Below are positions 1 through 64,000 of a stretch of 64,000 bases of DNA, one piece after another (position 1 is the first letter of the stretch; each line of letters starts with the position of its first letter). This DNA is from Microvirga vignae (GTDB lineage: Bacteria > Pseudomonadota > Alphaproteobacteria > Rhizobiales > Beijerinckiaceae): NCBI RefSeq assembly GCF_001017175.1, contig NZ_LCYG01000087.1, positions 484-64,483 of the forward strand, written 5' to 3'. The notes below the pieces were generated by a model. That model made no database searches, was not told the origin of the DNA, and was given only the letters and a program-made list of their open reading frames with translations. The position numbers and the translations under genes are program-made.

Positions 1-1467
1 GGTCGAGCCGAACAGCGTGTCGGCGCCGAGCCCGCCGCTGACGAGATCATTGCCCGCATCGGCGATGATCCAGTTGCCATGCTGGTTGCCGACGATCACG
101 TCGGCGAAGGCCGAGCCCCAGACGCCGTTGACGCTGTCATAGGTGTCGCCCGCCGCCTCGCCGCTGTTGCGGCCCGCGCCGTCGAGATAGACCTGAACCG
201 CCTCCTGAGCATGTTGGTAGGAGGCCACCGAGAAGCCGCCCGCGCCGAACAGCGCATCGGCCCCGGCACCGCCCTCGAGGAGGTTGTTGCCGCTCTCGCC
301 ATGGAGCGTGTCGTTGCCCGCGCCGCCCAGCAGGGTGTCGTCGCCGGTCGAGCCGTACAGCGTGTCGGCACTGGCCCCGCCGTCGACGAGATCGTTGCCG
401 GCATCGGCGATGATCCAGTTGGCGGCGGCATTGCCGATCAGCGTGTCGTGGAAGGCCGAGCCCCAGAGGCCGTTGACGGCGATGAACACGTCGCCGGCCG
501 CCTCGCCGGTGTTGGCGGCGGCGTCGCCCAGGTTTGCGGTGACGGCGATGAAGGCATGCTGGTAGGAGGCGACGCCGAAGCCGCCGGAGCCGTCGAGGGT
601 ATCGGCGCCGCCGCCGCCTTCGAGCAGGTTGTTGCCGCCTCCGCCGTAGAGCAGGTCGTTGCCGAAGCCGCCGACGAGGCTGTCGTCGCCGAGGCCGCCC
701 TGCAACAGGTCGTCGCCATCGGCCCCGTTCAGGACATCATTGCCGTCGCCGCCGTCGAGAATGTCGGCTCCAACTCCGCCTGTGAGAGTATCATCGCCGG
801 CGTCACCAAGCAGCCAGCCGCCGCCCGCGATTGCATCGTTCCCCAGCGTTCCAAGGGCCGTATTCACGAACAGAGAGGAATTTCCGGCATTGATGATCGT
901 GAGAATCTTGTGGATTCCACCGTCGGTCTGCACGTCGTCGGGGCATGAGGTATCGTGCTCCCACATTTGAAAATAGGGGCTCCAGGCGGATTCCGGAGGT
1001 GGGAGGGTCCAGACGTTCAAAGGCCAGACGCAAGGCTCCCACCAAGGCTGCTCGCTTTGATTCCAATCTTCTGGAGTCGGCTCCTCAACGGGACCAAGCC
1101 AATCATCGAAATCCAGTATCAGTATATGATCCCGAGGCCCGGTCTGTATCGCGTCGCTATCGGCCCATTGCGCGGTACCGGCATCCGGGTCCGTCAGGCA
1201 GATGAGCTGGCCTTGATCGTTCGCAGCCCAGATATTACCACTGTCGTCGACGTAGTAGGTGCCCTGCAGTGTGTCGACCCGTTCCAAATGCAGCGCGCCA
1301 TCGCCGGAGGTGCCGGTACCGGAGCCTCCGCTTCCCCATGAACCGGAATTCGTGGTTCCGCCATTCGTAATCGGGCCGGTGCTAACGGCCGTTCCGCCAT
1401 ACCAAACGCCACCGCCGCCACTGTTGTTGAAGAACGCCTCTAACGCCTGTTCGATCGAGAATGTCAT
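1..1467 (-). CDS. RTX (hemolysin-type calcium-binding) protein, N-terminal part, runs off left edge
   Basis: An open frame of 489 codons runs from ATG at 1467 to the window edge without a stop. The first roughly 200 residues are not recognised: a Gly/Ser/Thr-rich stretch, then a Trp-rich segment (WNQSEQPWWEP). From about residue 210 the protein becomes GGxGxDxLx nonapeptide repeats such as GGDGNDVLNGADGDD, which bind calcium and form parallel beta-rolls in type I secreted proteins. Two longer modules of about 115 residues each repeat in tandem, each holding ASYQHA, NGxWGSAF and NWIIADAGNDLV blocks. No Sec signal is visible, as expected for type I secretion. The secretion signal would be at the missing C-terminus, so substrate and activity (adhesin, enzyme or structural) cannot be assigned. 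A G-rich ribosome site (GGGGG) lies 4 bases before the ATG. Confidence 0.85.
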   Translation of the reverse strand, partial: MTFSIEQALEAFFNNSGGGGVWYGGTAVSTGPITNGGTTNSGSWGSGGSGTGTSGDGALHLERVDTLQGTYYVDDSGNIWAANDQGQLICLTDPDAGTAQWADSDAIQTGPRDHILILDFDDWLGPVEEPTPEDWNQSEQPWWEPCVWPLNVWTLPPPESAWSPYFQMWEHDTSCPDDVQTDGGIHKILTIINAGNSSLFVNTALGTLGNDAIAGGGWLLGDAGDDTLTGGVGADILDGGDGNDVLNGADGDDLLQGGLGDDSLVGGFGNDLLYGGGGNNLLEGGGGADTLDGSGGFGVASYQHAFIAVTANLGDAAANTGEAAGDVFIAVNGLWGSAFHDTLIGNAAANWIIADAGNDLVDGGASADTLYGSTGDDTLLGGAGNDTLHGESGNNLLEGGAGADALFGAGGFSVASYQHAQEAVQVYLDGAGRNSGEAAGDTYDSVNGVWGSAFADVIVGNQHGNWIIADAGNDLVSGGLGADTLFGST

Positions 1468-1477
1468 GTTGCCCCCA

Positions 1478-2158
1478 TATGTGCAGACCCGCTTCTGACG
1501 AGAGGAACGATCCGCCTCGCTGCTCAAGTCGCATCCATCCGTGCGACATTGAAATGATGCATCATTTCCTAGCGCACTTGAAGTGCGCTGTGACACGGGC
1601 TGACAATTACATCTCCTGATTGCAGTCGATCTGGTCGCGAGAGCACGCAAATTCATTGAAAGCTATTCGCCCCGCGATCAGCTTCTAGTTTATAGGGATG
1701 TCGACCTGCAGCTCAGGAAGCTAAAGCCATATTGGTTCATGTTTGAGATCCGCGCCTTTAAGGATCTTTCCCTCCGCCTGCCCGCATAGTGGCTCGTTCC
1801 CTGTCAGGAGAAATCAGGATCGGCCGCATCGATTCGTCTGAGGCGATTCTGAGGCGGTTTTTCCCGGATCCACGGGTCGGCGCTGCCAGGGATTGTTGAT
1901 GGCTCCGGTCTTCTCCGGAAACTCTTTCATGCCGTCTGCAACATCCCGCGATCGTGGTGAATAGATTGCGCAGCTACGAATCCTCGGGATGCAAGGAGCG
2001 ACAGCATCTGCTCCGCTGCTTTGTGAAATCCCGATCCACCGGCGTCAGGTCTCGATCCCACATGCCCGCCCAGAAACGGTCGTTTGTGAGAGTGGCTCGC
2101 AGGACAGAGAAAAGCCTGCCGAAGCGGGCTCTCTCAGCGACGAGGGTCAGGGGCCGAG
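1478..2158. other. Gap without a convincing gene
   Basis: About 680 bases upstream of the RTX gene. Small open frames on the plus strand here (for example 1954-2193 and 1989-2231) have no recognisable domain, and the second is antisense to the RTX vestige. On the minus strand an imperfect GC hairpin with TTCG loop followed by TTTTCTC (about 2107-2130) could end transcription coming from the vestige. The promoter of the RTX gene should lie here, but I could not point to convincing -35/-10 boxes. Confidence 0.4.
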
Positions 2159-2227
2159 TTACAGGACGAAGAAGTCCTTGTTGGTCAGCTTGAGGTTCTT
2201 CTGCAGTGTGGCGAACCGGATCGCCGA
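2159..2227 (-). pseudogene. Vestigial C-terminus of an RTX protein
   Basis: On the minus strand, 22 codons read as a typical terminal segment of RTX calcium-binding proteins (core ATLQKNLKLTNKDFF, then VL and a stop at 2159-2161). Such proteins often end in a hydrophobic, DFxx-like tail used as the type I secretion signal. An in-frame TAA sits immediately upstream (2228-2230), so no protein body is attached. I read this as the last remnant of a deleted RTX gene, or the displaced tail of a neighbour. The match is by family resemblance of a short peptide, so certainty is moderate. Confidence 0.55.
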
Positions 2228-2260
2228 TTAAGCCTTGCTACGCCAGATTTGACGACGTCG

Positions 2261-2285
2261 ACGGCCGGGCTCGCCCGGCCGTTTT
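2261..2285 (+). terminator. Perfect GC hairpin with T-tract
   Basis: ACGGCCGGGC at 2261-2270 pairs with GCCCGGCCGT at 2273-2282, followed by TTTT. The T-run is on the plus strand, so it would best stop plus-strand transcripts heading into the lipid kinase gene. The same hairpin also lies 14 bases past the kinase stop and could act on that transcript. Confidence 0.55.
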
Positions 2286-2298
2286 CCCTTGCGGCTTG

Positions 2299-3228
2299 TC
2301 AGGGCGCGACCACAGATAGCCGGCGCTTGCCCAAACCAATCTCAAGCGGAAGGCAACCGCTCGGATCCCCATCCAGCTGGACCGGATCTCCGTCATGGCC
2401 GGTGATGCGGACCGCTTTGGCCGCAACCGTCCGATAGCCCGGCAAATGGTCGAGATGTCCTAGGCCCATGCCGATGATGTAGAGCAGCGTGCTCAGCCGC
2501 CCGCCGCGCAGGAAGAGACAGACCTGGAGTTCGGGCTTGCCGATGTCAGCCCGCGGAGCAAGCTGGAACTCGCCACCGTAGAGCCGGCTCTTCGCCACGA
2601 TGACGGAGCTTGCTTCCACCACCTCCGCTCCATCGATCTCGACCCGGTAGCGGCGCGGCACCCCGGCCACGAATTCGCGCAGCCCCTGCATGACATAGGC
2701 CAGCTTGCCGATCTTTTTCTTCAAGCGAAGGCTGGTGCGGCTGACGATATGGGCATCCATGCCGACCCCGCACATGAGCGTGAAGTATCGCCCGTTCGCG
2801 CAGCCGACATGAATGTCCCGCATCATTCCACGGGCAAGAAGGGGCGCCAAGGCATCGGCCTGTCTTGGAATCCGCAGGTCCCGCGACAGCACGTTGGTGG
2901 TGCCGGTGGGGATGATCCCCAACGCGGGCGGCTGCGACGGCTCCCGCGCCATCAGGCCGTTGATCGCCTCGTTGATCGTGCCGTCACCGCCTGCGACCAC
3001 CACCACGTCGATGTCCGAGCCGCACTCCCGAGCCGCGCGCTCGGCATCGCCGGCACTCGCCGTTTCCCACAGCCGGACCTCGGCTCCCTCCTTCTGGAGC
3101 TCGCTCAAGACCGCAGCGAGATGCCGGCGCTGCCTCCGTCCGGCCGTCGGGTTATGGATCACGAGCAGCCGCCGAGCCGGTGAAAGACGGCTTTCAGGAT
3201 CTGCAGCAGAACCACTCGTCCCGGTCAC
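2299..3228 (-). CDS. Diacylglycerol kinase family lipid kinase (YegS/DgkB type)
   Basis: Encodes 309 residues of the DAGK catalytic family, cytosolic or membrane-associated enzymes that phosphorylate lipid alcohols with ATP. The N-terminal phosphate-binding region carries VIHNPTAGRR (about residue 24) and the nucleotide-binding signature VVAGGDGTINEAINGL (about residue 78). PTGTTNVLSRDL follows near residue 110, also typical of the family. Length matches the usual about 300 residues. The start is GTG with a weak ribosome site. The exact lipid substrate cannot be read from sequence; diacylglycerol, ceramide-like lipids or polyprenol are all possible within this family. It stands alone, with the next gene in the opposite direction about 150 bases away. 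Confidence 0.88.
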   Translation of the reverse strand: MTGTSGSAADPESRLSPARRLLVIHNPTAGRRQRRHLAAVLSELQKEGAEVRLWETASAGDAERAARECGSDIDVVVVAGGDGTINEAINGLMAREPSQPPALGIIPTGTTNVLSRDLRIPRQADALAPLLARGMMRDIHVGCANGRYFTLMCGVGMDAHIVSRTSLRLKKKIGKLAYVMQGLREFVAGVPRRYRVEIDGAEVVEASSVIVAKSRLYGGEFQLAPRADIGKPELQVCLFLRGGRLSTLLYIIGMGLGHLDHLPGYRTVAAKAVRITGHDGDPVQLDGDPSGCLPLEIGLGKRRLSVVAP

Positions 3229-3375
3229 GTCAGCGCTTTCGAAAAGGTTGAGGAGCCGGCGAAATACGGGACCATTCCCAAGAGCCGCACATAATGTCAG
3301 GGCGGCCGATTCGGCGGATCACGTTGACACCGGAGCCATTGGATCTAGCTGATCGATCGAGACTGAGGAGATACC

Positions 3376-3840
3376 ATGACCAACGCCACAATGTCAGTCA
3401 TGACCGGCGGTTGCCAATGCGGCGCGGTCCGTTACGCGCTCATGTCCGAGCCGACCCATGCCAGCATCTGCCATTGCCGCATGTGCCAGAAGGCATTCGG
3501 CAATTACTTCGCGCCGCTGACTGGGGTGCCGCGGAAAGATCTGGTCTGGACGAAAGGCCAGCCTGGAATTTTCAGGAGCTCGGAAGCCGTGGAGCGCGGC
3601 TTTTGCCGTGATTGCGGCACACCGCTGACCTATTCCTACCTGGAGACCGACCGCATCAGCATCTCGATCGGCAGCCTCGATGAGCCCGGCCGGGTGACAC
3701 CGGAGATTCAATACGGCATCGAGAGCAAGATCCCCGTCTTCGAAATTCTGCACACGCTGCCCGGCGAGAGGACGGAAGACTACGCGACGCCGGAGGAATT
3801 GGCGAAAATGGCCTCCCGCCAGCACCCGGACCACGACTAG
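3376..3840 (+). CDS. GFA family protein (CENP-V/glutathione-dependent formaldehyde-activating-like)
   Basis: A 154-residue protein with the zinc-binding cysteine pattern of the GFA/CENP-V fold: GGCQCGAVRY near residue 12, CHCRMCQ near residue 34 and FCRDCGTPL near residue 76. The founding Gfa enzyme joins glutathione and formaldehyde. Most family members of this size have no proven activity, so the name is a family label. A clear ribosome site (GAGGAG) precedes the ATG at 3376. The stop lies 3 bases before the convergent stop of the VWA gene, leaving no room for a separate terminator. Confidence 0.85.
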   Translation: MTNATMSVMTGGCQCGAVRYALMSEPTHASICHCRMCQKAFGNYFAPLTGVPRKDLVWTKGQPGIFRSSEAVERGFCRDCGTPLTYSYLETDRISISIGSLDEPGRVTPEIQYGIESKIPVFEILHTLPGERTEDYATPEELAKMASRQHPDHD

Positions 3841-3843
3841 ATG

Positions 3844-5820
3844 CTACTCCACTCGGAGAGGCTTGCGGGCGATCACGAGATTGCCCGCCTCGCCGGGAGC
3901 CATCATCACGTATCGCACCTCGTAAGCCCCCGCCTCTTCAGGCGCATCGAGGGTAACGGACGATTTATCGGGTGACGCATTCTGATAATCGGTGAAGGCA
4001 TCGGGGGCGGCCCCGACGGGAACGATGGTGATGAAATCCCCCTCGCCCTTGGGACCGTCGAATGCAACCGTTACCTCGCCTCCTCGCTCGACCTGATCCG
4101 GCGCGGAGACGCTGCCGACGGCAGGCTCCACATCGATGGGCGTCGAGGCAAGGACCTTGTAGGTGCCGTTGGATTCCAGCACGAACCGGACCTCATACGG
4201 CCCCGGCTCGCTCGGCAGACGCAGCGAGACCTGCTGGCCTTCCGGGCGCTCGTAGGCGCCGGAGATCCACGACCCCTCCTCCGCTCTCTTTTTCACGACG
4301 CCAATGAAGGTGTCGCCCCCGCCTGTTCCGGTGAAGCCGACCCGGATGGTGGTTCCGGCCATGCCACGGGCCGGGGCGGTGACCGTCGCGCTCGCAGGAA
4401 CCACCTCGATCTTTTTCGCAGCCAGAATCTTCGGGTCGAGACCCGAAACGTAGCGGACTTCATAAGAGCCGGGCTCTGCCGGAAGGCGCAGCCGCGCCGG
4501 AGAGCCATTGTCGGCATAAACCCACGCCCCGGCCTCGAAGGTATTCGCGTCGGTTCCGGTCTTGGCCAGTCCGACCCAATCCTCTGCCGCGTTGGGACCT
4601 GTGAACGTCACCGAGATCTCAGACCCTGCCGTGCCCTTGGCCGGAGCATCGAGAGTGGCCGAGACGGGAGTTGCCGTGATCTTGACCCGCGCCAGGATCG
4701 CTCCGCTGACATCCGAGACGTAGCGCAATTCATACTCGCCAGGCTCCCCTGGAACGCGCACTTTGAGAGGATTGCCGTCGTGCGTGTAGCTGTAATGCCG
4801 GGTCTCCAGGGCATCGCCATTCGGGCGGGCGAAAACGATGTAATCGTCCTTCCCGTTGGGACCGGCCCATTTCACCTCGAGAGTGCCGGTCGCGGGGACG
4901 CTCGTCTTCGCCGGCTGCAGGCTGGCCTTCGGAAGATCGGCGGAGAGCACCACGACGATCTTTGCGGGCGCGTCCTTCGTGACCTCGATCTCGCTCTGCC
5001 CCGTCCTCGCACCGGCGACAGCCGAAACGCGATACCGCCCCGGCGACAGGGAGATCGATCCGGAGACGCCTTCCGCAATCACTCCGGCATCGCCGCTGCG
5101 GGTGATGGTGAACGTCGCTGCAGGCACCGAACGCCCGCCCTCGATCGCTTCGAGCGGAATCGAGCGGGTCACGACGGCAGCCTTCGGCTTCGCCTGTGCG
5201 GTGGCCTTCAAGGCTTGGCCGAGTTCGCCCGCATTCGATGCCGCGACGAAGGTGCCGCCTGTCCGGTCTGCGATGCAGGACAGCTTCGGGCGCTCCAGGG
5301 CCGAGACGTCAAACCCGATCACATGCGCCACGAAGCGGGCATTCTTGCGCTTCAGCTCTTCGGCCGCGGCGCAAGGATCACCCTGGCAGGTCTCGATCCC
5401 ATCCGTGACGATGATGACGCTGCCCGGCTTGCCAGAATCCAAAAGGTTTGCTGCTTCCTTCAAAGACGCGGTGATCGGCGTCTTCCCCCGGGGCGTGAGG
5501 CGATCCGCGACCGCCTGCACCTTGGATTTGTCGACGGCACTTACCGGCAAGGCGGTCTCGATATCATTGCAATCACCGGCCCGGCGATGGCCATAGGCCA
5601 CGAGCCCGAGCCGCGCGCCTTTCGGTAGAGCCTCTACCAGAGAGGAGACCGCATCCCGCGCGATATCCATCTTGGGCTTGTCATCGATCCGGCCCCACAT
5701 GCTGTTCGAGGCATCTATCACGAGCACGGTCGGTGTCGCGCCGTGTTCCTGCGCCTCTCCCGGATGAGCAACGAAGACGATGCCAAGAAGAGCGAGCGCA
5801 GTGCCGAAGGATAATTTCAT
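3844..5820 (-). CDS. Secreted VWA-domain protein with four Ig-like repeats
   Basis: I start the gene at 5820 because MKLSFGTALALLGIVFVAHPGEAQ forms a signal peptide, giving 658 residues. The upstream in-frame ATG at 5859 would prepend 13 residues encoded by a palindromic repeat. The mature protein opens with a von Willebrand A domain: the metal site DASNSMW, then TPRGKTPI and TDGIETCQGDPC. After a PEGA-like stretch come four related modules of about 85 residues, each ending in a PGEPGEYELRYVS-type beta strand (AEPGSYEVRYVS, SEPGPYEVRFV, EEAGAYEVRYV). Function is probably binding of an envelope or extracellular partner. It ends tail-to-tail with the GFA gene. Confidence 0.85.
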   Translation of the reverse strand: MKLSFGTALALLGIVFVAHPGEAQEHGATPTVLVIDASNSMWGRIDDKPKMDIARDAVSSLVEALPKGARLGLVAYGHRRAGDCNDIETALPVSAVDKSKVQAVADRLTPRGKTPITASLKEAANLLDSGKPGSVIIVTDGIETCQGDPCAAAEELKRKNARFVAHVIGFDVSALERPKLSCIADRTGGTFVAASNAGELGQALKATAQAKPKAAVVTRSIPLEAIEGGRSVPAATFTITRSGDAGVIAEGVSGSISLSPGRYRVSAVAGARTGQSEIEVTKDAPAKIVVVLSADLPKASLQPAKTSVPATGTLEVKWAGPNGKDDYIVFARPNGDALETRHYSYTHDGNPLKVRVPGEPGEYELRYVSDVSGAILARVKITATPVSATLDAPAKGTAGSEISVTFTGPNAAEDWVGLAKTGTDANTFEAGAWVYADNGSPARLRLPAEPGSYEVRYVSGLDPKILAAKKIEVVPASATVTAPARGMAGTTIRVGFTGTGGGDTFIGVVKKRAEEGSWISGAYERPEGQQVSLRLPSEPGPYEVRFVLESNGTYKVLASTPIDVEPAVGSVSAPDQVERGGEVTVAFDGPKGEGDFITIVPVGAAPDAFTDYQNASPDKSSVTLDAPEEAGAYEVRYVMMAPGEAGNLVIARKPLRVE

Positions 5821-5853
5821 GATCCCATGCCCCGAGGCTCCGTTCCTCAAGCG

Positions 5854-5901
5854 GCGCATCGTTCATGCGGAAAACCGGATCCACTTTTCCGCACGATGCG
5901 C
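5854..5901. repeat. RIME/REP-like palindromic element, copy 1
   Basis: Nested inverted repeat: outer arms GCGCATCGT (5854-5862) and ACGATGCGC (5893-5901), inner arms TGCGGAAAA (5866-5874) and TTTTCCGCA (5885-5893), around a CCGGATCC core. It shares that core with copies at 15356-15469 and 46777-46873. It lies between the VWA gene and the alaS terminator. Confidence 0.75.
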
Positions 5902-5960
5902 TAGCGAGGCTTCAGAGAGATCGCTCCTTCCGTCAAGTCAACGAGAGTCGAATACCGGGG

Positions 5961-6000
5961 AATAAAAAGCAGTGCGAACGCTTTTGCCGCTCGCACTGCT
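5961..6000 (-). terminator. alaS terminator
   Basis: Read on the minus strand, AGCAGTGCGA (6000-5991) pairs perfectly with TCGCACTGCT (5977-5968) and is followed by TTTTATT. It lies 50 bases after the alaS stop. Confidence 0.85.
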
Positions 6001-6051
6001 TCTATGAGTGTTTGATCACACCGATGCGAATGATCGGTGCGAGATCAGTTC

Positions 6052-8706
6052 TTAAGCGGCGTTCGAAAGCGCTGCTTCGATGGCAGACAAGGCTGCCTCA
6101 GCCTGAGCCCCATCCGGACCGCCGGCCTGGGCCATGTCGCGGCGCCCGCCGCCGCCCTTGCCACCGAGCTTCTCGGAGCCGATGCGCACGAGCGAGACCG
6201 CATCGTACTTCGCCGTCAGGTCATCCGTGACAGCGACCACGATACCGGCCTTGCCGTCTTCGGCGACGCCCACGATGGCGACGACGCCGGAGCCGAGGCG
6301 CTTCTTGCCCTCGTCGGCGAGGCTCTTCAGATCCTTCATCTCGACGCCGGTAACAGCGCGGGCCATGAGCTTGGTGCCAGCCACGTCCTTGATTGGTTCG
6401 CCACCGCTGGTGCCGCCACCGCCCATGGCGAGCTTGCGGCGAGCTTCAGCCAGATCGCGCTCCAGCTTGCGCCGCTCCTCAAGCAGGGCAGACAGGCGCG
6501 GAGACACATCATCGACTGGCGTCTTCAGCAGGCTGGCAACTTCACGCAGCTTACGACTTTCACCGGTCAGGTGACGGCGCGCAGCATCGGCTGTCATTGC
6601 CTCGACGCGACGCACGCCTGCGGCGACCGCGCTTTCGGACACGATGGTGATCACGCCGATATCGCCCGTGTGGTTCACATGCGTGCCGCCACAGAGCTCC
6701 ACGGAGAAGACCCTGTTGCCGTCTGCCTTGCCCATGGAGACGACGCGAACCTCATCGCCGTACTTCTCGCCGAAGAGCGCGCGAGCACCGGACTCGATCG
6801 CCTCGTCGACGGCCATGAGCTTCGTAACGACAGGCTCGTTCTGGAGGAGCACCCTGTTGGCGATCTCCTCGACCTTCGCGAGTTCCGCATCCTCGATAGG
6901 CTTCGGATGACTGAAGTCAAAGCGCAGGCGATCGGGAGCCACCAGGGAGCCCTTCTGGGCCACGTGATCGCCAAGCACCTGGCGCAGAGCCTCGTGCAGG
7001 AGGTGCGTCGCGGAATGGTTCGCGCGAATGGCCGAGCGGCGCTCATGATCCACGATCAGCTCGAGCGACTGGTTCGGCTTCAGCGTACCGTGCTCCACGG
7101 TGACATGGTGCACGAAGAGGTCTCCGAGCTTCTTCTCGGTATTGGTCACGAAGACCCGGGCACCGTCGCCCTGCATGACGCCGGTATCGCCGACCTGGCC
7201 ACCGGACTCGCCATAGAACGGCGTCTGGTTGAGAATCACGAGGCCTGTCTCGCCGGGCTTCAGCTCCTGCACTTCCTTGCCGTCCTTGAGCAGGGCGACG
7301 ACGACGCCCTCGGCATTCTCGGTGTCGTAGCCCAAGAACTCCGTAGCGCCGGTACGTTCCTTTACCGAGAACCAGACGGTCTCAGTCGCCGCCTCGCCCG
7401 AGCCGGACCAGGCCGCGCGGGCCTTCTCGCGCTGGCGCTCCATGGCCGCGTTGAAGGCCTCCGTGTCCACGCCGATGCCACGCGGCTTCAGGGCGTCCTG
7501 CGTGAGATCCAGCGGGAAGCCATAGGTGTCGTAGAGTGTGAAAGCCGTATCGCCCGAGAGGTTCTGGCCCTTGGTGAGGTTGCGGGTCTCCTCGTCGAGA
7601 ATCGACAGGCCGCGCTCCAGGGTCTTGCGGAAGCGGGTCTCCTCCAGCTTCAGCGTCTCGGTGATGAGTGCCTCAGCACGGATCAGCTCAGGATAGGCCT
7701 GCCCCATCTCGCGCACGAGAGCAGGCACGAGGCGGTACATGAGCGGCTCCTTGGCGCCGAGCAGCTGTGCATGGCGCATGGCGCGGCGCATGATGCGGCG
7801 AAGCACATAGCCGCGGCCTTCGTTCGAGGGCAGAACGCCATCGGCCACGAGGAAGCAGGAGGTGCGCAGGTGGTCCGCGATCACGCGATGCGAGGCCTTG
7901 CGATCACCTTCCGGCGCAACGCCTGTGGCATGGGCCACGGCCTCGATGAGAGTGCGGAAGAGATCCGTGTCGTAGTTCGAGTGCACGCCCTGCAGGATCG
8001 CCGAGACGCGCTCAAGGCCCATGCCGGTATCGATGGAAGGCTTCGGCAGGCCGATGCGGTTGCCGGGCTCGATCTGCTCGTATTGCATGAATACGAGATT
8101 CCAGAACTCGAGGAATCGGTCGCCGTCCTCCTCCGGGCTGCCAGGAGGGCCGCCCCAGAGCTTGTCGCCCTGGTCGATGAAGATTTCCGAGCACGGACCG
8201 CAGGGGCCTGTATCGCCCATCTGCCAAAAATTGTCGGAGGTCGGGATGCGGATGATCTTGGAATCGGAGAAGCCCGCGATCTTCTTCCAGAGGTTCGCCG
8301 CCTCGTCGTCGTCGTGGTAGACGGTGACGAGGAGCTTGTCCTTCGGCAGGTCGAATTCCTTGGTGATCAGCCCCCAGGCGAGCTCGATGGCACGCTCCTT
8401 GAAGTAGTCGCCGAACGAGAAGTTGCCGAGCATCTCGAAGAAGGTGTGGTGGCGCGCCGTATAGCCCACATTGTCGAGATCGTTGTGCTTGCCGCCCGCG
8501 CGCACGCATTTCTGCGCCGTCGCCGCCGTGGTGTAGGGACGCTTCTCGGCACCCGTGAAGACGTTCTTGAACTGCACCATGCCGGCATTCGTGAACATCA
8601 GGGTCGGGTCGTTGCGGGGCACGAGGGGGCTCGATGCCACGACCTCATGACCGTTCTTGGCGAAGTAATCGAGGAAGGCCGACCGGATTTCGTTGACGCC
8701 GCTCAT
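6052..8706 (-). CDS. alaS: Alanyl-tRNA synthetase
   Basis: A full-length 884-residue class II synthetase that charges tRNA-Ala in the cytoplasm. The N-terminal aminoacylation core contains [38 protein letters not shown] and GPCGPCSEI. The editing domain has the zinc-ligand pair HSATHLLH (about residue 555) and [13 protein letters not shown] (about residue 660), which removes Ser and Gly mischarged to tRNA-Ala. A coiled region ([19 protein letters not shown]) leads to a C-Ala domain with a glycine-rich [16 protein letters not shown] segment. The order alaS downstream of recA is common in this bacterial order. A strong terminator follows it. Confidence 0.98.
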
Positions 8707-9119
8707 GGGTTCTCAAACTCAGAAGGAGGGTTTTTAGGCCCGAAAAGGTATTGTTGGTGGGCGGTTTTAGCCGCACCCGGCCCCTCTGTCGAGGCGGCGT
8801 TTCGGCTACAGAAGCGAATAGGCGCGCACTGAGCGCCTCGGTCCGATTGGCGCATCTGGAATGCAAGGAGCCGGAAGGCTTGAACAATTCGGATCTTGGG
8901 CACTTGGTCACCTTCCCGGACGTCCGCCGGACTGGGACAGGCTGCCATCCCTGGCCTGCCCGGAACCCTGTTGGAGCAAGCCCCCAAGGACATGCTTCCC
9001 TTGCTTTCGGGGAGCCAGCACAATTATAGTTTCGGGACTTACAAGAATCGTGGGGAGCGGCAACGCCAGTGTGGATCACGTCCTGTCCCGGACGCTCAGA
9101 CAGCGCGCCATGGAGAATC
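8707..9119. other. Gap between divergent alaS and outer-membrane-type gene
   Basis: About 410 bases. No domain-bearing frame is present. On the minus strand TATAAT (9028-9023) matches a -10 box that could serve alaS, but no matching -35 at the right spacing is evident. No T-box-like structure was recognised. Ribosome site GGAG at 9112-9115 belongs to the gene that starts at 9120. Confidence 0.4.
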
Positions 9120-9752
9120 GTGAGATCGGGTTTCCTTGTTCTGGCCCTCCTTGGCGGGCCGGCGGCGGCGCAAGCTCCTGTTACCCCGCCGCCGGAAGAG
9201 CGAACTTGGCATCTTACGGTTTACGGCAGCCGATGGGTCGATGCCGATCTGCTGGAGATCCCGGAGCAGGCACTCACCGGCGAACTGACGGGCGAGGAAG
9301 CCTATATCGTTGGGGCAGGCCTTTCGAGAGTCATCGTCCCCTCGTTCTCCATCCCGCTGCCGGGTACGGATTTCGCATTCCGCGGCAACCGGATTGAGAT
9401 TGAAGGCCAAGTGCTCCGCCACTTCGGCGACCAGAGCCATTGGGAGGGGACGCTCGCCCTCATGTTCCGAACCGGGCAGATCCCGCTCTTCGGCGGATTG
9501 AGCGTGAATCTGGCTTTCGGCGAGGGCCTCTCCTATGCCTCGGAGCCACCAGGGCTGGAAGGCAGCGATCGCGTCGAGCCGGTCCGGCTTCTCAACTATC
9601 TCGCCTTCGAAGCCGAGTTCTCCCATTCCTCCCTGCCGGGCGTGTATTTCGTCCCCCGGATCCATCATCGTTCCGGAGTTTTCGGGCTTTTTGCCGACAA
9701 GGGGTCCGGCTCGAATTTCATCGGGGCCGGAATCAGGGTGGATCTGCGATAG
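9120..9752 (+). CDS. Predicted outer-membrane beta-barrel protein, possibly PagL-like lipid A deacylase
   Basis: I choose the GTG at 9120, which gives 210 residues and a clean signal peptide (SGFLVLALLGGPAAAQA). An alternative GTG at 9069 adds 17 residues. The mature part alternates short hydrophobic and polar strands, as in an 8-strand barrel, and ends with an aromatic-poor strand GAGIRVDLR. Near the end, PRIHHRSGVFGLF followed by GSGSNFIGAGIR recalls the His-Ser catalytic neighbourhood of PagL-type acyloxyacyl hydrolases. That assignment is inference and rests on pattern only. It stands alone, converging on recA. Confidence 0.65.
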   Translation: MRSGFLVLALLGGPAAAQAPVTPPPEERTWHLTVYGSRWVDADLLEIPEQALTGELTGEEAYIVGAGLSRVIVPSFSIPLPGTDFAFRGNRIEIEGQVLRHFGDQSHWEGTLALMFRTGQIPLFGGLSVNLAFGEGLSYASEPPGLEGSDRVEPVRLLNYLAFEAEFSHSSLPGVYFVPRIHHRSGVFGLFADKGSGSNFIGAGIRVDLR

Positions 9753-9833
9753 GTCTCGGCCGAACAGGCCGGCTGGGACGCCAGGGGCAATAGTCAAACC
9801 TGCCTGCTCCGGCTTTTCCCGAACTGGATGGAG

Positions 9834-9869
9834 AAAACAAAAAGACCGCCGCGATCTCTCGCGACGGCC
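9834..9869 (-). terminator. recA: recA terminator
   Basis: On the minus strand a GC-rich stem (arms about 9869-9859 and 9854-9846, one G-U pair, TCTC-complement loop) is followed by TTTTTGTTTT. It lies about 80 bases after the recA stop. Confidence 0.8.
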
Positions 9870-9946
9870 CTTCCTTTGCCCTTGAAGGAGAGCAAAACCT
9901 TTATGGAGCTCAGTCTCTGCCGGACAACCGGCTGATGCTTTCAGCC

Positions 9947-11041
<1,095 letters not shown>

Positions 11042-11127
11042 GACCAGACATCCTTATGGCAGGAGGAGGAGTGAATCTCAACGCGGTGTTGAGGGAATAT
11101 ATGTACCCACTTTGTTCCTGCTTACAA

Positions 11128-11142
11128 GTTCTTTTTTTGTTC
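11128..11142 (-). promoter_or_regulatory. recA: LexA (SOS) box upstream of recA
   Basis: GTTC-TTTTTTT-GTTC on the plus strand (GAAC-N7-GAAC on the recA strand) exactly matches the alphaproteobacterial LexA operator consensus. Confidence 0.85.
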
Positions 11143-11212
11143 TCATTGAATTATTCACAACCCCAATGCGGGCCATGATGCCTCAGGCGAAAAACGATCT
11201 CTTTACAGATAC

Positions 11213-13741
11213 TTAGCGCCCCATCACCTGCTTCACCGTCTCCACCAGCTGGCGCAGGCTGAAAGGCTTGGGCAGGAAGTTGAAATCCTCACCTTCGGGC
11301 AGGTTCTTTCGGAAGGCTTCTTCCGCGTAGCCGGAGACGAAGATCACCTTGAGGTCGGGATAGAGCTTGCGCAGCTCGCCCAGCAGCGTCGGGCCGTCCA
11401 TTTCCGGCATCACGACGTCGGAGACCACGAGATCCACCGGCGCGCCGCGCTCCTGGATGATCTCCAGGGCCTCGACACCGGAGGCGGCTTCCAACACGGT
11501 GTAGCCGCGCGCAGAGAGCGCCCTGGCGTTCACGGCGCGGACCGGGTCCTCGTCTTCCACCAGGAGGATGGTTCCCTGTCCCGTCATGTCGGCGGCGGGC
11601 TTCTTGGGCGCATCGGCCCTGGCTTCCTCGGGCGCTTCCTGAACCTCGAGGATGTGGCGCGGCAGGTAGATGCTGAAGGTCGTGCCTTGTCCGGGCTTCG
11701 AATTCACGTCGATATAGCCGCCCGACTGCTTCACGATACCGAATACGGTGGAAAGGCCGAGGCCCGTACCCTTGCCCACTTCCTTCGTGGTGAAGAAGGG
11801 TTCGAAGATCTTGTCGAGCACTTCCGCGCTCATGCCGATGCCGGTATCGGAGACCTCCACCAGCACGTAATCGGCTGGCGGCATGGCGCTCACGTTCAGG
11901 CGCGCCGCCTCCTGGGCCGAGACATTGGCCGTGCGGATCGCGAGCTTGCCGCCGCCTGGCATGGCATCGCGTGCGTTCACGGCGAGGTTCACCACCACCT
12001 GCTCGAACTGGTTCACGTCCGCCTTCACGAACCACAGGTCGCGGCCATGGCTGAGGTCCAACTCCACCCGCTCGCCGAGGAGGCGCTTGAGGAGCATGGA
12101 GAGATCGTAGAGCCGGTCGTTGAGATTGAGCACCTCCGGCCGCAGGGTCTGGCGGCGGGAGAAGGCGAGCAGCTGGCGCACCAGGCTCGCGGCCCGGTTC
12201 GCGTTCTGCTTGATCTGCATGATGTCCTGGAAGGACGGATCGGTCGGCCGGTGGTTGGCAAGCAGCAGATCGCTGTACCCGATGATCGCCTGGAGCACGT
12301 TGTTGAAGTCGTGCGCCACACCGCCGGCGAGTTGGCCGACCGCGTTCATCTTCTGAGACTGGGCGAGTTGCTCCTCGACTTTGCGGAAATCCGTGGTGTC
12401 CAGGGCATAGAGGATTGCCGTCTCGCCGTCCGCGCCAGTATCACCCGCGGGCGTCACCCACACGCGGACGGAGCTGCCGTTCTCGCCGGCCGTCTGGAGT
12501 TCGAGCGGCGCGATATCGCCCCGGTTCTCGGCCACGGCCTTAAGCGCGGCCTCAAGCGGGCCGCCTTCACGGAAGCTCTCGAAGATGGAGGGTCCCTCAC
12601 CTCCGCCCTCGCCCGTACGTGGCAAGGTGCCGAAAAGCTTGGAGAACGGTGCATTCGCATGGACGATCCGGCCGGCCCGATTCACGGTCGCAATCGCAAT
12701 GGGCGTGTTGTTGAAGAAGCGAACGAAGCGCACCTCGGCGGCCCGCTGGCCCTCGTCCACCTCGACACCCGGCGAGCGATTGATGACGAGCGTCCGGGAG
12801 GCGCCCATGCGGCCGTCCTGGCCGAAGGCGATGCGGTGATAGAGGCGCACCGGCAGGAACTGGCCGTTGCGGCGGCGAAGATCGAGATCGAAGGTTTCCG
12901 TGCGCACGGTTCCCGGATCGCCCGTGAACGAGGTCATCACCGCCACCACGTTGCGCGGCACGATATCGGCCAGATTCAGGCCGCCGGAGCCGACCTGGGC
13001 GAGGTCGTAGTCGAGCCAGGTGGCGAGCGTGGCGTTGAGATAAATGATCGAGCCGCTGGGATCGATGGAAAGAAAACCCGCCGGTGCATGATCCAGATAA
13101 TCAATGGCGTGCTGAAGCTCCTGGAAGACGTTTTCCTGGCGCTCCCGTTCATGAGTGATATCGGCAATGCTCCAGAGCGTCGCCTCCCGGCGGCCGGAAC
13201 GCGGCACGGGACGGACGCGGACGCGGTACCAGCCAAATTCCTGCGTCCCGTCGAGGGATGGCGACAGGCGAATCTCCTCCGTGCCGGTTCGGTGTTCTCG
13301 GGCAGCCTGGGCCAGGCGGTAGATCGCCTCGGAGACTTCCGGAGCGCCCATGAACACACGCTCGGCAGGCCGGATCTCGTCCCCGTCCGAGCGGGCAAAG
13401 GAGAGATAGGCCTCGTTGGCGTAGATGATCCGACCATCATCGATCACGGCCAAGCCCTCGCCCGCCGTATCGGCCATGAGCTTGGTGATGTCGTTGCGAA
13501 CGGTTTGGCCGGCAAACTGGATGACACCGATGGCCCAAGCAAAGAGGAAGAACACGCCCGCCATGGCGAAGAAGGCGAGCAGCCCCAGGATCAGAGGCTG
13601 CGCCTGCTCGCTGCCAAGATAGCGAAGGCTCAATACCGCGCCGGCCAGAACGGCAGCCAGCAGCAGGACCCATCCGAAATGGCCGGGGCGGTCGGACCGG
13701 TCGATGGTCGAGCCCTTTGGCATGTCGCCTTGGTGAGCCAT
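11213..13741 (-). CDS. cckA: Cell-cycle hybrid histidine kinase CckA
   Basis: A hybrid kinase of 842 residues from ATG 13741 (a GTG three codons upstream at 13750 is possible). Two membrane segments lie at about residues 25-42 and 50-75. PAS-like regions follow (about 95-200, 210-330 and 340-455). The HisKA H-box is VGQLAGGVAHDFNNVL, with the phospho-histidine near residue 477. The ATPase domain shows NARDAMPGGG, DTGIGM and GTGLGLSTVFGIV. The C-terminal receiver domain has the acceptor Asp in VVSDVVMPEMDG (about residue 775) and a conserved Lys in LPKPFS. CckA phosphorylates ChpT and through it CtrA, controlling replication, division and motility. Position next to recA is typical for this order. 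Confidence 0.95.
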   Translation of the reverse strand: MAHQGDMPKGSTIDRSDRPGHFGWVLLLAAVLAGAVLSLRYLGSEQAQPLILGLLAFFAMAGVFFLFAWAIGVIQFAGQTVRNDITKLMADTAGEGLAVIDDGRIIYANEAYLSFARSDGDEIRPAERVFMGAPEVSEAIYRLAQAAREHRTGTEEIRLSPSLDGTQEFGWYRVRVRPVPRSGRREATLWSIADITHERERQENVFQELQHAIDYLDHAPAGFLSIDPSGSIIYLNATLATWLDYDLAQVGSGGLNLADIVPRNVVAVMTSFTGDPGTVRTETFDLDLRRRNGQFLPVRLYHRIAFGQDGRMGASRTLVINRSPGVEVDEGQRAAEVRFVRFFNNTPIAIATVNRAGRIVHANAPFSKLFGTLPRTGEGGGEGPSIFESFREGGPLEAALKAVAENRGDIAPLELQTAGENGSSVRVWVTPAGDTGADGETAILYALDTTDFRKVEEQLAQSQKMNAVGQLAGGVAHDFNNVLQAIIGYSDLLLANHRPTDPSFQDIMQIKQNANRAASLVRQLLAFSRRQTLRPEVLNLNDRLYDLSMLLKRLLGERVELDLSHGRDLWFVKADVNQFEQVVVNLAVNARDAMPGGGKLAIRTANVSAQEAARLNVSAMPPADYVLVEVSDTGIGMSAEVLDKIFEPFFTTKEVGKGTGLGLSTVFGIVKQSGGYIDVNSKPGQGTTFSIYLPRHILEVQEAPEEARADAPKKPAADMTGQGTILLVEDEDPVRAVNARALSARGYTVLEAASGVEALEIIQERGAPVDLVVSDVVMPEMDGPTLLGELRKLYPDLKVIFVSGYAEEAFRKNLPEGEDFNFLPKPFSLRQLVETVKQVMGR

Positions 13742-14128
13742 GAACTTCACTATCCTTCAGGGAGGCGGATGTGCCGTGGCACCGGATGCGGAATCCTACA
13801 TCCAACCGCTTGAACTTCGGATCGTCCTACACGGAATTTATTGATTGACCTCTAAGGCCGCATCAAGAGACTGCGCAAGAGGCCTGAACCCAAAGGTTTT
13901 CCAGGGAAGAACTCTCAGCCTGCCCCGTGCTGGCCACATTTTGCGTGCTTGAGGGCCCTTCACCCTTCCCTTGCGGATTGCAGGGTTTCCCGTGAACCCC
14001 ATATGCCGCAAGGCGTAGATTGTGCCGTTAACCATCTGTTAACCTTGCGGCTGGCTTTGACGGTCAATGTGATACAACCAACACAGAACTGGCCTGTCAA
14101 AGGCCCCCACAAGGCTTGAGAGTTCATC
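13742..14128. other. Divergent cckA/fliO intergenic region
   Basis: About 390 bases with no gene. It holds a CtrA-type box at 14028-14042. An AAGGA element (minus strand) lies before the cckA start. Confidence 0.5.
14028..14042 (+). promoter_or_regulatory. CtrA-binding box
   Basis: TTAA-CCATCTG-TTAA is a perfect TTAA-N7-TTAA full site, the consensus for the response regulator CtrA. It lies 86 bases before the fliO-like start and about 290 bases upstream of cckA on the other strand, so it could control a motility gene, the kinase that activates CtrA, or both. Confidence 0.75.
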
Positions 14129-15358
14129 GTGTCATCTCTTTTTGGTATCGAAGCGTCGCGAGCAGTCCTCTTCGTGATCGCATTCGCGATCATTCTGGCT
14201 CTGGTCGCCCTGTTCGGCCTGGTCCTGCGCAAGTTGACGGGCGCTCGCCTCATGATGCCGGGCAGCGATCGGTCCCGCAGCCGCCAGCCGCGGCTTGGCA
14301 TCGTCGACGTTTACGACCTTGACCGGCAGCGGCAGCTTCTTCTGCTGCGCCGTGACAATGTCGAGCACCTCCTCCTCATCGGCGGCCCCAATGATGTGGT
14401 CATCGAGACCAACATCGTGCGCGTGGCCGGCGCCCGGATTCCAGCTGCGGCCAACGAGCCGGGTCCTGAGCGTTTCGAACCCTCCCTGGATCAGGCTCAG
14501 CGCCCAGTGCAAGTCGAGGCCAACGGGCGTCCTTCCATCGAGGCTCAGCTTGCGGCCCAGCTCGGTGCCTTCGTGCGTCGTCCGTCCGAGGAATCCGACG
14601 TGGACCAGGAGCTTTCGGCGGTTGCCTCCGTCAGCGCTCCCATTCCGGCGCATGCCGAGCCCATGCTGAAGCCCGACGTCGTGTCGGTGACGGCCGCTCC
14701 GGTTGTGCAGGGCCTGCGCGCCGAAGCCCGGACGGCAGCCCCTTCCCCGAGCGCTCCGGTTGCTCCTGTGGCCCCGCCACCGGTCGAGCGTCCTGAGCCG
14801 CGTCCGACCTTTGCCCCGCCACCGTTCCAGTCGCGTCCGACGCCGACGGCTCCGACTCCACCCGCACCTCCCCCGCAGGCAGAGCCCGTCCGCCCCTTCC
14901 AAGCCGCACCGGCCGAGAAGCCTGTGGCTCCCGCCCCCAAGGCTGTGCCCGATGCCGCGGCTCTCTCCAACATGGCCAAGCAGCTCGAGGAGGCCCTGAA
15001 GCGTCCCGCCGCGTCGGTGGCTCCTGCTCCGGCCCCGGCCCATGAGCCGCACGAAGGGGATGTGGCTGACGAGGACGACCTGCTTGAAACCGGGCACACC
15101 AAGGAAGCGCCTGTGGCCTACCGCGACGAGGATCACGAGGATCACGAGGATCTCGTCGAGGAGCCCGCTCCCGCTCCACAGCCCGAGCCGCGTCCGACAG
15201 CCGAGCCGGTCCGCCCGGCTCCGTCGCCGCTGCCTCCGCAGCAGCCTGAGCCCGCTCCGGCTCCGCAGAAGGCGTCTGATCCCTTCTCCGTGGAGGATAT
15301 CGAGGCTGAATTCGCCCGCCTGCTCGGACGTCCGCTGGATACCGGCAAGAAGGGCTAG
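14129..15358 (+). CDS. fliO: FliO-like flagellar biosynthesis / membrane protein with Pro-rich tail
   Basis: A 409-residue protein with one strong membrane helix (LFVIAFAIILALVALFGLVL, about residues 14-33). A FliO-type soluble domain follows (about 34-105): RLGIVDVYDLDRQRQLLLLRRDNVEHLLLIGGPNDVVIE. In flagellar export, FliO assists assembly of the FliPQR gate. Residues from about 185 on are very rich in Pro and Ala, with an acidic patch (EDHEDHEDLVEE), and are probably disordered; this tail is longer than in enteric FliO. No other flagellar gene is in the window, so it may have a non-flagellar role. A CtrA box upstream fits cell-cycle-timed expression. Confidence 0.75.
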   Translation: MSSLFGIEASRAVLFVIAFAIILALVALFGLVLRKLTGARLMMPGSDRSRSRQPRLGIVDVYDLDRQRQLLLLRRDNVEHLLLIGGPNDVVIETNIVRVAGARIPAAANEPGPERFEPSLDQAQRPVQVEANGRPSIEAQLAAQLGAFVRRPSEESDVDQELSAVASVSAPIPAHAEPMLKPDVVSVTAAPVVQGLRAEARTAAPSPSAPVAPVAPPPVERPEPRPTFAPPPFQSRPTPTAPTPPAPPPQAEPVRPFQAAPAEKPVAPAPKAVPDAAALSNMAKQLEEALKRPAASVAPAPAPAHEPHEGDVADEDDLLETGHTKEAPVAYRDEDHEDHEDLVEEPAPAPQPEPRPTAEPVRPAPSPLPPQQPEPAPAPQKASDPFSVEDIEAEFARLLGRPLDTGKKG

Positions 15359-15469
15359 AGCATCGGACCCGAAAGTGTAATCCACTTTTGGGATCGATCC
15401 GCTGCTCCCTTCTTTTCATGACCACATCGTATCGTGCCGAAAACCGGATCCGGTTTTCGGCACGATACG
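15356..15469. repeat. RIME/REP-like palindromic element, copy 2 (double)
   Basis: Two units lie between fliO and dksA. The first (about 15356-15408) carries GAGCATCGGACCC and an imperfect CACTTT inverted repeat. The second (15428-15469) is a perfect 42-bp palindrome centred on GGATCC with arms starting CGTATCGTGCCGAAAACC. The GAAAACCGGATCC core matches the other copies. Confidence 0.8.
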
Positions 15470-15490
15470 CTAAGCACCTAAAAGCTAACG

Positions 15491-15518
15491 AAAAAGGCTC
15501 CGTTACCGGAGCCCTTTT
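15491..15518 (-). terminator. dksA: dksA terminator, bidirectional
   Basis: GGCTCC (15496-15501) and GGAGCC (15508-15513) form a stem flanked by five A on the left and CTTTTG on the right, so it has a T-run on both strands and can serve dksA (minus) and the convergent fliO transcript. Confidence 0.85.
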
Positions 15519-15544
15519 GTTTGTGTAGGAATGAAAGGGAGGGA

Positions 15545-15964
15545 TCAGTCGTCCCGGTAGACCCGCTCGTTGCGCTCATGACGCTCCTGGGCTTCCAGAG
15601 AGAGGGTCGCGATGGGGCGAGCCTCGAGACGCTTGAGAGAAATCGGATCGCCGGTTTCCTCGCAGTAACCGTAGGAGCCGTCATCGATCCGGGCGAGAGC
15701 CGCATCGATCTTGGCGATCAGCTTGCGCTGGCGGTCGCGGGCGCGAAGCTCGATAGCACGGTCCGTTTCAGAAGAGGCGCGGTCCGCCAGGTCAGGATGG
15801 TTCTCGTTCTCGCTCTGCAAGGTGGCGAGAGTTTCCTGAGCCTCTTTGAGGATGTCGTTTTTCCAGCCGATCAGCTTGCGCCGGAAATACTCCCTCTGCC
15901 GTTCATTCATGAAGGGCTCGTCTTCTGTCGGTCGATAACCCTCATCAATAACGATGTCTGTCAT
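15545..15964 (-). CDS. dksA: RNA polymerase-binding transcription factor DksA
   Basis: Start at ATG 15964 gives 139 residues, the usual length; an upstream in-frame start at 16027 would add 21 residues unlike the family. The coiled-coil arm is NERQREYFRRKLIGWKNDI to RDRQRKLIAKIDAAL. The globular end reads YGYCEETGDPISLKRLEARP. DksA enters the RNA polymerase secondary channel and, with ppGpp, resets rRNA and amino-acid promoters. Only one of the four zinc-finger cysteines is kept, as in other alphaproteobacterial and 'zinc-independent' DksA proteins, so the fold probably does not need zinc. Confidence 0.93.
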   Translation of the reverse strand: MTDIVIDEGYRPTEDEPFMNERQREYFRRKLIGWKNDILKEAQETLATLQSENENHPDLADRASSETDRAIELRARDRQRKLIAKIDAALARIDDGSYGYCEETGDPISLKRLEARPIATLSLEAQERHERNERVYRDD

Positions 15965-16128
15965 GTTCGGCCATTGTTCCCCAATGAACTGTGGGGCCCC
16001 TATATAGTGAAGCCGGTTCCGCGACAACGCTCTTCAGCGTCATCGATTCGTCTAAATATTTCCATTGCACCCCTTGAAACGCCTGGAATACGGGCAAAGG
16101 CCCCAAACTGAACGATTTGCCGCACCAC

Positions 16129-17115
16129 TTAAGAGGCGGCGGCCTCGGCCCGGCTGATCAGCTCCCCGGCCACATCCGCGACCTTCGGCGGCTCCTCGCG
16201 GATGAAGGGCAACGGGCGGCAGACGGAGAGTGCGGCAAGCCCGAATCGGGCCGTCATGAGGCCGTTCAGAACGCCCTCCCCCAGCTTCGCCGAGATCCGA
16301 GCCGCCAGACCCAGCCCCAAAACCTGCTGCATGAGGCTGTCGCCCACCGCCACGCCGCCAGTAACGGCCAAGTGGTTCAGCGCCGCCTTCGCGAGCCTCA
16401 AGAAACCAAAGAGGCCCGGCCTGCCGCCGTAAATTCGCGCCAGGGTCCGCAGCAGGCGCATCGCAGAGAAGATCACGAAGGCGACGTCCACGATTGCGCG
16501 CGGGCTCACAGCCGTCACCAGAGAGACCTGCTTGGCTGCGGCAGCAATCGCGCGCTTGGCCTGGGCATCGAGCGGGGCCAGCAGCTCACGTTCGGCGATG
16601 GCGAGCCGATCATCGGCGTCGATGATCTCATCTGTGAGGGCCTTGAGCCTGGCTCTTGCCTGGGCCGCGCTGCTTCTGCCGCCGTAGAGGCCCAAGAGAT
16701 CGGCCACAATGCCTTTGGCAGCCTTATGGTCCTTCACCGCCAAAGCATCGACAGCGGATTCACGGAGCTTCTCGATCTTCTGCTCCCGCCAGATCCCCAA
16801 AGCCTCCCGCCCAATGATGGCCAAAAAGGCCAGGGCCGCGATCACCGTGAGCGCCAGCGCCACCCAGCCGAGCCAAGGGGTAACGGCATAAAGATCGACG
16901 ATCAGATTTTCGAGGGCGAGGCCCAACCCCAGCAACAGGAGGCCCGAGAGCGCCGAGACCAGAATGCTCACCCAAGGCGCGCGTCGCCGTTCACCCATGG
17001 GCACAACAACGCCATCCGCCGCCTCAATGGCATCGAACGGCTCCTCCGTTACCTGGATCGAACCGCCGGTCACATTGGGATCGTTGAGGCGAAAGGCGCG
17101 AGGTTGGCGGCTCAT
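16129..17115 (-). CDS. YcjF family membrane protein (TIGR01620/DUF697)
   Basis: A 328-residue inner-membrane protein of the YcjF family. Two adjacent membrane segments lie at about residues 48-105 (ILVSALSGLLLLGLGLAL and WVALALTVIAALAFLAI). A DUF697-type region follows, with VSLVTAVSPRAIVDVAF and GGVAVGDSLMQQVLGLG. Its ATG overlaps the stop of the YcjX gene by 4 bases (17112-17115), so the two are translationally coupled. YcjX/YcjF pairs occur across proteobacteria and are linked to envelope stress in enterics, but no biochemical role is established. Confidence 0.88.
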   Translation of the reverse strand: MSRQPRAFRLNDPNVTGGSIQVTEEPFDAIEAADGVVVPMGERRRAPWVSILVSALSGLLLLGLGLALENLIVDLYAVTPWLGWVALALTVIAALAFLAIIGREALGIWREQKIEKLRESAVDALAVKDHKAAKGIVADLLGLYGGRSSAAQARARLKALTDEIIDADDRLAIAERELLAPLDAQAKRAIAAAAKQVSLVTAVSPRAIVDVAFVIFSAMRLLRTLARIYGGRPGLFGFLRLAKAALNHLAVTGGVAVGDSLMQQVLGLGLAARISAKLGEGVLNGLMTARFGLAALSVCRPLPFIREEPPKVADVAGELISRAEAAAS

Positions 17116-18560
17116 GCGAAACGGTCCCCCAGCAGGAATTCAAGGGCGCGGTCGAGACGGATATGAGGCATCTTGGCCATGCGGCCCGCCGCATCGACCG
17201 GCAGCTTGGGCGGCCTGAAGCGGGGGAAGCGGAACGAGCCGGGCTCGATGGCGCCATGGAAGATGGCTTCGGCCGATTCCGGCAGCTCGCCCGGAAAGAT
17301 CGCAGCTTCTGTCTCGCCATCGAAAATCTCATTCCCCACTCGCTCGCCGACCTCGGGAATGCCGGCGACCGCCCGCAGAGTCTCGCGCCCTTCGCGGATG
17401 GTCGTCTCTCGGGTCGCGCGCATGGAAGCCAGCGCCACGGTGCCGACCCGCGCGCCCGCAGCTTCCGTGCGGCGCGAGGCGCGGTTCACGAGATGGCGCA
17501 GGACCGCATCGAGACGGTCGTGATCCGTGTGATGGATGTGGTCGGCTTTCGTGGCCGCAAACAGCACCCGGTCGGCCCGGGGAGAGAACAGGCGGGAGAG
17601 GAGCGTGTTGCGCCCGGTCCGAAACGCCATGAGCACCTGGTCGAGTGCCTCCTCCAGCTCGGCCAGAGCCGCAGGTCCGGCATCGATGGCGGCGAGCACG
17701 TCCACCAGCACGATCTGCCTGTCGATGCGTTGGAAATGGTCGCGAAAGAAGGGCCGGACCACATGGGTCTTATAGGCCTCGAAGCGTCGCTCCATGAGAG
17801 CGGCGAAGCGGCCAGGGGCAATAGGCTGACCACTCGGCAGATCGAGTGGCGCGAAGGTGAGCGCCGGCGAGCCTGCGAGATCGCCGGGCATGAGGAAACG
17901 CCCTGGAGGCGTCGTCGCCACGGCTTCGGCACCCACCCGGAGAGCCATGAGATAATCCTTGAAGACCTCGCTCGCCTTGGAGGCCAGTACCTCGTCGGCG
18001 GGGCCGGCTGGGTCGAGGGTCTTTAAAATCTCGTGCCAGCGGCCTGCGACCGCCGCCCGGTCGCGGCGGCGGCTGGCTTCGATCGTCTGGCGGGACCATT
18101 CGGCATAGCCCGCATCGAGCAGCGCCAGATCGAGCAGCCACTCGCCGGGGTAATCCACGATGTCGAGTGCAAGCGATGCCGGCCCTGGGCGCCATCCCGC
18201 TTTACGTTCATATTCAATATCCACCCGCAACTCACTGATCCGACTCGTGGATTGCGGCCAGCGGCGATCCTGCGTGAGGGCCGCCATATGCTCTTCGAAC
18301 GGGAAACGCGGCACCGCATCGTCGGGCTGTGGGCTAAGATGTGCGCGGCGAATCCGTCCCTCCGCAGAGGCCCGGAATGCAGGCAGGTTCGTGCCGCGCG
18401 TCAGATGATGCACCAATGCGGTAGTGAACACGGTCTTGCCGGAGCGGGCCAACCCCGTGACGCCGAGACGGAGGGAGGGCTGGATCAGTTGGCCGGAGGC
18501 CTCCCAGAAAGATTGCGCAGCAGACCCGGCGCGGGAGGCAAGATCGGTAATGACGGACAC
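17112..18560 (-). CDS. YcjX family P-loop protein (DUF463)
   Basis: A 482-residue protein with Walker A GLARSGKTVFTTALVHHL near residue 38. The family belongs to the dynamin-like/YcjX branch of P-loop NTPases. Other conserved blocks are VDYPGEWLLDLALLD (about residue 135), RFLMPGDLAGSPALTFAPL and RQIVLVDVLAAIDAGP. FAATKADHIHHTDHDRL is a probable guanine-recognition or NKxD-like site (TKAD). Length is normal for the family (about 460-490). It overlaps the YcjF gene by 4 bases; the two proteins probably act together at the inner membrane. Confidence 0.9.
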   Translation of the reverse strand: MSVITDLASRAGSAAQSFWEASGQLIQPSLRLGVTGLARSGKTVFTTALVHHLTRGTNLPAFRASAEGRIRRAHLSPQPDDAVPRFPFEEHMAALTQDRRWPQSTSRISELRVDIEYERKAGWRPGPASLALDIVDYPGEWLLDLALLDAGYAEWSRQTIEASRRRDRAAVAGRWHEILKTLDPAGPADEVLASKASEVFKDYLMALRVGAEAVATTPPGRFLMPGDLAGSPALTFAPLDLPSGQPIAPGRFAALMERRFEAYKTHVVRPFFRDHFQRIDRQIVLVDVLAAIDAGPAALAELEEALDQVLMAFRTGRNTLLSRLFSPRADRVLFAATKADHIHHTDHDRLDAVLRHLVNRASRRTEAAGARVGTVALASMRATRETTIREGRETLRAVAGIPEVGERVGNEIFDGETEAAIFPGELPESAEAIFHGAIEPGSFRFPRFRPPKLPVDAAGRMAKMPHIRLDRALEFLLGDRFA

Positions 18561-18629
18561 GCAGATGAACCTAATTCTCTCAAGCCAAGCTGAAAGGTGG
18601 GGCTTGAAGTCCTATCCCGCAAGGCGGGC

Positions 18630-19646
18630 TCACTGTTCCTGAGGCCGGTCCGTCTTGATGCTGGCCTCGATCTTGGCGCTGGCCCGCTCGATGGCGGCCT
18701 CTACCAGATCGGGGCTCGCCCGCAGCGCTCCCAATTCGAAGGACGACATCGCCAGCATCACACGGGCAAGGTTCGGCAAGGGCTTGCCCTCCGCTGAGAA
18801 GAGCTTGAGGTCGTCGTCGGGCCCAAGGCCTAAGCCTTCGACCATGCGACTGGCGTAATTGCGCAGGCGCCGTTCGTCGGGAGCGCAGACCGAGGCAACC
18901 TTTGTCTTGGGAGCCTTGGGAGCCGCTGGGGCCGTGGTCACCGGCTCGCGCTTGGGCTTGGGCCGTTGGACGACGAGAGGCCGCGGGTCCGGAGCCTTCG
19001 GCTTCTCGCCCATGCCCACGGCGATGCTGGGAACCCGGTATTGAGGTGTTTTCGGTGCCATAGGAATGATCATCGACACCCGGCCCGGCTTGCCGCCGGA
19101 ACCGCTCTTCGCGGTATAGCGCACCACGCGCCCCTTGCGACGGGAGGCGAGATATTGCGCGCGTACCGTGCCGCCTATTCCCCTAACCGCCAGCACCGCC
19201 ATGCCGCCGATGCCGGTGGCAATACCGCATTCGGCAGGAGCCCAGCGCCGCACGATGTCGAGGGCGGATTTGCGTTGGAAATCGAGATAATAGCGCTTGA
19301 GCAGCAGGGCCGCGGCATCGGCCCCGTGATCCGCAGAGGCAAAACCCACATGGCCTTCGCTGTCGGTGGCGAGTTCCCCGTTCCAGCGGGCGCTCTTGAT
19401 GCACCAATAGTTATTGAGCTTCACGCAGCGGGTGACGAAGGGGCGCTCGGCCTTGAAGAGAGCAGCCAATGTGACCACCGTCTTTGGCTCGAGCGCATCG
19501 ATGGCTTCCGAGCGCCAGTTCGTGACCTCACGGCTCTGAGGCTCATAGCGCACCTGCAGCGCCTGCGGCCCGATCGAGAGATCAGCCAAGCCGGGAAGCA
19601 AAGCGCGCCCGGCTAACCCAAGCGCAAGAAGCGTCTGAAGCAGCAT
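18630..19646 (-). CDS. Secreted protein with P5-like lysozyme/structural domain, unknown role
   Basis: A 338-residue protein with a hydrophobic N-terminus (LLQTLLALGLAGRALLPGLA) that may be a signal peptide. Residues about 70-150 (NNYWCIKSARWNGELATDSEGHVGFAS followed by GADAAALLLKRYY and DIVRRWAPAECG) resemble the NPGNIR...W.G...GF..F...GxRA..RLL..Y...T...I...WAP pattern of phage structural/muramidase 'P5' proteins. A Pro/Lys-rich linker (about 205-255) leads to a helical C-terminal part. I do not recognise a catalytic residue set. It lies between the YcjX gene and the phosphatase gene on the same strand, with room for its own promoter. Confidence 0.7.
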   Translation of the reverse strand: MLLQTLLALGLAGRALLPGLADLSIGPQALQVRYEPQSREVTNWRSEAIDALEPKTVVTLAALFKAERPFVTRCVKLNNYWCIKSARWNGELATDSEGHVGFASADHGADAAALLLKRYYLDFQRKSALDIVRRWAPAECGIATGIGGMAVLAVRGIGGTVRAQYLASRRKGRVVRYTAKSGSGGKPGRVSMIIPMAPKTPQYRVPSIAVGMGEKPKAPDPRPLVVQRPKPKREPVTTAPAAPKAPKTKVASVCAPDERRLRNYASRMVEGLGLGPDDDLKLFSAEGKPLPNLARVMLAMSSFELGALRASPDLVEAAIERASAKIEASIKTDRPQEQ

Positions 19647-19723
19647 GTGAAGATGGTCCCCGCGACCGCCTGAAGCTTTGAAGATCTTTCGGGAGAAACG
19701 ATGGCGGGGGCGATATGTTCACC

Positions 19724-20248
19724 TCAATCGTCTTCATCGGCCCCGATGGATTTCGGCGTCACGAAGCGCTCCAGCCGGCCGGACTTGCGCTTCACGTGAG
19801 CCCAGCTCTCGGCCGGGAAGTCGATGACGGCGAGACCGGCTGTCGGATACTTGCGTCCGAGGCGCAGGATGCTGTCCATGTCGCCCTCGCCGATCAGGAG
19901 ACTCGCAAGATCCTCGAAGCCGGGATTGTGGCCGATCATCAAAACCGTTCGAGCCTCAGGTTCTACCTCGTGCAGGACAGTGAGAAGGCGTGAGACGGGG
20001 GCCTCGTAGATGCGTCCGTCGCTTCGGCTCTCCACATCGCCGATGATCGGGTGAATGAGCTCCCAGGTCTCCCGCGTGCGGCGTGCGGAGGAGACGAGCG
20101 CGAGATCCGGCGAGAGGCATTCGCTCCTGATGTAATTGCCCATCAGCGCCGAAGCCTCCCGCCCGCGCTTGGCGAGAGGACGGTCGACATCGAGAACACC
20201 GGCGGGCCAGGCGGCCTTGGCGTGGCGGAGGAGAAGCAGGCGAAGCAT
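19724..20248 (-). CDS. SixA-type histidine phosphatase family protein
   Basis: A 174-residue member of the histidine phosphatase (phosphoglycerate mutase-like) superfamily. LLRHAKAAWP carries the catalytic RHxK motif used by SixA; the second active-site region is LMIGHNPGFEDLASLL with the GHN motif. SixA dephosphorylates phospho-histidine proteins such as HPt or PTS components; the substrate here is unknown. Its ATG (20248) overlaps the stop of the MoxR gene by one base, indicating co-translation. Confidence 0.88.
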   Translation of the reverse strand: MLRLLLLRHAKAAWPAGVLDVDRPLAKRGREASALMGNYIRSECLSPDLALVSSARRTRETWELIHPIIGDVESRSDGRIYEAPVSRLLTVLHEVEPEARTVLMIGHNPGFEDLASLLIGEGDMDSILRLGRKYPTAGLAVIDFPAESWAHVKRKSGRLERFVTPKSIGADEDD

Positions 20249-21096
20249 CAGCGCCCTTCCCGCCTGGCAATGAAGGCCAGCTTCTCGAACAGGCTCACAT
20301 CCTGCTCGTTCTTGAGGAGCGCACCGTGCAACGGCGGAATGAGCTTGCGGGTGTCGCGCTCGCGTAAGCTTTCGGGACCGATATCTTCGGAAAGCAGGAG
20401 TTTTAGCCAGTCGAGCAGTTCCGATGTCGAAGGCTTCTTACGCAATCCCGGAACCTCGCGCACGTCGAAGAAGATTTTCAACGCCTCTTCCACGAGCCGG
20501 TGCTTGATGCCGGGGTAATGCACCTCGACGATGCGGGCCATGGTCTCGGCATTCGGGAACTTGATGTAGTGGAAGAAGCAGCGGCGCAGGAACGCGTCCG
20601 GCAGCTCCTTCTCGTTGTTCGACGTGATGATGACGATGGGGCGCTGCTTGGCCTTGATCGTCTCGCCCGTCTCGTAAACGAAGAACTCCATGCGATCGAG
20701 TTCGAGCAGGAGGTCGTTCGGGAACTCGATGTCCGCCTTGTCGATCTCGTCGATCAGCAGCACGGGGCGCGCCTCGGAAGCAAAGGCTTCCCACAGTCTG
20801 CCGCGCTTGATGTAGTTCCGGATATCCGACACTCGGCTGTCGCCGAGCTGGCTGTCGCGCAGCCGCGAGACCGCATCATATTCATAAAGCCCCTGCTGGG
20901 CCTTGGTGGTGGACTTGATGTGCCAGGTCAGCAGCGGCGCATTCAAGGAGCGGGCGATCTCCTCCGCGAGCACGGATTTGCCGGTGCCGGGTTCTCCCTT
21001 CACGAGCAGCGGGCGCTCCAGGGTGATCGCCGCATTGACCGCCACCGTCAGGTCTTCGGTCGCCACATAGGTTTCGGTTCCGGTAAATCGCGCCAT
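20248..21096 (-). CDS. MoxR family AAA ATPase
   Basis: I start at ATG 21096 (282 residues) because AAGGA lies 9 bases upstream; the ATG at 21105 touches the same AAGGA and lacks spacing. Seen: Walker A KGEPGTGKSVLAEEIA, Walker B VLLIDEIDKAD, sensor-like ITSNNEKELPDAFLRRCFFHYI. MoxR ATPases act with von Willebrand A proteins as chaperones inserting metals or assembling enzyme complexes, such as the CoxD/CoxE pair for CO dehydrogenase. A CoxE-type VWA gene lies 4.6 kb away on the other strand (25695-26870) and is the likely partner. It overlaps the phosphatase gene by one base. Confidence 0.9.
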   Translation of the reverse strand: MARFTGTETYVATEDLTVAVNAAITLERPLLVKGEPGTGKSVLAEEIARSLNAPLLTWHIKSTTKAQQGLYEYDAVSRLRDSQLGDSRVSDIRNYIKRGRLWEAFASEARPVLLIDEIDKADIEFPNDLLLELDRMEFFVYETGETIKAKQRPIVIITSNNEKELPDAFLRRCFFHYIKFPNAETMARIVEVHYPGIKHRLVEEALKIFFDVREVPGLRKKPSTSELLDWLKLLLSEDIGPESLRERDTRKLIPPLHGALLKNEQDVSLFEKLAFIARREGR

Positions 21097-21199
21097 CCCC
21101 ACCATTCCTTTTCACGATCAGACCCTAAGTCGTGTCATCGGCTTTCGGCAACCGCTCTCATCATGTAAGCCCTTAACAAACTAGGGAGGACAAGAGCCA

Positions 21200-22486
21200 A
21201 TGGCTTATAACCGTTATCACAAGGACCGCATCGGCAATCACAAGCTGAGGCCCGAGACCCTCATGCTGGGCTACGGCTACGACCCGACCCTGTCGGAAGG
21301 CGCCGTGAAGCCGCCGGTTTTCCTGACCTCGACCTTCGTGTTCAACAGCGCAGAGCACGGCAAGGAATTCTTTGATTACGTGGCCGGCCGCAAGGAGCCG
21401 CCGCAGGGCGAAGCCGCAGGCCTCGTCTATTCCCGCTTCAACCACCCGAATGCGGAAATCGTGGAGGACCGCCTCGCCATCTTCGAGGAGGCGGAATCGG
21501 GCCTTCTCTTCTCCTCCGGCATGTCGGCGATTGCCACCACGATCCTGGCCTTCGCCCGTCCGGGCGACGTGATTCTGCACTCGCAGCCCCTCTATGGCGG
21601 CACGGAGACCCTGATCGCCAAGACGCTCGCCAATTTCGGTATCCTGGCCGTGGGCTTCGGCGACGGTGTCGATGAGGCGGGCATTCGCGCGGCAGCATCG
21701 GCGGCCCAAGCCAAGGGCCGTGTCGCGATCGTCATGATCGAGACGCCTTCGAACCCGCTCAATACCCTGGTGGATGTGGCCCTCATCCGCACCGTCGCGG
21801 CGGAGATCGGCCAGGCTCAAGGGCAGCGCCCGATCATCGTCTGCGACAACACCCTGCTCGGCCCGCTCTTCCAGAAGCCGCTGAAGCACGGAGCCGACAT
21901 CTCGGTCTATTCGCTGACGAAATATGTGGGCGGCCATTCGGACCTGATCGCCGGCGCGGCGCTGGGATCCAAGGAGCATATGAAACCCGTGCGCCTGCTG
22001 CGCTCGGCCATCGGCACCCAGCTCGACCCGCATTCCTGCTGGATGATCGGCCGGTCGCTGGAAACACTGGCGCTTCGCATGTCTGCGGCGAACCGCAATG
22101 CGGAGATCGTGGCCAAGTTCCTGCACGAGCATCCAAGCGTCGTGAAAGTGCACCACCTCGCCTATCTGCCGGAAGGCTCGCGGGCCAAGCAGGTATACGA
22201 GGCCCAGAGCGATGCCCCTGGCTCGACCTTCTCCTTCGATGTGAAGGGTGGCGAAGCCGAGGCCTTCAAAGTCCTGAACGCGCTCCAAGTCTTCAAGCTG
22301 GCAGTGAGCTTAGGGGGAACGGAGTCCCTCATCTCGCACCCGGCCTCCACCACCCATTCCGGCGTGCCGAAGGAAACCCGTGATAGACTCGGTGTCACCG
22401 ACGCCACGATCCGCGTCTCCATCGGCATCGAGCATCCCGACGATCTCGTCGCCGACCTCGCGCAGGCTTTGGCGACATTGAGTTAA
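21200..22486 (+). CDS. PLP-dependent Cys/Met metabolism enzyme (cystathionine gamma-synthase family)
   Basis: A 428-residue fold-type I PLP enzyme. Seen: [17 protein letters not shown], then [24 protein letters not shown] (cofactor phosphate region) and [14 protein letters not shown]. The PLP lysine lies in [16 protein letters not shown]. The C-terminal block is [19 protein letters not shown]. The family includes cystathionine gamma-synthase, methionine gamma-lyase and O-acylhomoserine sulfhydrylase, and sequence reading alone does not separate them. A good ribosome site (GGGAGGA) precedes the ATG. I looked for a SAM-II-type riboswitch in the 95-base leader and saw none. Confidence 0.88.
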
Positions 22487-22504
22487 CCGCTCCTGCTTTC
22501 TTCC

Positions 22505-22660
22505 GTCATCCCCGGACTTGTTCCGGGGATCGTCCCGGCCCGCGTCTTTTTGCTCTGTGACGTCTCTTCCTCGTCATGGCCGGGCTTGTCCCGGCCATCC
22601 ACGTCTTAGGAACCTCTGTGGTTTGAAGGCGGGGATGCCCGCGACAGGCGCGGGCATGAC
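22505..22660. repeat. REP-like inverted repeats, cluster A
   Basis: Three units: GTCATCCCCGGACTTG... (22505-22531), GTCATGGCCGGGCTTG... with ATCCACGTCTT (22573-22607), and GGATGCCCGCGACAGG...GGGCATGAC (22629-22660). Each unit folds on itself, and the last two face each other. The same family recurs at 27457-27542 and 33380-33466. Confidence 0.8.
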
Positions 22661-22686
22661 GCGGGGCCATGGAGGCGGCAGCGAAA

Positions 22687-22730
22687 GTTCCCATTTTGTT
22701 CTTGACAATGTTCCTAATCTGGGCTATATC
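22687..22730 (+). promoter_or_regulatory. SOS box fused to a consensus sigma-70 promoter
   Basis: GTTC-CCATTTT-GTTC (22687-22701) is a perfect alphaproteobacterial LexA operator. TTGACA (22702-22707) follows directly, then a 17-base spacer and TATATC (22725-22730). LexA bound here would cover the -35 box. Transcription should start near 22737 and run rightward into the structured gap and possibly the TPR-like gene at 23173. Confidence 0.7.
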
Positions 22731-23172
22731 TGGTGCTGTCCTGACCTGCCGAGGGGCGCGCTCGCGAGGCGTCGTGACTGCGGGGTCGGGAGCGGTCTCG
22801 CGGGTGAGGGTACGCAGCCTCACCCGGCGGGAGGCCCAGGCTGCGGCGGGGGCTCACGGCTGGTCGCAGGCCGCCTGCTCTAAACGGGCAGTCTCCGCCT
22901 GCGGCAGTCGCTGAACTTCAGCCCGCCTGTCCGCCTAAAAGAACCGTGCGCGAGGAGCGGTCGGGTTCCTCTCCCACTTCAGACCTCGAGCCGGACCGCT
23001 CCTCGCGCCCCCCTCGGTCGATCCCTCACCTTCGGACGGCTCACCAGCCCCGAGGATTCTTCCGCTCGCACTTTGACATCTGTTCTCACCACCCAGGCAT
23101 TCAGCCATTGCTCATGGTTAGGCGTCTAAAGATATAACATAATATTCTCAAAACGTCGAAGCCGAGGAAGAG

Positions 23173-23823
23173 ATGAGCGACGACAATTGGTTCCGAAATG
23201 AAGCCTGGAACCCTGAAATCGCAGAGCAGTTTCAGGCACGGCTGCAGAGATCAAGAAAGAAGCCTCAATATTTACGGATTCAGGCAAGCATTCTCGCGCA
23301 AACCTATCCTGAAGCGGCCCTGACCTTGCTGGAGCAATATTTCGCGTCAGAGGAGACGTTCGATCTCGCACAGGCTTATGTCGATCAAGCCACATCCTAT
23401 ATGGCCATCGGCAATATCGGCGCTGCATTAAGCGCTTTGGAAGCGGCTATCGCGCGAGAAAGGGCTTTCCCGAACGTGCAGACGCGAGCCTATCTCATAC
23501 TGCCCAGCATCATTGCCAAGCATGGATTGCAGGAACGCTACAGCCAAGCGCTCGACATCTTGGATGCATATCGCTCCAAACCGACCTTTCCGATCGATCA
23601 CTACCAATGGCATGGCGCCAGAGCTCTCATCCTGTCCGACCAGGGAAAAAGCGCCGAGGCTGCCGATGCAGCCATGCTCGCGCTCGAAGCCTCCCGACGA
23701 ACAGATTCCGGTTTCAGACACCATCCTGATATTGGCCTCGTTCAAAACACATCGGATGATCTCGGAAAACGTCTGAAACGCATTGCACATGCGACGACGT
23801 GGTGGCGTTCGTTCTTCCGGTAG
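23173..23823 (+). CDS. TPR-like helical protein of unknown function
   Basis: A 216-residue soluble protein with a strong ribosome site (GAGGAAGAG) before ATG. No catalytic motif is seen. The middle is a series of paired amphipathic helices: DLAQAYVDQATSYMAIGNIG AALSALEAAIARERAFP, then RYSQALDILDAYRSKP and HGARALILSDQGKSAEAADAAMLALEASR. This spacing is typical of tetratricopeptide repeats, which mediate protein-protein contacts. The only nearby promoter I can see is the SOS-type one 440 bases upstream, which suggests but does not prove damage-linked expression. A Kef-type antiporter gene follows 69 bases later on the same strand. Confidence 0.7.
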   Translation: MSDDNWFRNEAWNPEIAEQFQARLQRSRKKPQYLRIQASILAQTYPEAALTLLEQYFASEETFDLAQAYVDQATSYMAIGNIGAALSALEAAIARERAFPNVQTRAYLILPSIIAKHGLQERYSQALDILDAYRSKPTFPIDHYQWHGARALILSDQGKSAEAADAAMLALEASRRTDSGFRHHPDIGLVQNTSDDLGKRLKRIAHATTWWRSFFR

Positions 23824-23892
23824 CGCTCCTGCAGTTTGCCCTTGCACTCCCGCTCCCCGTAGAACCACAATGCGCGCGAATGGAAGGAACAG

Positions 23893-25683
23893 ATGACCGG
23901 CTCGATTGACCTGCACGCTTATCAGGAACCGATTCTATTTCTGGCAACGGCAGGCGTCGTCGTCCCACTCTTTCACAGGCTGAAGGTCAGCCCGGTCCTG
24001 GGCTTTCTCGCTGTCGGCGCGCTGCTGGGCCCCTATGGCCTCGGACGCCTTATTCCTGATTACCCTTGGATCGATTGGCTTACTTTCACAAATCCCGAGG
24101 GTACGTCGCGGCTTGCCGAGTTCGGCGTGGTGTTCCTGCTCTTCACGATTGGCATCGAACTGTCCTGGCAACGATTGCGCACCCTGCGCCGTCAGGTGTT
24201 CGGCTTCGGCACGCTTCAGGTTCTGCTCTGTGCCTTTGCTTTGGGCCTCTTCGCCTTCAAGGTCGTGAACTCGATTGCCGCGGCGGCGATCATCGGCATT
24301 GCATTGGCACTCTCCTCCACAGCCATCGTCATCCCTGTTCTGGCTGAACAAAAGCGCCTCAGCTCGGCGGCAGGACGCGCGAGCTTCTCGGCTCTGCTCT
24401 TCCAGGATCTCGCGGTAGCGCCGATCCTGTTCACCATCGCAGCCCTCGACATGCGCCAACCCGAGGTGACGATGCTGTCCTTCGCAACTGCGCTGTTCCA
24501 GGCAGCATTGGCACTCGCGATTATCGTGGGCGTTGGCCGCGTGGTTCTCAGGCCTTTCTTCCAGATGGTCTCCGCCACCAAGAGCCCAGAGATCTTCATG
24601 GCGGCCTGCCTGCTCGTAGTGATGGTGACGAGCCTGATCGCCGCCGTCAGCGGTCTGTCGATGGCGCTCGGCGCCTTCATCGCGGGCATTCTCCTGTCCG
24701 AGACGGAATACCGCCGCGCCGTCGACACGACGATCCAGCCTTTCAAGGGGCTTTTGCTCGGCGTGTTCTTCGTGTCCGTGGGCATGAGCCTCGATATCTT
24801 CCGTTTCCTCGAAGCACCGGTGACGATCCTGGCCGTGGCGACCTTCCTCATCGCCATCAAGAGCGTGGTCATCTTCTGGCTGAGCCGCCCCTTCGGCCTC
24901 ACCGCCTCGGAAGCCGCCGAGACCGGGCTTCTGCTGGGTCCAGGCGGCGAGTTTGCGCTGGTCATTCTCGGCGGCGCCATGGCCGCGGGGCTCGTGCCGA
25001 CGGAGGTCGGCCAGAACCTGCTGCTCGTGACCACGTTCACCATGGTGGCGATCCCCTTCCTCGCGCGGATTGGGCGACGGTTGAGCCGTCAGCTTGAAAA
25101 GACGCGCCCCATCGATCCGGAAGCTGCCGTTCCGCCTCCACCCGAGGAGCCGGGGCGCATCATCGTTGCCGGATATGGCCGCGTCGGTCAGCTCGTCGGG
25201 GACATGCTCCACCGCCACAAGGTGCCCTACCTCGCCATCGACGCCGATCCGGGTCTCGTGGCCGGCGAGCGCAAGGCCGGAAGGCCCGTCTTCTTCGGTG
25301 ACGGCTCCTACCCTGCCTTCCTGCGCGCTTGCGGCATCGAGCAGGCACGCGCCCTCGTCATCACCCTCGATACCCCAAGCGCCATCGAGGCGGTGGTGGC
25401 GGCAGCCCGTCAGGAGCGTCCCGACATCACCATCGTGTCCCGCGCCCGCGACGCCAAACATGCGGCACAGCTCTATGAGCTCGGCGTCGACGATGCAGTC
25501 CCGGAAACCATCGAAGCCTCGCTGCAACTGAGCGAGGCGGTGCTGGCCGATATCGGCGTCCCCATGGGCCTCGTGATCGCCTCCATCCACGAGCGGCGCG
25601 ACGAGTTCCGCGCGGTCCTGAGGCAGAACAACAGGAAACCGGATCGAACCGAGTTTCGGGCACGCCGCACCGTGGGCAAGTGA
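23893..25683 (+). CDS. CPA2 family cation:proton antiporter with RCK domain (Kef/YbaL type)
   Basis: A 596-residue inner-membrane protein. The N-terminal about 390 residues form a hydrophobic Na+/H+ exchanger domain with about 12 helices, including the family-typical GIALALSSTAIVIPVL and SALLFQDLAVAPIL. The C-terminal part is a TrkA-N/RCK nucleotide-binding domain: GRIIVAGYGRVGQLVGDML (GxGxxG Rossmann motif) and VFFGDGSYPAFLRACGIEQARALVIT. Such proteins export K+ or other monovalent cations in exchange for H+, gated by NAD(H) or glutathione adducts. Ribosome site AAGGAACAG precedes the ATG. The next gene begins 11 bases after its stop. Confidence 0.9.
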   Translation: MTGSIDLHAYQEPILFLATAGVVVPLFHRLKVSPVLGFLAVGALLGPYGLGRLIPDYPWIDWLTFTNPEGTSRLAEFGVVFLLFTIGIELSWQRLRTLRRQVFGFGTLQVLLCAFALGLFAFKVVNSIAAAAIIGIALALSSTAIVIPVLAEQKRLSSAAGRASFSALLFQDLAVAPILFTIAALDMRQPEVTMLSFATALFQAALALAIIVGVGRVVLRPFFQMVSATKSPEIFMAACLLVVMVTSLIAAVSGLSMALGAFIAGILLSETEYRRAVDTTIQPFKGLLLGVFFVSVGMSLDIFRFLEAPVTILAVATFLIAIKSVVIFWLSRPFGLTASEAAETGLLLGPGGEFALVILGGAMAAGLVPTEVGQNLLLVTTFTMVAIPFLARIGRRLSRQLEKTRPIDPEAAVPPPPEEPGRIIVAGYGRVGQLVGDMLHRHKVPYLAIDADPGLVAGERKAGRPVFFGDGSYPAFLRACGIEQARALVITLDTPSAIEAVVAAARQERPDITIVSRARDAKHAAQLYELGVDDAVPETIEASLQLSEAVLADIGVPMGLVIASIHERRDEFRAVLRQNNRKPDRTEFRARRTVGK

Positions 25684-25694
25684 GGTCGGCAGCG

Positions 25695-26870
25695 ATGTTC
25701 CTCACCTTCTTCACGGAGCTGCGTGCGGCCAAGGTCCCGGTCTCATTGAAGGAGTATCTCTCCCTGCTGGAGGCGCTCGATCAGGACCTCGCCGACAAGA
25801 GCGTGGAGGAATTCTACTATCTGTCGCGCGCGTGCCTGGTGAAGGACGAACGCCATTTCGACAAATTCGACCAGGTCTTCGCTCATGTCTTCAAAGGCCT
25901 GGAGAGCATGGGCCAAGCCTTCGGACAAGAAGAGATCCCCGAGGAGTGGCTGCGCAAGCTCGCCGAGCGTTATCTGACGGAGGAGGAAAAGCAGCAGATT
26001 GAGGCCATGGGCTGGGACAAGCTCTGGGAAAACCTGAAGAAGCGCCTCGAAGAGCAGAAGAGCCGCCACCAGGGCGGCAACAAATGGATCGGTACTGCCG
26101 GCACCTCGCCTTACGGTGCCTATGGCTATAATCCGGAAGGCATCCGCATCGGCCAGGACAAGAACCGCAACTTCCGTGCCGTGAAGGTGTGGGACAAGCG
26201 CGAGTTCAAGGATTTCGACGACAGCGTGGAACTTGGCGTGCGCAACATGCGCATCGCACTGCGCCGCCTCCGGCGCTTCGCACGCACCGGCTCAGCCGAA
26301 GAACTCGATCTCGATGAGACGATCCACGAGACCGCGCACAAAGGCTATCTCGATGTGCGCCTGCGCCCTGAGCGCCGCAATGCCGTGAAGGTGCTTCTGT
26401 TCCTCGATGTCGGCGGCTCCATGGATTGGCATATCCAGGCGGCCGAAGAGCTGTTCTCGGCGGCGCGGCTCGAGTTCAAGCATTTCGAGCATTTCTACTT
26501 CCATAACTGCGTCTACGAGCATCTGTGGAAGGAAAACCGCCGCCGCTTCGACGAAAAGATCCCCACCCTCGACGTGATCCGCACCTACCCGTCCGATTAT
26601 CGGGTGGTGTTCGTGGGCGATGCCTCCATGAGTCCTTACGAGATCACCCATCCCGGCGGCTCGGTGGAGCATTGGAACGAGGAAGCGGGCGGGGTCTGGA
26701 TCCGCCGCATCCTCGATCATTTCCCGAAGGCGGTCTGGCTGAACCCGGTGCCTGAGGGGCACTGGAAATACACCCAGTCCATCACCCTCATGCGGCAGCT
26801 CTTTTCCGAGCGCATGCATCCGCTGAACCTCGAGGGCATAGACCACGCCATGCGCGAGCTGGTACGTTAG
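25695..26870 (+). CDS. CoxE-type VWA domain protein
   Basis: From ATG 25695 (391 residues; GAGG ribosome site 9 bases upstream overlapping the antiporter stop). The N-terminal half is helical and charged. The C-terminal half is a VWA-like domain with a degenerate metal site, FLDVGGSMDWHIQAAEELF, followed by VFVGDASMSPYEI, as in CoxE/YeaD-like proteins. CoxE works with the MoxR ATPase CoxD in maturation of the CO dehydrogenase metal site; related pairs serve other enzymes. The likely ATPase partner is the MoxR gene at 20248-21096. The target enzyme is not in the window. Confidence 0.85.
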   Translation: MFLTFFTELRAAKVPVSLKEYLSLLEALDQDLADKSVEEFYYLSRACLVKDERHFDKFDQVFAHVFKGLESMGQAFGQEEIPEEWLRKLAERYLTEEEKQQIEAMGWDKLWENLKKRLEEQKSRHQGGNKWIGTAGTSPYGAYGYNPEGIRIGQDKNRNFRAVKVWDKREFKDFDDSVELGVRNMRIALRRLRRFARTGSAEELDLDETIHETAHKGYLDVRLRPERRNAVKVLLFLDVGGSMDWHIQAAEELFSAARLEFKHFEHFYFHNCVYEHLWKENRRRFDEKIPTLDVIRTYPSDYRVVFVGDASMSPYEITHPGGSVEHWNEEAGGVWIRRILDHFPKAVWLNPVPEGHWKYTQSITLMRQLFSERMHPLNLEGIDHAMRELVR

Positions 26871-26875
26871 AGCCC

Positions 26876-27445
26876 ATGACACAAACCTACACCCATAGCC
26901 CCCGCCCCGTGGGCGGCCCGATCAGTTTTGCCATCAAGGGCGACCGGCTGGTCGTGGATTCCGGTCGCAAGGTGCATGAAGTCCGCCTCGGCACGGTCGA
27001 AACCGTGCGAATGACCTATGAGCCGGGACGCATCGGCCAGAAATCCTACCGCACGAAGGTCACGATGATGGACGGCAAGGCCTTCACCTTCAGCTCGCTC
27101 ACCTGGAGAAGCCTCATCGAGGCGCAGGAGATGACGACGGAGTATCGGGCCTTCGCCCAAGCTCTGTGCGAGGCCATCGTGAAGGCCAATCCGGAGGCCC
27201 GCTTCATCGCCGGCAAGCCCTGGTGGCTGTGGTTCTCGACGACGGCAATTGCAATCCTATCGCTTCTCCTGATGGCTTACCTGATCTGGCAGGCCCTTCA
27301 GATGGGCTCGACGGGCGTGGCCCTGATCGGTGCCCTGCTCGCTGTCGTCGGCATCTGGCAGATCGAACCGATGGTGCGGCTCAACAAGCCGCGCTTCTTC
27401 AGCTCGAATGCACCTCCGGAAGAGTTGATGCCGAAAGCGGGTTGA
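26876..27445 (+). CDS. Membrane protein with PH-like N-terminal domain, unknown function
   Basis: A 189-residue protein beginning 6 bases after the CoxE-type gene, so probably in the same transcript. Residues 15-115 form a beta-rich, PH-like domain (FAIKGDRLVVDSGRKVHEVRL, RTKVTMMDGKAFTFSSLTW). Two membrane helices follow: LWFSTTAIAILSLLLMAYLI (about 120-140) and GVALIGALLAVVGIWQI (about 150-166). No enzyme motif is visible. REP-like repeats start 12 bases after its stop. Confidence 0.7.
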   Translation: MTQTYTHSPRPVGGPISFAIKGDRLVVDSGRKVHEVRLGTVETVRMTYEPGRIGQKSYRTKVTMMDGKAFTFSSLTWRSLIEAQEMTTEYRAFAQALCEAIVKANPEARFIAGKPWWLWFSTTAIAILSLLLMAYLIWQALQMGSTGVALIGALLAVVGIWQIEPMVRLNKPRFFSSNAPPEELMPKAG

Positions 27446-27456
27446 ATGCCTCTGCC

Positions 27457-27542
27457 GTCATGGCCGGACTTGATCCGGCCATCCACGTCTTTGAACCATC
27501 GCATCATGAGGCGTGGATGCCCGCGACAAGTGCGGGCATGAC
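27457..27542. repeat. REP-like inverted repeat, cluster B
   Basis: GTCATGGCCGGACTTGATCC followed by ATCCACGTCTTTG, then GCGTGGATGCCCGCGACAAG and GGGCATGAC in the opposite sense. Same family as 22505-22660 and 33380-33466. It sits between convergent genes. Confidence 0.8.
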
Positions 27543-27553
27543 GATGAAGGCTC

Positions 27554-27979
27554 TTAAGCCCGGACCACCAGCACCGAGCATTTGGCGTGGCGCACGATGG
27601 TGGCGGCATTGGAGCCTAAAAGGTAGGTCGCCATGCTCGGGCGGTGTGAGCCGATGACGACGAGGTCCGCGCCGGTCTTCTCGGCCTCGTCCAGCACCTC
27701 GTTGTAGACGGAGCCCAGACGCACCACGGCAGAGACGCGCTCGGCCGGGAGCTTGATGCTGGCCGCGAGCTTGGCGAGCTTCTTCTCCGCCTCGTCCTGC
27801 TGCTCCTGGTCGAAGGCCGGCGGCATGAACTCCATGTAGGTCACGGGCACGATGGCACGCACATAGATCAGGCGAATATCGCCCTCCGAGGCGGTGGCAA
27901 GCTCCACGGCCTTGTCGAGAGCAGGCCGCGCCGCCCCGACTTCACCGAGATCGACGGGAACGAGAATCGTCTTGAACAT
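27554..27979 (-). CDS. Universal stress protein (UspA family)
   Basis: A 141-residue single-domain Usp. It starts MFKTILVPVDLGE, with the Asp that contacts adenine, and ends with the ATP-binding G-2x-G-9x-G(S/T)-like loop GSHRPSMATYLLGSNAATIVRHA followed by CSVLVVRA. ATP-binding Usp proteins form dimers and are induced by starvation and oxidative or other stress; the molecular action is poorly defined. It lies 15 bases after the ferredoxin stop and is probably co-transcribed with it. Confidence 0.92.
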   Translation of the reverse strand: MFKTILVPVDLGEVGAARPALDKAVELATASEGDIRLIYVRAIVPVTYMEFMPPAFDQEQQDEAEKKLAKLAASIKLPAERVSAVVRLGSVYNEVLDEAEKTGADLVVIGSHRPSMATYLLGSNAATIVRHAKCSVLVVRA

Positions 27980-27994
27980 CTTTAAGTCTCCGGT

Positions 27995-28315
27995 TCAGCC
28001 CTGGCGGGTGGGGGTGTGAACGACGAGGCCGTCCATTTCGGGGCGAACCCGGATCTGGCACGACAGGCGCGAATTCGGGCGAACGTCGAAGGCGAAGTCC
28101 AGCATGTCCTCTTCCATGGGCTGCGGCTGGCCGGTCACGGCCTCCCATTCCTCATCGACATACACATGGCAGGTCGCGCAGGAGCAGGCGCCGCCGCATT
28201 CGGCTTCGATGCCGGGGATGCCGTTGCGCACGGCAGTCTCCATGACCGTCGACCCCTCCTCGGCCTCCACTGTCCGGGCTGTGCCCTCGGCATCAATGAA
28301 TGTAATGTTTATCAT
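27995..28315 (-). CDS. 2Fe-2S ferredoxin (adrenodoxin type)
   Basis: A 106-residue electron carrier. The 2Fe-2S ligands are CGGACSCATC (Cys-x5-Cys-x2-Cys) near residue 40 and a fourth Cys in LSCQIRV near residue 85. The sequence VYVDEEW and PEMDGLVVHTP match the FdVI/adrenodoxin-like group, which feeds electrons to P450s or supports iron-sulfur assembly. It has a GAGGT ribosome site and precedes the stress-protein gene. No redox partner gene is adjacent, so the acceptor is unknown. Confidence 0.93.
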   Translation of the reverse strand: MINITFIDAEGTARTVEAEEGSTVMETAVRNGIPGIEAECGGACSCATCHVYVDEEWEAVTGQPQPMEEDMLDFAFDVRPNSRLSCQIRVRPEMDGLVVHTPTRQG

Positions 28316-28634
28316 TGCAGACCTCTTGGTGACGGCGCATATTTAAGACACGGCGCGCCGGATGACGAGAGACGGGCGCGAGGCTTGCCGTCTTTTCGCC
28401 GCATTTCCCCCGGTAGTGCAGGTTACTGAGCCGTTAACGACGTTCGCAAGTGGCAGGGGACATCGGGTTTCCTTGAACATGACCGGCCGCTAAACTCGCT
28501 TGGTAAATAGTAGATTACCATACGGAAGGACTGTCATCGGCTCTTCCGGACCGGCTGAGGTCACGCGTTTCTCTTAATGGTCGAGGGAACACGGCGGCTT
28601 CAACCATCATTCAGTTGCGTCACGAGGGCGGATC
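28316..28634. other. Divergent gap before the growth-pole-ring gene
   Basis: About 320 bases without a gene. It contains an inverted repeat TGGTAA-N8-TTACCA (28501-28520), a possible operator 115 bases upstream of the large coiled-coil gene. GAGGGCGG just before 28635 is that gene's ribosome site. Confidence 0.4.
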
Positions 28635-31600
28635 ATGGCGACCGAGAAGAAGAAGATGAAAGACCCGGCGGAGGCAGCCCTTTCGGCTGTTGAGCAAGCG
28701 CTCAACCTTGACGAGACGTTCGAGATCCCCTCTCCGGACCAGCCGGAGAGCAAGTCTTCCTCCGACGAGCCGCGGCTTCCGGATATTGATGACCATGATT
28801 TCACGAAGGGTCCTTTCTCCTTGAGCCCCGACCTTCCGGAGGAACGCGAGAACCGCTTGGACGATCGGGATATCAATCTGGACGACGCGCCCCGCTCCGG
28901 CTTCGTCGCGCCTGACCGCACTGCCGTCGCCAACGATGACCGCCAGAACGTCGGCGTGATGCTGCAGGCTCTTCAGGTTCGCCCTTCTCGCAGCGCTTAT
29001 GTGTTCGCGACACTTGCCTCCCTCCTCTGGCTCGGTGGCATCGGCTTCTTCCTTTACTCCCAGGGCATTGCGACGCCCGAGCAGCTCACTGCCACCTTCT
29101 CGACCTCGCAGCTCGCCCTTGGCGCTGTGGCCCTGGTTGCGCCGATCTTTCTGTTCTTCATCGCTGCGATGCTCACCATCCGCTCGCAGGAAATGAAGAT
29201 GGTCGCGCGTGCCGTCGGCGAAGTGGCCATGCGTCTCGCTCAGCCTGAGAACTTCTCCACCGATGCCGTTCTCTCCGTTTCCCAGGCCGTGCGCCGCGAA
29301 GTGGCTGCCGTTGGCGATGGCGTGGAGCGTGCGCTGGCGCGAGCCGGCGAACTGGAAACCCTCGTCCGCAGCGAGATTTCCACTCTTGAGCGTGCCTATT
29401 CCGACAACGAGATCCGTATCCGCTCCCTCATCGACGAGCTCGTCGCCCAGCGCGAGGCCGTCGTCTCCAATGCAGAACGCGTGCGTGGCGCCATCACCGG
29501 CGCTCACCAGAACCTGATCCAAGATCTCGATATTGCCAGCGAGCGCGTCGTCACCGCCGTCGGTGGCGCGGGCGACAAGGTCACCGGCTCCCTCGAACAT
29601 CAGGGCGAGCAGATCACCCAGGCCCTTGGTCGCGCCGGTGAACGCATCGTCGAAGAGATGGCGAACCGTGGCGTCGAACTCGTGGAGCGTCTTTCGGGCA
29701 CCAGCGAAGAGATCAAGAACGGCATTGCCGAGGTCGGCATCACCATCACCAGCGCCCTTGAGAGCAAAGCGCAGGACATCACCGGCGCCTTTGAGCGCAC
29801 CGGAGACGTTCTCACCCGCCATCTGCAGGAAGGCGCGAGCCAAGTCACCCGCACGTTGGCCGAGACGGGCCGCGGCGTGATCGACGCCCTCGCCCAGCAG
29901 GGCAGCGACGTGCGCGAGGCCTTCGAACAGACGGCCAAGAGCCTGGAAGAGAGCTTCGTCCAGCGCGGCAGCGAGATCACCGAGAAGCTGGCGGCCACCG
30001 GCGGCGTCATCGCCGACGACATTTCCGCCCGCACCGCCGAGATGCGCGATCAGATCGCGGCAGCCGGCCTTTCCGTGAGCGAAGAACTCATGGCGCGCGG
30101 CACGGCCCTGCGCGAGCAGCTCGCCACGACCGGCTCGGATGTGGTCAACGACATCATCACCCGCGGCAACGAGTTCCGTGAGCACCTGGCGACTACCGCC
30201 TCTGAGGTCAGCAGCCAAGTCATGCTGCGAGGCAACGAGGTGCGAGAGCATCTCGAAGGCGCCGTGCGCATGGCCGACGAGTCCATCGGCAGTCGCGTCG
30301 AGGATCTCGCTGTGCGTCTCGAAACCGCAAGCCAGCGCGTCAGCGAGTCTGTCACCGTTCAGGGCCAAGCGCTCGAGAACAACCTCACCCAGGTCGGCGA
30401 GCGCATCTCCTACCTCATGGGTTCCAAAGTCGAGGAATTCCAGTCGGCCTTCGAAACCCGCGGCCAGGAATTCTCCGAAACCCTCACTCGCCACGCAGAC
30501 GACGTGCAGACCCGCCTCGCTGGCACCGGCAAGGACATCGTGCTCGCCATCGCCACGCAGGGCGCACGCGTCAACGAGGTGCTCAACCGTACGGCTGAAA
30601 CCCTCACGACCACCGTCGACACCCGCACCCGCGAAGTGGAGGAGACCCTTGGCTCTCGCCTCGAAGCCTTCGAGGGCGTCATGGGCCGCGGCGGCGAACT
30701 CGCAGACCGCATCTCCCGCGATGTGGGCAGCCTGACGGAAACGATCAGCGGCCGCTTCGAGGAGATGGACCGCCTCATCACCGTGCAGGGCCGCAGCATG
30801 GCTGAGGCTTTCGCCGAGCGTGCTCGCGAGGCGACCTCCGCCATCGAGTCCCAGCTCACGGCGCTCGAGGAGCACGCCTCCCGCCGCACAACGGAAATCA
30901 CCGTCAATTTCGACACCATCGTCGAGCGTGTGGACGGCGTTCTCAGCGCCCGTTCCACCGCCCTCAGCGAAGCGCTCGTCGTGCGCACCGGTGAGATGGC
31001 CCGCGTAATGGCCGAAGGCGGCCGCGACGTGGCAAATGCCCTCCAGACCCGCGTGGACGAGATCAGCCAGGCGATCACTGCAAAGACCGGCACCATCGCC
31101 GATACGCTTTCCTCGAAGGCAGAGCAGATCAGCGAGGCGCTGGAGGCCCGCGCCAACGGCATCAACGAGATCCTCGGCACCCGCGCTGGCGAAATCGCGC
31201 AGACGCTGGAGAACCGGATCTCCACGATCAACCAGATCCTTGGCGACCGTGCCGACGAGATTGCCGAGACCCTCGGCGCCCGCGCCTTCGAGATCAACCA
31301 GACCCTCGGCGGCCGTGCGGATGAGATCGCCACGACCCTCGACGAGCGTGTCTCGAAATTCGAGGAGCGCGTGGTCAACCGCCTCGGCGGTGTGGCAGAA
31401 GCCATCGACGAGCGCGGCCAAGCCGTCGTCTCTTCGCTCAACAGCCGCATCGGCGAGATCCGCTCCATCTTCGACACGCAGGGCAACTCGCTCATCGAGT
31501 CGCTCGGCAACCGTGGAGAGACGATCGGCCGCGAAGTCACCGCTATCACCGAGAATACCCTGCGCGCGCTCGAGGATCGCAGTCAGACCATGCTGTCGTC

Positions 31601-33308
31601 GCTGCAGGAGCGCACGATGGAGCTCACCTCCTCCTACATGCAGTCGACGGAAGCCATGCGCGTTGCCATGGTCTCCGGCACGGAGCACACGGTCGAGACC
31701 CTGCTCGGCACCAACGAGCGCGTGCGCGGCGAACTTGCCGACGTGCTCGGCCGCCTGCAGGATGCCAGCAGCACCCTGCAGCAGGTGGCGGCCTCTGCCA
31801 GCAGCAACCTCGGCGCCGTCGAGGATGGCCTGGGCGGCCGCGTGCAGCAGATCGAGACCCTTCTGTCGGAAATCGCCTCCCAGGCGAACCGCGCATCCGG
31901 TCAGGTCGCCGATCAGGTCGATGCGCTGCGCAGTGTGTCCTCCGGCGCAATCCAGCAGGCCATGGACCTCGCTCACGCCCTCGAGGAGCGCGGACGCGCG
32001 CTTACGGAAACCACCTACGAGCAGATTAACACCCTCACCCAGGCGGCTTCCGCCCTGGAGCGTGTCGAGACCCGCATGACCGAGGCCCTGACCAGCCGCC
32101 AGAGCGCCCTGGACGAGCTCCTCGGCCGCATCGAGGAGCGCTCGCAGGATCTCGAATCCGTCACCCGCGCCTTCACCACCCTCATGGAAGGCTCGCTCCA
32201 GAATGCCGAGAACAAGGCCCGTCAAATCGGCTCTGTCCTTGCGGGCGCCGCCGAAACGACTACCCATGCCATCGGCGAGCAGTTCGAGCGCATCCGCTCC
32301 ACCACCAGTGTCGAGAGCGAGCGCACAGCTGCGACCTTGCGGAACACCTACGAGCAGGCTGCTGCCGAAATGGCGGAGGCCCTCAACAACGCCACCGCGA
32401 AGTTCCGTGACGCCATGGGTGAGCTGCGCGGCATGACCGGCCAGATCCAGCGCGAGCTGGAGGCCACCCGCGCCGAGCTGCGTCGCGGTGTCGTCGAGCT
32501 GCCGCAGGAAACTCAGGAGACCACGGCCAATATGCGCCGCGTGGTCGCCGACCAGATCAAGGCTCTCAACGAGCTCTCCGCTCTGGTCTCGCGCTCCAAC
32601 CGCGTGGTCGATGCGGCTCCCGCCGCTCAGCCCCGCCGCGCTGCGGTGAACGAAACTCCGGTCGCTGCGACCATGGCTGCGGTGGCCGCCGCCGTCGAGC
32701 AGCGCATCGCCTCCCCTGCCCCAGCTCCCGCGCCGGCGGTGGCCCGCCAGCCCGAGCCGCGTCCGGCACCGGCACCAACTCCGGCTCCCGCACCTGTCCG
32801 TCAGGCGGCTGCTCCGGTGGAGCGTCCCGCTCCTCGCCGTGAAGAGGCCGTTCCCGCTCGCGATAGCGGTAATGCCCGTGGCGGCTGGCTCTCGGATCTC
32901 CTGACCCGCGCCTCGCGTGATGAGGAGGAGCCCGTTCGCGCCCCGGCACGCGGCAGCCGCTCCAACAGCCTCGACTCGCTGGACTCGATCTCGGTCGACA
33001 TCGCCCGCATGATCGATCACGACGCGGCCGTCGAGCTGTGGGACCGCTACCGTCGCGGTGAGACCAACGTGTTCAGCCACCGTCTCTACACGGCGCAAGG
33101 TCAACAGACCTTCGAGGAGATCCGTCGCAAGTACCGCCGCGACGAGGAGTTCCGTCAAACGGTCGACCGTTACGTGGACGAGTTCGAGCGCCTGCTCGCC
33201 GAGGTCTCCCGTGATGACCGCGACTCCACGCTGACGAAGACCTATCTCACGTCGGAAACCGGCAAGGTCTACACCATGCTGGCCCACGCGAGCGGCCGCT
33301 TCGAGTAA
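28635..33308 (+). CDS. Growth-pole-ring (GPR/RgsE)-like giant coiled-coil membrane protein
   Basis: A 1557-residue protein. Residues 1-118 are acidic and probably cytoplasmic. Two membrane helices lie at about 121-142 and 159-181. Residues about 190-1340 are almost wholly helical, with degenerate 14-15-residue repeats of the form NEILGTRAGEIAQTLENR, often annotated as apolipoprotein A/E-like. A Pro/Ala-rich linker (about 1365-1410) leads to a conserved tail (ISVDIARMIDHDAAVELWDRY and SETGKVYTML). Agrobacterium GPR and Sinorhizobium RgsE have this architecture, form a ring at the growing pole and are needed for polar growth. This copy is shorter than those roughly 2,100-residue proteins. The assignment is by architecture and tail, not by alignment. 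Confidence 0.8.
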   Translation: MATEKKKMKDPAEAALSAVEQALNLDETFEIPSPDQPESKSSSDEPRLPDIDDHDFTKGPFSLSPDLPEERENRLDDRDINLDDAPRSGFVAPDRTAVANDDRQNVGVMLQALQVRPSRSAYVFATLASLLWLGGIGFFLYSQGIATPEQLTATFSTSQLALGAVALVAPIFLFFIAAMLTIRSQEMKMVARAVGEVAMRLAQPENFSTDAVLSVSQAVRREVAAVGDGVERALARAGELETLVRSEISTLERAYSDNEIRIRSLIDELVAQREAVVSNAERVRGAITGAHQNLIQDLDIASERVVTAVGGAGDKVTGSLEHQGEQITQALGRAGERIVEEMANRGVELVERLSGTSEEIKNGIAEVGITITSALESKAQDITGAFERTGDVLTRHLQEGASQVTRTLAETGRGVIDALAQQGSDVREAFEQTAKSLEESFVQRGSEITEKLAATGGVIADDISARTAEMRDQIAAAGLSVSEELMARGTALREQLATTGSDVVNDIITRGNEFREHLATTASEVSSQVMLRGNEVREHLEGAVRMADESIGSRVEDLAVRLETASQRVSESVTVQGQALENNLTQVGERISYLMGSKVEEFQSAFETRGQEFSETLTRHADDVQTRLAGTGKDIVLAIATQGARVNEVLNRTAETLTTTVDTRTREVEETLGSRLEAFEGVMGRGGELADRISRDVGSLTETISGRFEEMDRLITVQGRSMAEAFAERAREATSAIESQLTALEEHASRRTTEITVNFDTIVERVDGVLSARSTALSEALVVRTGEMARVMAEGGRDVANALQTRVDEISQAITAKTGTIADTLSSKAEQISEALEARANGINEILGTRAGEIAQTLENRISTINQILGDRADEIAETLGARAFEINQTLGGRADEIATTLDERVSKFEERVVNRLGGVAEAIDERGQAVVSSLNSRIGEIRSIFDTQGNSLIESLGNRGETIGREVTAITENTLRALEDRSQTMLSSLQERTMELTSSYMQSTEAMRVAMVSGTEHTVETLLGTNERVRGELADVLGRLQDASSTLQQVAASASSNLGAVEDGLGGRVQQIETLLSEIASQANRASGQVADQVDALRSVSSGAIQQAMDLAHALEERGRALTETTYEQINTLTQAASALERVETRMTEALTSRQSALDELLGRIEERSQDLESVTRAFTTLMEGSLQNAENKARQIGSVLAGAAETTTHAIGEQFERIRSTTSVESERTAATLRNTYEQAAAEMAEALNNATAKFRDAMGELRGMTGQIQRELEATRAELRRGVVELPQETQETTANMRRVVADQIKALNELSALVSRSNRVVDAAPAAQPRRAAVNETPVAATMAAVAAAVEQRIASPAPAPAPAVARQPEPRPAPAPTPAPAPVRQAAAPVERPAPRREEAVPARDSGNARGGWLSDLLTRASRDEEEPVRAPARGSRSNSLDSLDSISVDIARMIDHDAAVELWDRYRRGETNVFSHRLYTAQGQQTFEEIRRKYRRDEEFRQTVDRYVDEFERLLAEVSRDDRDSTLTKTYLTSETGKVYTMLAHASGRFE

Positions 33309-33332
33309 GAGCGGTCAAATTAAAGACACGAG

Positions 33333-33360
33333 AACGCGGTCTTCGGGCCGCGTTTTTTGT
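33333..33360 (+). terminator. Terminator of the growth-pole-ring gene
   Basis: AACGCGG (33333-33339) pairs with CCGCGTT (33348-33354) and runs into TTTTTT, 24 bases past the stop. Confidence 0.88.
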
Positions 33361-33379
33361 TTTGTCGCGAAAACCTTCC

Positions 33380-33466
33380 GTCATCCCCGGACTTGTTCCG
33401 AGTATCCACGTCCTGGGGACCCAACACCTCAAAGACGCGGATGGCCGGGACAGGCCCGGCCATGAC
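33380..33466. repeat. REP-like inverted repeat, cluster C
   Basis: GTCATCCCCGGACTTGTTCC with ATCCACGTCCTG, then GACGCGGATGGCCGGGACAG and CCCGGCCATGAC facing it. Third cluster of the family seen at 22505 and 27457, again between convergent genes and just after a terminator. Confidence 0.8.
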
Positions 33467-33550
33467 GAGAGACAGTTAATCGCCGACAAGCAAAAAGGCC
33501 CCGATCTGTTCGGAGCCTCGAATACTCATCCGCGGGAAACGCTGAAGCGC

Positions 33551-34234
33551 CTAGGTCGGCGCCTGTTCCTTGACCGGAGCCTGGCTGCTGATATCGCCCG
33601 GCTCCTCGCGCCGTGGGAGCGAGCTGCCGCTGACCCAGCGCACGATGTCGAGCATCACGACCGAGAGTGCTTCATCGAGGGCGCGAGCGGCATTGGCGGC
33701 ATCGACCGAGGCAACAGGTGTGCGGGCGCGGAAGATGCGGCCATTCACGATGCGGCCGTTCTGTTCGCTCACGATCTTCACCGATATCTCGACCACCGCC
33801 TCGTTTGTGGGCGTTTCAACCTCGAAGCGGCGCAACTCGGAAACGAGCTGGACATCGGCCACCGCGCCGCTGCTGGGGCGCGAGACCCCTCGCAGCTGGG
33901 AGGCGTTCTCGAAGGTGTTGATCAGGCGCGTCTGGATGAGGCGTGGCAGATTATCGGCCCATTGTCCTCCGCCCATGAAGGAGACTGAGCCGCTCGCATC
34001 CTTCACCAGTATCTGCTGCGTGGAGAGCGTCTGCAGGGCCGCTGGCTCGTTCACGAGCACCTGGACACCCGCAGCGCCTCTGATACGGGACGTTGGCGCG
34101 GAGAGATCATACGTGGCCGGAGCCGGGCCCGACGAGCAGGCGCCGGCAAGCGCCGCCAGAAGTACGACAGGCATCAGGCGTCGAAGCGGCCGGGGCAGAG
34201 CGGTCGGGGGGAGAGACACGGATGATCCACGCAT
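33551..34234 (-). CDS. ABC-type transport auxiliary lipoprotein (PqiC/MlaC-side component)
   Basis: A 227-residue lipoprotein. The signal sequence RLMPVVLLAALAGAC ends in the lipobox LAGAC, with the lipidated Cys near residue 33. The mature part (YDLSAPTSR, VNEPAALQTLSTQQILVKD, WADNLPRLIQTRLINTFENA, then VQLVSELRRFEVE) matches the ABC_trans_aux/DUF330 family that works with MCE proteins on the periplasmic side. It is the last gene of the four-gene Mla-type operon, 9 bases after the MCE gene, and probably anchors the lipid-transfer bridge to the outer membrane. Confidence 0.88.
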   Translation of the reverse strand: MRGSSVSLPPTALPRPLRRLMPVVLLAALAGACSSGPAPATYDLSAPTSRIRGAAGVQVLVNEPAALQTLSTQQILVKDASGSVSFMGGGQWADNLPRLIQTRLINTFENASQLRGVSRPSSGAVADVQLVSELRRFEVETPTNEAVVEISVKIVSEQNGRIVNGRIFRARTPVASVDAANAARALDEALSVVMLDIVRWVSGSSLPRREEPGDISSQAPVKEQAPT

Positions 34235-34243
34235 ACAGGTTAC

Positions 34244-35581
34244 TTAACGGCGTCCATTGTATTCGGGGAGATTGGGACGGCCACCGAAAAGAAACTGCTG
34301 TGGATTACGTTCGATGCTCCGCACCGCACGGCTGATGTCGCCAAGCGTCCTGCGGCCCTCGGCCGCCAGAGCCTCGTATTCCCTCAATCCTGAATCCGTG
34401 AAGCGACCGACCCCGCTCACCACCCCTTCTATGCCCTTGGTCCGCTCGTTCAGATCATTGGCCAAGTCCCGCACAGAAACGGCAGCGGCCCGAATCTCGT
34501 CGAAGGCTCCCTTGCCCGCCTCACCGGAGGCCGAACCGAGGAACTTCTCGGCGCCTGTCAGAACGCCGTCGATCCGATCGGCAGACTTGTTGAGCTTCTC
34601 GGTGATCGAACGCGCTTCCTGGATCGCCTTGTCGATATCAGGGCTGCGGCGGTTCAGGGTATCCGTGAAGGTCTGAACATTATCGACCGTACGGCCGACC
34701 TTAATCGGGTCGATCGCCTTCGTCAGCGTGGAGATCTCGGCCACGGCGGCATCGAGCTTGGGAGCCGTCTCATTAAGACGGTCCACGAGGCTTGCTGCAT
34801 CACGCAGGGCCTCACTCACCACTTGGCGATTCTCCCCCAGAGCCTGGGTGAAGTTGTCCACGTTCTCGACGATCCTGGTCACACGCTGCGGCTCGACCGC
34901 ACGAACCACCTGATCGACGTTGGTGGCAAGCGTATCGAGTTTCTCGGCCAGTGGGCCGATCTTCTCGGCTGCCTGCCCCACCTGGGCCAGGAAACGGTCG
35001 ATGCCCTCCGCGTTCTCCCCCAGAGCTTGGGAGAAGCGCTCCACATTCTGAACCGTGCGGTTGATGGAACCCTCGTTGTCGGCAACCACGCGGCCGACCC
35101 GCTCCAGCACGTCATCGGCCCGCCGGGCGATGTTGCGGGCGGTCTCGATCAGATCCTGGAAGTCGGAGCGGTCGGCGAAGATGGTGGGCATGGGCTGGCC
35201 GGGACCCGCCACGAGCGGAGGAGCACCAGGCTCGCCGCCGGAAAGGCCGATATTCGCAACACCCGTCAGGCCTTGGTATTCGAGACGGGCGCGGGTATCG
35301 GCGCGGATGGGAATATCGCGGCCCACTTGGACGATCGCCACCACGCGGCGCGGATCCTCAGGGAGAAGGCTGATTTCCGTCACCTCGCCTACGCGAAGGC
35401 CATTGAAGGAGACTGTGGAGCCCTGGGATAGACCGGATACGGAACCTGAAAAGACAACGCGAATACTCTGCCGTGTCTGTCCCCGATCGCCACCGGAGAA
35501 CCAGTAGACGAAGCCGAACGCCGCCGCGATCACCGCCAGGGTGAATATGCCGATCAGAGCGTAATTCGCACGCGTTTCCAT
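34244..35581 (-). CDS. MlaD-family MCE lipid-transport protein
   Basis: A 445-residue periplasmic protein anchored by one N-terminal helix (YALIGIFTLAVIAAAFGFVYWFSGG, about residues 7-30). The MCE domain spans about 38-115 (VVFSGSVSGLSQGSTVSFNGLRVGEV, VVAIVQVGRDIPIRADTRARL), with GANIGLSGGEPGAP-like features. The rest is a long helical region with repeated NVDNFTQALGEN-type units, which in MCE proteins can form a hexameric tube. MlaD binds phospholipid between the inner-membrane ABC complex and the periplasm. It lies between the ATPase gene and the lipoprotein gene. Confidence 0.92.
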   Translation of the reverse strand: METRANYALIGIFTLAVIAAAFGFVYWFSGGDRGQTRQSIRVVFSGSVSGLSQGSTVSFNGLRVGEVTEISLLPEDPRRVVAIVQVGRDIPIRADTRARLEYQGLTGVANIGLSGGEPGAPPLVAGPGQPMPTIFADRSDFQDLIETARNIARRADDVLERVGRVVADNEGSINRTVQNVERFSQALGENAEGIDRFLAQVGQAAEKIGPLAEKLDTLATNVDQVVRAVEPQRVTRIVENVDNFTQALGENRQVVSEALRDAASLVDRLNETAPKLDAAVAEISTLTKAIDPIKVGRTVDNVQTFTDTLNRRSPDIDKAIQEARSITEKLNKSADRIDGVLTGAEKFLGSASGEAGKGAFDEIRAAAVSVRDLANDLNERTKGIEGVVSGVGRFTDSGLREYEALAAEGRRTLGDISRAVRSIERNPQQFLFGGRPNLPEYNGRR

Positions 35582-35590
35582 CGTAGTCCC

Positions 35591-36391
35591 TTACGCGCCG
35601 CCGGCCATGGCCGCACGTGCCCGTTTTCCATGAAAATAAGAGCGGAGCCACGGGTGATCCGAAGCCAGCATTGCCTCGATAGGCCCTTCCGCCAGTATCT
35701 TGCCCTCACCCAGCGCCGCGATCCGGTCGCACACCGTGTAAAGGCTGTCTAAATCATGGGTTACCATGAATACGGTAAGCCCCAAAGTCCGCTGTAACGT
35801 CGCAATCAGCTCGTCGAAATCGCCCGCGCCGATAGGGTCGAGACCGGATGTCGGCTCGTCGAGAAACAGGATGTCCGGGTCGAGGGCGAGTGCACGAGCG
35901 AGCGCCGCGCGCTTGATCATGCCGCCCGAGAGTTCGGAGGGCAGCTTGTCCGCTGCATCGGGCTTTAACCCCACCATCTCGATCTTCAGCATGGCAAGCT
36001 CATCGAGAAGCCGCTCGGAGAGGTCGAGATGCTCGCGCATGGGCACTTGGACGTTCTGCTTCACGGTCAGCGCCGAAAACAGTGCGCCCTGCTGGAACAG
36101 CACGCCCCAGTGCCGCTCCATCATGCGGCGCTCGGATGGAGACAGCTCGTCGAGGTTCTGGCCCAGCACCTCGATGGTGCCCGCGCGCTTGGGAACAAGG
36201 CCGAGAATGGCGCGGGTGAGAACCGACTTCCCCTGACCGGACGCACCCACGAAGCCGAGGATCTCGCCGCGATAGACATCGAGATCGAGGCCCTTGAGGA
36301 TGGTTTTCTCACCGAAGCCGACCTCGATGTCGCGCACGCGGATGATCACTTCGCGATCTTGAGTGGAAGCGGGGTGGCGCCGTTCGAGCAT
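35591..36391 (-). CDS. Mla-type ABC transporter ATPase (MlaF)
   Basis: A 266-residue ABC ATPase. Walker A is GASGQGKSVLTRAILGL, the signature ELSGGMIKRAALARALALD, Walker B DILFLDEPTSGLDP, and the H-loop VTHDLDSL. The GQGKS variant in Walker A and the SGGM signature are typical of MlaF-like proteins. It powers phospholipid movement with the MlaE permease encoded 6 bases upstream. The C-terminal HPWLRSYFHGKRARAA is a short tail of the kind that binds a neighbouring subunit in the MlaF dimer. Confidence 0.94.
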   Translation of the reverse strand: MLERRHPASTQDREVIIRVRDIEVGFGEKTILKGLDLDVYRGEILGFVGASGQGKSVLTRAILGLVPKRAGTIEVLGQNLDELSPSERRMMERHWGVLFQQGALFSALTVKQNVQVPMREHLDLSERLLDELAMLKIEMVGLKPDAADKLPSELSGGMIKRAALARALALDPDILFLDEPTSGLDPIGAGDFDELIATLQRTLGLTVFMVTHDLDSLYTVCDRIAALGEGKILAEGPIEAMLASDHPWLRSYFHGKRARAAMAGGA

Positions 36392-36396
36392 TGCTG

Positions 36397-37548
36397 TCAG
36401 TACCTGATAGCCGCGAAGAACATGGCGAAAAGACCATCGAGCACGATGACCATGAAGATGGCCTTCACCACGGAGGAGGTCACGTGCCGGCCGAGGGATT
36501 CGGCAGAACCAGCGACGGCCAAGCCCTCCAGCGTCGCGATGATGCCGATGATCACGGCCATGAACGGTGCCTTGATGAGACCGACCATGAAGGTGTTGAA
36601 CCCAATCGCTGCCCTCAAACGGGTCAGGAACACGTCCGGGCTGATGTCGCCATAGACCCAGGACGTGATTCCGCCCCCGAGCAGCGCCGCAATCGAGGCG
36701 AGAAACGTGAGCAGCGGCAGGCCGATGATGAGGGCGAGGATTCGGGGAAGGATCAGCACCTCGATGGGGTCGAGGCCCATGACACGCAGGGCATCGATCT
36801 CCTCACGCATTTTCATGGAGCCGATCTCGGCCGTGAAGGCGGAACCGGAACGGCCCGCCACCATGATCGAGGTCAGCAGTACGCCCAATTCGCGCATCAC
36901 CAGGATGCCGATGAGGTCCACCACGAAGGGTGTGGCGCCGAACTTGACTAGCTGGAAGATGCCCTGCTGGGCGACGATGGCACCGACGAGAAAGGAGATG
37001 AGGACAATGATGGGCACGCCGCGGTAGGCGATCTGCTCCAGCTGGTTGACCAAGGCCGTGCCCCGGAAGCGCCGAGGATGGACGATCACCCGGAGGAAGG
37101 CCGAGACCAGCTCCCCCAAGAACGCCACACCCCGCACGAGGTCGCTGCCTGCTCCGGCCACGGTCTGGCCCACATCGACCAGGAAATCGACGAAGCGCGA
37201 GGGTTTGGGCTTCTGCTGCTCCTGGAAACCGCGATAGGCAACCTCGTTCAGGAGGATATGCTGCTCCTGGCTGGCATTGACGAAATCGGAAGCCAGACCG
37301 CTCTCGCCGAGTTCATGGCGGGTGCGGTCGAGAACCCAGGCACCGAGCGTGTCGAGTCGCTGGACACCGCCGAGGTCGATGATGAGGTGATGCCGGTCGG
37401 CCTGAGCCGCGATCTCGCCCGCCAGGGATTCGACACTGCGCGCGTGCTCGGCCGTCCAGGGACCGGTCAGCACCGCCGTGACTTTGTTCCCGGCACGCTC
37501 GATTTTCAGCTGCGGCTCGTGAGCCAGGGTGCTCTGCGGCACGATCAT
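36397..37548 (-). CDS. STAS-MlaE fused ABC permease
   Basis: A 383-residue permease. Residues about 1-105 are a STAS-like domain (LTGPWTAEHARSVESLAG, HLIIDLGGVQRLDTLGAWVL), corresponding to a fused MlaB. The rest is MlaE with about five to six helices, including RGVPIIVLISFLVGAIVAQQG and the family block MREEIDALRVMGLDPIEVL. In Escherichia coli MlaB is a separate subunit; fusion is known in many alphaproteobacteria. This is the first gene of the operon, about 80 bases from the divergent epimerase gene, so the promoter must lie in 37549-37629. Confidence 0.93.
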   Translation of the reverse strand: MIVPQSTLAHEPQLKIERAGNKVTAVLTGPWTAEHARSVESLAGEIAAQADRHHLIIDLGGVQRLDTLGAWVLDRTRHELGESGLASDFVNASQEQHILLNEVAYRGFQEQQKPKPSRFVDFLVDVGQTVAGAGSDLVRGVAFLGELVSAFLRVIVHPRRFRGTALVNQLEQIAYRGVPIIVLISFLVGAIVAQQGIFQLVKFGATPFVVDLIGILVMRELGVLLTSIMVAGRSGSAFTAEIGSMKMREEIDALRVMGLDPIEVLILPRILALIIGLPLLTFLASIAALLGGGITSWVYGDISPDVFLTRLRAAIGFNTFMVGLIKAPFMAVIIGIIATLEGLAVAGSAESLGRHVTSSVVKAIFMVIVLDGLFAMFFAAIRY

Positions 37549-37629
37549 CCTTCCGGCATTGATTCCGTTTGGTGATAGCGTGTAGCTGCGTCACAAGTCG
37601 AGATGAAGTTCTAACAAGAAGCCAAGAGA

Positions 37630-38613
37630 ATGCGTCAGCTCACCGTCTCCATCGACCGTTTTCCCATTGCGGGCAAGTTCACCATCGCCCGCGGCTCACG
37701 CACCGAGGCGGTGGTGGTCACGGCCACCATTACCGAAAACGGCGCCGTCGGGCACGGAGAATGCGTGCCCTACCCGCGTTATGGCGAGACGGTCGAGGGC
37801 GTAGCGGCAGCCATCGAGGCCATCCGTCCGCAGATCGAAGCCGGGCTGACCCGTGAGGCTCTGCAATCCCTCATGCCAGCGGGAGCCGCCCGCAATGCCG
37901 TCGACTGCGCCCTCTGGGATCTCGACGCGAAGCGCTCTGGCATCCGCGCCCATGTCACGGTAGGCCTCACCCGCTGGCCGCCGGCGACCACCGCCTACAC
38001 GATCAGCCTCGATACGCCGGAGGCCATGGCGGGAGCAGCCGCCAAGGCCGCGGAGCGGCCAATCCTGAAGGTGAAGTTCGGCGGGCCCGAGGGTGATATC
38101 GAGCGCATCCGGGCAGTCCGCCAGGCCGTCCCGCAAGCGACGCTCATCGCCGATGCCAACGAGGGCTGGACTGAAGGTAACATTGAGGCACATCTCGCAG
38201 CCTGCGCCGAGGCTGGCTATGCCCTCGTGGAGCAGCCCCTCCCCGCCAGGTCGGACGGTTTCCTCGCCAGGATCACCCGTCCCGTTCCCATCATGGCCGA
38301 CGAGAGCGTGCACGACCGGCAGAGCCTGCAGCGGCTGGTGGGGCTTTATGACGTCGTGAACATCAAGCTCGACAAGACGGGCGGACTGACGGAAGCGCTG
38401 GCTCTCGCCGATGCGGCAGAGGCTCTCGGTTTCCCTCTCATGATCGGCTGCATGGTCGGCACGTCGCTTGCCATGGCGCCCGCCATGGTAATCGCGCCTC
38501 GCTGCCGCTTCGTGGACCTCGATGGTCCGCTCCTTCTCGCCAAAGACCGGGAACCCGGCCTGAAATACGAAGGCAGCCTTGTTTACCCGCCGGAGCCTGC
38601 GCTCTGGGGCTGA
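37630..38613 (+). CDS. dgcA: Dipeptide epimerase (enolase superfamily, Ala-Glu epimerase/DgcA type)
   Basis: A 327-residue enolase-superfamily enzyme. The catalytic lysine motif is PILKVKFGG (KxK), the metal ligands lie in LIADANEGW, LVEQPLPA and PIMADESVHD, and the second acid/base lysine is in VNIKLDKTGG. These are the features of L-Ala-D/L-Glu epimerases, which recycle murein peptides; the alphaproteobacterial DgcA is a related racemase of N-acyl amino acids. The exact substrate cannot be told by eye. Its last 31 bases overlap the 3' end of the convergent MFS gene. Confidence 0.88.
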   Translation: MRQLTVSIDRFPIAGKFTIARGSRTEAVVVTATITENGAVGHGECVPYPRYGETVEGVAAAIEAIRPQIEAGLTREALQSLMPAGAARNAVDCALWDLDAKRSGIRAHVTVGLTRWPPATTAYTISLDTPEAMAGAAAKAAERPILKVKFGGPEGDIERIRAVRQAVPQATLIADANEGWTEGNIEAHLAACAEAGYALVEQPLPARSDGFLARITRPVPIMADESVHDRQSLQRLVGLYDVVNIKLDKTGGLTEALALADAAEALGFPLMIGCMVGTSLAMAPAMVIAPRCRFVDLDGPLLLAKDREPGLKYEGSLVYPPEPALWG

Positions 38614-39767
38614 ACCTTCAGCTTGCCGATCACGATCAGCATGAGAACGAAACCGATTGCTCCCAGGGGAGCCATCGCGGCGAAGACCAGCGGGCCAGCC
38701 TTCTCGTAGATCATGCCGCTGCCGATCGTAGAGAGCGCCGTCGTCAGGGCAGAGAGCGAACCGTAGATCCCTTGGGCCCGCCCCCTCGCCTGCATCGGCG
38801 CGAGAGCGGTCAGCGCGGCCATGGTGCCGATATGGGTCGCGGCGAAGGACAGGCTGTGCATGGTCTGGAGCACAAGGGTCACGCCCAATCCCGGCTGAAG
38901 GGACATCACGAAGAAGCGGATCGCCGCTGCCGCCGATCCAACCAGGATCAGCCCCACGCCTGAACCGCGCCCGACGGCGCGGCCGAGAAAGATGAACACC
39001 AGGATCTCGGCGATCACGCCCGCCGCCCAGAAATAGCCGATGGCGGAATCCGAAAAGCCGAGGGAGCGCCAATGGATGCTGGCGAAGGCGTTGAGCGCGC
39101 CATGGCTTCCTTGAGTAACCGCCCCCGCGATCAGGAGGAGCCATAGAACCTTCGGCAGGGCGGGAGAAGCCTTCTTCTCCTTGTCTTGAGACTTGGACAG
39201 ATGATCCGGCACCTCGTTCGGCACGGCTGCGAGCGTCGCCGAAATTCCGAGGATCGGGATGAGCGTGAGCGCGAGGACCACCACGTTCGGCCCAAAGGCT
39301 CCCACGAGATAGCCGGCCAGGATGTTGGTGATGAAGAACGCAACGGAGCCGCTGCCTCGGATGCGGCCGTAGTTGAGGCCCGGATAGCGCTGCACCGCAT
39401 TTGTCGAGACGAGATCGTTGCCGGGAATGACGGCGGCCTGTGCGAAAGCGACGAGGGCGACGAGCGCAATGATCACGGCACTGTTGTCGGTGAGCATGAG
39501 CAGGGGAAAGCCCAGCATCTGACCGATATGGCTCGCCAGCAGCAGCCGCCTTGCGCCGAAGGAGCGGTCGGCCAGGCTCAGCAGCGGAGCCGTTGCGATG
39601 ATGCGCACGATGATCGGGATGGCGACCACGAATCCGATAATGGTGGGCGAGAGCGCCTTGCTCTGGAGCCAGAGCGGAAAGAACGGTAGGTAAACACCGT
39701 GGCTTACGAAACTCGCCGCCTGCAAGGCGCCCAGCCGGATTTCGAGGGCTCTGGTCGAGGGGATCAA
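38583..39767 (-). CDS. MFS transporter (HcaT/PPP-like, MFS_1_like)
   Basis: A 394-residue inner-membrane transporter with about 12 hydrophobic segments. RLGALQAASFVSHGVYLPFFPLWL is the first. The motif in the 2-3 loop is LADRSFGARRLL, and YGRIRGSGSVAFFITN lies in helix 5. The pattern resembles the phenylpropionate/nucleoside-like MFS group (HcaT). The longest frame starts with TTG at 39767 without an obvious ribosome site, so the start is uncertain. It overlaps the epimerase gene tail-to-tail by 31 bases; a link to murein-peptide or amino-acid uptake is only inference. Confidence 0.85.
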   Translation of the reverse strand: MIPSTRALEIRLGALQAASFVSHGVYLPFFPLWLQSKALSPTIIGFVVAIPIIVRIIATAPLLSLADRSFGARRLLLASHIGQMLGFPLLMLTDNSAVIIALVALVAFAQAAVIPGNDLVSTNAVQRYPGLNYGRIRGSGSVAFFITNILAGYLVGAFGPNVVVLALTLIPILGISATLAAVPNEVPDHLSKSQDKEKKASPALPKVLWLLLIAGAVTQGSHGALNAFASIHWRSLGFSDSAIGYFWAAGVIAEILVFIFLGRAVGRGSGVGLILVGSAAAAIRFFVMSLQPGLGVTLVLQTMHSLSFAATHIGTMAALTALAPMQARGRAQGIYGSLSALTTALSTIGSGMIYEKAGPLVFAAMAPLGAIGFVLMLIVIGKLKVQPQSAGSGG

Positions 39768-39881
39768 GGACAGCGCTTTCCAGAATCAGCGAGAGCAAGA
39801 AAGGGCGTCCATTAAAGACATGTGTACCTGCCAGCCAAGGCCCGGCTCGCATGGATGTGTTGATGAGGAAGCAGGGGCCGA

Positions 39882-40889
39882 TCAGGTGTTCGCGTGAGTC
39901 GCCAGGATGTTTGAGAAGAACTGTCTGGCGCTCTCACGCCAGGTGAAGGTCTCGCCATAAGCTCTGCACCTGTCTTTGGGAATCTCGAGGGCAGCGAGAG
40001 CAGCCTTCCGCAGATCGGCGTCGACGACACCGCAGCCCGACGAGCCGATGACGTCCACGGGACCCATCACCGGAAAGGCCGCGATGGGAAGGCCAGAGGC
40101 CAAGGCTTCGAGCAGGACGATGCCGAAGGTATCGGTAAGGCTTGGGAACACGAACACATCGGCGGAGGCATAAACCCGCGCCAACTCCTCGCCGGTGAGA
40201 GTGCCGAGAAAACGAACTTGGCTGTAGTGCTGTTCGAGTACCTCACGCGCAGGTCCGTCGCCGACGACCACTTTCGTGCCGGGAAGATCGAGGGACAGGA
40301 AAGCCGAAAGGTTCTTCTCCACCGCCACGCGGCCTACATACAAAAAGACCGGCCCTGCACAATCGAGAACCCGTTCATGCCGCGGGCGGAACAGCGTGGT
40401 GTCGACGCCTCGCGTCCAGCGCACGATATTCTTGAAGCCTCGCACGCTCAGTTCGCGTTCGAGTGAGGGCGTGCTGACCATCATGGCTTTCGCCTCGCGG
40501 TGGAACCAGCGAAGAACGCCATAGGACCACTTCTCCGGAAACGGCAGGCGCGCCGAGAGGTATTCCGGAAACCGTGTGTGATAGCTGGTGGTGAAAGCTC
40601 GCTGGTGCCGCTGACAAGCCAAGCGAGCGGAAAAACCGAGGGGCCCTTCCGTGGCAATGTGCACATGATCGGGATCGGTCTCGGCGATCATTCGCCCGAC
40701 GACCTCCGGTCTCGTCAACGAGAGACGTATCTCCGGATAGGTCGGCATTGGGAAGGAGCGAAACCGCTCTGGCGTGAGAAACGAGACCTCTGTGCCGAAC
40801 AACGGCGCTTGCTCTGCCATGTATTCGAGCGAGCGCACGACCCCATTGACCTGCGGCCGCCAGGCATCGGTGACGATGAGCACATGCAT
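39882..40889 (-). CDS. agt: Glycosyltransferase (GT4), probable diacylglycerol glycosyltransferase Agt
   Basis: Start at ATG 40889 (335 residues), where MHVLIVTDAWRPQVNGVVRSL opens a GT-B fold. C-terminal donor-site motifs are FLYVGRVAVEKNLSAFL, VVGDGPAREVLEQ and VFVFPSLTDTFGIVLLEALASGLP, with the E-x7-E pattern of retaining GT4 enzymes. The ATG overlaps the stop of the phosphoesterase gene. In Agrobacterium and marine alphaproteobacteria a plcP-agt operon makes glycolipids that replace phospholipids under phosphate limitation. Gene order, overlap and the upstream Pho box make that the best reading here. Confidence 0.82.
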   Translation of the reverse strand: MHVLIVTDAWRPQVNGVVRSLEYMAEQAPLFGTEVSFLTPERFRSFPMPTYPEIRLSLTRPEVVGRMIAETDPDHVHIATEGPLGFSARLACQRHQRAFTTSYHTRFPEYLSARLPFPEKWSYGVLRWFHREAKAMMVSTPSLERELSVRGFKNIVRWTRGVDTTLFRPRHERVLDCAGPVFLYVGRVAVEKNLSAFLSLDLPGTKVVVGDGPAREVLEQHYSQVRFLGTLTGEELARVYASADVFVFPSLTDTFGIVLLEALASGLPIAAFPVMGPVDVIGSSGCGVVDADLRKAALAALEIPKDRCRAYGETFTWRESARQFFSNILATHANT

Positions 40890-41722
40890 CAGGCGGCTCT
40901 TCCGTCGAGAGCAACAGGTTTTTCGATCGAGACCGCAATCTCGGGGCTGGGGCCCGGCAGGCTCTTGCGGCTGGCCTCGCTCCACCGGATCAACTCAAGC
41001 GTGCCATCGAAGTGCTCGACGACGACCGTGCAGGATTCCACCCAGTCACCCGTATTCACGTAAGAGACGCCGAGGTTCTCGTGCATCGCGGCGTGATGGA
41101 TATGGCCACAGATCACGCCATCCACTTCTTGCCGCCGGGCTTCAGCCGCCAGGAGCTCTTCGAAGCGGCTGATGAAGTTCACCGCGTTCTTCACCTTCAG
41201 TTTCGCCCAGGCGGACAGGGACCAATAGGTCAGGCCGAGCTTGCGGCGCGCGATGTTGAGATAGGTATTGACGAACAAGGCCGCCGTGTAGGCCCAGTCA
41301 CCCAGGAGCGCGAGCCAGCGGGCGTGGCGCACGACTAGGTCGAACTGGTCCCCATGGATCACGAGATAGCGCTTGCCGTCCGCCGTCTCGTGGATGGCAT
41401 GCTCGGCAAGTTCGATTCCCCCTAAGTTGATACCGACATAGTCGCGCAGGAACTCGTCGTGATTGCCAGGCACATAGATGAGTGAAGAGCCCTTGCGGAC
41501 CTTGCGCAGCAGCTTCTGCACAACGTCGTTGTGGCTCTGTGGCCAGTACCAGCCCGACTTCAGCCGCCACCCATCGACGATGTCGCCCACGAGATAGATC
41601 ATCTCGGCATCGTAGTACTTTAGAAAATCCAGAAGGGCTTCCGCCTGGGATCCTTTGGTGCCCAGGTGGAGATCCGACAGGAACAATGTGCGCACGCGGA
41701 TCGTGTCCAAGTCCCTCGGCAT
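40889..41722 (-). CDS. plcP: Metallophosphoesterase, probable PlcP phospholipase C (LpxH-like family)
   Basis: ATG 41722 has AGAGGA 7 bases upstream and gives 277 residues; a start at 41758 adds 12 basic residues. Metal-binding motifs are FLSDLHLGTKG, VGDIVDGW, YVPGNHDEFL, VIHGDQFD and CGHIHHA. By family this is a COG2908 protein, often annotated UDP-2,3-diacylglucosamine diphosphatase. Sinorhizobium PlcP belongs to the same group, has about this length and cleaves phosphatidylcholine during phosphate starvation. The following agt-like gene and a three-repeat Pho box favour PlcP. LpxH-type lipid A activity remains possible. Confidence 0.85.
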   Translation of the reverse strand: MPRDLDTIRVRTLFLSDLHLGTKGSQAEALLDFLKYYDAEMIYLVGDIVDGWRLKSGWYWPQSHNDVVQKLLRKVRKGSSLIYVPGNHDEFLRDYVGINLGGIELAEHAIHETADGKRYLVIHGDQFDLVVRHARWLALLGDWAYTAALFVNTYLNIARRKLGLTYWSLSAWAKLKVKNAVNFISRFEELLAAEARRQEVDGVICGHIHHAAMHENLGVSYVNTGDWVESCTVVVEHFDGTLELIRWSEASRKSLPGPSPEIAVSIEKPVALDGRAA

Positions 41723-41780
41723 GCGGCGTCCTCTTTTGACTGGCCTCCGCCTAGCCAAACCGGATTCGCATCTCGCCCCC

Positions 41781-41809
41781 GTGACAGTCCGGTTGCAGTT
41801 TCATGACAA
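41781..41809 (-). promoter_or_regulatory. Pho box (three PhoB half-sites)
   Basis: On the minus strand three 7-mers, TTGTCAT (41809-41803), CTGCAAC (41798-41792) and CTGTCAC (41787-41781), are each separated by exactly 4 bases. This is the CTGTCAT-N4 direct-repeat layout bound by PhoB, about 60 bases before the phosphoesterase start. Confidence 0.75.
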
Positions 41810-41920
41810 AACCTAAGGGGTTCCATGACCATGGAGCAGGCATGGCGCGCAGATAAGGGCTTCACGCAGGCGGATTGTCGTGGTTCTTGTGCAACTCCTT
41901 GGTGCAAGTGACTCGCTATC

Positions 41921-42853
41921 GTGAAACCTCTTCTGGGGATCTCCCTCAAAGTCCTGTCAGCCCTCGTCTTCACGATGATGTCGGCAGTTCTCAAGACTCT
42001 GATGGATCGCTACCCGACCGGGGAAGTGGTGTTCTTCCGCTCGTCCTTCGCCATTCTGCCCCTCTGGTTGTGGCTGGCCTGGAAGGGCGACCTGATCAAC
42101 GGCTTGCGGACGAAGACCGTGGTCGGTCACTTCAAGCGCGGCTTTCTCGGCACGGGCGCCATGTTTCTGGGATTTGCCGCCCTCTCCTTTCTGCCACTCC
42201 ATGATGCGATCGCCATCGGTTACGCCTCGCCGCTCATTCTCGTGATCCTGGCGGCCATTCTTCTGAAAGAGAAAATCCGCGCCTATCGTTGGACAGCCGT
42301 TGCTGTCGGCTTCATCGGCGTCATGATCATGCTCTCGCCTTACCTGACGCCTGAAACGTTTGCGGGCGGCATTCTGGCCGGGCCGTCCCTCGGGGCCATC
42401 TGTGCCTTCGTCGGGGCCGTCTGCTCTGCGGGCGCGATGGTCCAGGTGCGACGACTGACCGGAACGGAGAAGACAGGCGCCATCGTGTTCTACTTCTTCA
42501 TCCTGGCCTCAGGGCTCTCGTTCTGCACCATCCTTCTCGGCTGGAATATGCCCGATGCAAAGGATCTCGCCCTTTTCGTCCTAGGCGGCATCCTGGGCGG
42601 AATCGGCCAGATCCTGCTCACCGAATCCTACCGCTATGCGGATGCCTCCGTGATTGCTCCTTTCGATTACACCACCATGGTCTGGGCGCTCCTGTTCGGC
42701 TGGCTCATGTTCGGGGACCTGCCGACCCCCACCATCCTGGTCGGAGCCGCCATCGTGGCTGCCACGGGCCTCTTCATCGTCTGGCGGGAGCACCGGCTCG
42801 GCCTGGAACGGTCCGAGGAACTGAAGGTCGCCTCGCAAAAGCCGGGGGCATAG
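41921..42853 (+). CDS. DMT superfamily (EamA) transporter
   Basis: A 310-residue membrane protein with ten predicted helices in two EamA repeats. The N-half starts LLGISLKVLSALVFTMMSAVLKTL with YPTGEVVFFRSSFAILPL; the repeat boundary is near residue 150. Late segments include ESYRYADASVIAPFDYTTMVWALLFGWLMFGDLP, the usual helix 8-9 block. Related proteins export amino acids, purines or other metabolites, and the substrate is not predictable. The following XRE-cupin regulator gene on the same strand, 110 bases on, may control it. Confidence 0.88.
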   Translation: MKPLLGISLKVLSALVFTMMSAVLKTLMDRYPTGEVVFFRSSFAILPLWLWLAWKGDLINGLRTKTVVGHFKRGFLGTGAMFLGFAALSFLPLHDAIAIGYASPLILVILAAILLKEKIRAYRWTAVAVGFIGVMIMLSPYLTPETFAGGILAGPSLGAICAFVGAVCSAGAMVQVRRLTGTEKTGAIVFYFFILASGLSFCTILLGWNMPDAKDLALFVLGGILGGIGQILLTESYRYADASVIAPFDYTTMVWALLFGWLMFGDLPTPTILVGAAIVAATGLFIVWREHRLGLERSEELKVASQKPGA

Positions 42854-42927
42854 TTTTTAAGGAAAACACTCCCCGCGACCTCTCTGGCCTTGACCCGCCT
42901 CGCCTCTTATCTCACAACCGTTTAAAG

Positions 42928-42939
42928 GAACGGACGTTC
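42928..42939 (+). promoter_or_regulatory. Possible autoregulatory operator
   Basis: GAACG-GA-CGTTC is a perfect 12-bp palindrome 25 bases before the XRE-cupin start. The position fits self-regulation; this is inference from symmetry only. Confidence 0.35.
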
Positions 42940-42964
42940 GGTTTTTCAGAACAGAGGCAACGTA

Positions 42965-43582
42965 ATGGGCGTCGAAGGCAAAGAGCGGCACCGGGACCTG
43001 GAAACGGGCGCGCAGGTTCTGTCCGGAAACATGGGCAAGACGATCCAGCGTCTGCGCAAGGCCTATAACCTGTCTCTATCGGAGCTCGCCGAGCAATCGG
43101 GCGTGGCCAAGTCCATCATCAGCCAGATCGAGCGGAACGAGACCAACCCGACCCTCGCGACGATCTGGCGCCTCAGCCAGGCTCTCGACGTCTCCATCGA
43201 GCGGGTGCTGGCCTCGGCAGACGAGGAGCCCTTCATCGAGAAGTCGTCCAAGGCCGACACACCGATCCTCGTGTCCGACGACGGCAAGATGAAGCTCGCC
43301 ATCATCGGTTGGATCAAGACGATCGAGTGGCTGCAGTGGTACGATGTTCAGTCCGAACCGGGCGGAGTGCTCGATTCCGACAGCCACCAGCGGGGTTCTG
43401 TCGAATGCCTCTCGGTCCTCGAAGGCGAGTTCGAGGTCGAGGTTGGCGGCGTGACCCAGCAGGCCAAGGCAGGCGAGTCTTTGCGCTATCGCTGCGATCG
43501 CCCCCATTCCGTGCGCTGCATCGGCGATAAGCCCGGCCGCGCCACCATGGTCTGCATCCTCAAAGCTGCCGTGATGGATTGA
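42965..43582 (+). CDS. XRE-family regulator with cupin domain
   Basis: A 205-residue transcription factor. The helix-turn-helix spans about residues 25-80 (IQRLRKAYNLSLSELAEQSG, IISQIERNETNPTLATIWRLSQAL). The C-terminal cupin barrel (about 130-200) includes HQRGSVECLSVLEGEFEVEV and HSVRCIGDKPGRATMVCIL, and would bind a small ligand. Such regulators often control neighbouring amino-acid or amine transport and catabolism. The adjacent DMT transporter is a plausible target, and a short palindrome lies just upstream of its own start. Confidence 0.9.
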   Translation: MGVEGKERHRDLETGAQVLSGNMGKTIQRLRKAYNLSLSELAEQSGVAKSIISQIERNETNPTLATIWRLSQALDVSIERVLASADEEPFIEKSSKADTPILVSDDGKMKLAIIGWIKTIEWLQWYDVQSEPGGVLDSDSHQRGSVECLSVLEGEFEVEVGGVTQQAKAGESLRYRCDRPHSVRCIGDKPGRATMVCILKAAVMD

Positions 43583-43611
43583 GGTTCCCTCCCCATTTCC
43601 CACCAACATCT

Positions 43612-44583
43612 TTACGGCTTGGGCGCCACGTAGCCCTGCTTCGGAGGCAAGGAGAGAAGATATTCGGCTATGGCCTTGCGGTCGGCCTCCGGCAATTGGG
43701 CCGTGTTGCGGACCACGGAGCCCATAGGTCCGCCGACCGTGTCGAAGTTCGGCGTCTCGCCCGTCGTGAGCAGGGTCACGAGATCGTCCTCAGTCCAGCC
43801 ACCAATCCCGCTCGGACTCGGCGTGATGTTCGGCACCGAGCCCCTACCTTCCGGATCCGGCCCGCCGGCAAAGCGGCGGTCATCGATAATAGCGCCTGCG
43901 AAGTTGCGCTCGCTATGGCATTCCACACAATGGCCCGGCCCATTCACGAGATAAGCGCCCCTATTCCAGCTTTCCGGTTTTGACGCATCAGTCGTGAAAG
44001 GGTGCCCATCGAGGAAGGCGAGCTTCCAAAGGCCCACGCCGCGGCGAATATTGAAGGGGAATGGCAGGTCGTGATCAGGCGCCTTTCCCTCGACTGGGGG
44101 AAGGGTCTGCATGAATGCGAAGAGATCGGCCAGATCCTCGCGCCTCATGCGCTGATAAGATGTATAGGGAAAAGCCGGGTATGCATTATCGCAACAGGTT
44201 GTGTGCCTCGGCTCGTTTGTTGCGAGGTTCGCTGCCTGAACCTTTGGGATGATGCCGTACTGCATCGCGGCTATGAACTGCTCCAGCGTCCACGATCCGA
44301 TCCCGTCTGTTTTATGAGGTGAAATGTTTGGGACGTAGAATGTGCCGAAGGGCGACTTGAGAGCATAGCCGCCGCCCAGGCGCAGTTTGTCGTCCTGGTT
44401 GGGCGTGGCATGACAGGAAGTGCAGCCGCCAGCGAAAAACATGATCCGGCCGTTCTCGAGGTCCGGCTGCTTGGTCGGCATCGGCCCAAGGTTCGCCATC
44501 TGGCGCGATGGATCAGTGAGGTACCAGAATGCGGCTCCCGCCACTGCAGCAACAATCACGAGGCCAACTAGAATGCGCTTCAT
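43612..44583 (-). CDS. Diheme c-type cytochrome
   Basis: A 323-residue protein anchored by an N-terminal helix (ILVGLVIVAAVAGAAFWYL). Two heme-attachment sites are seen: GGCTSCHATPN near residue 54 and HCVECHSERN near residue 220. The arrangement LKSPFGTFYVPNISPH and PNITPSPSGIGGWTEDDLVTLL is that of periplasmic diheme subunits found beside dehydrogenases (alcohol or aldose type). No dehydrogenase gene is adjacent. A truncated paralogue lies at 50200-50580, next to a cytochrome c556 gene. The two copies bracket the accessory island. Confidence 0.92.
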   Translation of the reverse strand: MKRILVGLVIVAAVAGAAFWYLTDPSRQMANLGPMPTKQPDLENGRIMFFAGGCTSCHATPNQDDKLRLGGGYALKSPFGTFYVPNISPHKTDGIGSWTLEQFIAAMQYGIIPKVQAANLATNEPRHTTCCDNAYPAFPYTSYQRMRREDLADLFAFMQTLPPVEGKAPDHDLPFPFNIRRGVGLWKLAFLDGHPFTTDASKPESWNRGAYLVNGPGHCVECHSERNFAGAIIDDRRFAGGPDPEGRGSVPNITPSPSGIGGWTEDDLVTLLTTGETPNFDTVGGPMGSVVRNTAQLPEADRKAIAEYLLSLPPKQGYVAPKP

Positions 44584-44852
44584 GCAAGGAGATCTCCTGC
44601 ATTAAGGTTAGAAGCTGCTCAAGTTTTCCGCCAACCGGAAAATCCTCCGTCCACGAAGAAGTGAAAGCCCGGGAGGCTCGGAAATTTACGCCCGATCAGG
44701 CGTAAACTGGAACCGGAGAGGCAGTTCATCCGTGCTCTCCCGTCTCGTAGACGACATACCCATGACCACTCCGCCGGACGAGACAGTCCGGCTACCTCTG
44801 TGCCTCGCCTTTGGATGCCGCAAGTTTCGAAAGTGGGTTCCGATAAGGCTGT
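44584..44852. other. Left edge of accessory island, no gene recognised
   Basis: About 270 bases. It contains an inverted repeat TTTACGCC-N6-GGCGTAAA (44685-44706) that could be an operator or terminator stem. No domain-bearing frame was found. Confidence 0.35.
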
Positions 44853-45053
44853 TTAGGGAATGACGCCTCGGGTTCTTTCTTGCACCCACGGATGATCCCA
44901 AAGATGCCCCACGATGAGTGTGAGAAGGGCAACGTTTAGGACAAGGAGCAGGGCAAGGATGAGCCGGGTTAACTTCTTGTGTCGGGCGAGACGAATTTGA
45001 GCATCTCTCGTTTTACGGCTCTGTTTATCTAAGTTGGGGTTGTGGTGCTGCAC
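44853..45053 (-). CDS. Small single-helix membrane protein, unknown
   Basis: A 66-residue frame. The basic N-terminus (DKQSRKTRDAQIRLARHKK) is followed by one strong membrane helix (LILALLLVLNVALLTLIVGHL) and a short tail. This charge pattern fits an inner-membrane protein with its N-terminus in the cytoplasm. No family is recognised, and it may be a chance frame. It is the only supported gene in this part of the island on the minus strand. Confidence 0.4.
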   Translation of the reverse strand: MQHHNPNLDKQSRKTRDAQIRLARHKKLTRLILALLLVLNVALLTLIVGHLWDHPWVQERTRGVIP

Positions 45054-45275
45054 GCGCCTACCGTAGAGTCGTTTACATATAAACTTCTATCTCTTGCGCG
45101 CACAGGAAGAAAGTCCAAATAATTCGCAGTCCCCGTCTATGGAATGGGCTGCTATCCGAGGGCAGATCTGAACAGAAGGGCTTCCAAGCCGTTGAACCCT
45201 ATCACTGGCAGCAGTGATTTAGGCGTCGGTGACTGAGAGATGTGTGCTCCCGCCTATCAGTCGAGGAGCGCCCTC

Positions 45276-45506
45276 ATGCCCAATCACTACCAAGAGCGCT
45301 GGGAAGGTCCAATCGGAGGCCTCCGATTGCCTTTTGCTGCATGGAAGTGCCTTCAGGATGAAGGAATCAAAACTATCGACCAACTCAAGGCTAAAGCGGA
45401 CCGGCTTGAAAAATTTGTCGGGATCGGGCCGAGGCTGGCCCACATCATCCGGCAGGAGCTCGCCCGAATGGAGGCTGCCGAAAGGCAAACATCGGACGAA
45501 GCATAG
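45276..45506 (+). CDS. Small helix-hairpin-helix protein resembling RNA polymerase alpha CTD
   Basis: Start at ATG 45276 (76 residues) with GAGGAG 8 bases before it. The core LRLPFAAWKCLQDEGIKTIDQL ... EKFVGIGPRLAHIIRQELARM follows the pattern of two helix-hairpin-helix motifs. This is the arrangement in the alpha-subunit C-terminal domain, where L..L..R..N.L...GI.T...L are conserved. A DNA-binding or sequestering role is possible. It stands alone, and its size and position in the island suggest an accessory gene. Confidence 0.6.
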   Translation: MPNHYQERWEGPIGGLRLPFAAWKCLQDEGIKTIDQLKAKADRLEKFVGIGPRLAHIIRQELARMEAAERQTSDEA

Positions 45507-45670
45507 GACTGAAGCCGTAAATCTCCGATAAGCCTCTTTATGGAACGCGAATATAAGTGTTCCTAAAGTCTTCGTGCAGGCTTATACGACGCCTCGGCAA
45601 TCGTGGAGTGAGATCGGCTCCTGTGACGCCGATCGCCTATTAGTAATACTTTTAATTACTGGGTATAGCC

Positions 45671-45982
45671 GTGATCCAAAGAACAGCGCCAGGGGAACTG
45701 TCGGGCACTTTTGGTTGGATGCTTTGGGGCGTCTCGCTGGGCTCGCTGGCGGTGGTTGCTCATACAGCCTTGGATGTTTTCAATATTCTCCCACCCTGCC
45801 ACCTGCCCCTTCATCCTCGCAGCTTCCATAGGACGGCCAACCCATTCGTTCATGTCCTTGCTGAGTTTGCCATTTTTGGTGGTGGCGGTGCGGTCTTGTT
45901 CGGCCTAGTTGCCAAACTCACCAGCTTTTACTTGTATAATGGCAGGAACGACCGTCCATCCGTGCGCACCCCTGCTCCCTAG
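45671..45982 (+). CDS. Small membrane protein, unknown
   Basis: A 103-residue frame beginning with GTG. Two hydrophobic stretches are seen: GWMLWGVSLGSLAVVAHTALDVF (about residues 15-37) and FAIFGGGGAVLFGLVAKLTSFYLY (about 66-89). No recognised family. The AT-rich stretch just upstream (TAGTAATAC, TTTTAATTACT) could hold a promoter. Real coding status is uncertain. Confidence 0.4.
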   Translation: MIQRTAPGELSGTFGWMLWGVSLGSLAVVAHTALDVFNILPPCHLPLHPRSFHRTANPFVHVLAEFAIFGGGGAVLFGLVAKLTSFYLYNGRNDRPSVRTPAP

Positions 45983-46186
45983 ACAACATGGACACGATCA
46001 CTCCACGGAACGAGACCGTTCCGCTTTCGGTTGACCGTGGGGTAATTGCCATTCGTGGTCTCAAGGCTGCCGAGAATTTGAAGACTTTCATGGTACAACT
46101 GGAAGAGTCTCGGACTACCAAGAAGCGCTCATTTCGAGACCAGGGCACAAAAGGCAGGCCCATTAGACTGGTAGCTTACCGTCATA

Positions 46187-47317
46187 TTAAGCCTTGCTCT
46201 GCCTGGGCTTTTCCCACCGAGTTATGTTTCTAATTTGCACTGCTTTGGCACCCCAGCGCTGATTCAGAAAATGGCGTGCAGGTTGTTCTATGAAGCGGAA
46301 GCTAAGCACGCCACAGACGAGAGCAATCCCCAGGACAACAGGCGTGGCAGCCAACCCATCATCGAACCGGAGTTTGATGAGAGAATCGATGAGCTTAAAT
46401 GGCTCCTGCCATAAGTAGACAGAATATGACAATTGGCCAAGTTTAAGAAGCGGCGAAGATTCTAGTATGCTTCGGGCAGGTCCTATTGCGCTGGGCAGAA
46501 GCGCGACTGCTGCAGCCAAGCACGCGGACCCAACACTGTACTTGACCGGATCAGGGACAACATTCACGTTCAGTGCCAGTCCAGTAAGGCCAAGAGCAAG
46601 AGGTGCCCAGCCTGGCGCGGAGCAGTTGCAGAGCCAGAGATAGGCGACTGCTCCCAGCAGAATGGATGCTCCTCGAACATCGCTACGCCAATAGACTTCA
46701 AAGTAATTTAATCCGGAAGCATATTGAACAAGGCCGTTCAGGGAAAACAGGAGAGCAATACCTAGCAAGGACGGCACTAGAGCCGTTTCCCCTTACGTGG
46801 AATCAGCTCTCTTCTTTGGTCTGCCGCATTTTCTGACGGCGAACCGGATCCACTTCGCCGGAAAATGCTCTAGGGGATAGTTAAAGCGACTGTGAAGAGC
46901 AGAGATAACCCCAAGGAGCGCATACATATGCCCCTCAATGCAGAGAGACCATATGTGACTGACCAGAGGATTATAGTGAAAATAAATAGTATAATAATTG
47001 CAAGTCATAGTTAACATGGAAATATAAGTCGCAAAATCGATACCTCTTCCAGTAAATACTGACGCCGCAAATATCGCAGAGGAAAATATGAATAAAGCGG
47101 GATATATACGCGCTATCCGCACCCGAAAAAATTCTATCACGTTTGTCTGACGGACGAACAATATCTCGGCCATTAGACGGCCGCTCAGAACGAAGAAAAA
47201 TTCCACTCCTGCTCTTCCGAGATTCATCCCGTCTCGGAACGCAAAATGTCCAATCAGAACTCCTAGTATGGCGCAGCCTCGCCATCCATCGAGGATTAAT
47301 ATGCGATTGCGGTCCAT
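46187..47317 (-). pseudogene. Acyltransferase family 3 (OafA-like) gene interrupted by a 93-bp palindromic element
   Basis: The frame starts at ATG 47317 (GGAG 6 bases before) with DRNRILILDGWRGCAILGVLIGHF, the usual start of membrane O-acyltransferases with the catalytic His. FFFVLSGRLMAEIL and VSHIWSLCIEGHMYALLG follow. It then runs into a repeat element that contributes an in-frame TAA (46793-46795), and resumes in the same frame with VPSLLGIALLFSLNGLV to the normal end LGQLSYSVYLWQEPF...FIEQPARHF at 46187. Removing 93 bases restores a continuous frame of about 345 residues. The 5' half is unusually AT-rich, pointing to horizontal acquisition. The downstream half could still be made from GTG 46777. 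Confidence 0.88.
46777..46873. mobile_element. RIME/REP-like element, copy 3, inserted with CTAG duplication
   Basis: The element is bounded by CTAGAGC (46777-46783) and GCTCTAG (46867-46873), so the 4-bp palindrome CTAG flanks both ends, as in a target-site duplication. Inside, GGCGAACCGGATCC and the complementary TTCGCCGG form the hairpin shared with copies 1 and 2. Net insertion is 93 bases. It encodes no protein and would need a transposase in trans. Confidence 0.8.
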
Positions 47318-47717
47318 AGCATCTCCAGGAACGTTGATGAATTTATCCCTAGGAGTAGTTGCAAATATATATATCGGGGAGATTTTAGTAGATACGCAAC
47401 CCAAGAGCATATTCATGGACAAGCTTACTGTAATCTTCCATACATAACTGCTTCGGATTTTTGTAAATGCTCTTACCGAACATCGCATTTCGCAACGTAC
47501 TCATTATGATTACTACAATGGCTGGAATTTTGATCCAGCTTCCATGCGAATTTTGGACCTGCGTCAGTAATCGTACGTTGGTAATCAGGCAGCGCCTCGC
47601 GGCTAAATTTCCGCTGGAGTGACCTGCATCGTTCTTCTTCGCATGCCCTTCGGCCGCCGCTCAGATGCTGCGCGAACCAGAGAAGATGGGGCCGCAGACT
47701 GCGACCCTCATCTCATC
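47318..47717. other. Gap between acyltransferase and portal remnants
   Basis: About 400 bases. The right part (47573-47717) may be further phage debris; no frame there is recognisable. The left part is AT-rich like the acyltransferase gene. Confidence 0.35.
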
Positions 47718-48942
47718 CTAGCTTCGCCATCCTGCGGTGTTGCGTGAGACACAGCAGGATTCCGGAATATCGCCGCCATCGCGGCGTTTCATACCCTCCC
47801 AGATGCGACATTCGTTCGGTGAGAAGATCTCGCTGTTGATGCCAATCTGATACGCCTCCAACCGCGCCTTCAGGTCGCCGCATTCCAGGCCGGAAAGATC
47901 ATGTTCTATGGTGTAGGTGCGCCGTCCCTCATCCGACAGGAGTGCCAGGCGCAACTGCGCCTCAATGCGACCTGCCCACGGAGCGAAATAGTTCTGACGC
48001 AGCGCTCGGGATTCCTCTGTGAGGCTGCCGTAAGAGGCATTCTTGTCGAGACCAGCAACTGACAGAGGGACACCATAAACGCGGGCAACATCCTCCAAGC
48101 CTAGCACCCGCGCCTCGTAAAACTGCTGCTCGCGACCGGGAGCAGAGAGCGGATATGGTTTCAGTCCTGCTTCAAGCAGGAGCGCCTCGGGTCCTAACGT
48201 CATCTTTCTTAACCGAGTGCCGATCTGCTCTTTCAGGCGTCGGAACGCCTGATCTGCCATTTCTCCCGCGCCGAAGGTGGTTTCCGTCGTAAACACCGTG
48301 TCGGGAACGAAGCCGCGCGAGATCTGCGCCTCCGCTAATTCGCTCTGGGCAATGGCGAGGCCTACTGCGACCTGTGCCCGCGCCAGCGGCGACACGCCAA
48401 GCAAGCCATCTTTCGAGAAGCATCGCAGATGAATGATTTTATCCGGCAGGTATACCTCATGGCGTTCGGTGAGTGGGTCCGAATACCGATAGCGCATGCT
48501 CCCCGTGGTCAAGCACTCCACACCTACAGCCGCATAAGGCAAATAATGCAGTTCCTGCGCCGCCCGCGTCCATCCTAGACAATTCGCTCGTAGGCATTGC
48601 CGAACGTCGTGAGATCGCGCAGCAGCAGTTCGCTTAGTTCAAAGGATGACATCCGTCCATTGGCGGCATCGTTCAACAGGCGACGCAGCGGATGGCTCTC
48701 GACAGCCTCTCTGCCGCCGTCATCCTGCTTTCGTTAAACCACGCATGGCAGGCTCGCGAGCCCTTCCGAGATCAAGGCCGTGCAGCGGGCCGCAATGGCA
48801 AGGAAGAAACCGGATATTCGGGCGAAATAAAATGCGATGACTGCGCTCCGAATAGTAGCAGCGGTACGTAAGGCGGAAGGTAAGGATCAGGCAGCGCAGC
48901 CTCCCGTTTCTCGGCCCCGAACAGGCGAGCGAAAAAGCCCAC
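47718..48942 (-). pseudogene. HK97-type phage portal protein, frameshifted
   Basis: Starts at GTG 48942 (GFFARLFGAEKREAALPDP, a typical portal N-terminus). The frame then breaks several times: a segment near 48660-48780 reads LISEGLASLPCVV, then SHPLRRLLNDAANGRMSSFEL and LLLRDLTTFGNAYERIV with stops. From 48542 it is open again: SMRYRYSDPLTERHEVYLPD, SKDGLLGVSPLARAQVAVGL, GLEDVARVYGVPLSVAGLD. This order is that of HK97-family portals, the 12-mer head-tail channel. Missing or shifted segments make it non-functional. Confidence 0.85.
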
Positions 48943-48946
48943 GACG

Positions 48947-49225
48947 TCACTCCGTCAGACGGCGCTCGAGTTCAGCCTTTATGATCCCGTCGACCTCTTC
49001 CCGCTTTACAGGTCGGCCCGTGATCTGCTCCGCCAACCTGCCGCGCTGCAGCAAATGCCGATCTTCCCAATCCTCAGGAATAACAGGCATTTCCTGCGGC
49101 AGGATCTTGCCAGAGATCCGGCTGCGGGTCAGGAACAGTCACTGCCTCCACACCTTCCGGCAGTTTCGCCTCTTCGGCATGTCCCGCATCGATCCACTGC
49201 TGCGCCTCGGATGGCGAGAAGAGCA
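48947..49225 (-). pseudogene. Small phage gene remnant upstream of portal
   Basis: Two pieces in different frames: SPSEAQQWIDAGHAEEAKLPEGV (about 49225-49130), then ILPQEMPVIPEDWEDRHLLQ...KREEVDGIIKAELERRLTE (about 49105-48950) ending 5 bases before the portal start. Small helical proteins of this sort lie between terminase and portal genes in siphophages. I cannot name the family. The frameshift near 49110 marks it as decayed. Confidence 0.5.
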
Positions 49226-49351
49226 CCTGTCACCGGCAAAGTCATTGCGGAAGGGCTGCCTAACGAGAACGCGGACGAGTCCACTATGCTTCAACGCTTT
49301 CATGGGTTCTCTCCAAGTGTTGAAAGATACCTCTTCGCCAGGGACAGATTC

Positions 49352-50236
49352 ATGAAGCCGTGCAGCGTTGTGCCGAAACTGCGTATCATCAGTGACAATT
49401 TGTGGAGCGCTGCTGAAAGGATCAGGAGCGAGCGCGCCAAGATACCCGGCAAGCCCCGCGAGCTGTGGTCGCGCCATGACGGCTCTCCGACAGGTATGGT
49501 GACCTGCGGCAGTTGCGGCGGCCATATGATCATTGCCCAGCGGTCCCGGAACGGCGCAGGGCGGTTCAAATGCTCTGCTGCGCATTTCCATGATACTAGC
49601 CGACACACCAAGAGTTACGATGTGGCGCGGCTCGAATGGGCTGTCGTCGACGCTATAGACCTGCAGCTGACGGATCCCCGCACGACCCATGCGATTTGGC
49701 AGAAGTACCGCGAGGAACTACGGGAAGAGCAGCGCAGCGCCCGCTCGGAGCGACAGAACGTCCGAAAGCGCCTGAACGAGATTGAGGCCGCGCAGCTGAG
49801 GCTGGCCGCTGCTCTGGAGAAAGGTAGCATGCCCGAAGATATCCTGATCTCCTGGCTCCAGAATTTAGAGAAGGAGCGGGCCAGCCTGCGGGAACGGGAG
49901 CGCATCGCCAGCCAGGAAGAGGACCCGACCGATCTCTCGCTCAAGGCCATGGGTGCCTACCGGAAGCACCTGAGGAACCTGCATGAGAACCTTCAGGCTC
50001 GGCGGCATGATCCAGAGGTTCGGATGGCCTTCCGCAACGTGATCAAGAGCATCACGATCAACGAAACTTCCGCTCGGGCTCCGTACGGCTTTAAGATCAA
50101 CGGCAGGCTTGGCGCGCTGTTCGGACTGGAACTCTACCCAATTGGCCGACCTGTTTCCCAAGCCCTTGCTGAACAAGGGTTTTCCCGTGCGCTTGCGTGT
50201 TACGACAGTGCAGATACAGGAAAAGCCGGGTCGTAG
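49352..50236 (+). pseudogene. Large serine recombinase, C-terminal fragment
   Basis: The catalytic N-terminal domain is absent. The frame (open from 49055, family-like from about 49350) begins within the 'recombinase' domain: VVPKLRIISDNLWSAAERI. The zinc ribbon follows, MVTCGSCGGHMIIAQ ... FKCSAAHFHDT, then a long coiled coil (REELREEQRSARSERQNVRKRLNEIEAAQLRLAAAL) and the C-terminal DNA-binding part RMAFRNVIKSITINETSA. Intact members are about 500-600 residues and integrate phages or elements through a serine nucleophile, missing here. The 3' end overlaps the truncated cytochrome gene antisense, so that spot is a rearrangement junction. Confidence 0.82.
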
Positions 50237-50580
50237 TGCCGCCCGTCAGGAGACGTTCCCTCCTGCATGGCGCGTATGAAATCGATGGCCGTCCAGGCTC
50301 TAATGCAATCCTGTTTGTGCGGCGAGATATTGGGGATGTGAAAGATACCAAAAGGGGATTTTAACACGTAGCCACCACCGAGCTGCAGCTTGTCGCCTTG
50401 GTTCGGCGTGGCATGGTAGGACGAGCAACCTCCTGCGAAGAACATGACGCGGCCGTTTTCGGGATTAGGCTTATAGCCGTCCAAAGATGTCGCTGTCTGC
50501 ACACGCAGCAACCGATAAGCCGAAGGCGATGTGAGCGCCAGAAAGCCCAGCACGCCTAAGCCAACGATCGCTTTACGCAT
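50200..50580 (-). pseudogene. Truncated diheme cytochrome c with broken heme motif
   Basis: 126 residues parallel to the N-terminal third of the intact cytochrome at 43612-44583: NGRVMFFAGGC, KLQLGGGYVLKSPFGIFHIPNISPH. The first heme site reads CSSYH instead of CxxCH, so the second thioether cysteine is lost, and the second heme domain is missing. Similarity ends at HYDPAFP, exactly where the recombinase fragment abuts. It follows the c556 gene on the same strand, which was probably its original partner. Confidence 0.82.
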
Positions 50581-50641
50581 CGTTCTTCCCGAACTGAATC
50601 GGGCGGCCTGTGAAGCCGCCCGCTCGATGGCTCAAAACATC

Positions 50642-51076
50642 TCAGCTCTTCTTGCGGAAGTCGTTGTGGCAGGCGCCGCAGTTCTGCATCACCTTCGGCA
50701 TCTCCGCCTTGAAGGAGGCCTCGTCCTTGATGGAGGCGAGAGCCGTCTTCGCATCCTGATTGAACTTCGACATAGCCGTGTCGAACTTCGGCTTGTTTTC
50801 CCAGATCGACGGCAATGCTTCTGTATCCCCGACGCCCTTCGTGTTCTCGGGGAAGAGCGTTGCCGCTTTTTGGGAATTATCGGCAAATACCTTGAGACCA
50901 GCCTGCACCTTGGCCAGATCGAAAGGTTCCTGACCGCGCAGCATGCCGCCGATCGGCCGCGTCTGGGCGCCCATCTGCTTCATCAGGTCCTGGCGCTGCT
51001 CGACCACATCGCTCTGTGCGATGGCCGCAGTGACACCCAGTGCCAGAAGGCTGGCGACGAAAACGGTACGCTTCAT
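50642..51076 (-). CDS. Cytochrome c556 (class II, c'-type)
   Basis: Start at ATG 51076 gives 144 residues with a signal peptide (RTVFVASLLALGVTAAIAQS); a 51178 start adds 34 residues without that feature. The protein is a four-helix bundle with the heme site near the C-terminus, VMQNCGACHNDFRKKS, as in cytochrome c' / c556. Residues DLMKQMGAQTRPIGGML supply the usual first helix with a Met that may ligate iron. A periplasmic electron-transfer role is likely. It precedes the truncated diheme cytochrome gene by about 60 bases. Confidence 0.92.
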   Translation of the reverse strand: MKRTVFVASLLALGVTAAIAQSDVVEQRQDLMKQMGAQTRPIGGMLRGQEPFDLAKVQAGLKVFADNSQKAATLFPENTKGVGDTEALPSIWENKPKFDTAMSKFNQDAKTALASIKDEASFKAEMPKVMQNCGACHNDFRKKS

Positions 51077-51196
51077 GAATGCTCTTCCCTTTCTTTCTTG
51101 AACGGCCGCCGACCCTAGAGGCAGCCGAGCGGGGGACAGTACTGCACTATTTGTCGCAGCAGAGTAGCCCCGCTTCATACAAATCTCTGTGAAGGC

Positions 51197-51511
51197 TTAC
51201 TCGACCGGTTCGCCTGCCGCGATCCAATCCTTGAACCCACCCTTGTAATGCTCGCGGATGTCGCGCCCCGCCGCCTGAGCGAACTCCATGGCACGTACGG
51301 ACCGGACACCGGCAGCACAGGAAAACACGATACGCTTGCCTTCCGGGAGGGACGAAGGATTGAACGTGGAGAGAGGATGCGAGACCGCGCCCGGGATATG
51401 CCCGGCCGCATATTCATGAGGCTCGCGCACATCGACCAGGACGATCGACCCGTCCTGGAGCCCCTTCTTGATGTCCTCGCGATCGAGATCGATGACCTGT
51501 GGCGCGTTCAT
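51197..51511 (-). CDS. Rhodanese-like domain protein
   Basis: A 104-residue single-domain rhodanese. It shows VLVDVREPHEYAAGHIPGAVSHPL and the active-site loop FSCAAGVRSVRA, whose Cys can carry a persulfide; it ends YKGGFKDWIAAGEPVE. Single-domain rhodaneses move sulfane sulfur to acceptors such as thiols or cyanide. The CAAGVRS loop is six residues long between Cys and Ser, the size typical of sulfur transferases. It lies between the c556 gene and the BON-LysM gene, each with its own spacing. Confidence 0.93.
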   Translation of the reverse strand: MNAPQVIDLDREDIKKGLQDGSIVLVDVREPHEYAAGHIPGAVSHPLSTFNPSSLPEGKRIVFSCAAGVRSVRAMEFAQAAGRDIREHYKGGFKDWIAAGEPVE

Positions 51512-51578
51512 GGAAAGTCCCTCCCTACAATACCCTCACTCTTATCGGCATTGCAGGGAGTATGGCAATCGAGGTGTT

Positions 51579-52025
51579 TTAGGAGAGCGGAGGAATCCGC
51601 AACACCCAACCGGGTTGGATCATATCGGGATCCTTGACTGGCGGGGAATTGGCCTTGACGATCTCGGTGTATTTCGCGCCTTTGCCCTTGCCGTAATGCT
51701 TCTCGGCAATTTCCCAGAGGGTATCGCCTTTCTGTACCGTGTACATGGTCGAAGGTGTCGAGGGCTGCTGGATCTGAAGATCGCTCGTATCCACTTCGGC
51801 AACGCCATAGGTATTGCCGAGTGACAGAATGATCTTCTCTGCCTCTTCTTGCGTGACGGTCTGACCCGAAAGCTTCACCTGATCGCCGTTGACTTGGATT
51901 CCAAGCTTGCTCGCTTCGAAGCCATGTCCCTGAACCTCCTGCTGCAGCTTCTCGGGCGTTGCAGCGGCGGCGCTGCCGCCAAAGATCTTGGCGCCAGCTT
52001 CCTTTATGAATTTGAACAAACCCAT
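51579..52025 (-). CDS. BON-LysM protein (Kbp/YgaU-like)
   Basis: Start at ATG 52025 (148 residues), where MGLFKFIKEAGAKIFG matches the family N-terminus; a start at 52166 would add 47 unrelated residues. The BON domain covers about 25-90 (GFEASKLGIQVNGDQVKLSG) and the LysM about 98-146 (YTVQKGDTLWEIAEKHYGKG ... GWVLRIPP). In E. coli the homologue Kbp is a K+-binding protein; LysM may also touch peptidoglycan. No signal peptide is seen, as in Kbp. Confidence 0.9.
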   Translation of the reverse strand: MGLFKFIKEAGAKIFGGSAAAATPEKLQQEVQGHGFEASKLGIQVNGDQVKLSGQTVTQEEAEKIILSLGNTYGVAEVDTSDLQIQQPSTPSTMYTVQKGDTLWEIAEKHYGKGKGAKYTEIVKANSPPVKDPDMIQPGWVLRIPPLS

Positions 52026-52101
52026 GTGCTTCTCCTCCTGATCCGACCACTTATGCGGCCAAGCTGAAACGAAGACGCGTGGGCGAGGCGAAGAGTTCCG
52101 C

Positions 52102-53544
52102 TCAGGCCAAGTTCGAGAATACATCGGCCAGGGACGGCAATCGATCCTTGAGGCGGAGCAGCGCAATCAACTCGATCTGCACGATAGCCGTATCGAACTC
52201 GGTATCAGCATCATGTTCCAGCCGCTCCTCGAAGGCCGCCATGATCTCATCCTTCGTGCGCTCCTTCACCGCCATGATGAATGGGAAGCCGAATTTCTGC
52301 TTGTAGGCATCGTTCAGCGCAATGAAGCGATCCCGCTCTTCCTCGGTGAGGCTGTCGAGGCCTGCGGAGGATTGCTCGTTGCGGGAATCCGCCGTGAGAT
52401 CGGCGAGCTTCAGGCGACCGGCCAGATCGGGATGCGCACGAATGAGCGCGAGCTTCTGATCACGTGTCGCCTCCGAGAGCGCATGCACCATAGAAGCATG
52501 CAGTCCTTCCGCTGTGTCCTGAGCCGTCGTGAAACCGGCATCATAGGCGCGCTCCGCGAGCCACGACGAGTGCTCGAATACATCGCCGAACAGTTCCACG
52601 AACACCGCCTTGCTCATGGTGCTGGGCTTGAGGCGCACTGGGCGATGATAACGGATCCAGAGTCGGGCGATATCGATGCGCCTGGCGATCCAAACGTCAT
52701 CGTGTGACGCGACATAATCGAGAAAACGCGCAAGCGCCGCAGCACGTCCCGGACGGCCGACGAGTCGGCAATGGAGACCGACCGACAGCATCTTCGGCGC
52801 ATGCCCGCCCTCTGCATAGAGCGTGTCGAACGAGTCCTTCAAGTAAGCGAAGAACTGATCGCCCGAATTGAAGCCCTGCGGCGTCGCAAAGCGCATGTCG
52901 TTCGCGTCCAACGTGTAGGGCACGATGAGTTGCAGGTGATGACCGTGCTGCTCCCAATAGGGAAGTTCATCGGCATAAGAATCCGCACTGTAGAGGAAGC
53001 CTCCCTCCTCCGCCACGAGATGATTGGTATGCTCCGAGGTGCGGCCCGTGTACCAGCCGAGCGGACGCTCGCCCGTCACCTCGGTATGTATGCGGATCGC
53101 CTCCTTCATATGCGCCCGCTCCTCCTCGGAGGAGAAGTCGCGATAGTCGATCCATTTGAGGCCGTGGCTTGCGATCTCCCAATCGGCCTCCTTCATGGCC
53201 GCCACCACATCCGGGTTGCGCATGAGCGCCGTCGCAACACCATAGACGGTTACCGGCATCTTGCGCTCCGTGAACATGCGCCACAAACGCCAGAAGCCTG
53301 CACGGGAGCCGTATTCGTAGATCGACTCCATGCTCATGTGCCGCTGGCCGAGCCAGGACTGCGCACCGACGATCTCGGAGAGGAAAGCTTCCGACGCACG
53401 ATCACCATGGAGGATGTTGTTCTCGCCGCCCTCTTCGTAATTGATCACGAACTGCACGCAGATCCGCGCATCGTTCGGCCAACGCGGATGAGGCGGATTG
53501 CGCCCGTAACCGACGAGGTCGCGAGGATAGGTGGTCTCGGGCAT
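52102..53544 (-). CDS. Bifunctional allantoinase PuuE / OHCU decarboxylase UraD
   Basis: A 480-residue fusion. Residues 1-305 are PuuE, a metal-independent allantoinase of the polysaccharide-deacetylase fold: YPRDLVGYGRNPPHPRWPND, NYEEGGENNILHGD, EIASHGLKWIDY. Residues about 320-480 are UraD: FGDVFEHSSWLAERAYDAGF carries the catalytic Glu-His pair, then LIRAHPDLAGRL and AYKQKFGFPFIMAVK. UraD turns OHCU into S-allantoin, and PuuE opens it to allantoate, so two consecutive steps are joined. Its ATG is 3 bases after the hydroxyisourate hydrolase stop. Fused PuuE-UraD proteins are known in proteobacteria. Confidence 0.95.
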   Translation of the reverse strand: MPETTYPRDLVGYGRNPPHPRWPNDARICVQFVINYEEGGENNILHGDRASEAFLSEIVGAQSWLGQRHMSMESIYEYGSRAGFWRLWRMFTERKMPVTVYGVATALMRNPDVVAAMKEADWEIASHGLKWIDYRDFSSEEERAHMKEAIRIHTEVTGERPLGWYTGRTSEHTNHLVAEEGGFLYSADSYADELPYWEQHGHHLQLIVPYTLDANDMRFATPQGFNSGDQFFAYLKDSFDTLYAEGGHAPKMLSVGLHCRLVGRPGRAAALARFLDYVASHDDVWIARRIDIARLWIRYHRPVRLKPSTMSKAVFVELFGDVFEHSSWLAERAYDAGFTTAQDTAEGLHASMVHALSEATRDQKLALIRAHPDLAGRLKLADLTADSRNEQSSAGLDSLTEEERDRFIALNDAYKQKFGFPFIMAVKERTKDEIMAAFEERLEHDADTEFDTAIVQIELIALLRLKDRLPSLADVFSNLA

Positions 53545-53547
53545 GTC

Positions 53548-53901
53548 TTAGCTTCCGCGATAGGTGGAATAGCTCCAGGGGGAGACGAGGAGCGGCACGT
53601 GATAATGGCCATCGGTCTCGGCGATGGTAAAGCGGATGGGAACGATGTCCAGAAAAGGTGGATCGGCAGTCGGCGTCCCGATCGCCTTGAAATAAGCGCC
53701 GACCTCGAACACGAGCTCATAGGTGCCGGTGCGAAAGGCCTCGCCGATCATCAGAGGCGCATCGGTACGGCCATCCGCATTGGTGACGGTGCGCACGACG
53801 GAACGTCGGCTTCCGTCCTCAATGGCAAAAAGCTCGATGGCGACGCCCTTTGCAGGCTTGCCGTTAACATTATCCAGAACGTGGGTGGACAGGCGACCCA
53901 T
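53548..53901 (-). CDS. uraH: 5-hydroxyisourate hydrolase
   Basis: A 117-residue transthyretin-like enzyme that hydrolyses 5-hydroxyisourate to OHCU. Family hallmarks: [15 protein letters not shown] at the N-terminus (catalytic His), [33 protein letters not shown] at the end (YRGS signature). It is first in the two-gene urate operon and diverges from the PuuD gene across 192 bases. Confidence 0.96.
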
Positions 53902-54093
53902 GGAACCTCGCGAGCGTGAAAGCGGACGTGAATCTTCGGGCCTTACGCTCCGGCGTCAAGCGCCCAGGCCCGATAAGCTGGAAAGCGCAGGATTTCCAGG
54001 AGCCTGTTTCTGTTGAAAAACGCCTACGGAAGGCCTTTCGCAATTGAGCCCCCCGCCCTAGGCTAAGGCTTCTTTCATCTCAACAGTGGCTGC

Positions 54094-55296
54094 ATGATCG
54101 ACCCGCAAATCTCCGAATGGATCAGCCAGATCCTGCGTTGGACCCATGTGATCACGGCGATCGCCTGGATCGGCTCCTCCTTTTACTTCATTCATCTGGA
54201 CCTGAGCCTGAAGAAGCGGGAGGGGCTGCCCGAGGGTGTCGGCGGCGAGGCCTGGCAGGTCCATGGCGGCGGCTTCTACAACATGCGCAAGTACCTCGTT
54301 GCGCCACCCGAACTGCCGAAAGAGCTCACCTGGTTCAAATGGGAGAGCTATTCCACCTGGATCAGCGGCTTCTTTCTCATCGTCTGGGTCTATTATCTCC
54401 ACGCCGATCTCTACACGATCGACCCCGCCGTTCGTTCGCTCGCGCCCTGGCAGGCCTCGGTCATCGGCATTGGTGCCCTGGTGGCGAGCTGGTTCGTCTA
54501 TGAAGGCTTGTGCCGTTCTCCACTCGGCAGGAACGGGCTCGTGCTCGGCATCGCGCTTTTTGCCTATATCCTCCTTGCTGCTTTCGGTTTCACGCAGGTC
54601 TTCAACGGGCGCGCGGCCTTCCTCCACACAGGCGCGATGATCGCCACCTGGATGTCGGCGAGCGTATTCTTCATCATCATCCCCAACCAGAAAAAGGTGG
54701 TGGCCACCCTGCTGGCCGGAGGCTCGCCCGATCCGAAGCTCGGCAAAGAGGCGAAGCTGCGCTCGACGCACAATAACTACCTGACGCTGCCCGTCATCTT
54801 TCTGATGCTGTCGAACCACTATCCGCTGGCTTGGTCGTCCCGCTATGCGGTGGGCATCATCGGCCTCATCCTGATCGCCGGCGCGGTGATCCGGCACTTC
54901 TTCAATTCTCAGCATGCGGGCAAGGGTTCACCCTGGTGGACATGGGGCGTGGCAGCCGCCGCCATCATCGTGGCGATCTGGCTCTCGATCATTGGCAAGC
55001 CCGGCAATGCCAACCTGGCGGATTCGTCGACAACGCTGGCTCCTGCAGCTGCCTTCGAGGAAGCCACCCTCGCGATCCAGTCCCGCTGCTCCATGTGCCA
55101 TGCGGCGGAACCCGTGTGGGACGGCATCACCATCGCCCCAAAGGGTGTGCGCCTCGACACGCCGGAGGAAATCGCCCGTCACGCGGAGATCATCCGGGTC
55201 CAGGCCGTGCTGACCCATGCCATGCCGCCGAACAACATCACCGAGATGACGCTCGACGAGCGCAAGGCCGTTGCGGCTTGGCTGGCGAGCCGGTAA
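54094..55296 (+). CDS. puuD: Urate hydroxylase PuuD
   Basis: A 400-residue membrane urate oxidase. The N-terminal about 310 residues form eight or so helices, starting WTHVITAIAWIGSSFYFIHLDLSL, with KREGLPEGVGGEAWQVHGGGFYNMRKY and a ThhxHNNYLTLPV-type block (RSTHNNYLTLPVIFLMLSN). The C-terminal domain is a c-type cytochrome with heme site SRCSMCHAAEP (about residue 345) and TEMTLDERKAVAAWL. It oxidises urate to 5-hydroxyisourate and passes electrons to the respiratory chain without making peroxide. It diverges from the hydrolase and PuuE-UraD genes, completing urate to allantoate in three genes. Confidence 0.95.
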   Translation: MIDPQISEWISQILRWTHVITAIAWIGSSFYFIHLDLSLKKREGLPEGVGGEAWQVHGGGFYNMRKYLVAPPELPKELTWFKWESYSTWISGFFLIVWVYYLHADLYTIDPAVRSLAPWQASVIGIGALVASWFVYEGLCRSPLGRNGLVLGIALFAYILLAAFGFTQVFNGRAAFLHTGAMIATWMSASVFFIIIPNQKKVVATLLAGGSPDPKLGKEAKLRSTHNNYLTLPVIFLMLSNHYPLAWSSRYAVGIIGLILIAGAVIRHFFNSQHAGKGSPWWTWGVAAAAIIVAIWLSIIGKPGNANLADSSTTLAPAAAFEEATLAIQSRCSMCHAAEPVWDGITIAPKGVRLDTPEEIARHAEIIRVQAVLTHAMPPNNITEMTLDERKAVAAWLASR

Positions 55297-55351
55297 CGCC
55301 CCTTCAATTTGTGCAGTCCCGCACCAAGAACAATCCAACGGAGGATCATCC

Positions 55352-55786
55352 ATGTCCGAACTCACTCTCAACGCCGCTCAGACCATTGCCGAAGCGACCC
55401 TCAAGACCGCCCGGGAGAAGTCGTTCAAGCCGCTCGCGGTGGTTGTCTATGATGCGCGAGGCTCCCTGAAAGCCCTGCTCGCCGAGGACGGCACGAGCCT
55501 CAAGCGCGCCGAGATCGCCATGGGCAAGGCCTATGGAGCGTTGGCTCTCGGCGTGGGTTCGCGGGCCCTCCACAAGATGGCGACCGACCGCCCCTATTTC
55601 GTCGCCGCAGCCACCCATGCGGTCGGCGGACAGCTCGTTCCGGTGCCCGGCGGCGTACTGATCAAGGATTCCAAGGGTCATATCCTAGGCTCCGTGGGCG
55701 TCTCTGGCGACACCTCCGATAACGACGAAATCGCCGCGGCGGGCGGAATCGAGGCTGCCGGGCTCGTTTTCGACGCCGGAGCGTAA
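55352..55786 (+). CDS. GlcG/HbpS family heme-binding-like protein
   Basis: ATG 55352 follows GGAGGATCATCC and gives 144 residues. Features of the family: LTLNAAQTIAEATLKTAREKS, LAVVVYDARGSLKAL, KMATDRPYFVAAATHAVGGQLVPVPGGVLI, and GVSGDTSDNDEIAAAGGIEAAGL. The fold binds small ligands and in HbpS heme. It lies 55 bases after puuD on the same strand, so a link to urate oxidation or heme supply is possible but unproven. Confidence 0.88.
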   Translation: MSELTLNAAQTIAEATLKTAREKSFKPLAVVVYDARGSLKALLAEDGTSLKRAEIAMGKAYGALALGVGSRALHKMATDRPYFVAAATHAVGGQLVPVPGGVLIKDSKGHILGSVGVSGDTSDNDEIAAAGGIEAAGLVFDAGA

Positions 55787-55859
55787 CCTTTCTCCACATC
55801 TAGCCCCCTTACCAACCCAGGGTTTCAGGGCTGGAGGGGGATAGTACTGGACATGAACA

Positions 55860-55873
55860 GTTGATTGATCAAC
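55860..55873 (+). promoter_or_regulatory. Possible GntR-type operator upstream of peptide transporter
   Basis: GTTGAT-TG-ATCAAC is a perfect 14-bp palindrome containing TGATCAAC, the kind of site bound by FadR/GntR-like repressors. It lies 84 bases before the substrate-binding protein gene. No GntR gene is in the window. Confidence 0.35.
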
Positions 55874-55956
55874 AAATAGGACAAGGTTACTGCCTTATCG
55901 GCTCTGACCGAGACATTCCAAGACCCTAAGAGAAAATCAGAAAGGGAACGCGTCCG

Positions 55957-57552
55957 ATGTCATCATGGATCAAACGCACGGCGCTGGTTGCCGTCGCCAC
56001 GGCCGCCCTCATGGGCGCCATGAACGCGGCCTTCGCCGAGGTCGTCTACAACCGCGCCAATTCCGGCGAGCCCGAGACCCTCGACACCCACAAGACCTCG
56101 ACCGTGCAGGAAGCGCATATCATGCGCGACATGCTCGAAGGCTTGGTCGCCTATAGCGCCAAAGGTGAGGCCATCCCCGGCCAGGCTGAAAAGTGGGAAG
56201 TCGCCGACGACGGCAAGACCTATCGTTTCACGCTCCGCAGCGGCCTGAAGTGGTCGAACGGCGATCCGGTCACGGCCGAGGACTTCGTCTTCTCCTATCG
56301 CCGCATTATGGATCCGGCCACCGGCGCGAAGTACGCGAACATCCTTTACCCGATCAAGAACGCCGAGAAGATTAACAAGGGCCAGGCCAAGCCTGAAGAG
56401 CTGGGCGTGAAGGCCGTCGACGCCAAGACCGTCGAGATCACCCTCGAGGCGCCGACCCCCTACTTCATCGAGCTGCTCACCCACCAAACCAGCCTGCCGG
56501 TACACAAGGGCTCGGTCGAGAAGTTCGGTAAGGACTTCGTGAAGCCGGGTAACATGGTGACGAACGGCGCCTACAAGCTCGCCGAATTCGTGCCGAACTC
56601 CCACATCAAACTCGTGAAGAACGAGCACTACTACGACGCCAAGAACGTCCAGATCGACACGGTCAACTACTTCCCGACGCCCGACTTCGCTGCGATGGTT
56701 CGTCGCTATGAGGCCGGCGAGCTCGACACCACCGACGACGTGCCCGCAGACCAGATGAAGTCACTGAAAGAGCGCTTCAAGGATCAGGTCAAGCTCGGCC
56801 CGTATCTCGGCACCTGGTACCTCGTCGTGAACTCCTCCAAGGCTCCGTTCAACGACGTGCGCGTGCGCCAGGCTCTCTCCATGCTGGTCGACCGCGAGTT
56901 CATTTCCGAGCAGATCTGGGGCCAGACCATGCAGCCGGGCTACTCCTTCATGCCTCCGGGCGTGGGCAACTACGGCGAACCAGCCTACATGGACTACAAA
57001 GACACCTCGCCGATCGACCGCGAGGACAAGGCCAAGGCGCTCCTGAAAGAAGCCGGCTTCGGTCCTGGCAAGCCGCTGAAGGTCGAGATCCGCTACAACA
57101 CTACGGATAACAACCGCAACACGGTCATCGCCGTGTCCGAGCAGTGGAAGCAGGCCGGCATCGAGACCTCCTTCATCAACACGGACGGCAAAACCCACTT
57201 CGCGCACCTGCGCGACGGCGGCGACTTCGACGTCGCCCGTTACGGCTGGATTGCCGACTACTCGGATCCGAACAACTTCCTGTTCCTGCTCAAGAGCGAC
57301 AACAAGGGCTTCAACTACGGCAAGTACAACAACCCGCAGTTCGACAAGCTCCTCGATCAGGCTGCCACCGAGCTCGATCTGAAGAAGCGCGCCGATCTCA
57401 TGAAGCAAGCCGAGGCGATCCTGATGAAGGACATGCCCTGGATCCCGATCATGTACTACGGCAAGAGCAACCTGATCTCTCCGAAGATCAAGGGCTTCGT
57501 GCAGAACACGCGGGGCGTCTATCCGACGCGCTTCCTTTCCAAGACGCAGTAA
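55957..57552 (+). CDS. oppA: Oligopeptide ABC transporter substrate-binding protein
   Basis: A 531-residue periplasmic protein with signal peptide (TALVAVATAALMGAMNAAFA, cleaved near residue 28). It has the SBP family 5 features: NRANSGEPETLDTHKTSTVQ, GLKWSNGDPVTAEDFVFSYRRIMDP (the family signature), and APTPYFIELLTHQ. The length and the AYKLAEFVPNSHIKLVKNEHYYD segment fit OppA rather than the shorter DppA. Captures peptides for the permease encoded next. A strong terminator between this gene and oppB should give it higher expression than the membrane parts. Confidence 0.93.
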   Translation: MSSWIKRTALVAVATAALMGAMNAAFAEVVYNRANSGEPETLDTHKTSTVQEAHIMRDMLEGLVAYSAKGEAIPGQAEKWEVADDGKTYRFTLRSGLKWSNGDPVTAEDFVFSYRRIMDPATGAKYANILYPIKNAEKINKGQAKPEELGVKAVDAKTVEITLEAPTPYFIELLTHQTSLPVHKGSVEKFGKDFVKPGNMVTNGAYKLAEFVPNSHIKLVKNEHYYDAKNVQIDTVNYFPTPDFAAMVRRYEAGELDTTDDVPADQMKSLKERFKDQVKLGPYLGTWYLVVNSSKAPFNDVRVRQALSMLVDREFISEQIWGQTMQPGYSFMPPGVGNYGEPAYMDYKDTSPIDREDKAKALLKEAGFGPGKPLKVEIRYNTTDNNRNTVIAVSEQWKQAGIETSFINTDGKTHFAHLRDGGDFDVARYGWIADYSDPNNFLFLLKSDNKGFNYGKYNNPQFDKLLDQAATELDLKKRADLMKQAEAILMKDMPWIPIMYYGKSNLISPKIKGFVQNTRGVYPTRFLSKTQ

Positions 57553-57569
57553 AATAATTTTCACTGTAG

Positions 57570-57604
57570 GGGCGGCCTGAAGATCAGGCCGCCCTATCTT
57601 TTTG
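57570..57604 (+). terminator. Strong internal terminator between oppA and oppB
   Basis: GGGCGGCCTGA (57570-57580) pairs with TCAGGCCGCCC (57584-57594), an 11-bp perfect stem with AGA loop, followed by TATCTTTTT. Confidence 0.88.
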
Positions 57605-57635
57605 CTGTTATCCTATATCAGTAGGAGGAGCATCC

Positions 57636-58556
57636 ATGCTCTCCTTCATCCTCCGCCGTTTCCTGTCGGCAATCCCGACGCTGTTCATCATCGTCACGAT
57701 CTCGTTCTTCCTAATCCGGCTCGCACCCGGGGGCCCCTTCGACCTCGAACGCCCCCTCGAAGCGAAGGTGATGGAGAACCTCAACCGGATCTACCAGCTC
57801 GATAAGCCGCTGATCGAGCAATACTGGCTCTACTTGCAGGCCGTGATGCACGGCGACTTCGGGCCATCGTTCATCCTGCGCGACTTCTCGGTGGCCGAAC
57901 TCTTCGCCCGTGGCCTTCCGGTTTCCGTGACCCTGGGCGCGCTGGCGCTATCGCTCGCCATTCTCGTCGGCGGAACGCTCGGCACCATCGCGGCGCTGCG
58001 GCAAAACAGTGCCATCGATTATCTCGTCACCGGCATGGGCGCCCTGGGGCTGACCATTCCGAACTTCGTGGTGGCCCCCATCTTCCAGCTGGTGTTCGGT
58101 CTGGCTCTTGCCCTGCTGCCCGTAGCCGGCTGGGCCGACGGCAATCCGCGCAACCTCGTGATGCCGGTCATCGTACTGGCGCTGCCGCAGATCGCGGTTG
58201 TGGCACGCATGATCCGCGCTGCGATGATCGAGAACCTGCGCTCGAACCATATCCGCACCTTGCGTTCCTTAGGCCTGCCAACGCGGACCATTGTGGCGCA
58301 CGCGCTTCGCGGCGCTGCCCTTCCGGTGGTGTCTTATCTCGGCCCTGCGGCAGCCGCCCTGCTCACGGGTTCGGTGGTCGTTGAAACGATCTTCGGCCTG
58401 CCGGGCATCGGACGCTACTTCGTGGAAGGCGCGCTGAATCGCGATTACACACTCGTCATGGGCACGGTCGTGGTCGTGGCCGTCTTCGTTCTGCTCTTCA
58501 ACCTCGTGGTCGATATCCTCTACGCATTTATCGATCCGCGCATTCGTTATGATTGA
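57636..58556 (+). CDS. oppB: Oligopeptide ABC transporter permease OppB
   Basis: A 306-residue permease with six helices, opening MLSFILRRFLSAIPTLFIIVT as usual for OppB/DppB. The EAA loop is NHIRTLRSLGLPTRTIVAHALRGAALPVVSYLGPA, then the typical VVETIFGLPGIGRYFVEGALNRDY. AGGAGG lies before its ATG. It forms the channel with OppC. It ends 8 bases before the OppC start. Confidence 0.95.
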   Translation: MLSFILRRFLSAIPTLFIIVTISFFLIRLAPGGPFDLERPLEAKVMENLNRIYQLDKPLIEQYWLYLQAVMHGDFGPSFILRDFSVAELFARGLPVSVTLGALALSLAILVGGTLGTIAALRQNSAIDYLVTGMGALGLTIPNFVVAPIFQLVFGLALALLPVAGWADGNPRNLVMPVIVLALPQIAVVARMIRAAMIENLRSNHIRTLRSLGLPTRTIVAHALRGAALPVVSYLGPAAAALLTGSVVVETIFGLPGIGRYFVEGALNRDYTLVMGTVVVVAVFVLLFNLVVDILYAFIDPRIRYD

Positions 58557-58564
58557 GGTGCACC

Positions 58565-59710
58565 ATGGCTGAAGGCGCTGTTCTTCCTGTCGAGACCATG
58601 GCCGGGCCGGTTGTCACCGGCCGCTCCCTTTGGGCAGAGGCCCGTGGTCGTCTCATCCGCAACAGGGCTGCTCTCACCAGCATCATTGTGCTGAGCCTGA
58701 TTGCCCTCGCCTGCATCTTCGGGCCGTTCTTCACGGGGCACCCATTCGATCGGGTCTATCCCGACTACGTGAAGGTGCCCGCGAGCCTCGAGTCTTACCC
58801 CAAGGCCGACCAGATCGAGCCGAACATCGAGCGCATCGGCTCGCGTGTGCGCGCCAAGGCGGAGAACATCTCCATCGATGGTGGCGTCGTGCACCTCACT
58901 CTCGTGAGCACGAGCACGCGCCTCATCGACGAGCGGCTTCTGGCCTACTTCGAGCGCTCCGATTTGTTCGGCACCGCCAAGGTGGTCGAGCGCCAGGAGG
59001 AAGGCCGCAGGCTCATCGTCGATGTACCGGTGAAGCAGCAATACTTCATCTTCGGCACCGACACGAATGGCCGTGATCTTCTCACCCGCACCATGAAGGC
59101 CGGGCAGATCTCCCTCTCCATCGGCCTGCTCGCCACCTTCGTCGCGATCTTGATCGGAGTCATCTACGGCGCGACGTCCGGCTATCTCGGTGGTCGTATC
59201 GATCTCATGATGATGCGCATCGTCGACATTCTCTACTCGCTGCCGTTCATCTTCTTCGTGATCATGCTGGTCGTGTTCTTCGGCCGCAACTTCATCCTGA
59301 TGTTCCTCGCGGTCGGCGCGGTGGAATGGCTCGACATGGCCCGCATCGTGCGCGGCCAGACGTTGTCCATCAAGCGGCAGGAATACGTGCAGGCGGCAGA
59401 AGCGCTCGGCGTCGAGACAAAAGGCATCATCCGCCGTCACGTGATCCCCAACACGCTGGGTCCCGTCGTGGTCTACATGACGCTACTCGTGCCGAAGGTG
59501 ATTTTGCTCGAGAGCTTCCTCTCCTTCTTAGGATTAGGCGTTCAGGAGCCCAACACCAGCCTCGGCGTTCTGATCTCCGAGGGTGCCAAGAACATCCAGG
59601 GCGCCACTTGGATGCTGCTCTACCCGTCCATCACGCTTGTCGCGATCCTGTTCTGCCTCAACTTCATCGGCGACGGCTTGCGCGATGCTCTCGACCCGAA
59701 GGATCGCTGA
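58565..59710 (+). CDS. oppC: Oligopeptide ABC transporter permease OppC
   Basis: ATG 58565 follows GAGGTG and gives 381 residues. The N-terminal helix (LTSIIVLSLIALACIFGPFFTG) is followed by a periplasmic domain of about 110 residues, longer than in typical OppC. Next come FIFGTDTNGRDLLTRTMKAGQISLSIGL (family signature), the EAA loop QAAEALGVETKGIIRRHVIPNTLGPVVVY and SFLSFLGLGVQEP. It pairs with OppB. The gene for the double ATPase begins one base after its stop. Confidence 0.94.
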   Translation: MAEGAVLPVETMAGPVVTGRSLWAEARGRLIRNRAALTSIIVLSLIALACIFGPFFTGHPFDRVYPDYVKVPASLESYPKADQIEPNIERIGSRVRAKAENISIDGGVVHLTLVSTSTRLIDERLLAYFERSDLFGTAKVVERQEEGRRLIVDVPVKQQYFIFGTDTNGRDLLTRTMKAGQISLSIGLLATFVAILIGVIYGATSGYLGGRIDLMMMRIVDILYSLPFIFFVIMLVVFFGRNFILMFLAVGAVEWLDMARIVRGQTLSIKRQEYVQAAEALGVETKGIIRRHVIPNTLGPVVVYMTLLVPKVILLESFLSFLGLGVQEPNTSLGVLISEGAKNIQGATWMLLYPSITLVAILFCLNFIGDGLRDALDPKDR

Positions 59711-59711
59711 C

Positions 59712-61346
59712 ATGACCGAACCCGTTCTTTCTGTCCGCAACCTTCACGTCCGTTTCCGCACCGGCGACGGCATTCTCCATGCGGTCAAGGGTATCGATCT
59801 CGACATCCCTCCCGGCGAGACCGTCGCCATCGTGGGCGAGTCCGGATCGGGCAAGAGTCAGACCATGATGTCGGTCATGGGCCTGCTTGCCTCGAACGGT
59901 TGGGCCGAGGGCTCTGTGAAGTATCGCGGGCAAGAGCTGATCGGCCTTTCGCCGGAGAAGCTCAACACCTATCGCGGCTCGAAGCTCACCATGATCTTCC
60001 AGGAGCCGATGACCTCGCTCGATCCGCTCTATCGGATTGGCGACCAGCTCGCCCTGCCCTTGATGACTCATGGTAGGATGAGCAAGGCGGCAGCTCGCAA
60101 GCGCGCCATCGAGCTCTTGGAACTGGTGCGCATTCCGGATCCTGCTCGCCGCATCGATGCCTATCCGCATGAGATGTCCGGCGGACAGCGCCAGCGCGTG
60201 ATGATCGCGATGGCGCTCGCCAACAATCCGGACGTGCTGATCGCAGACGAGCCCACCACCGCGCTCGACGTGACGGTGCAGGCGCAGATCCTGGAATTGC
60301 TGCGCGACCTCCAGAAGCGACTCGGCATGTCCATCGTGTTCATCACCCACGATCTCGGCATCGTGCGCCGTTTCGCGGACCACACCTATGTGATGAAGCG
60401 CGGCGAAGTGGTGGAGAGCGGACGCACCGCGGACATCTTCGCGGCCCCCGAACATCCCTACACGCAGATGCTGATCGATGCCGAGCCCCGGGGTCGCAAG
60501 GAGCCTGCGCCGACGAATGCGCCCGTCATCCTGGACGCCAAGAACATCCAGGTGACCTTCGCTCTTGAGAAGAACTTCTTCGGCAAGACCACCCACATTC
60601 TTCGCGCCGTCGACGACGTGAGCCTGACCGTGCGTGCTGGTGAGACCGTGGGCGTTGTGGGCGAGTCCGGCTCCGGCAAGTCCACCCTCGGACGCGCGAT
60701 CCTGAAGCTGCAGCCTGCCTCGGGCATGGTCCGCTTCGAGGATCGCAACCTCATGCCGCTCGACCGTGCGGGCATGCGCCCCTTGCGCCGCCATCTGCAG
60801 CTCGTGTTCCAGGATCCCTTCGGCTCCCTTTCCCCGCGCATGACAGCGGGAGAGATCGTGACCGAAGGCTTGCTCGTCCATGAGCCGAGCATCTCCCGGA
60901 AGGAGCGCGACCGCCGCGCGACGCAGGCCTTCGAAGAGGTGCAACTCGATCCGGCTTGGCGCAACCGCTTCCCACACGAATTCTCGGGCGGCCAACGTCA
61001 GCGCATCGCGATTGCCCGCGCCATGATCCTGCATCCGAAGCTCGTGGTGCTCGATGAGCCGACCTCGGCCCTCGACCGCTCCGTGCAGAAGGAAATCGTG
61101 GAACTGCTCCGCAACCTGCAGAAGGCGCATGGTCTGGCTTACGTGTTCATCAGCCACGACCTCGCCGTTGTCCGGGCGCTGTCGGACGAGATCATGGTCA
61201 TGAAGACCGGCAAGGTGGTGGAGCGCGGCACGGCCGAAGAGATCTTCGAACGCCCGCGCGAGGCCTATACTCGCGACCTGATCGCGGCTGCCTTCCTGGC
61301 CGAGCGCGAAAGGCCCGAGACCAAGAGCCAGCCCCTGGCCTCCTGA
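59712..61346 (+). CDS. Fused OppD-OppF ABC ATPase (two nucleotide-binding domains)
   Basis: Start at ATG 59712 gives 544 residues; the frame is open upstream but overlaps oppC. Two full ABC domains are joined. Domain 1 has Walker [13 protein letters not shown], signature [15 protein letters not shown] and Walker [13 protein letters not shown]; domain 2 (from about residue 275) has [28 protein letters not shown] and [12 protein letters not shown]. In enterics these are separate OppD and OppF; the fusion resembles YejF. Each domain ends in an oligopeptide-type C-terminal extension ([29 protein letters not shown]). It is the last gene of the operon. Confidence 0.94.
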
Positions 61347-61359
61347 GCTGGAACCGAAG

Positions 61360-61391
61360 GCCATGGCGCGGATTTGACTCCGCGCCATGGC
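61360..61391 (+). promoter_or_regulatory. Perfect 13-bp hairpin covering the ligD-like start codon
   Basis: GCCATGGCGCGGA (61360-61372) pairs fully with TCCGCGCCATGGC (61379-61391) across a 6-base loop. The right arm contains the ATG at 61387. No purine-rich ribosome site is free between the opp stop and this ATG. Confidence 0.7.
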
Positions 61392-62979
61392 AAAGCTCGC
61401 ATCCTATCGCGCCAAGCGCGACTTCACCCGAACCTCCGAGCCGAAAGGCAAAGCCACCCGGCACAAAGGCTCGTCTTTCGTCGTTCAGAAGCACGACGCC
61501 TCCCGTCTGCACTACGATTTCCGCCTGGAGCTCGATGGCGTGCTCAAGAGCTGGGCCGTGGCGAAGGGACCGAGCCTCGTCAAAGGCGAGAAGCGCCTCG
61601 CGGTCCATGTCGAGGACCACCCGCTCGATTATGCGGATTTCGAAGGCACCATCCCCGAAGGACAATATGGCGGCGGAACGGTCCTGGTCTGGGACCGCGG
61701 CACCTGGGAGCCAGAGGGTGATCCCCACGAAGGCTATGACAAGGGCCGCCTGACCTTCCGCCTCGACGGAGAAAAGCTCCATGGCACATGGCATCTGATC
61801 CGCATGGCGAAGCGTCCCCGTGAACGCCAGGAATCCTGGCTGCTGATCAAGGCGGATGACGCTTATGCCCGAACGGAGAGCGATGCGGACATTCTCGAAG
61901 AAGCGCCGCTCTCGGTAAAGTCGGGCCGCTCCATTGAGGAGATTGCGCCAAGCCCAACGGCCAAAGCTGCGACGAGGCGAAAAGCTGCCTCGAAGAAGCC
62001 TGCAGCCACTCCATCGAAAAAGTCGGCATCACCTGCGAAACGCACGACCGCGGCCAACACGACGAAGGCAAGCGATGTGGAGGTAGCTGGCATCCCCCTC
62101 ACCCATCCCGAGCGCGTGCTGTGGGAGGAACAGGGCCTAACCAAGCAGGAGCTGGCAGAGTTCTATGCCAGTATCGCCGATTGGCTGCTGCCGCATCTCG
62201 TCAAGCGTCCCCTCACCCTGATCCGCTGTCCTTCCGGCGCGCAGAAGAAGTGCTTCGTCCAGCGCCATTCCTGGGCCGGCATGAACCCGGCGATCCATCG
62301 CACCATGGTGCCGGACACGCCAGGCGAGCTGGAGGTACTGACGGTCAGTGACATTCAGGGGGTCATCGCCCTCGTCCAATCCGGTGTGCTGGAATTGCAT
62401 GTCTGGGGCGCAACACTGGCGGATTTGGAAAGACCCGACAGGCTGATATTTGATCTCGATCCCGGGGAAGGCGTGGAATGGCGCCAGGTAATCGAAGGGG
62501 CCTTCTCTATTCGGGAGCGCTTGAAGGCACTGGGCCTTGTGAGCTTCGTGAAGACGACAGGCGGGAAAGGCCTGCACGTCGTGGTGCCGTTGAAGCCCAA
62601 GGCTCCCTGGAAGGAGGCGCTGGCGTTCACGCGCAGCATGGCGGAAGCGATGGCGAAGGACGAGCCGGATCGCTACACTACCAAATCAGTGAAGAATGAG
62701 CGTCAGGGCCGGATCTTCATTGATTATCTGCGCAACAACCGCGAAGCCTCCGCCGTTGCGCCCTACTCCACCCGCTCACGCCCCGGCGCGTCTGTAGCGA
62801 CACCGATTGCGTGGGAAGAACTGACGCCAGACCTCAAGCCGAACGGCTTTACTGTGAAGAATTTAGGCGAGCGCCTTGCCGCCTTACGACAGGATCCCTG
62901 GGCGGAGATCGCCAAGGTCGATCAGGTCCTGCCTGAAGCGAAGCGCTCGAAGCGCACCTCTCAGAAGAAAGGCGCCTGA
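61387..62979 (+). CDS. ligD: LigD-like protein: 3'-phosphoesterase + polymerase/primase domains, no ligase domain
   Basis: 530 residues. Residues about 1-165 are the 3'-phosphoesterase: YRAKRDFTRTSEPKG, FVVQKHDASRLHYDFRLEL (catalytic His/Asp), EDHPLDYADFEGTIPEGQYGGG. Residues 175-235 are an Ala/Lys/Thr-rich linker. Residues about 240-525 are the AEP-type polymerase: LTHPERVLWEEQGLTKQELA, LIFDLDPGEGVEW (metal-binding DxD) and SFVKTTGGKGLHVVVPL. Bacterial LigD for end joining usually adds an ATP-dependent ligase domain with KxDG; none is here, and 530 residues is too short. It may supply end processing while another ligase seals. Its last 19 bases overlap the convergent GST gene. Confidence 0.9.
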   Translation: MAKLASYRAKRDFTRTSEPKGKATRHKGSSFVVQKHDASRLHYDFRLELDGVLKSWAVAKGPSLVKGEKRLAVHVEDHPLDYADFEGTIPEGQYGGGTVLVWDRGTWEPEGDPHEGYDKGRLTFRLDGEKLHGTWHLIRMAKRPRERQESWLLIKADDAYARTESDADILEEAPLSVKSGRSIEEIAPSPTAKAATRRKAASKKPAATPSKKSASPAKRTTAANTTKASDVEVAGIPLTHPERVLWEEQGLTKQELAEFYASIADWLLPHLVKRPLTLIRCPSGAQKKCFVQRHSWAGMNPAIHRTMVPDTPGELEVLTVSDIQGVIALVQSGVLELHVWGATLADLERPDRLIFDLDPGEGVEWRQVIEGAFSIRERLKALGLVSFVKTTGGKGLHVVVPLKPKAPWKEALAFTRSMAEAMAKDEPDRYTTKSVKNERQGRIFIDYLRNNREASAVAPYSTRSRPGASVATPIAWEELTPDLKPNGFTVKNLGERLAALRQDPWAEIAKVDQVLPEAKRSKRTSQKKGA

Positions 62980-63596
62980 ATCCCTTCGACCCTGAACGCC
63001 TCCTGCACGGCCGGACGCGCGATCACCCGCTCGGCCAATGCATCCAGATTGGAAAGCATGCGCGGCGGGCGAGGCATGCCCCTGCCCCAGCGGATCAGCA
63101 TGAACAGGAAGAGATCCGCGGCGGAGAACCGATCTCCAAGGAGCCATGCCCTGTCGCCGAGCTGCTCGGAAATCACATCGAACATCCGATAAAGGCGCCT
63201 CTCGGCAGCCTGCTTTGCAGCAGGCGCGGCGGCCTCGTCGCTCACGTGCTCATGGGGATAGAACCAGGCGCGATACTCAGCCTGCGGCGTGTTCGTCAGA
63301 TGGACCATCCACTTGTAGAACTCAGCGCGCTCCTTGGTGCCGACGGCGGGTGAAAGACCGGCCTGCGGGAACTTGTCGGCAAGGTGCAAAGCGATAGCTG
63401 CGGTCTCGAACAGCACGAGGTCGTCATCAATCAGCACGGGGATACGTCCGTTCGGGTTGAGTTTCAGATATTCGGGGCTCTTCTGGGCATTGCTGCCCCG
63501 GTCGACGAGACGCATCTCGAAAGGCACGCCGATCTCCCGCAGCATCATGTGCGGTAGCAGGCTGGCATTGCCGGGATAGTAATAGAGAGCCAACAT
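62961..63596 (-). CDS. Glutathione S-transferase family protein
   Basis: A 211-residue GST. The N-terminal thioredoxin fold reads LALYYYPGNASLLPHMMLREIG (Ser/Tyr region that activates glutathione) and NPNGRIPVLIDDDLVLFETAAIALHLADKF, with the cis-Pro in RIPVLI and the Glu-Thr/Ser that bind glutathione. The C-terminal helical domain contains RAWLLGDRFSAADLFLFMLI (N-capping box). Substrate unknown. Convergent with the LigD-like gene, sharing 19 bases. Confidence 0.93.
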   Translation of the reverse strand: MLALYYYPGNASLLPHMMLREIGVPFEMRLVDRGSNAQKSPEYLKLNPNGRIPVLIDDDLVLFETAAIALHLADKFPQAGLSPAVGTKERAEFYKWMVHLTNTPQAEYRAWFYPHEHVSDEAAAPAAKQAAERRLYRMFDVISEQLGDRAWLLGDRFSAADLFLFMLIRWGRGMPRPPRMLSNLDALAERVIARPAVQEAFRVEGIQAPFF

Positions 63597-63685
63597 CGCG
63601 AGGAACCTTTCGTGACCTGAGCCCCTCCTTCGTAAGGAGCGCTCCGCTGTGCGTAAAGGTGCGTGAAGCCGCCATCCATATCTTC

Positions 63686-63718
63686 CTTTCAGGGATCGAC
63701 GCCCTATCGTCCTGAAAG
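63686..63718 (+). promoter_or_regulatory. Inverted repeat upstream of the PPK2 gene
   Basis: CTTTCAGG (63686-63693) and CCTGAAAG (63711-63718) are perfect complements 17 bases apart and end 18 bases before the ATG. Could be an operator or leader hairpin; no factor can be named. Confidence 0.3.
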
Positions 63719-63736
63719 AACCGAGGAGTGCCAGGA

Positions 63737-64000
63737 ATGATGGATCGCACGCACAGCATCATCGCGAAACTGCGGGTCAAGCCGGGAGAACGTGTGAAGC
63801 TGAAGGAGCGAGATCCACGGGATTCCAGCCTCTTCGGCGACGAGCAGGACACAAAAGCCGCGACCGCCACCCTCGCAGAGGACATCGATGTGCTGCAGGA
63901 CAGCCTTTATGCGGAGGGCTCGCGCGCCCTCCTCGTCGTCCTTCAGGGGACCGACACCTCCGGTAAGGACGGCACCATCCGCAGCGTCTTCAACGCCACC
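63737..64000 (+). CDS. PPK2-family polyphosphate:nucleotide phosphotransferase, N-terminal part, runs off right edge
   Basis: 88 codons are visible from ATG 63737 (GAGGAG 8 bases before; the next codon is also ATG). LRVKPGERVKLKERDP and AEDIDVLQDSLYAEGSRALLVVLQGTDTSGKDGTIRSVFNA match the PPK2 N-terminus, with Walker A GTDTSGKDGT. PPK2 enzymes use polyphosphate to phosphorylate nucleoside mono- or diphosphates. The rest lies beyond the window, so subclass cannot be told. Confidence 0.9.
   Translation, partial: MMDRTHSIIAKLRVKPGERVKLKERDPRDSSLFGDEQDTKAATATLAEDIDVLQDSLYAEGSRALLVVLQGTDTSGKDGTIRSVFNAT

Follow-up and report, generated by a model that had tools for sequence, protein, structure and literature searches.

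A 91-bp repeat with ends resembling those of IS630-family elements interrupts an acyltransferase gene of Microvirga vignae

The split acyltransferase gene

The window, that is, the whole stretch of 64,000 nucleotides of Microvirga vignae that was analysed, carries on its minus strand two segments of a cell-surface acyltransferase gene (47317–46874 and 46777–46187) that are both open in a common frame. The 97 bp between them (46777–46873) are palindromic and show CTAG at each end, the order along the minus strand being 47317–46874, the repeat, and then 46777–46187. The following features were assigned to the region:

46187–46777, minus strand: 3' half of the acyltransferase gene, 196 codons
46777, no strand: outer C of the YTAR target, outside the element
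46778–46779, no strand: TA, left copy of the target duplication
46780–46870, plus strand: 91-bp MITE-like element of family A, with GAGC...GCTC ends
46780–46809, plus strand: hairpin 1 of the element, predicted
46793–46795, minus strand: in-frame TAA stop codon from the element, seen in the read-through translation
46826–46868, plus strand: hairpin 2 of the element, predicted
46871–46872, no strand: TA, right copy of the target duplication
46873, no strand: outer G of the YTAR target, outside the element
46874–47317, minus strand: 5' half of the acyltransferase gene (Acyl_transf_3), 148 codons

The ORF containing the 5' half matched positions 3–148 of the Pfam profile Acyl_transf_3 (E 2.6e-12), with no match in NCBIfam, and the 3' half matched positions 188–322 (E 2.9e-4; 20.4 bits, under the cut-off of 31), the two halves hitting consecutive parts of the profile. 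A tblastn search with the 5' half as query retrieved ten loci (L031–L040), and the 3' half matched the same Methylobacterium ORFs directly after the 5' half. Seven of these loci, from Methylobacterium (L031–L037) and with 51–57% identity across the 5' half, have one codon where the M. vignae gene has 32. This spacing was read directly in L034 and L037 from the parts matching the two halves, and in the other five the alignment had to be lengthened by no more than 13 residues to obtain it; L038–L040 were more distant and not clean enough, and were not counted. From the first matched residue, the Methylobacterium ORFs are 329–340 codons long, compared with 345 codons (148 + 1 + 196) in M. vignae once the insert is subtracted.

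The net insertion is 93 bp, equivalent to 31 codons, and its read-through translation is LEHFPAKWIRFAVRKCGRPKKRADST, ending in TAA. The initial annotation had described two halves that share a frame and flank a palindromic repeat, a 31-codon insert bringing its own TAA and a family-normal length of about 345 residues without it, all of which agree with these data; its proposal to look for the same 31 extra codons in orthologues was followed, and the seven Methylobacterium loci lack them. Because of the in-frame stop codon, the acyltransferase function was presumably lost. It is extremely improbable that the halves are two genes instead of one interrupted gene, or that the element is a tolerated in-frame insert of the protein. 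The frame is indeed preserved across the 31 codons, and palindromic inserts inside proteins are described for Rickettsia in the review PMC2229807, but here the insert carries a TAA in the frame of the gene, and its halves match consecutive stretches of a single ORF in seven Methylobacterium loci.

At the DNA level, neither a match to the flanks of the acyltransferase gene nor an empty allele of it was found among the matches listed for 36 congeners (seven candidates scored in each, nearly all of them occupied by the repeat), and no empty allele appeared among those listed for 13 other genomes (21 scored in each); the absence of such an allele from these genomes is to be taken as provisional. 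The G+C content of the two halves is 44% and 52%, against 62% for the window, and the gene may be an accessory, imported one. Next to it lie a phage portal fragment (Phage_portal, with portal_HK97 just under the cut-off; 47718–48542) and a recombinase fragment (Zn_ribbon_recom; 49055–50236), probably remains of mobile DNA in this stretch of low G+C.

Copies of the repeat and its target duplication

The segment 46777–46873 was the only match to CTAGAGC...GCTCTAG in the window, and none of 100 shuffles produced one. The terminal inverted repeats of the element, GAGCCGTTTCC and GAGCATTTTCC, are short and imperfect (9 of 11 positions alike); it carries no transposase gene, and no Rfam match at the gathering threshold was obtained in the window. 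As the initial annotation had expected from a genome search, the repeat, here called family A, is multicopy: the 6.47-Mb draft genome of the host showed 43 matches at E ≤ 1, some of them partial, of which 33 were below 1e-13 and the rest were partial or second matches within copies already counted. At E ≤ 1e-5, family A was present in 35 of 37 Microvirga genomes (host included) and, outside the genus, in 2 of 24 genomes from the same order. A search of 72,556 plasmid records, rhizobial plasmids included, recovered it in 12 records, all from Microvirga, Methylobacterium or Chelatococcus, and no match was found in phages.

The window copy and two further host copies have identical 91-bp cores, with 1.5-kb flanks that are otherwise unlike (E ≤ 1e-3). 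Because these three identical elements lie in otherwise unrelated DNA, family A seems to have moved recently, which upholds, with probability and not certainty, the earlier description of a recently mobile, non-autonomous MITE. The window copy is intragenic, and other copies lie beside or between ORFs, as called by a rough G+C rule. By the same rule, the boundary of the element creates the stop codon with which an adjacent ORF ends in six host copies (L012, L017, L018, L021, L022, L024), and in L022 ORFs from both sides terminate at the element.

From the fetched loci, 105 non-overlapping matches yielded 92 distinct full copies reaching both ends (32 from the host and 60 from other genomes). 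The core was 91 bp long in 64 of them, 90 bp in 18 and 88, 89 or 92 bp in the remainder, and the net insertion was a multiple of three in 67 of the 92. TA was present at the left end in 84 copies, at the right end in 72 and at both in 67, in an end register that was picked to favour GAGC and TA and in a set where many loci are the best match per genome. In these 67 copies, the bases outside the two TAs were C..G (38), T..G (13), C..A (10), T..A (2), C..T (2) and G..A (2), so that the outer left base was C or T in 65 and the outer right base G or A in 65.

Empty sites were sought by joining the flanks of occupied copies, after excluding those adjoining a second repeat, family B, and fetching the matches that spanned the junction. 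Three queries included 12, 12 and 23 sites, with L193, L017 and L019 in two queries each, giving 44 sites in total; L018, L023, L026 and L030, which have no clean TA ends and three of which belonged to the first batch, were dropped, leaving 40 sites for the final comparison with 87 fetched loci, three of them element-bearing. A relative was found for 22 of the 40 sites, and at 16 of these 22 the allele was clean, its flanks being separated by exactly 4 nt, which makes the occupied site about 93 bp longer. The closest clean allele was YTAR at nine of the 16: TTAA at L168, L232 and L061, TTAG at L170 and L182, CTAA at L233 and L235, and CTAG at L190 and L053. The other seven showed no TA, namely CCAG (L002 and L245), CAAG (L005), CTGA (L011), TCAA (L012 and L022) and GGCG (L048); in the case of L245, a nearer relative reads CTAA with a shift of 1 nt. 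In addition, L003 had one poor relative, with GAAG and no TA, under the threshold of the final comparison.

The initial annotation had taken the whole CTAG as the target-site duplication, which would leave an 89-bp element and a 4-bp duplication. CTAG is found at both ends of the window copy and in 38 of the 67 copies flanked by TA on either side, but the other 29 have no C..G outside, and three pairs of occupied and empty sites do not fit a 4-bp duplication. Two of them show CTAG..CTAA against an empty CTAA (L233/L246, 98% identical, and L235/L278, 87%), and the third, L168/L206, shows TTAG..CTAA against an empty TTAA. Because of such asymmetric sites, a CTAG duplication was rejected for the family and is highly improbable; the duplication in family A is the 2-bp TA within a YTAR target, whose outer bases vary among copies and recur in the empty alleles. 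Copies without CTAG flanks, which the initial annotation had listed as evidence against its reading, do exist, and they turn the duplication from CTAG into TA and leave the claim of mobility standing.

A different explanation is that the TA is borne by the element and replaces the target dinucleotide, with no true duplication. It looked likely after the first batch, in which none of 20 empty alleles showed TA (ten of the 20 at sites with decayed ends), and became unlikely once TA appeared at later sites. At the seven TA-less sites of the 16, a dinucleotide other than TA lies between the same flanks where the occupied allele is bounded by TA on either side, as seen for L022, L012, L002, L005 and L011 against their empty alleles (L141, L150–L152, L140, L142, L144). 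However, the empty allele already reads TA in YTAR at the other nine, and six of the seven different dinucleotides are one substitution from TA, as expected of later change in either lineage, which leaves a replacement very unlikely. As a yardstick, the flanks of six sites were compared between the host and G015, where TA was kept in 254 of 312 cases and YTAR in 26 of 34, a conservation higher than nine of 16, in relatives that were not matched for distance. The TA duplication within YTAR is directly visible at about half of the sites, and the rest would have to be explained by a mutation in one of the lineages or by somewhat relaxed targeting; the seven TA-less sites are only partly explained.

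The search of open-licence papers returned no description of family A, and none for Microvirga combined with insertion sequence and MITE. Family A is not previously described in the open-licence literature searched, and its class, the IS630-type MITE, is already known, for which reason the advance is modest.

A candidate source of the transposase

Tenzen and Ohtsubo (1991) reportedly, as the title has it, found that IS630 prefers TA in CTAG. Transposition of the IS630 family into TA with duplication of the TA has been obtained experimentally, and in vitro a normal TA duplication was present in 34 of 39 products of ISY100 (PMC2170065). The DDE_3 domain (PF13358) was detected in 39 of 48 Microvirga genomes, and IS ends were sought in 37 DDE_3 loci and 20 further stretches. 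A wider end scan of the IS630 loci revealed GAGC ends. In one group, with GAGC-type ends, obtained by a scan that demanded TA followed by GAG, GGG or AAG, 26 elements were placed (one copy twice), with sizes of 1024–1060 bp, [GA]AG next to TA at their ends and C..G outside the TA in 20 of the 26. The other group, of nine loci and 1118–1125 bp, has ends TTGA[TG]CCGG or nearly so, unlike those of the repeat, and the ends of loci outside the two groups were left undefined.

Within the GAGC-ended group, a type of 1041/1042 bp was represented by six copies in four other Microvirga genomes: L319 (G036), L325, L326 and L327 (G069), L328 (G009) and L329 (G065). L303 and L327 seem to be one and the same copy, and L331 (G036), a further candidate, yielded no ends. 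The ends of this type, GAGCCTTTTCCG and GAGCCATTTCCG, follow the pattern GAGCC[AT]TTTCCG inside CTAG, and they agree with those of the window element, GAGCATTTTCCG and GAGCCGTTTCCC, at 10–11 of 12 positions on the right and 10 of 12 on the left. The other types of the group reached at most 9 of 12 against the two ends of the window element; against the left end of the family consensus, L313 reached 10 of 12 and the 1041-bp type 9 of 12. Resting on eight bases beyond the common GAGC, the match is good without being conclusive. The largest frame of the 1041-bp type encodes IDET, ILDNLPPHKS and PPYSPDFNPIE, motifs that we take to be usual in IS630-type transposases.

Taken with the target data, these ends suggest, with a probability that we place at about 0.8, that a 91-bp non-autonomous MITE inserted at the TA of a CTAG (YTAR) within the acyltransferase gene, that the TA was duplicated, and that its ends are most likely recognised by an IS630-family transposase from elements of about 1041 bp like those of related Microvirga. 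In the proposed sequence of events, the MITE would have landed at the TA of its YTAR target, here CTAG, and duplication of the TA would have given the gene 93 bp, that is, 31 codons and a stop. The ends GAGCCGTTTCC and GAGCATTTTCC would be recognised by an IS630 (Tc1/mariner-like) transposase, supplied by IS630 elements of about 1041 bp of the kind that related Microvirga carry, and transfer by cut and paste would take place in trans. The likeness to the IS630 family lies in one Microvirga group with GAGC-type ends next to TA and C..G as the commonest outer bases, and the window element differs in being 91 bp instead of about 1041 bp and in having no transposase gene. Family A is short, does not code for a transposase, is multicopy, and has inverted ends, a target duplication at empty sites and a candidate partner IS in the genus, as a MITE does.

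The earlier suggestion of a transposase sharing the terminal sequence of the repeat was borne out in the genus, in those four other genomes, and not in the host, where none of the 10 DDE_3 hits in the draft genome was an IS630 element of this type. The matching host loci were 65–72% identical to the 1041-bp type over 375–573 bases, and the draft state of the genome leaves room for a missed copy. A search of the host for a resident IS with the 12-base end pattern TAGAGCMKTTTC returned no inward pair 0.6–3 kb apart, as judged by eye among the best 100 of 116 places, except for one involving a known copy (C81). At C129:3168, where an IS might have ended, the sequence looks like a decayed repeat copy.

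The same MITE could instead have been moved by a transposase of the IS5 family (IS427 group), for which a 2-bp duplication and a YTAR target are also possible. Eleven DUF4096 (PF13340) hits were detected in the host genome, ten of them above the cut-off; three loci (L097, L101, L102) have TA-flanked inverted ends with YTA..TAR-like targets, and GAGCC-like end sequences occur in L096 and L103. IS711 of Brucella is presumably an IS5-family element. Its reported target is YTAR, with a preference for Bru-RS repeats (PMC2266754), and in Paracoccus the duplications made by IS427-group elements are mostly of 2 bp, as far as PMC3281130 describes them. However, the only inward TAGAGC pair around the 11 host loci (L106, spaced by about 1.6 kb) has ends that are not alike past GAGC, and the ends GATCC.., GG[TC]CG.., CGGCC.., AGAGCCCGTCC.. 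and GAGCCTGTTTG.. of host-genome loci look less alike than the 1041-bp IS630 ends do, in a comparison made by eye and on no common score. On these ends, surveyed in the host genome, an IS5-family mover is held to be unlikely, and an IS630-family transposase remains the preferred candidate.

Hairpins, mosaics and known repeats

The predicted fold consists of two hairpins in both the consensus and the window copy, the latter with fewer pairs in hairpin 1. Covariation was evaluated on 48 distinct copies, all exactly 91 bp long, out of 70 taken, against 500 shuffles. Paired cells amounted to 1239 of 1344, compared with a shuffle mean of 1204, and cells changed on both sides to 41, compared with 14.4 (sd 2.8), values reached in none of the 500 shuffles; further pair types were 27 against 23.0, reached in six of the 500. 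The double changes fall mainly on two pairs, 5/26 in hairpin 1 and 54/82 in hairpin 2, in copies that are related, and are only suggestive of hairpin conservation.

Family B is a second palindromic repeat, with ends GAGCATCGTGCGG... and GAGCATCGGA..., seen as GCATCGTGCGGAAAAGTGG... at junctions. It directly abuts at least five host copies of family A (L010, L015, L020, L025 and L029, with junctions near locus position 1500–1600), with one TA (GA in L025) common to both repeats, which form RIME-like mosaics, and L004 lies a few bases from a family B repeat; adjacency was examined at these six loci and one other. One end of family B was compared with a 1052-bp IS630 type, which agrees with it at 11 of 12 positions in L322 and L332 and 10 of 12 in L321, and the host carries a relative of this type (L090) with about 80% identity along the entire length. 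With families A and B matched to two IS630 types, the genus lends itself to a direct test of cross-mobilisation. It is conceivable, though we regard it as doubtful, that families A and B are structured IS630-type MITEs, each with its own IS630 type, which share a GAGC-hairpin-linker-hairpin-GCTC layout, are joined into mosaics via shared TAs and have their hairpins kept by compensatory changes, being selected for structure and not only decaying transposon ends. If so, that structure would be selected for RNA processing, termination or transposition hairpins.

RIME, the Rhizobium-specific intergenic mosaic element, is about 100 bp long, with two palindromes and a mosaic layout. Family A resembles RIME of Sinorhizobium/Rhizobium and Bru-RS1/2 of Brucella as a short palindromic repeat of alphaproteobacteria, and the RIME layout is found in its two hairpins and in the host copies that abut family B. 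The RIME-like character proposed in the initial annotation holds as regards this layout, and the difference from RIME and Bru-RS lies in the occurrence of family A, confined in the plasmid records to the three genera named above. Bru-RS repeats measure 103–105 bp (PMC2267715), and IS insertion has been reported at YTAR and in these repeats (PMC2266754).

The closest parallel in organisation is RUP of Streptococcus pneumoniae with IS630-Spn1, a non-autonomous repeat of about 107 bp with many copies, insertion at TA and ends like those of an IS630-family element, as outlined in a review (PMC2229807). In the case of family A, in contrast, the host genome yielded no IS630 element whose ends match, and there are two separate hairpins. 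The two repeats presumably differ in sequence, as they do in host. Closer in taxonomy is MiniMdi3 of Methylobacterium extorquens, likened here by description only, which is also a MITE, in a related genus, but measures about 400 bp and is related to ISMdi3, according to the description in PMC2680597. The M. vignae locus represents a clean natural case in which a bacterial mini-transposon has split a gene; empty sites were recovered for the family, and the genus contains a candidate transposase source.

Finally, three copies (L008, L009 and L014) have a common left flank, TTTCCARACAYCCT, next to CTAG; all of them lie near a contig end, two of them no more than 20 bases from the contig start, as if the end of an IS stood beside the repeat.
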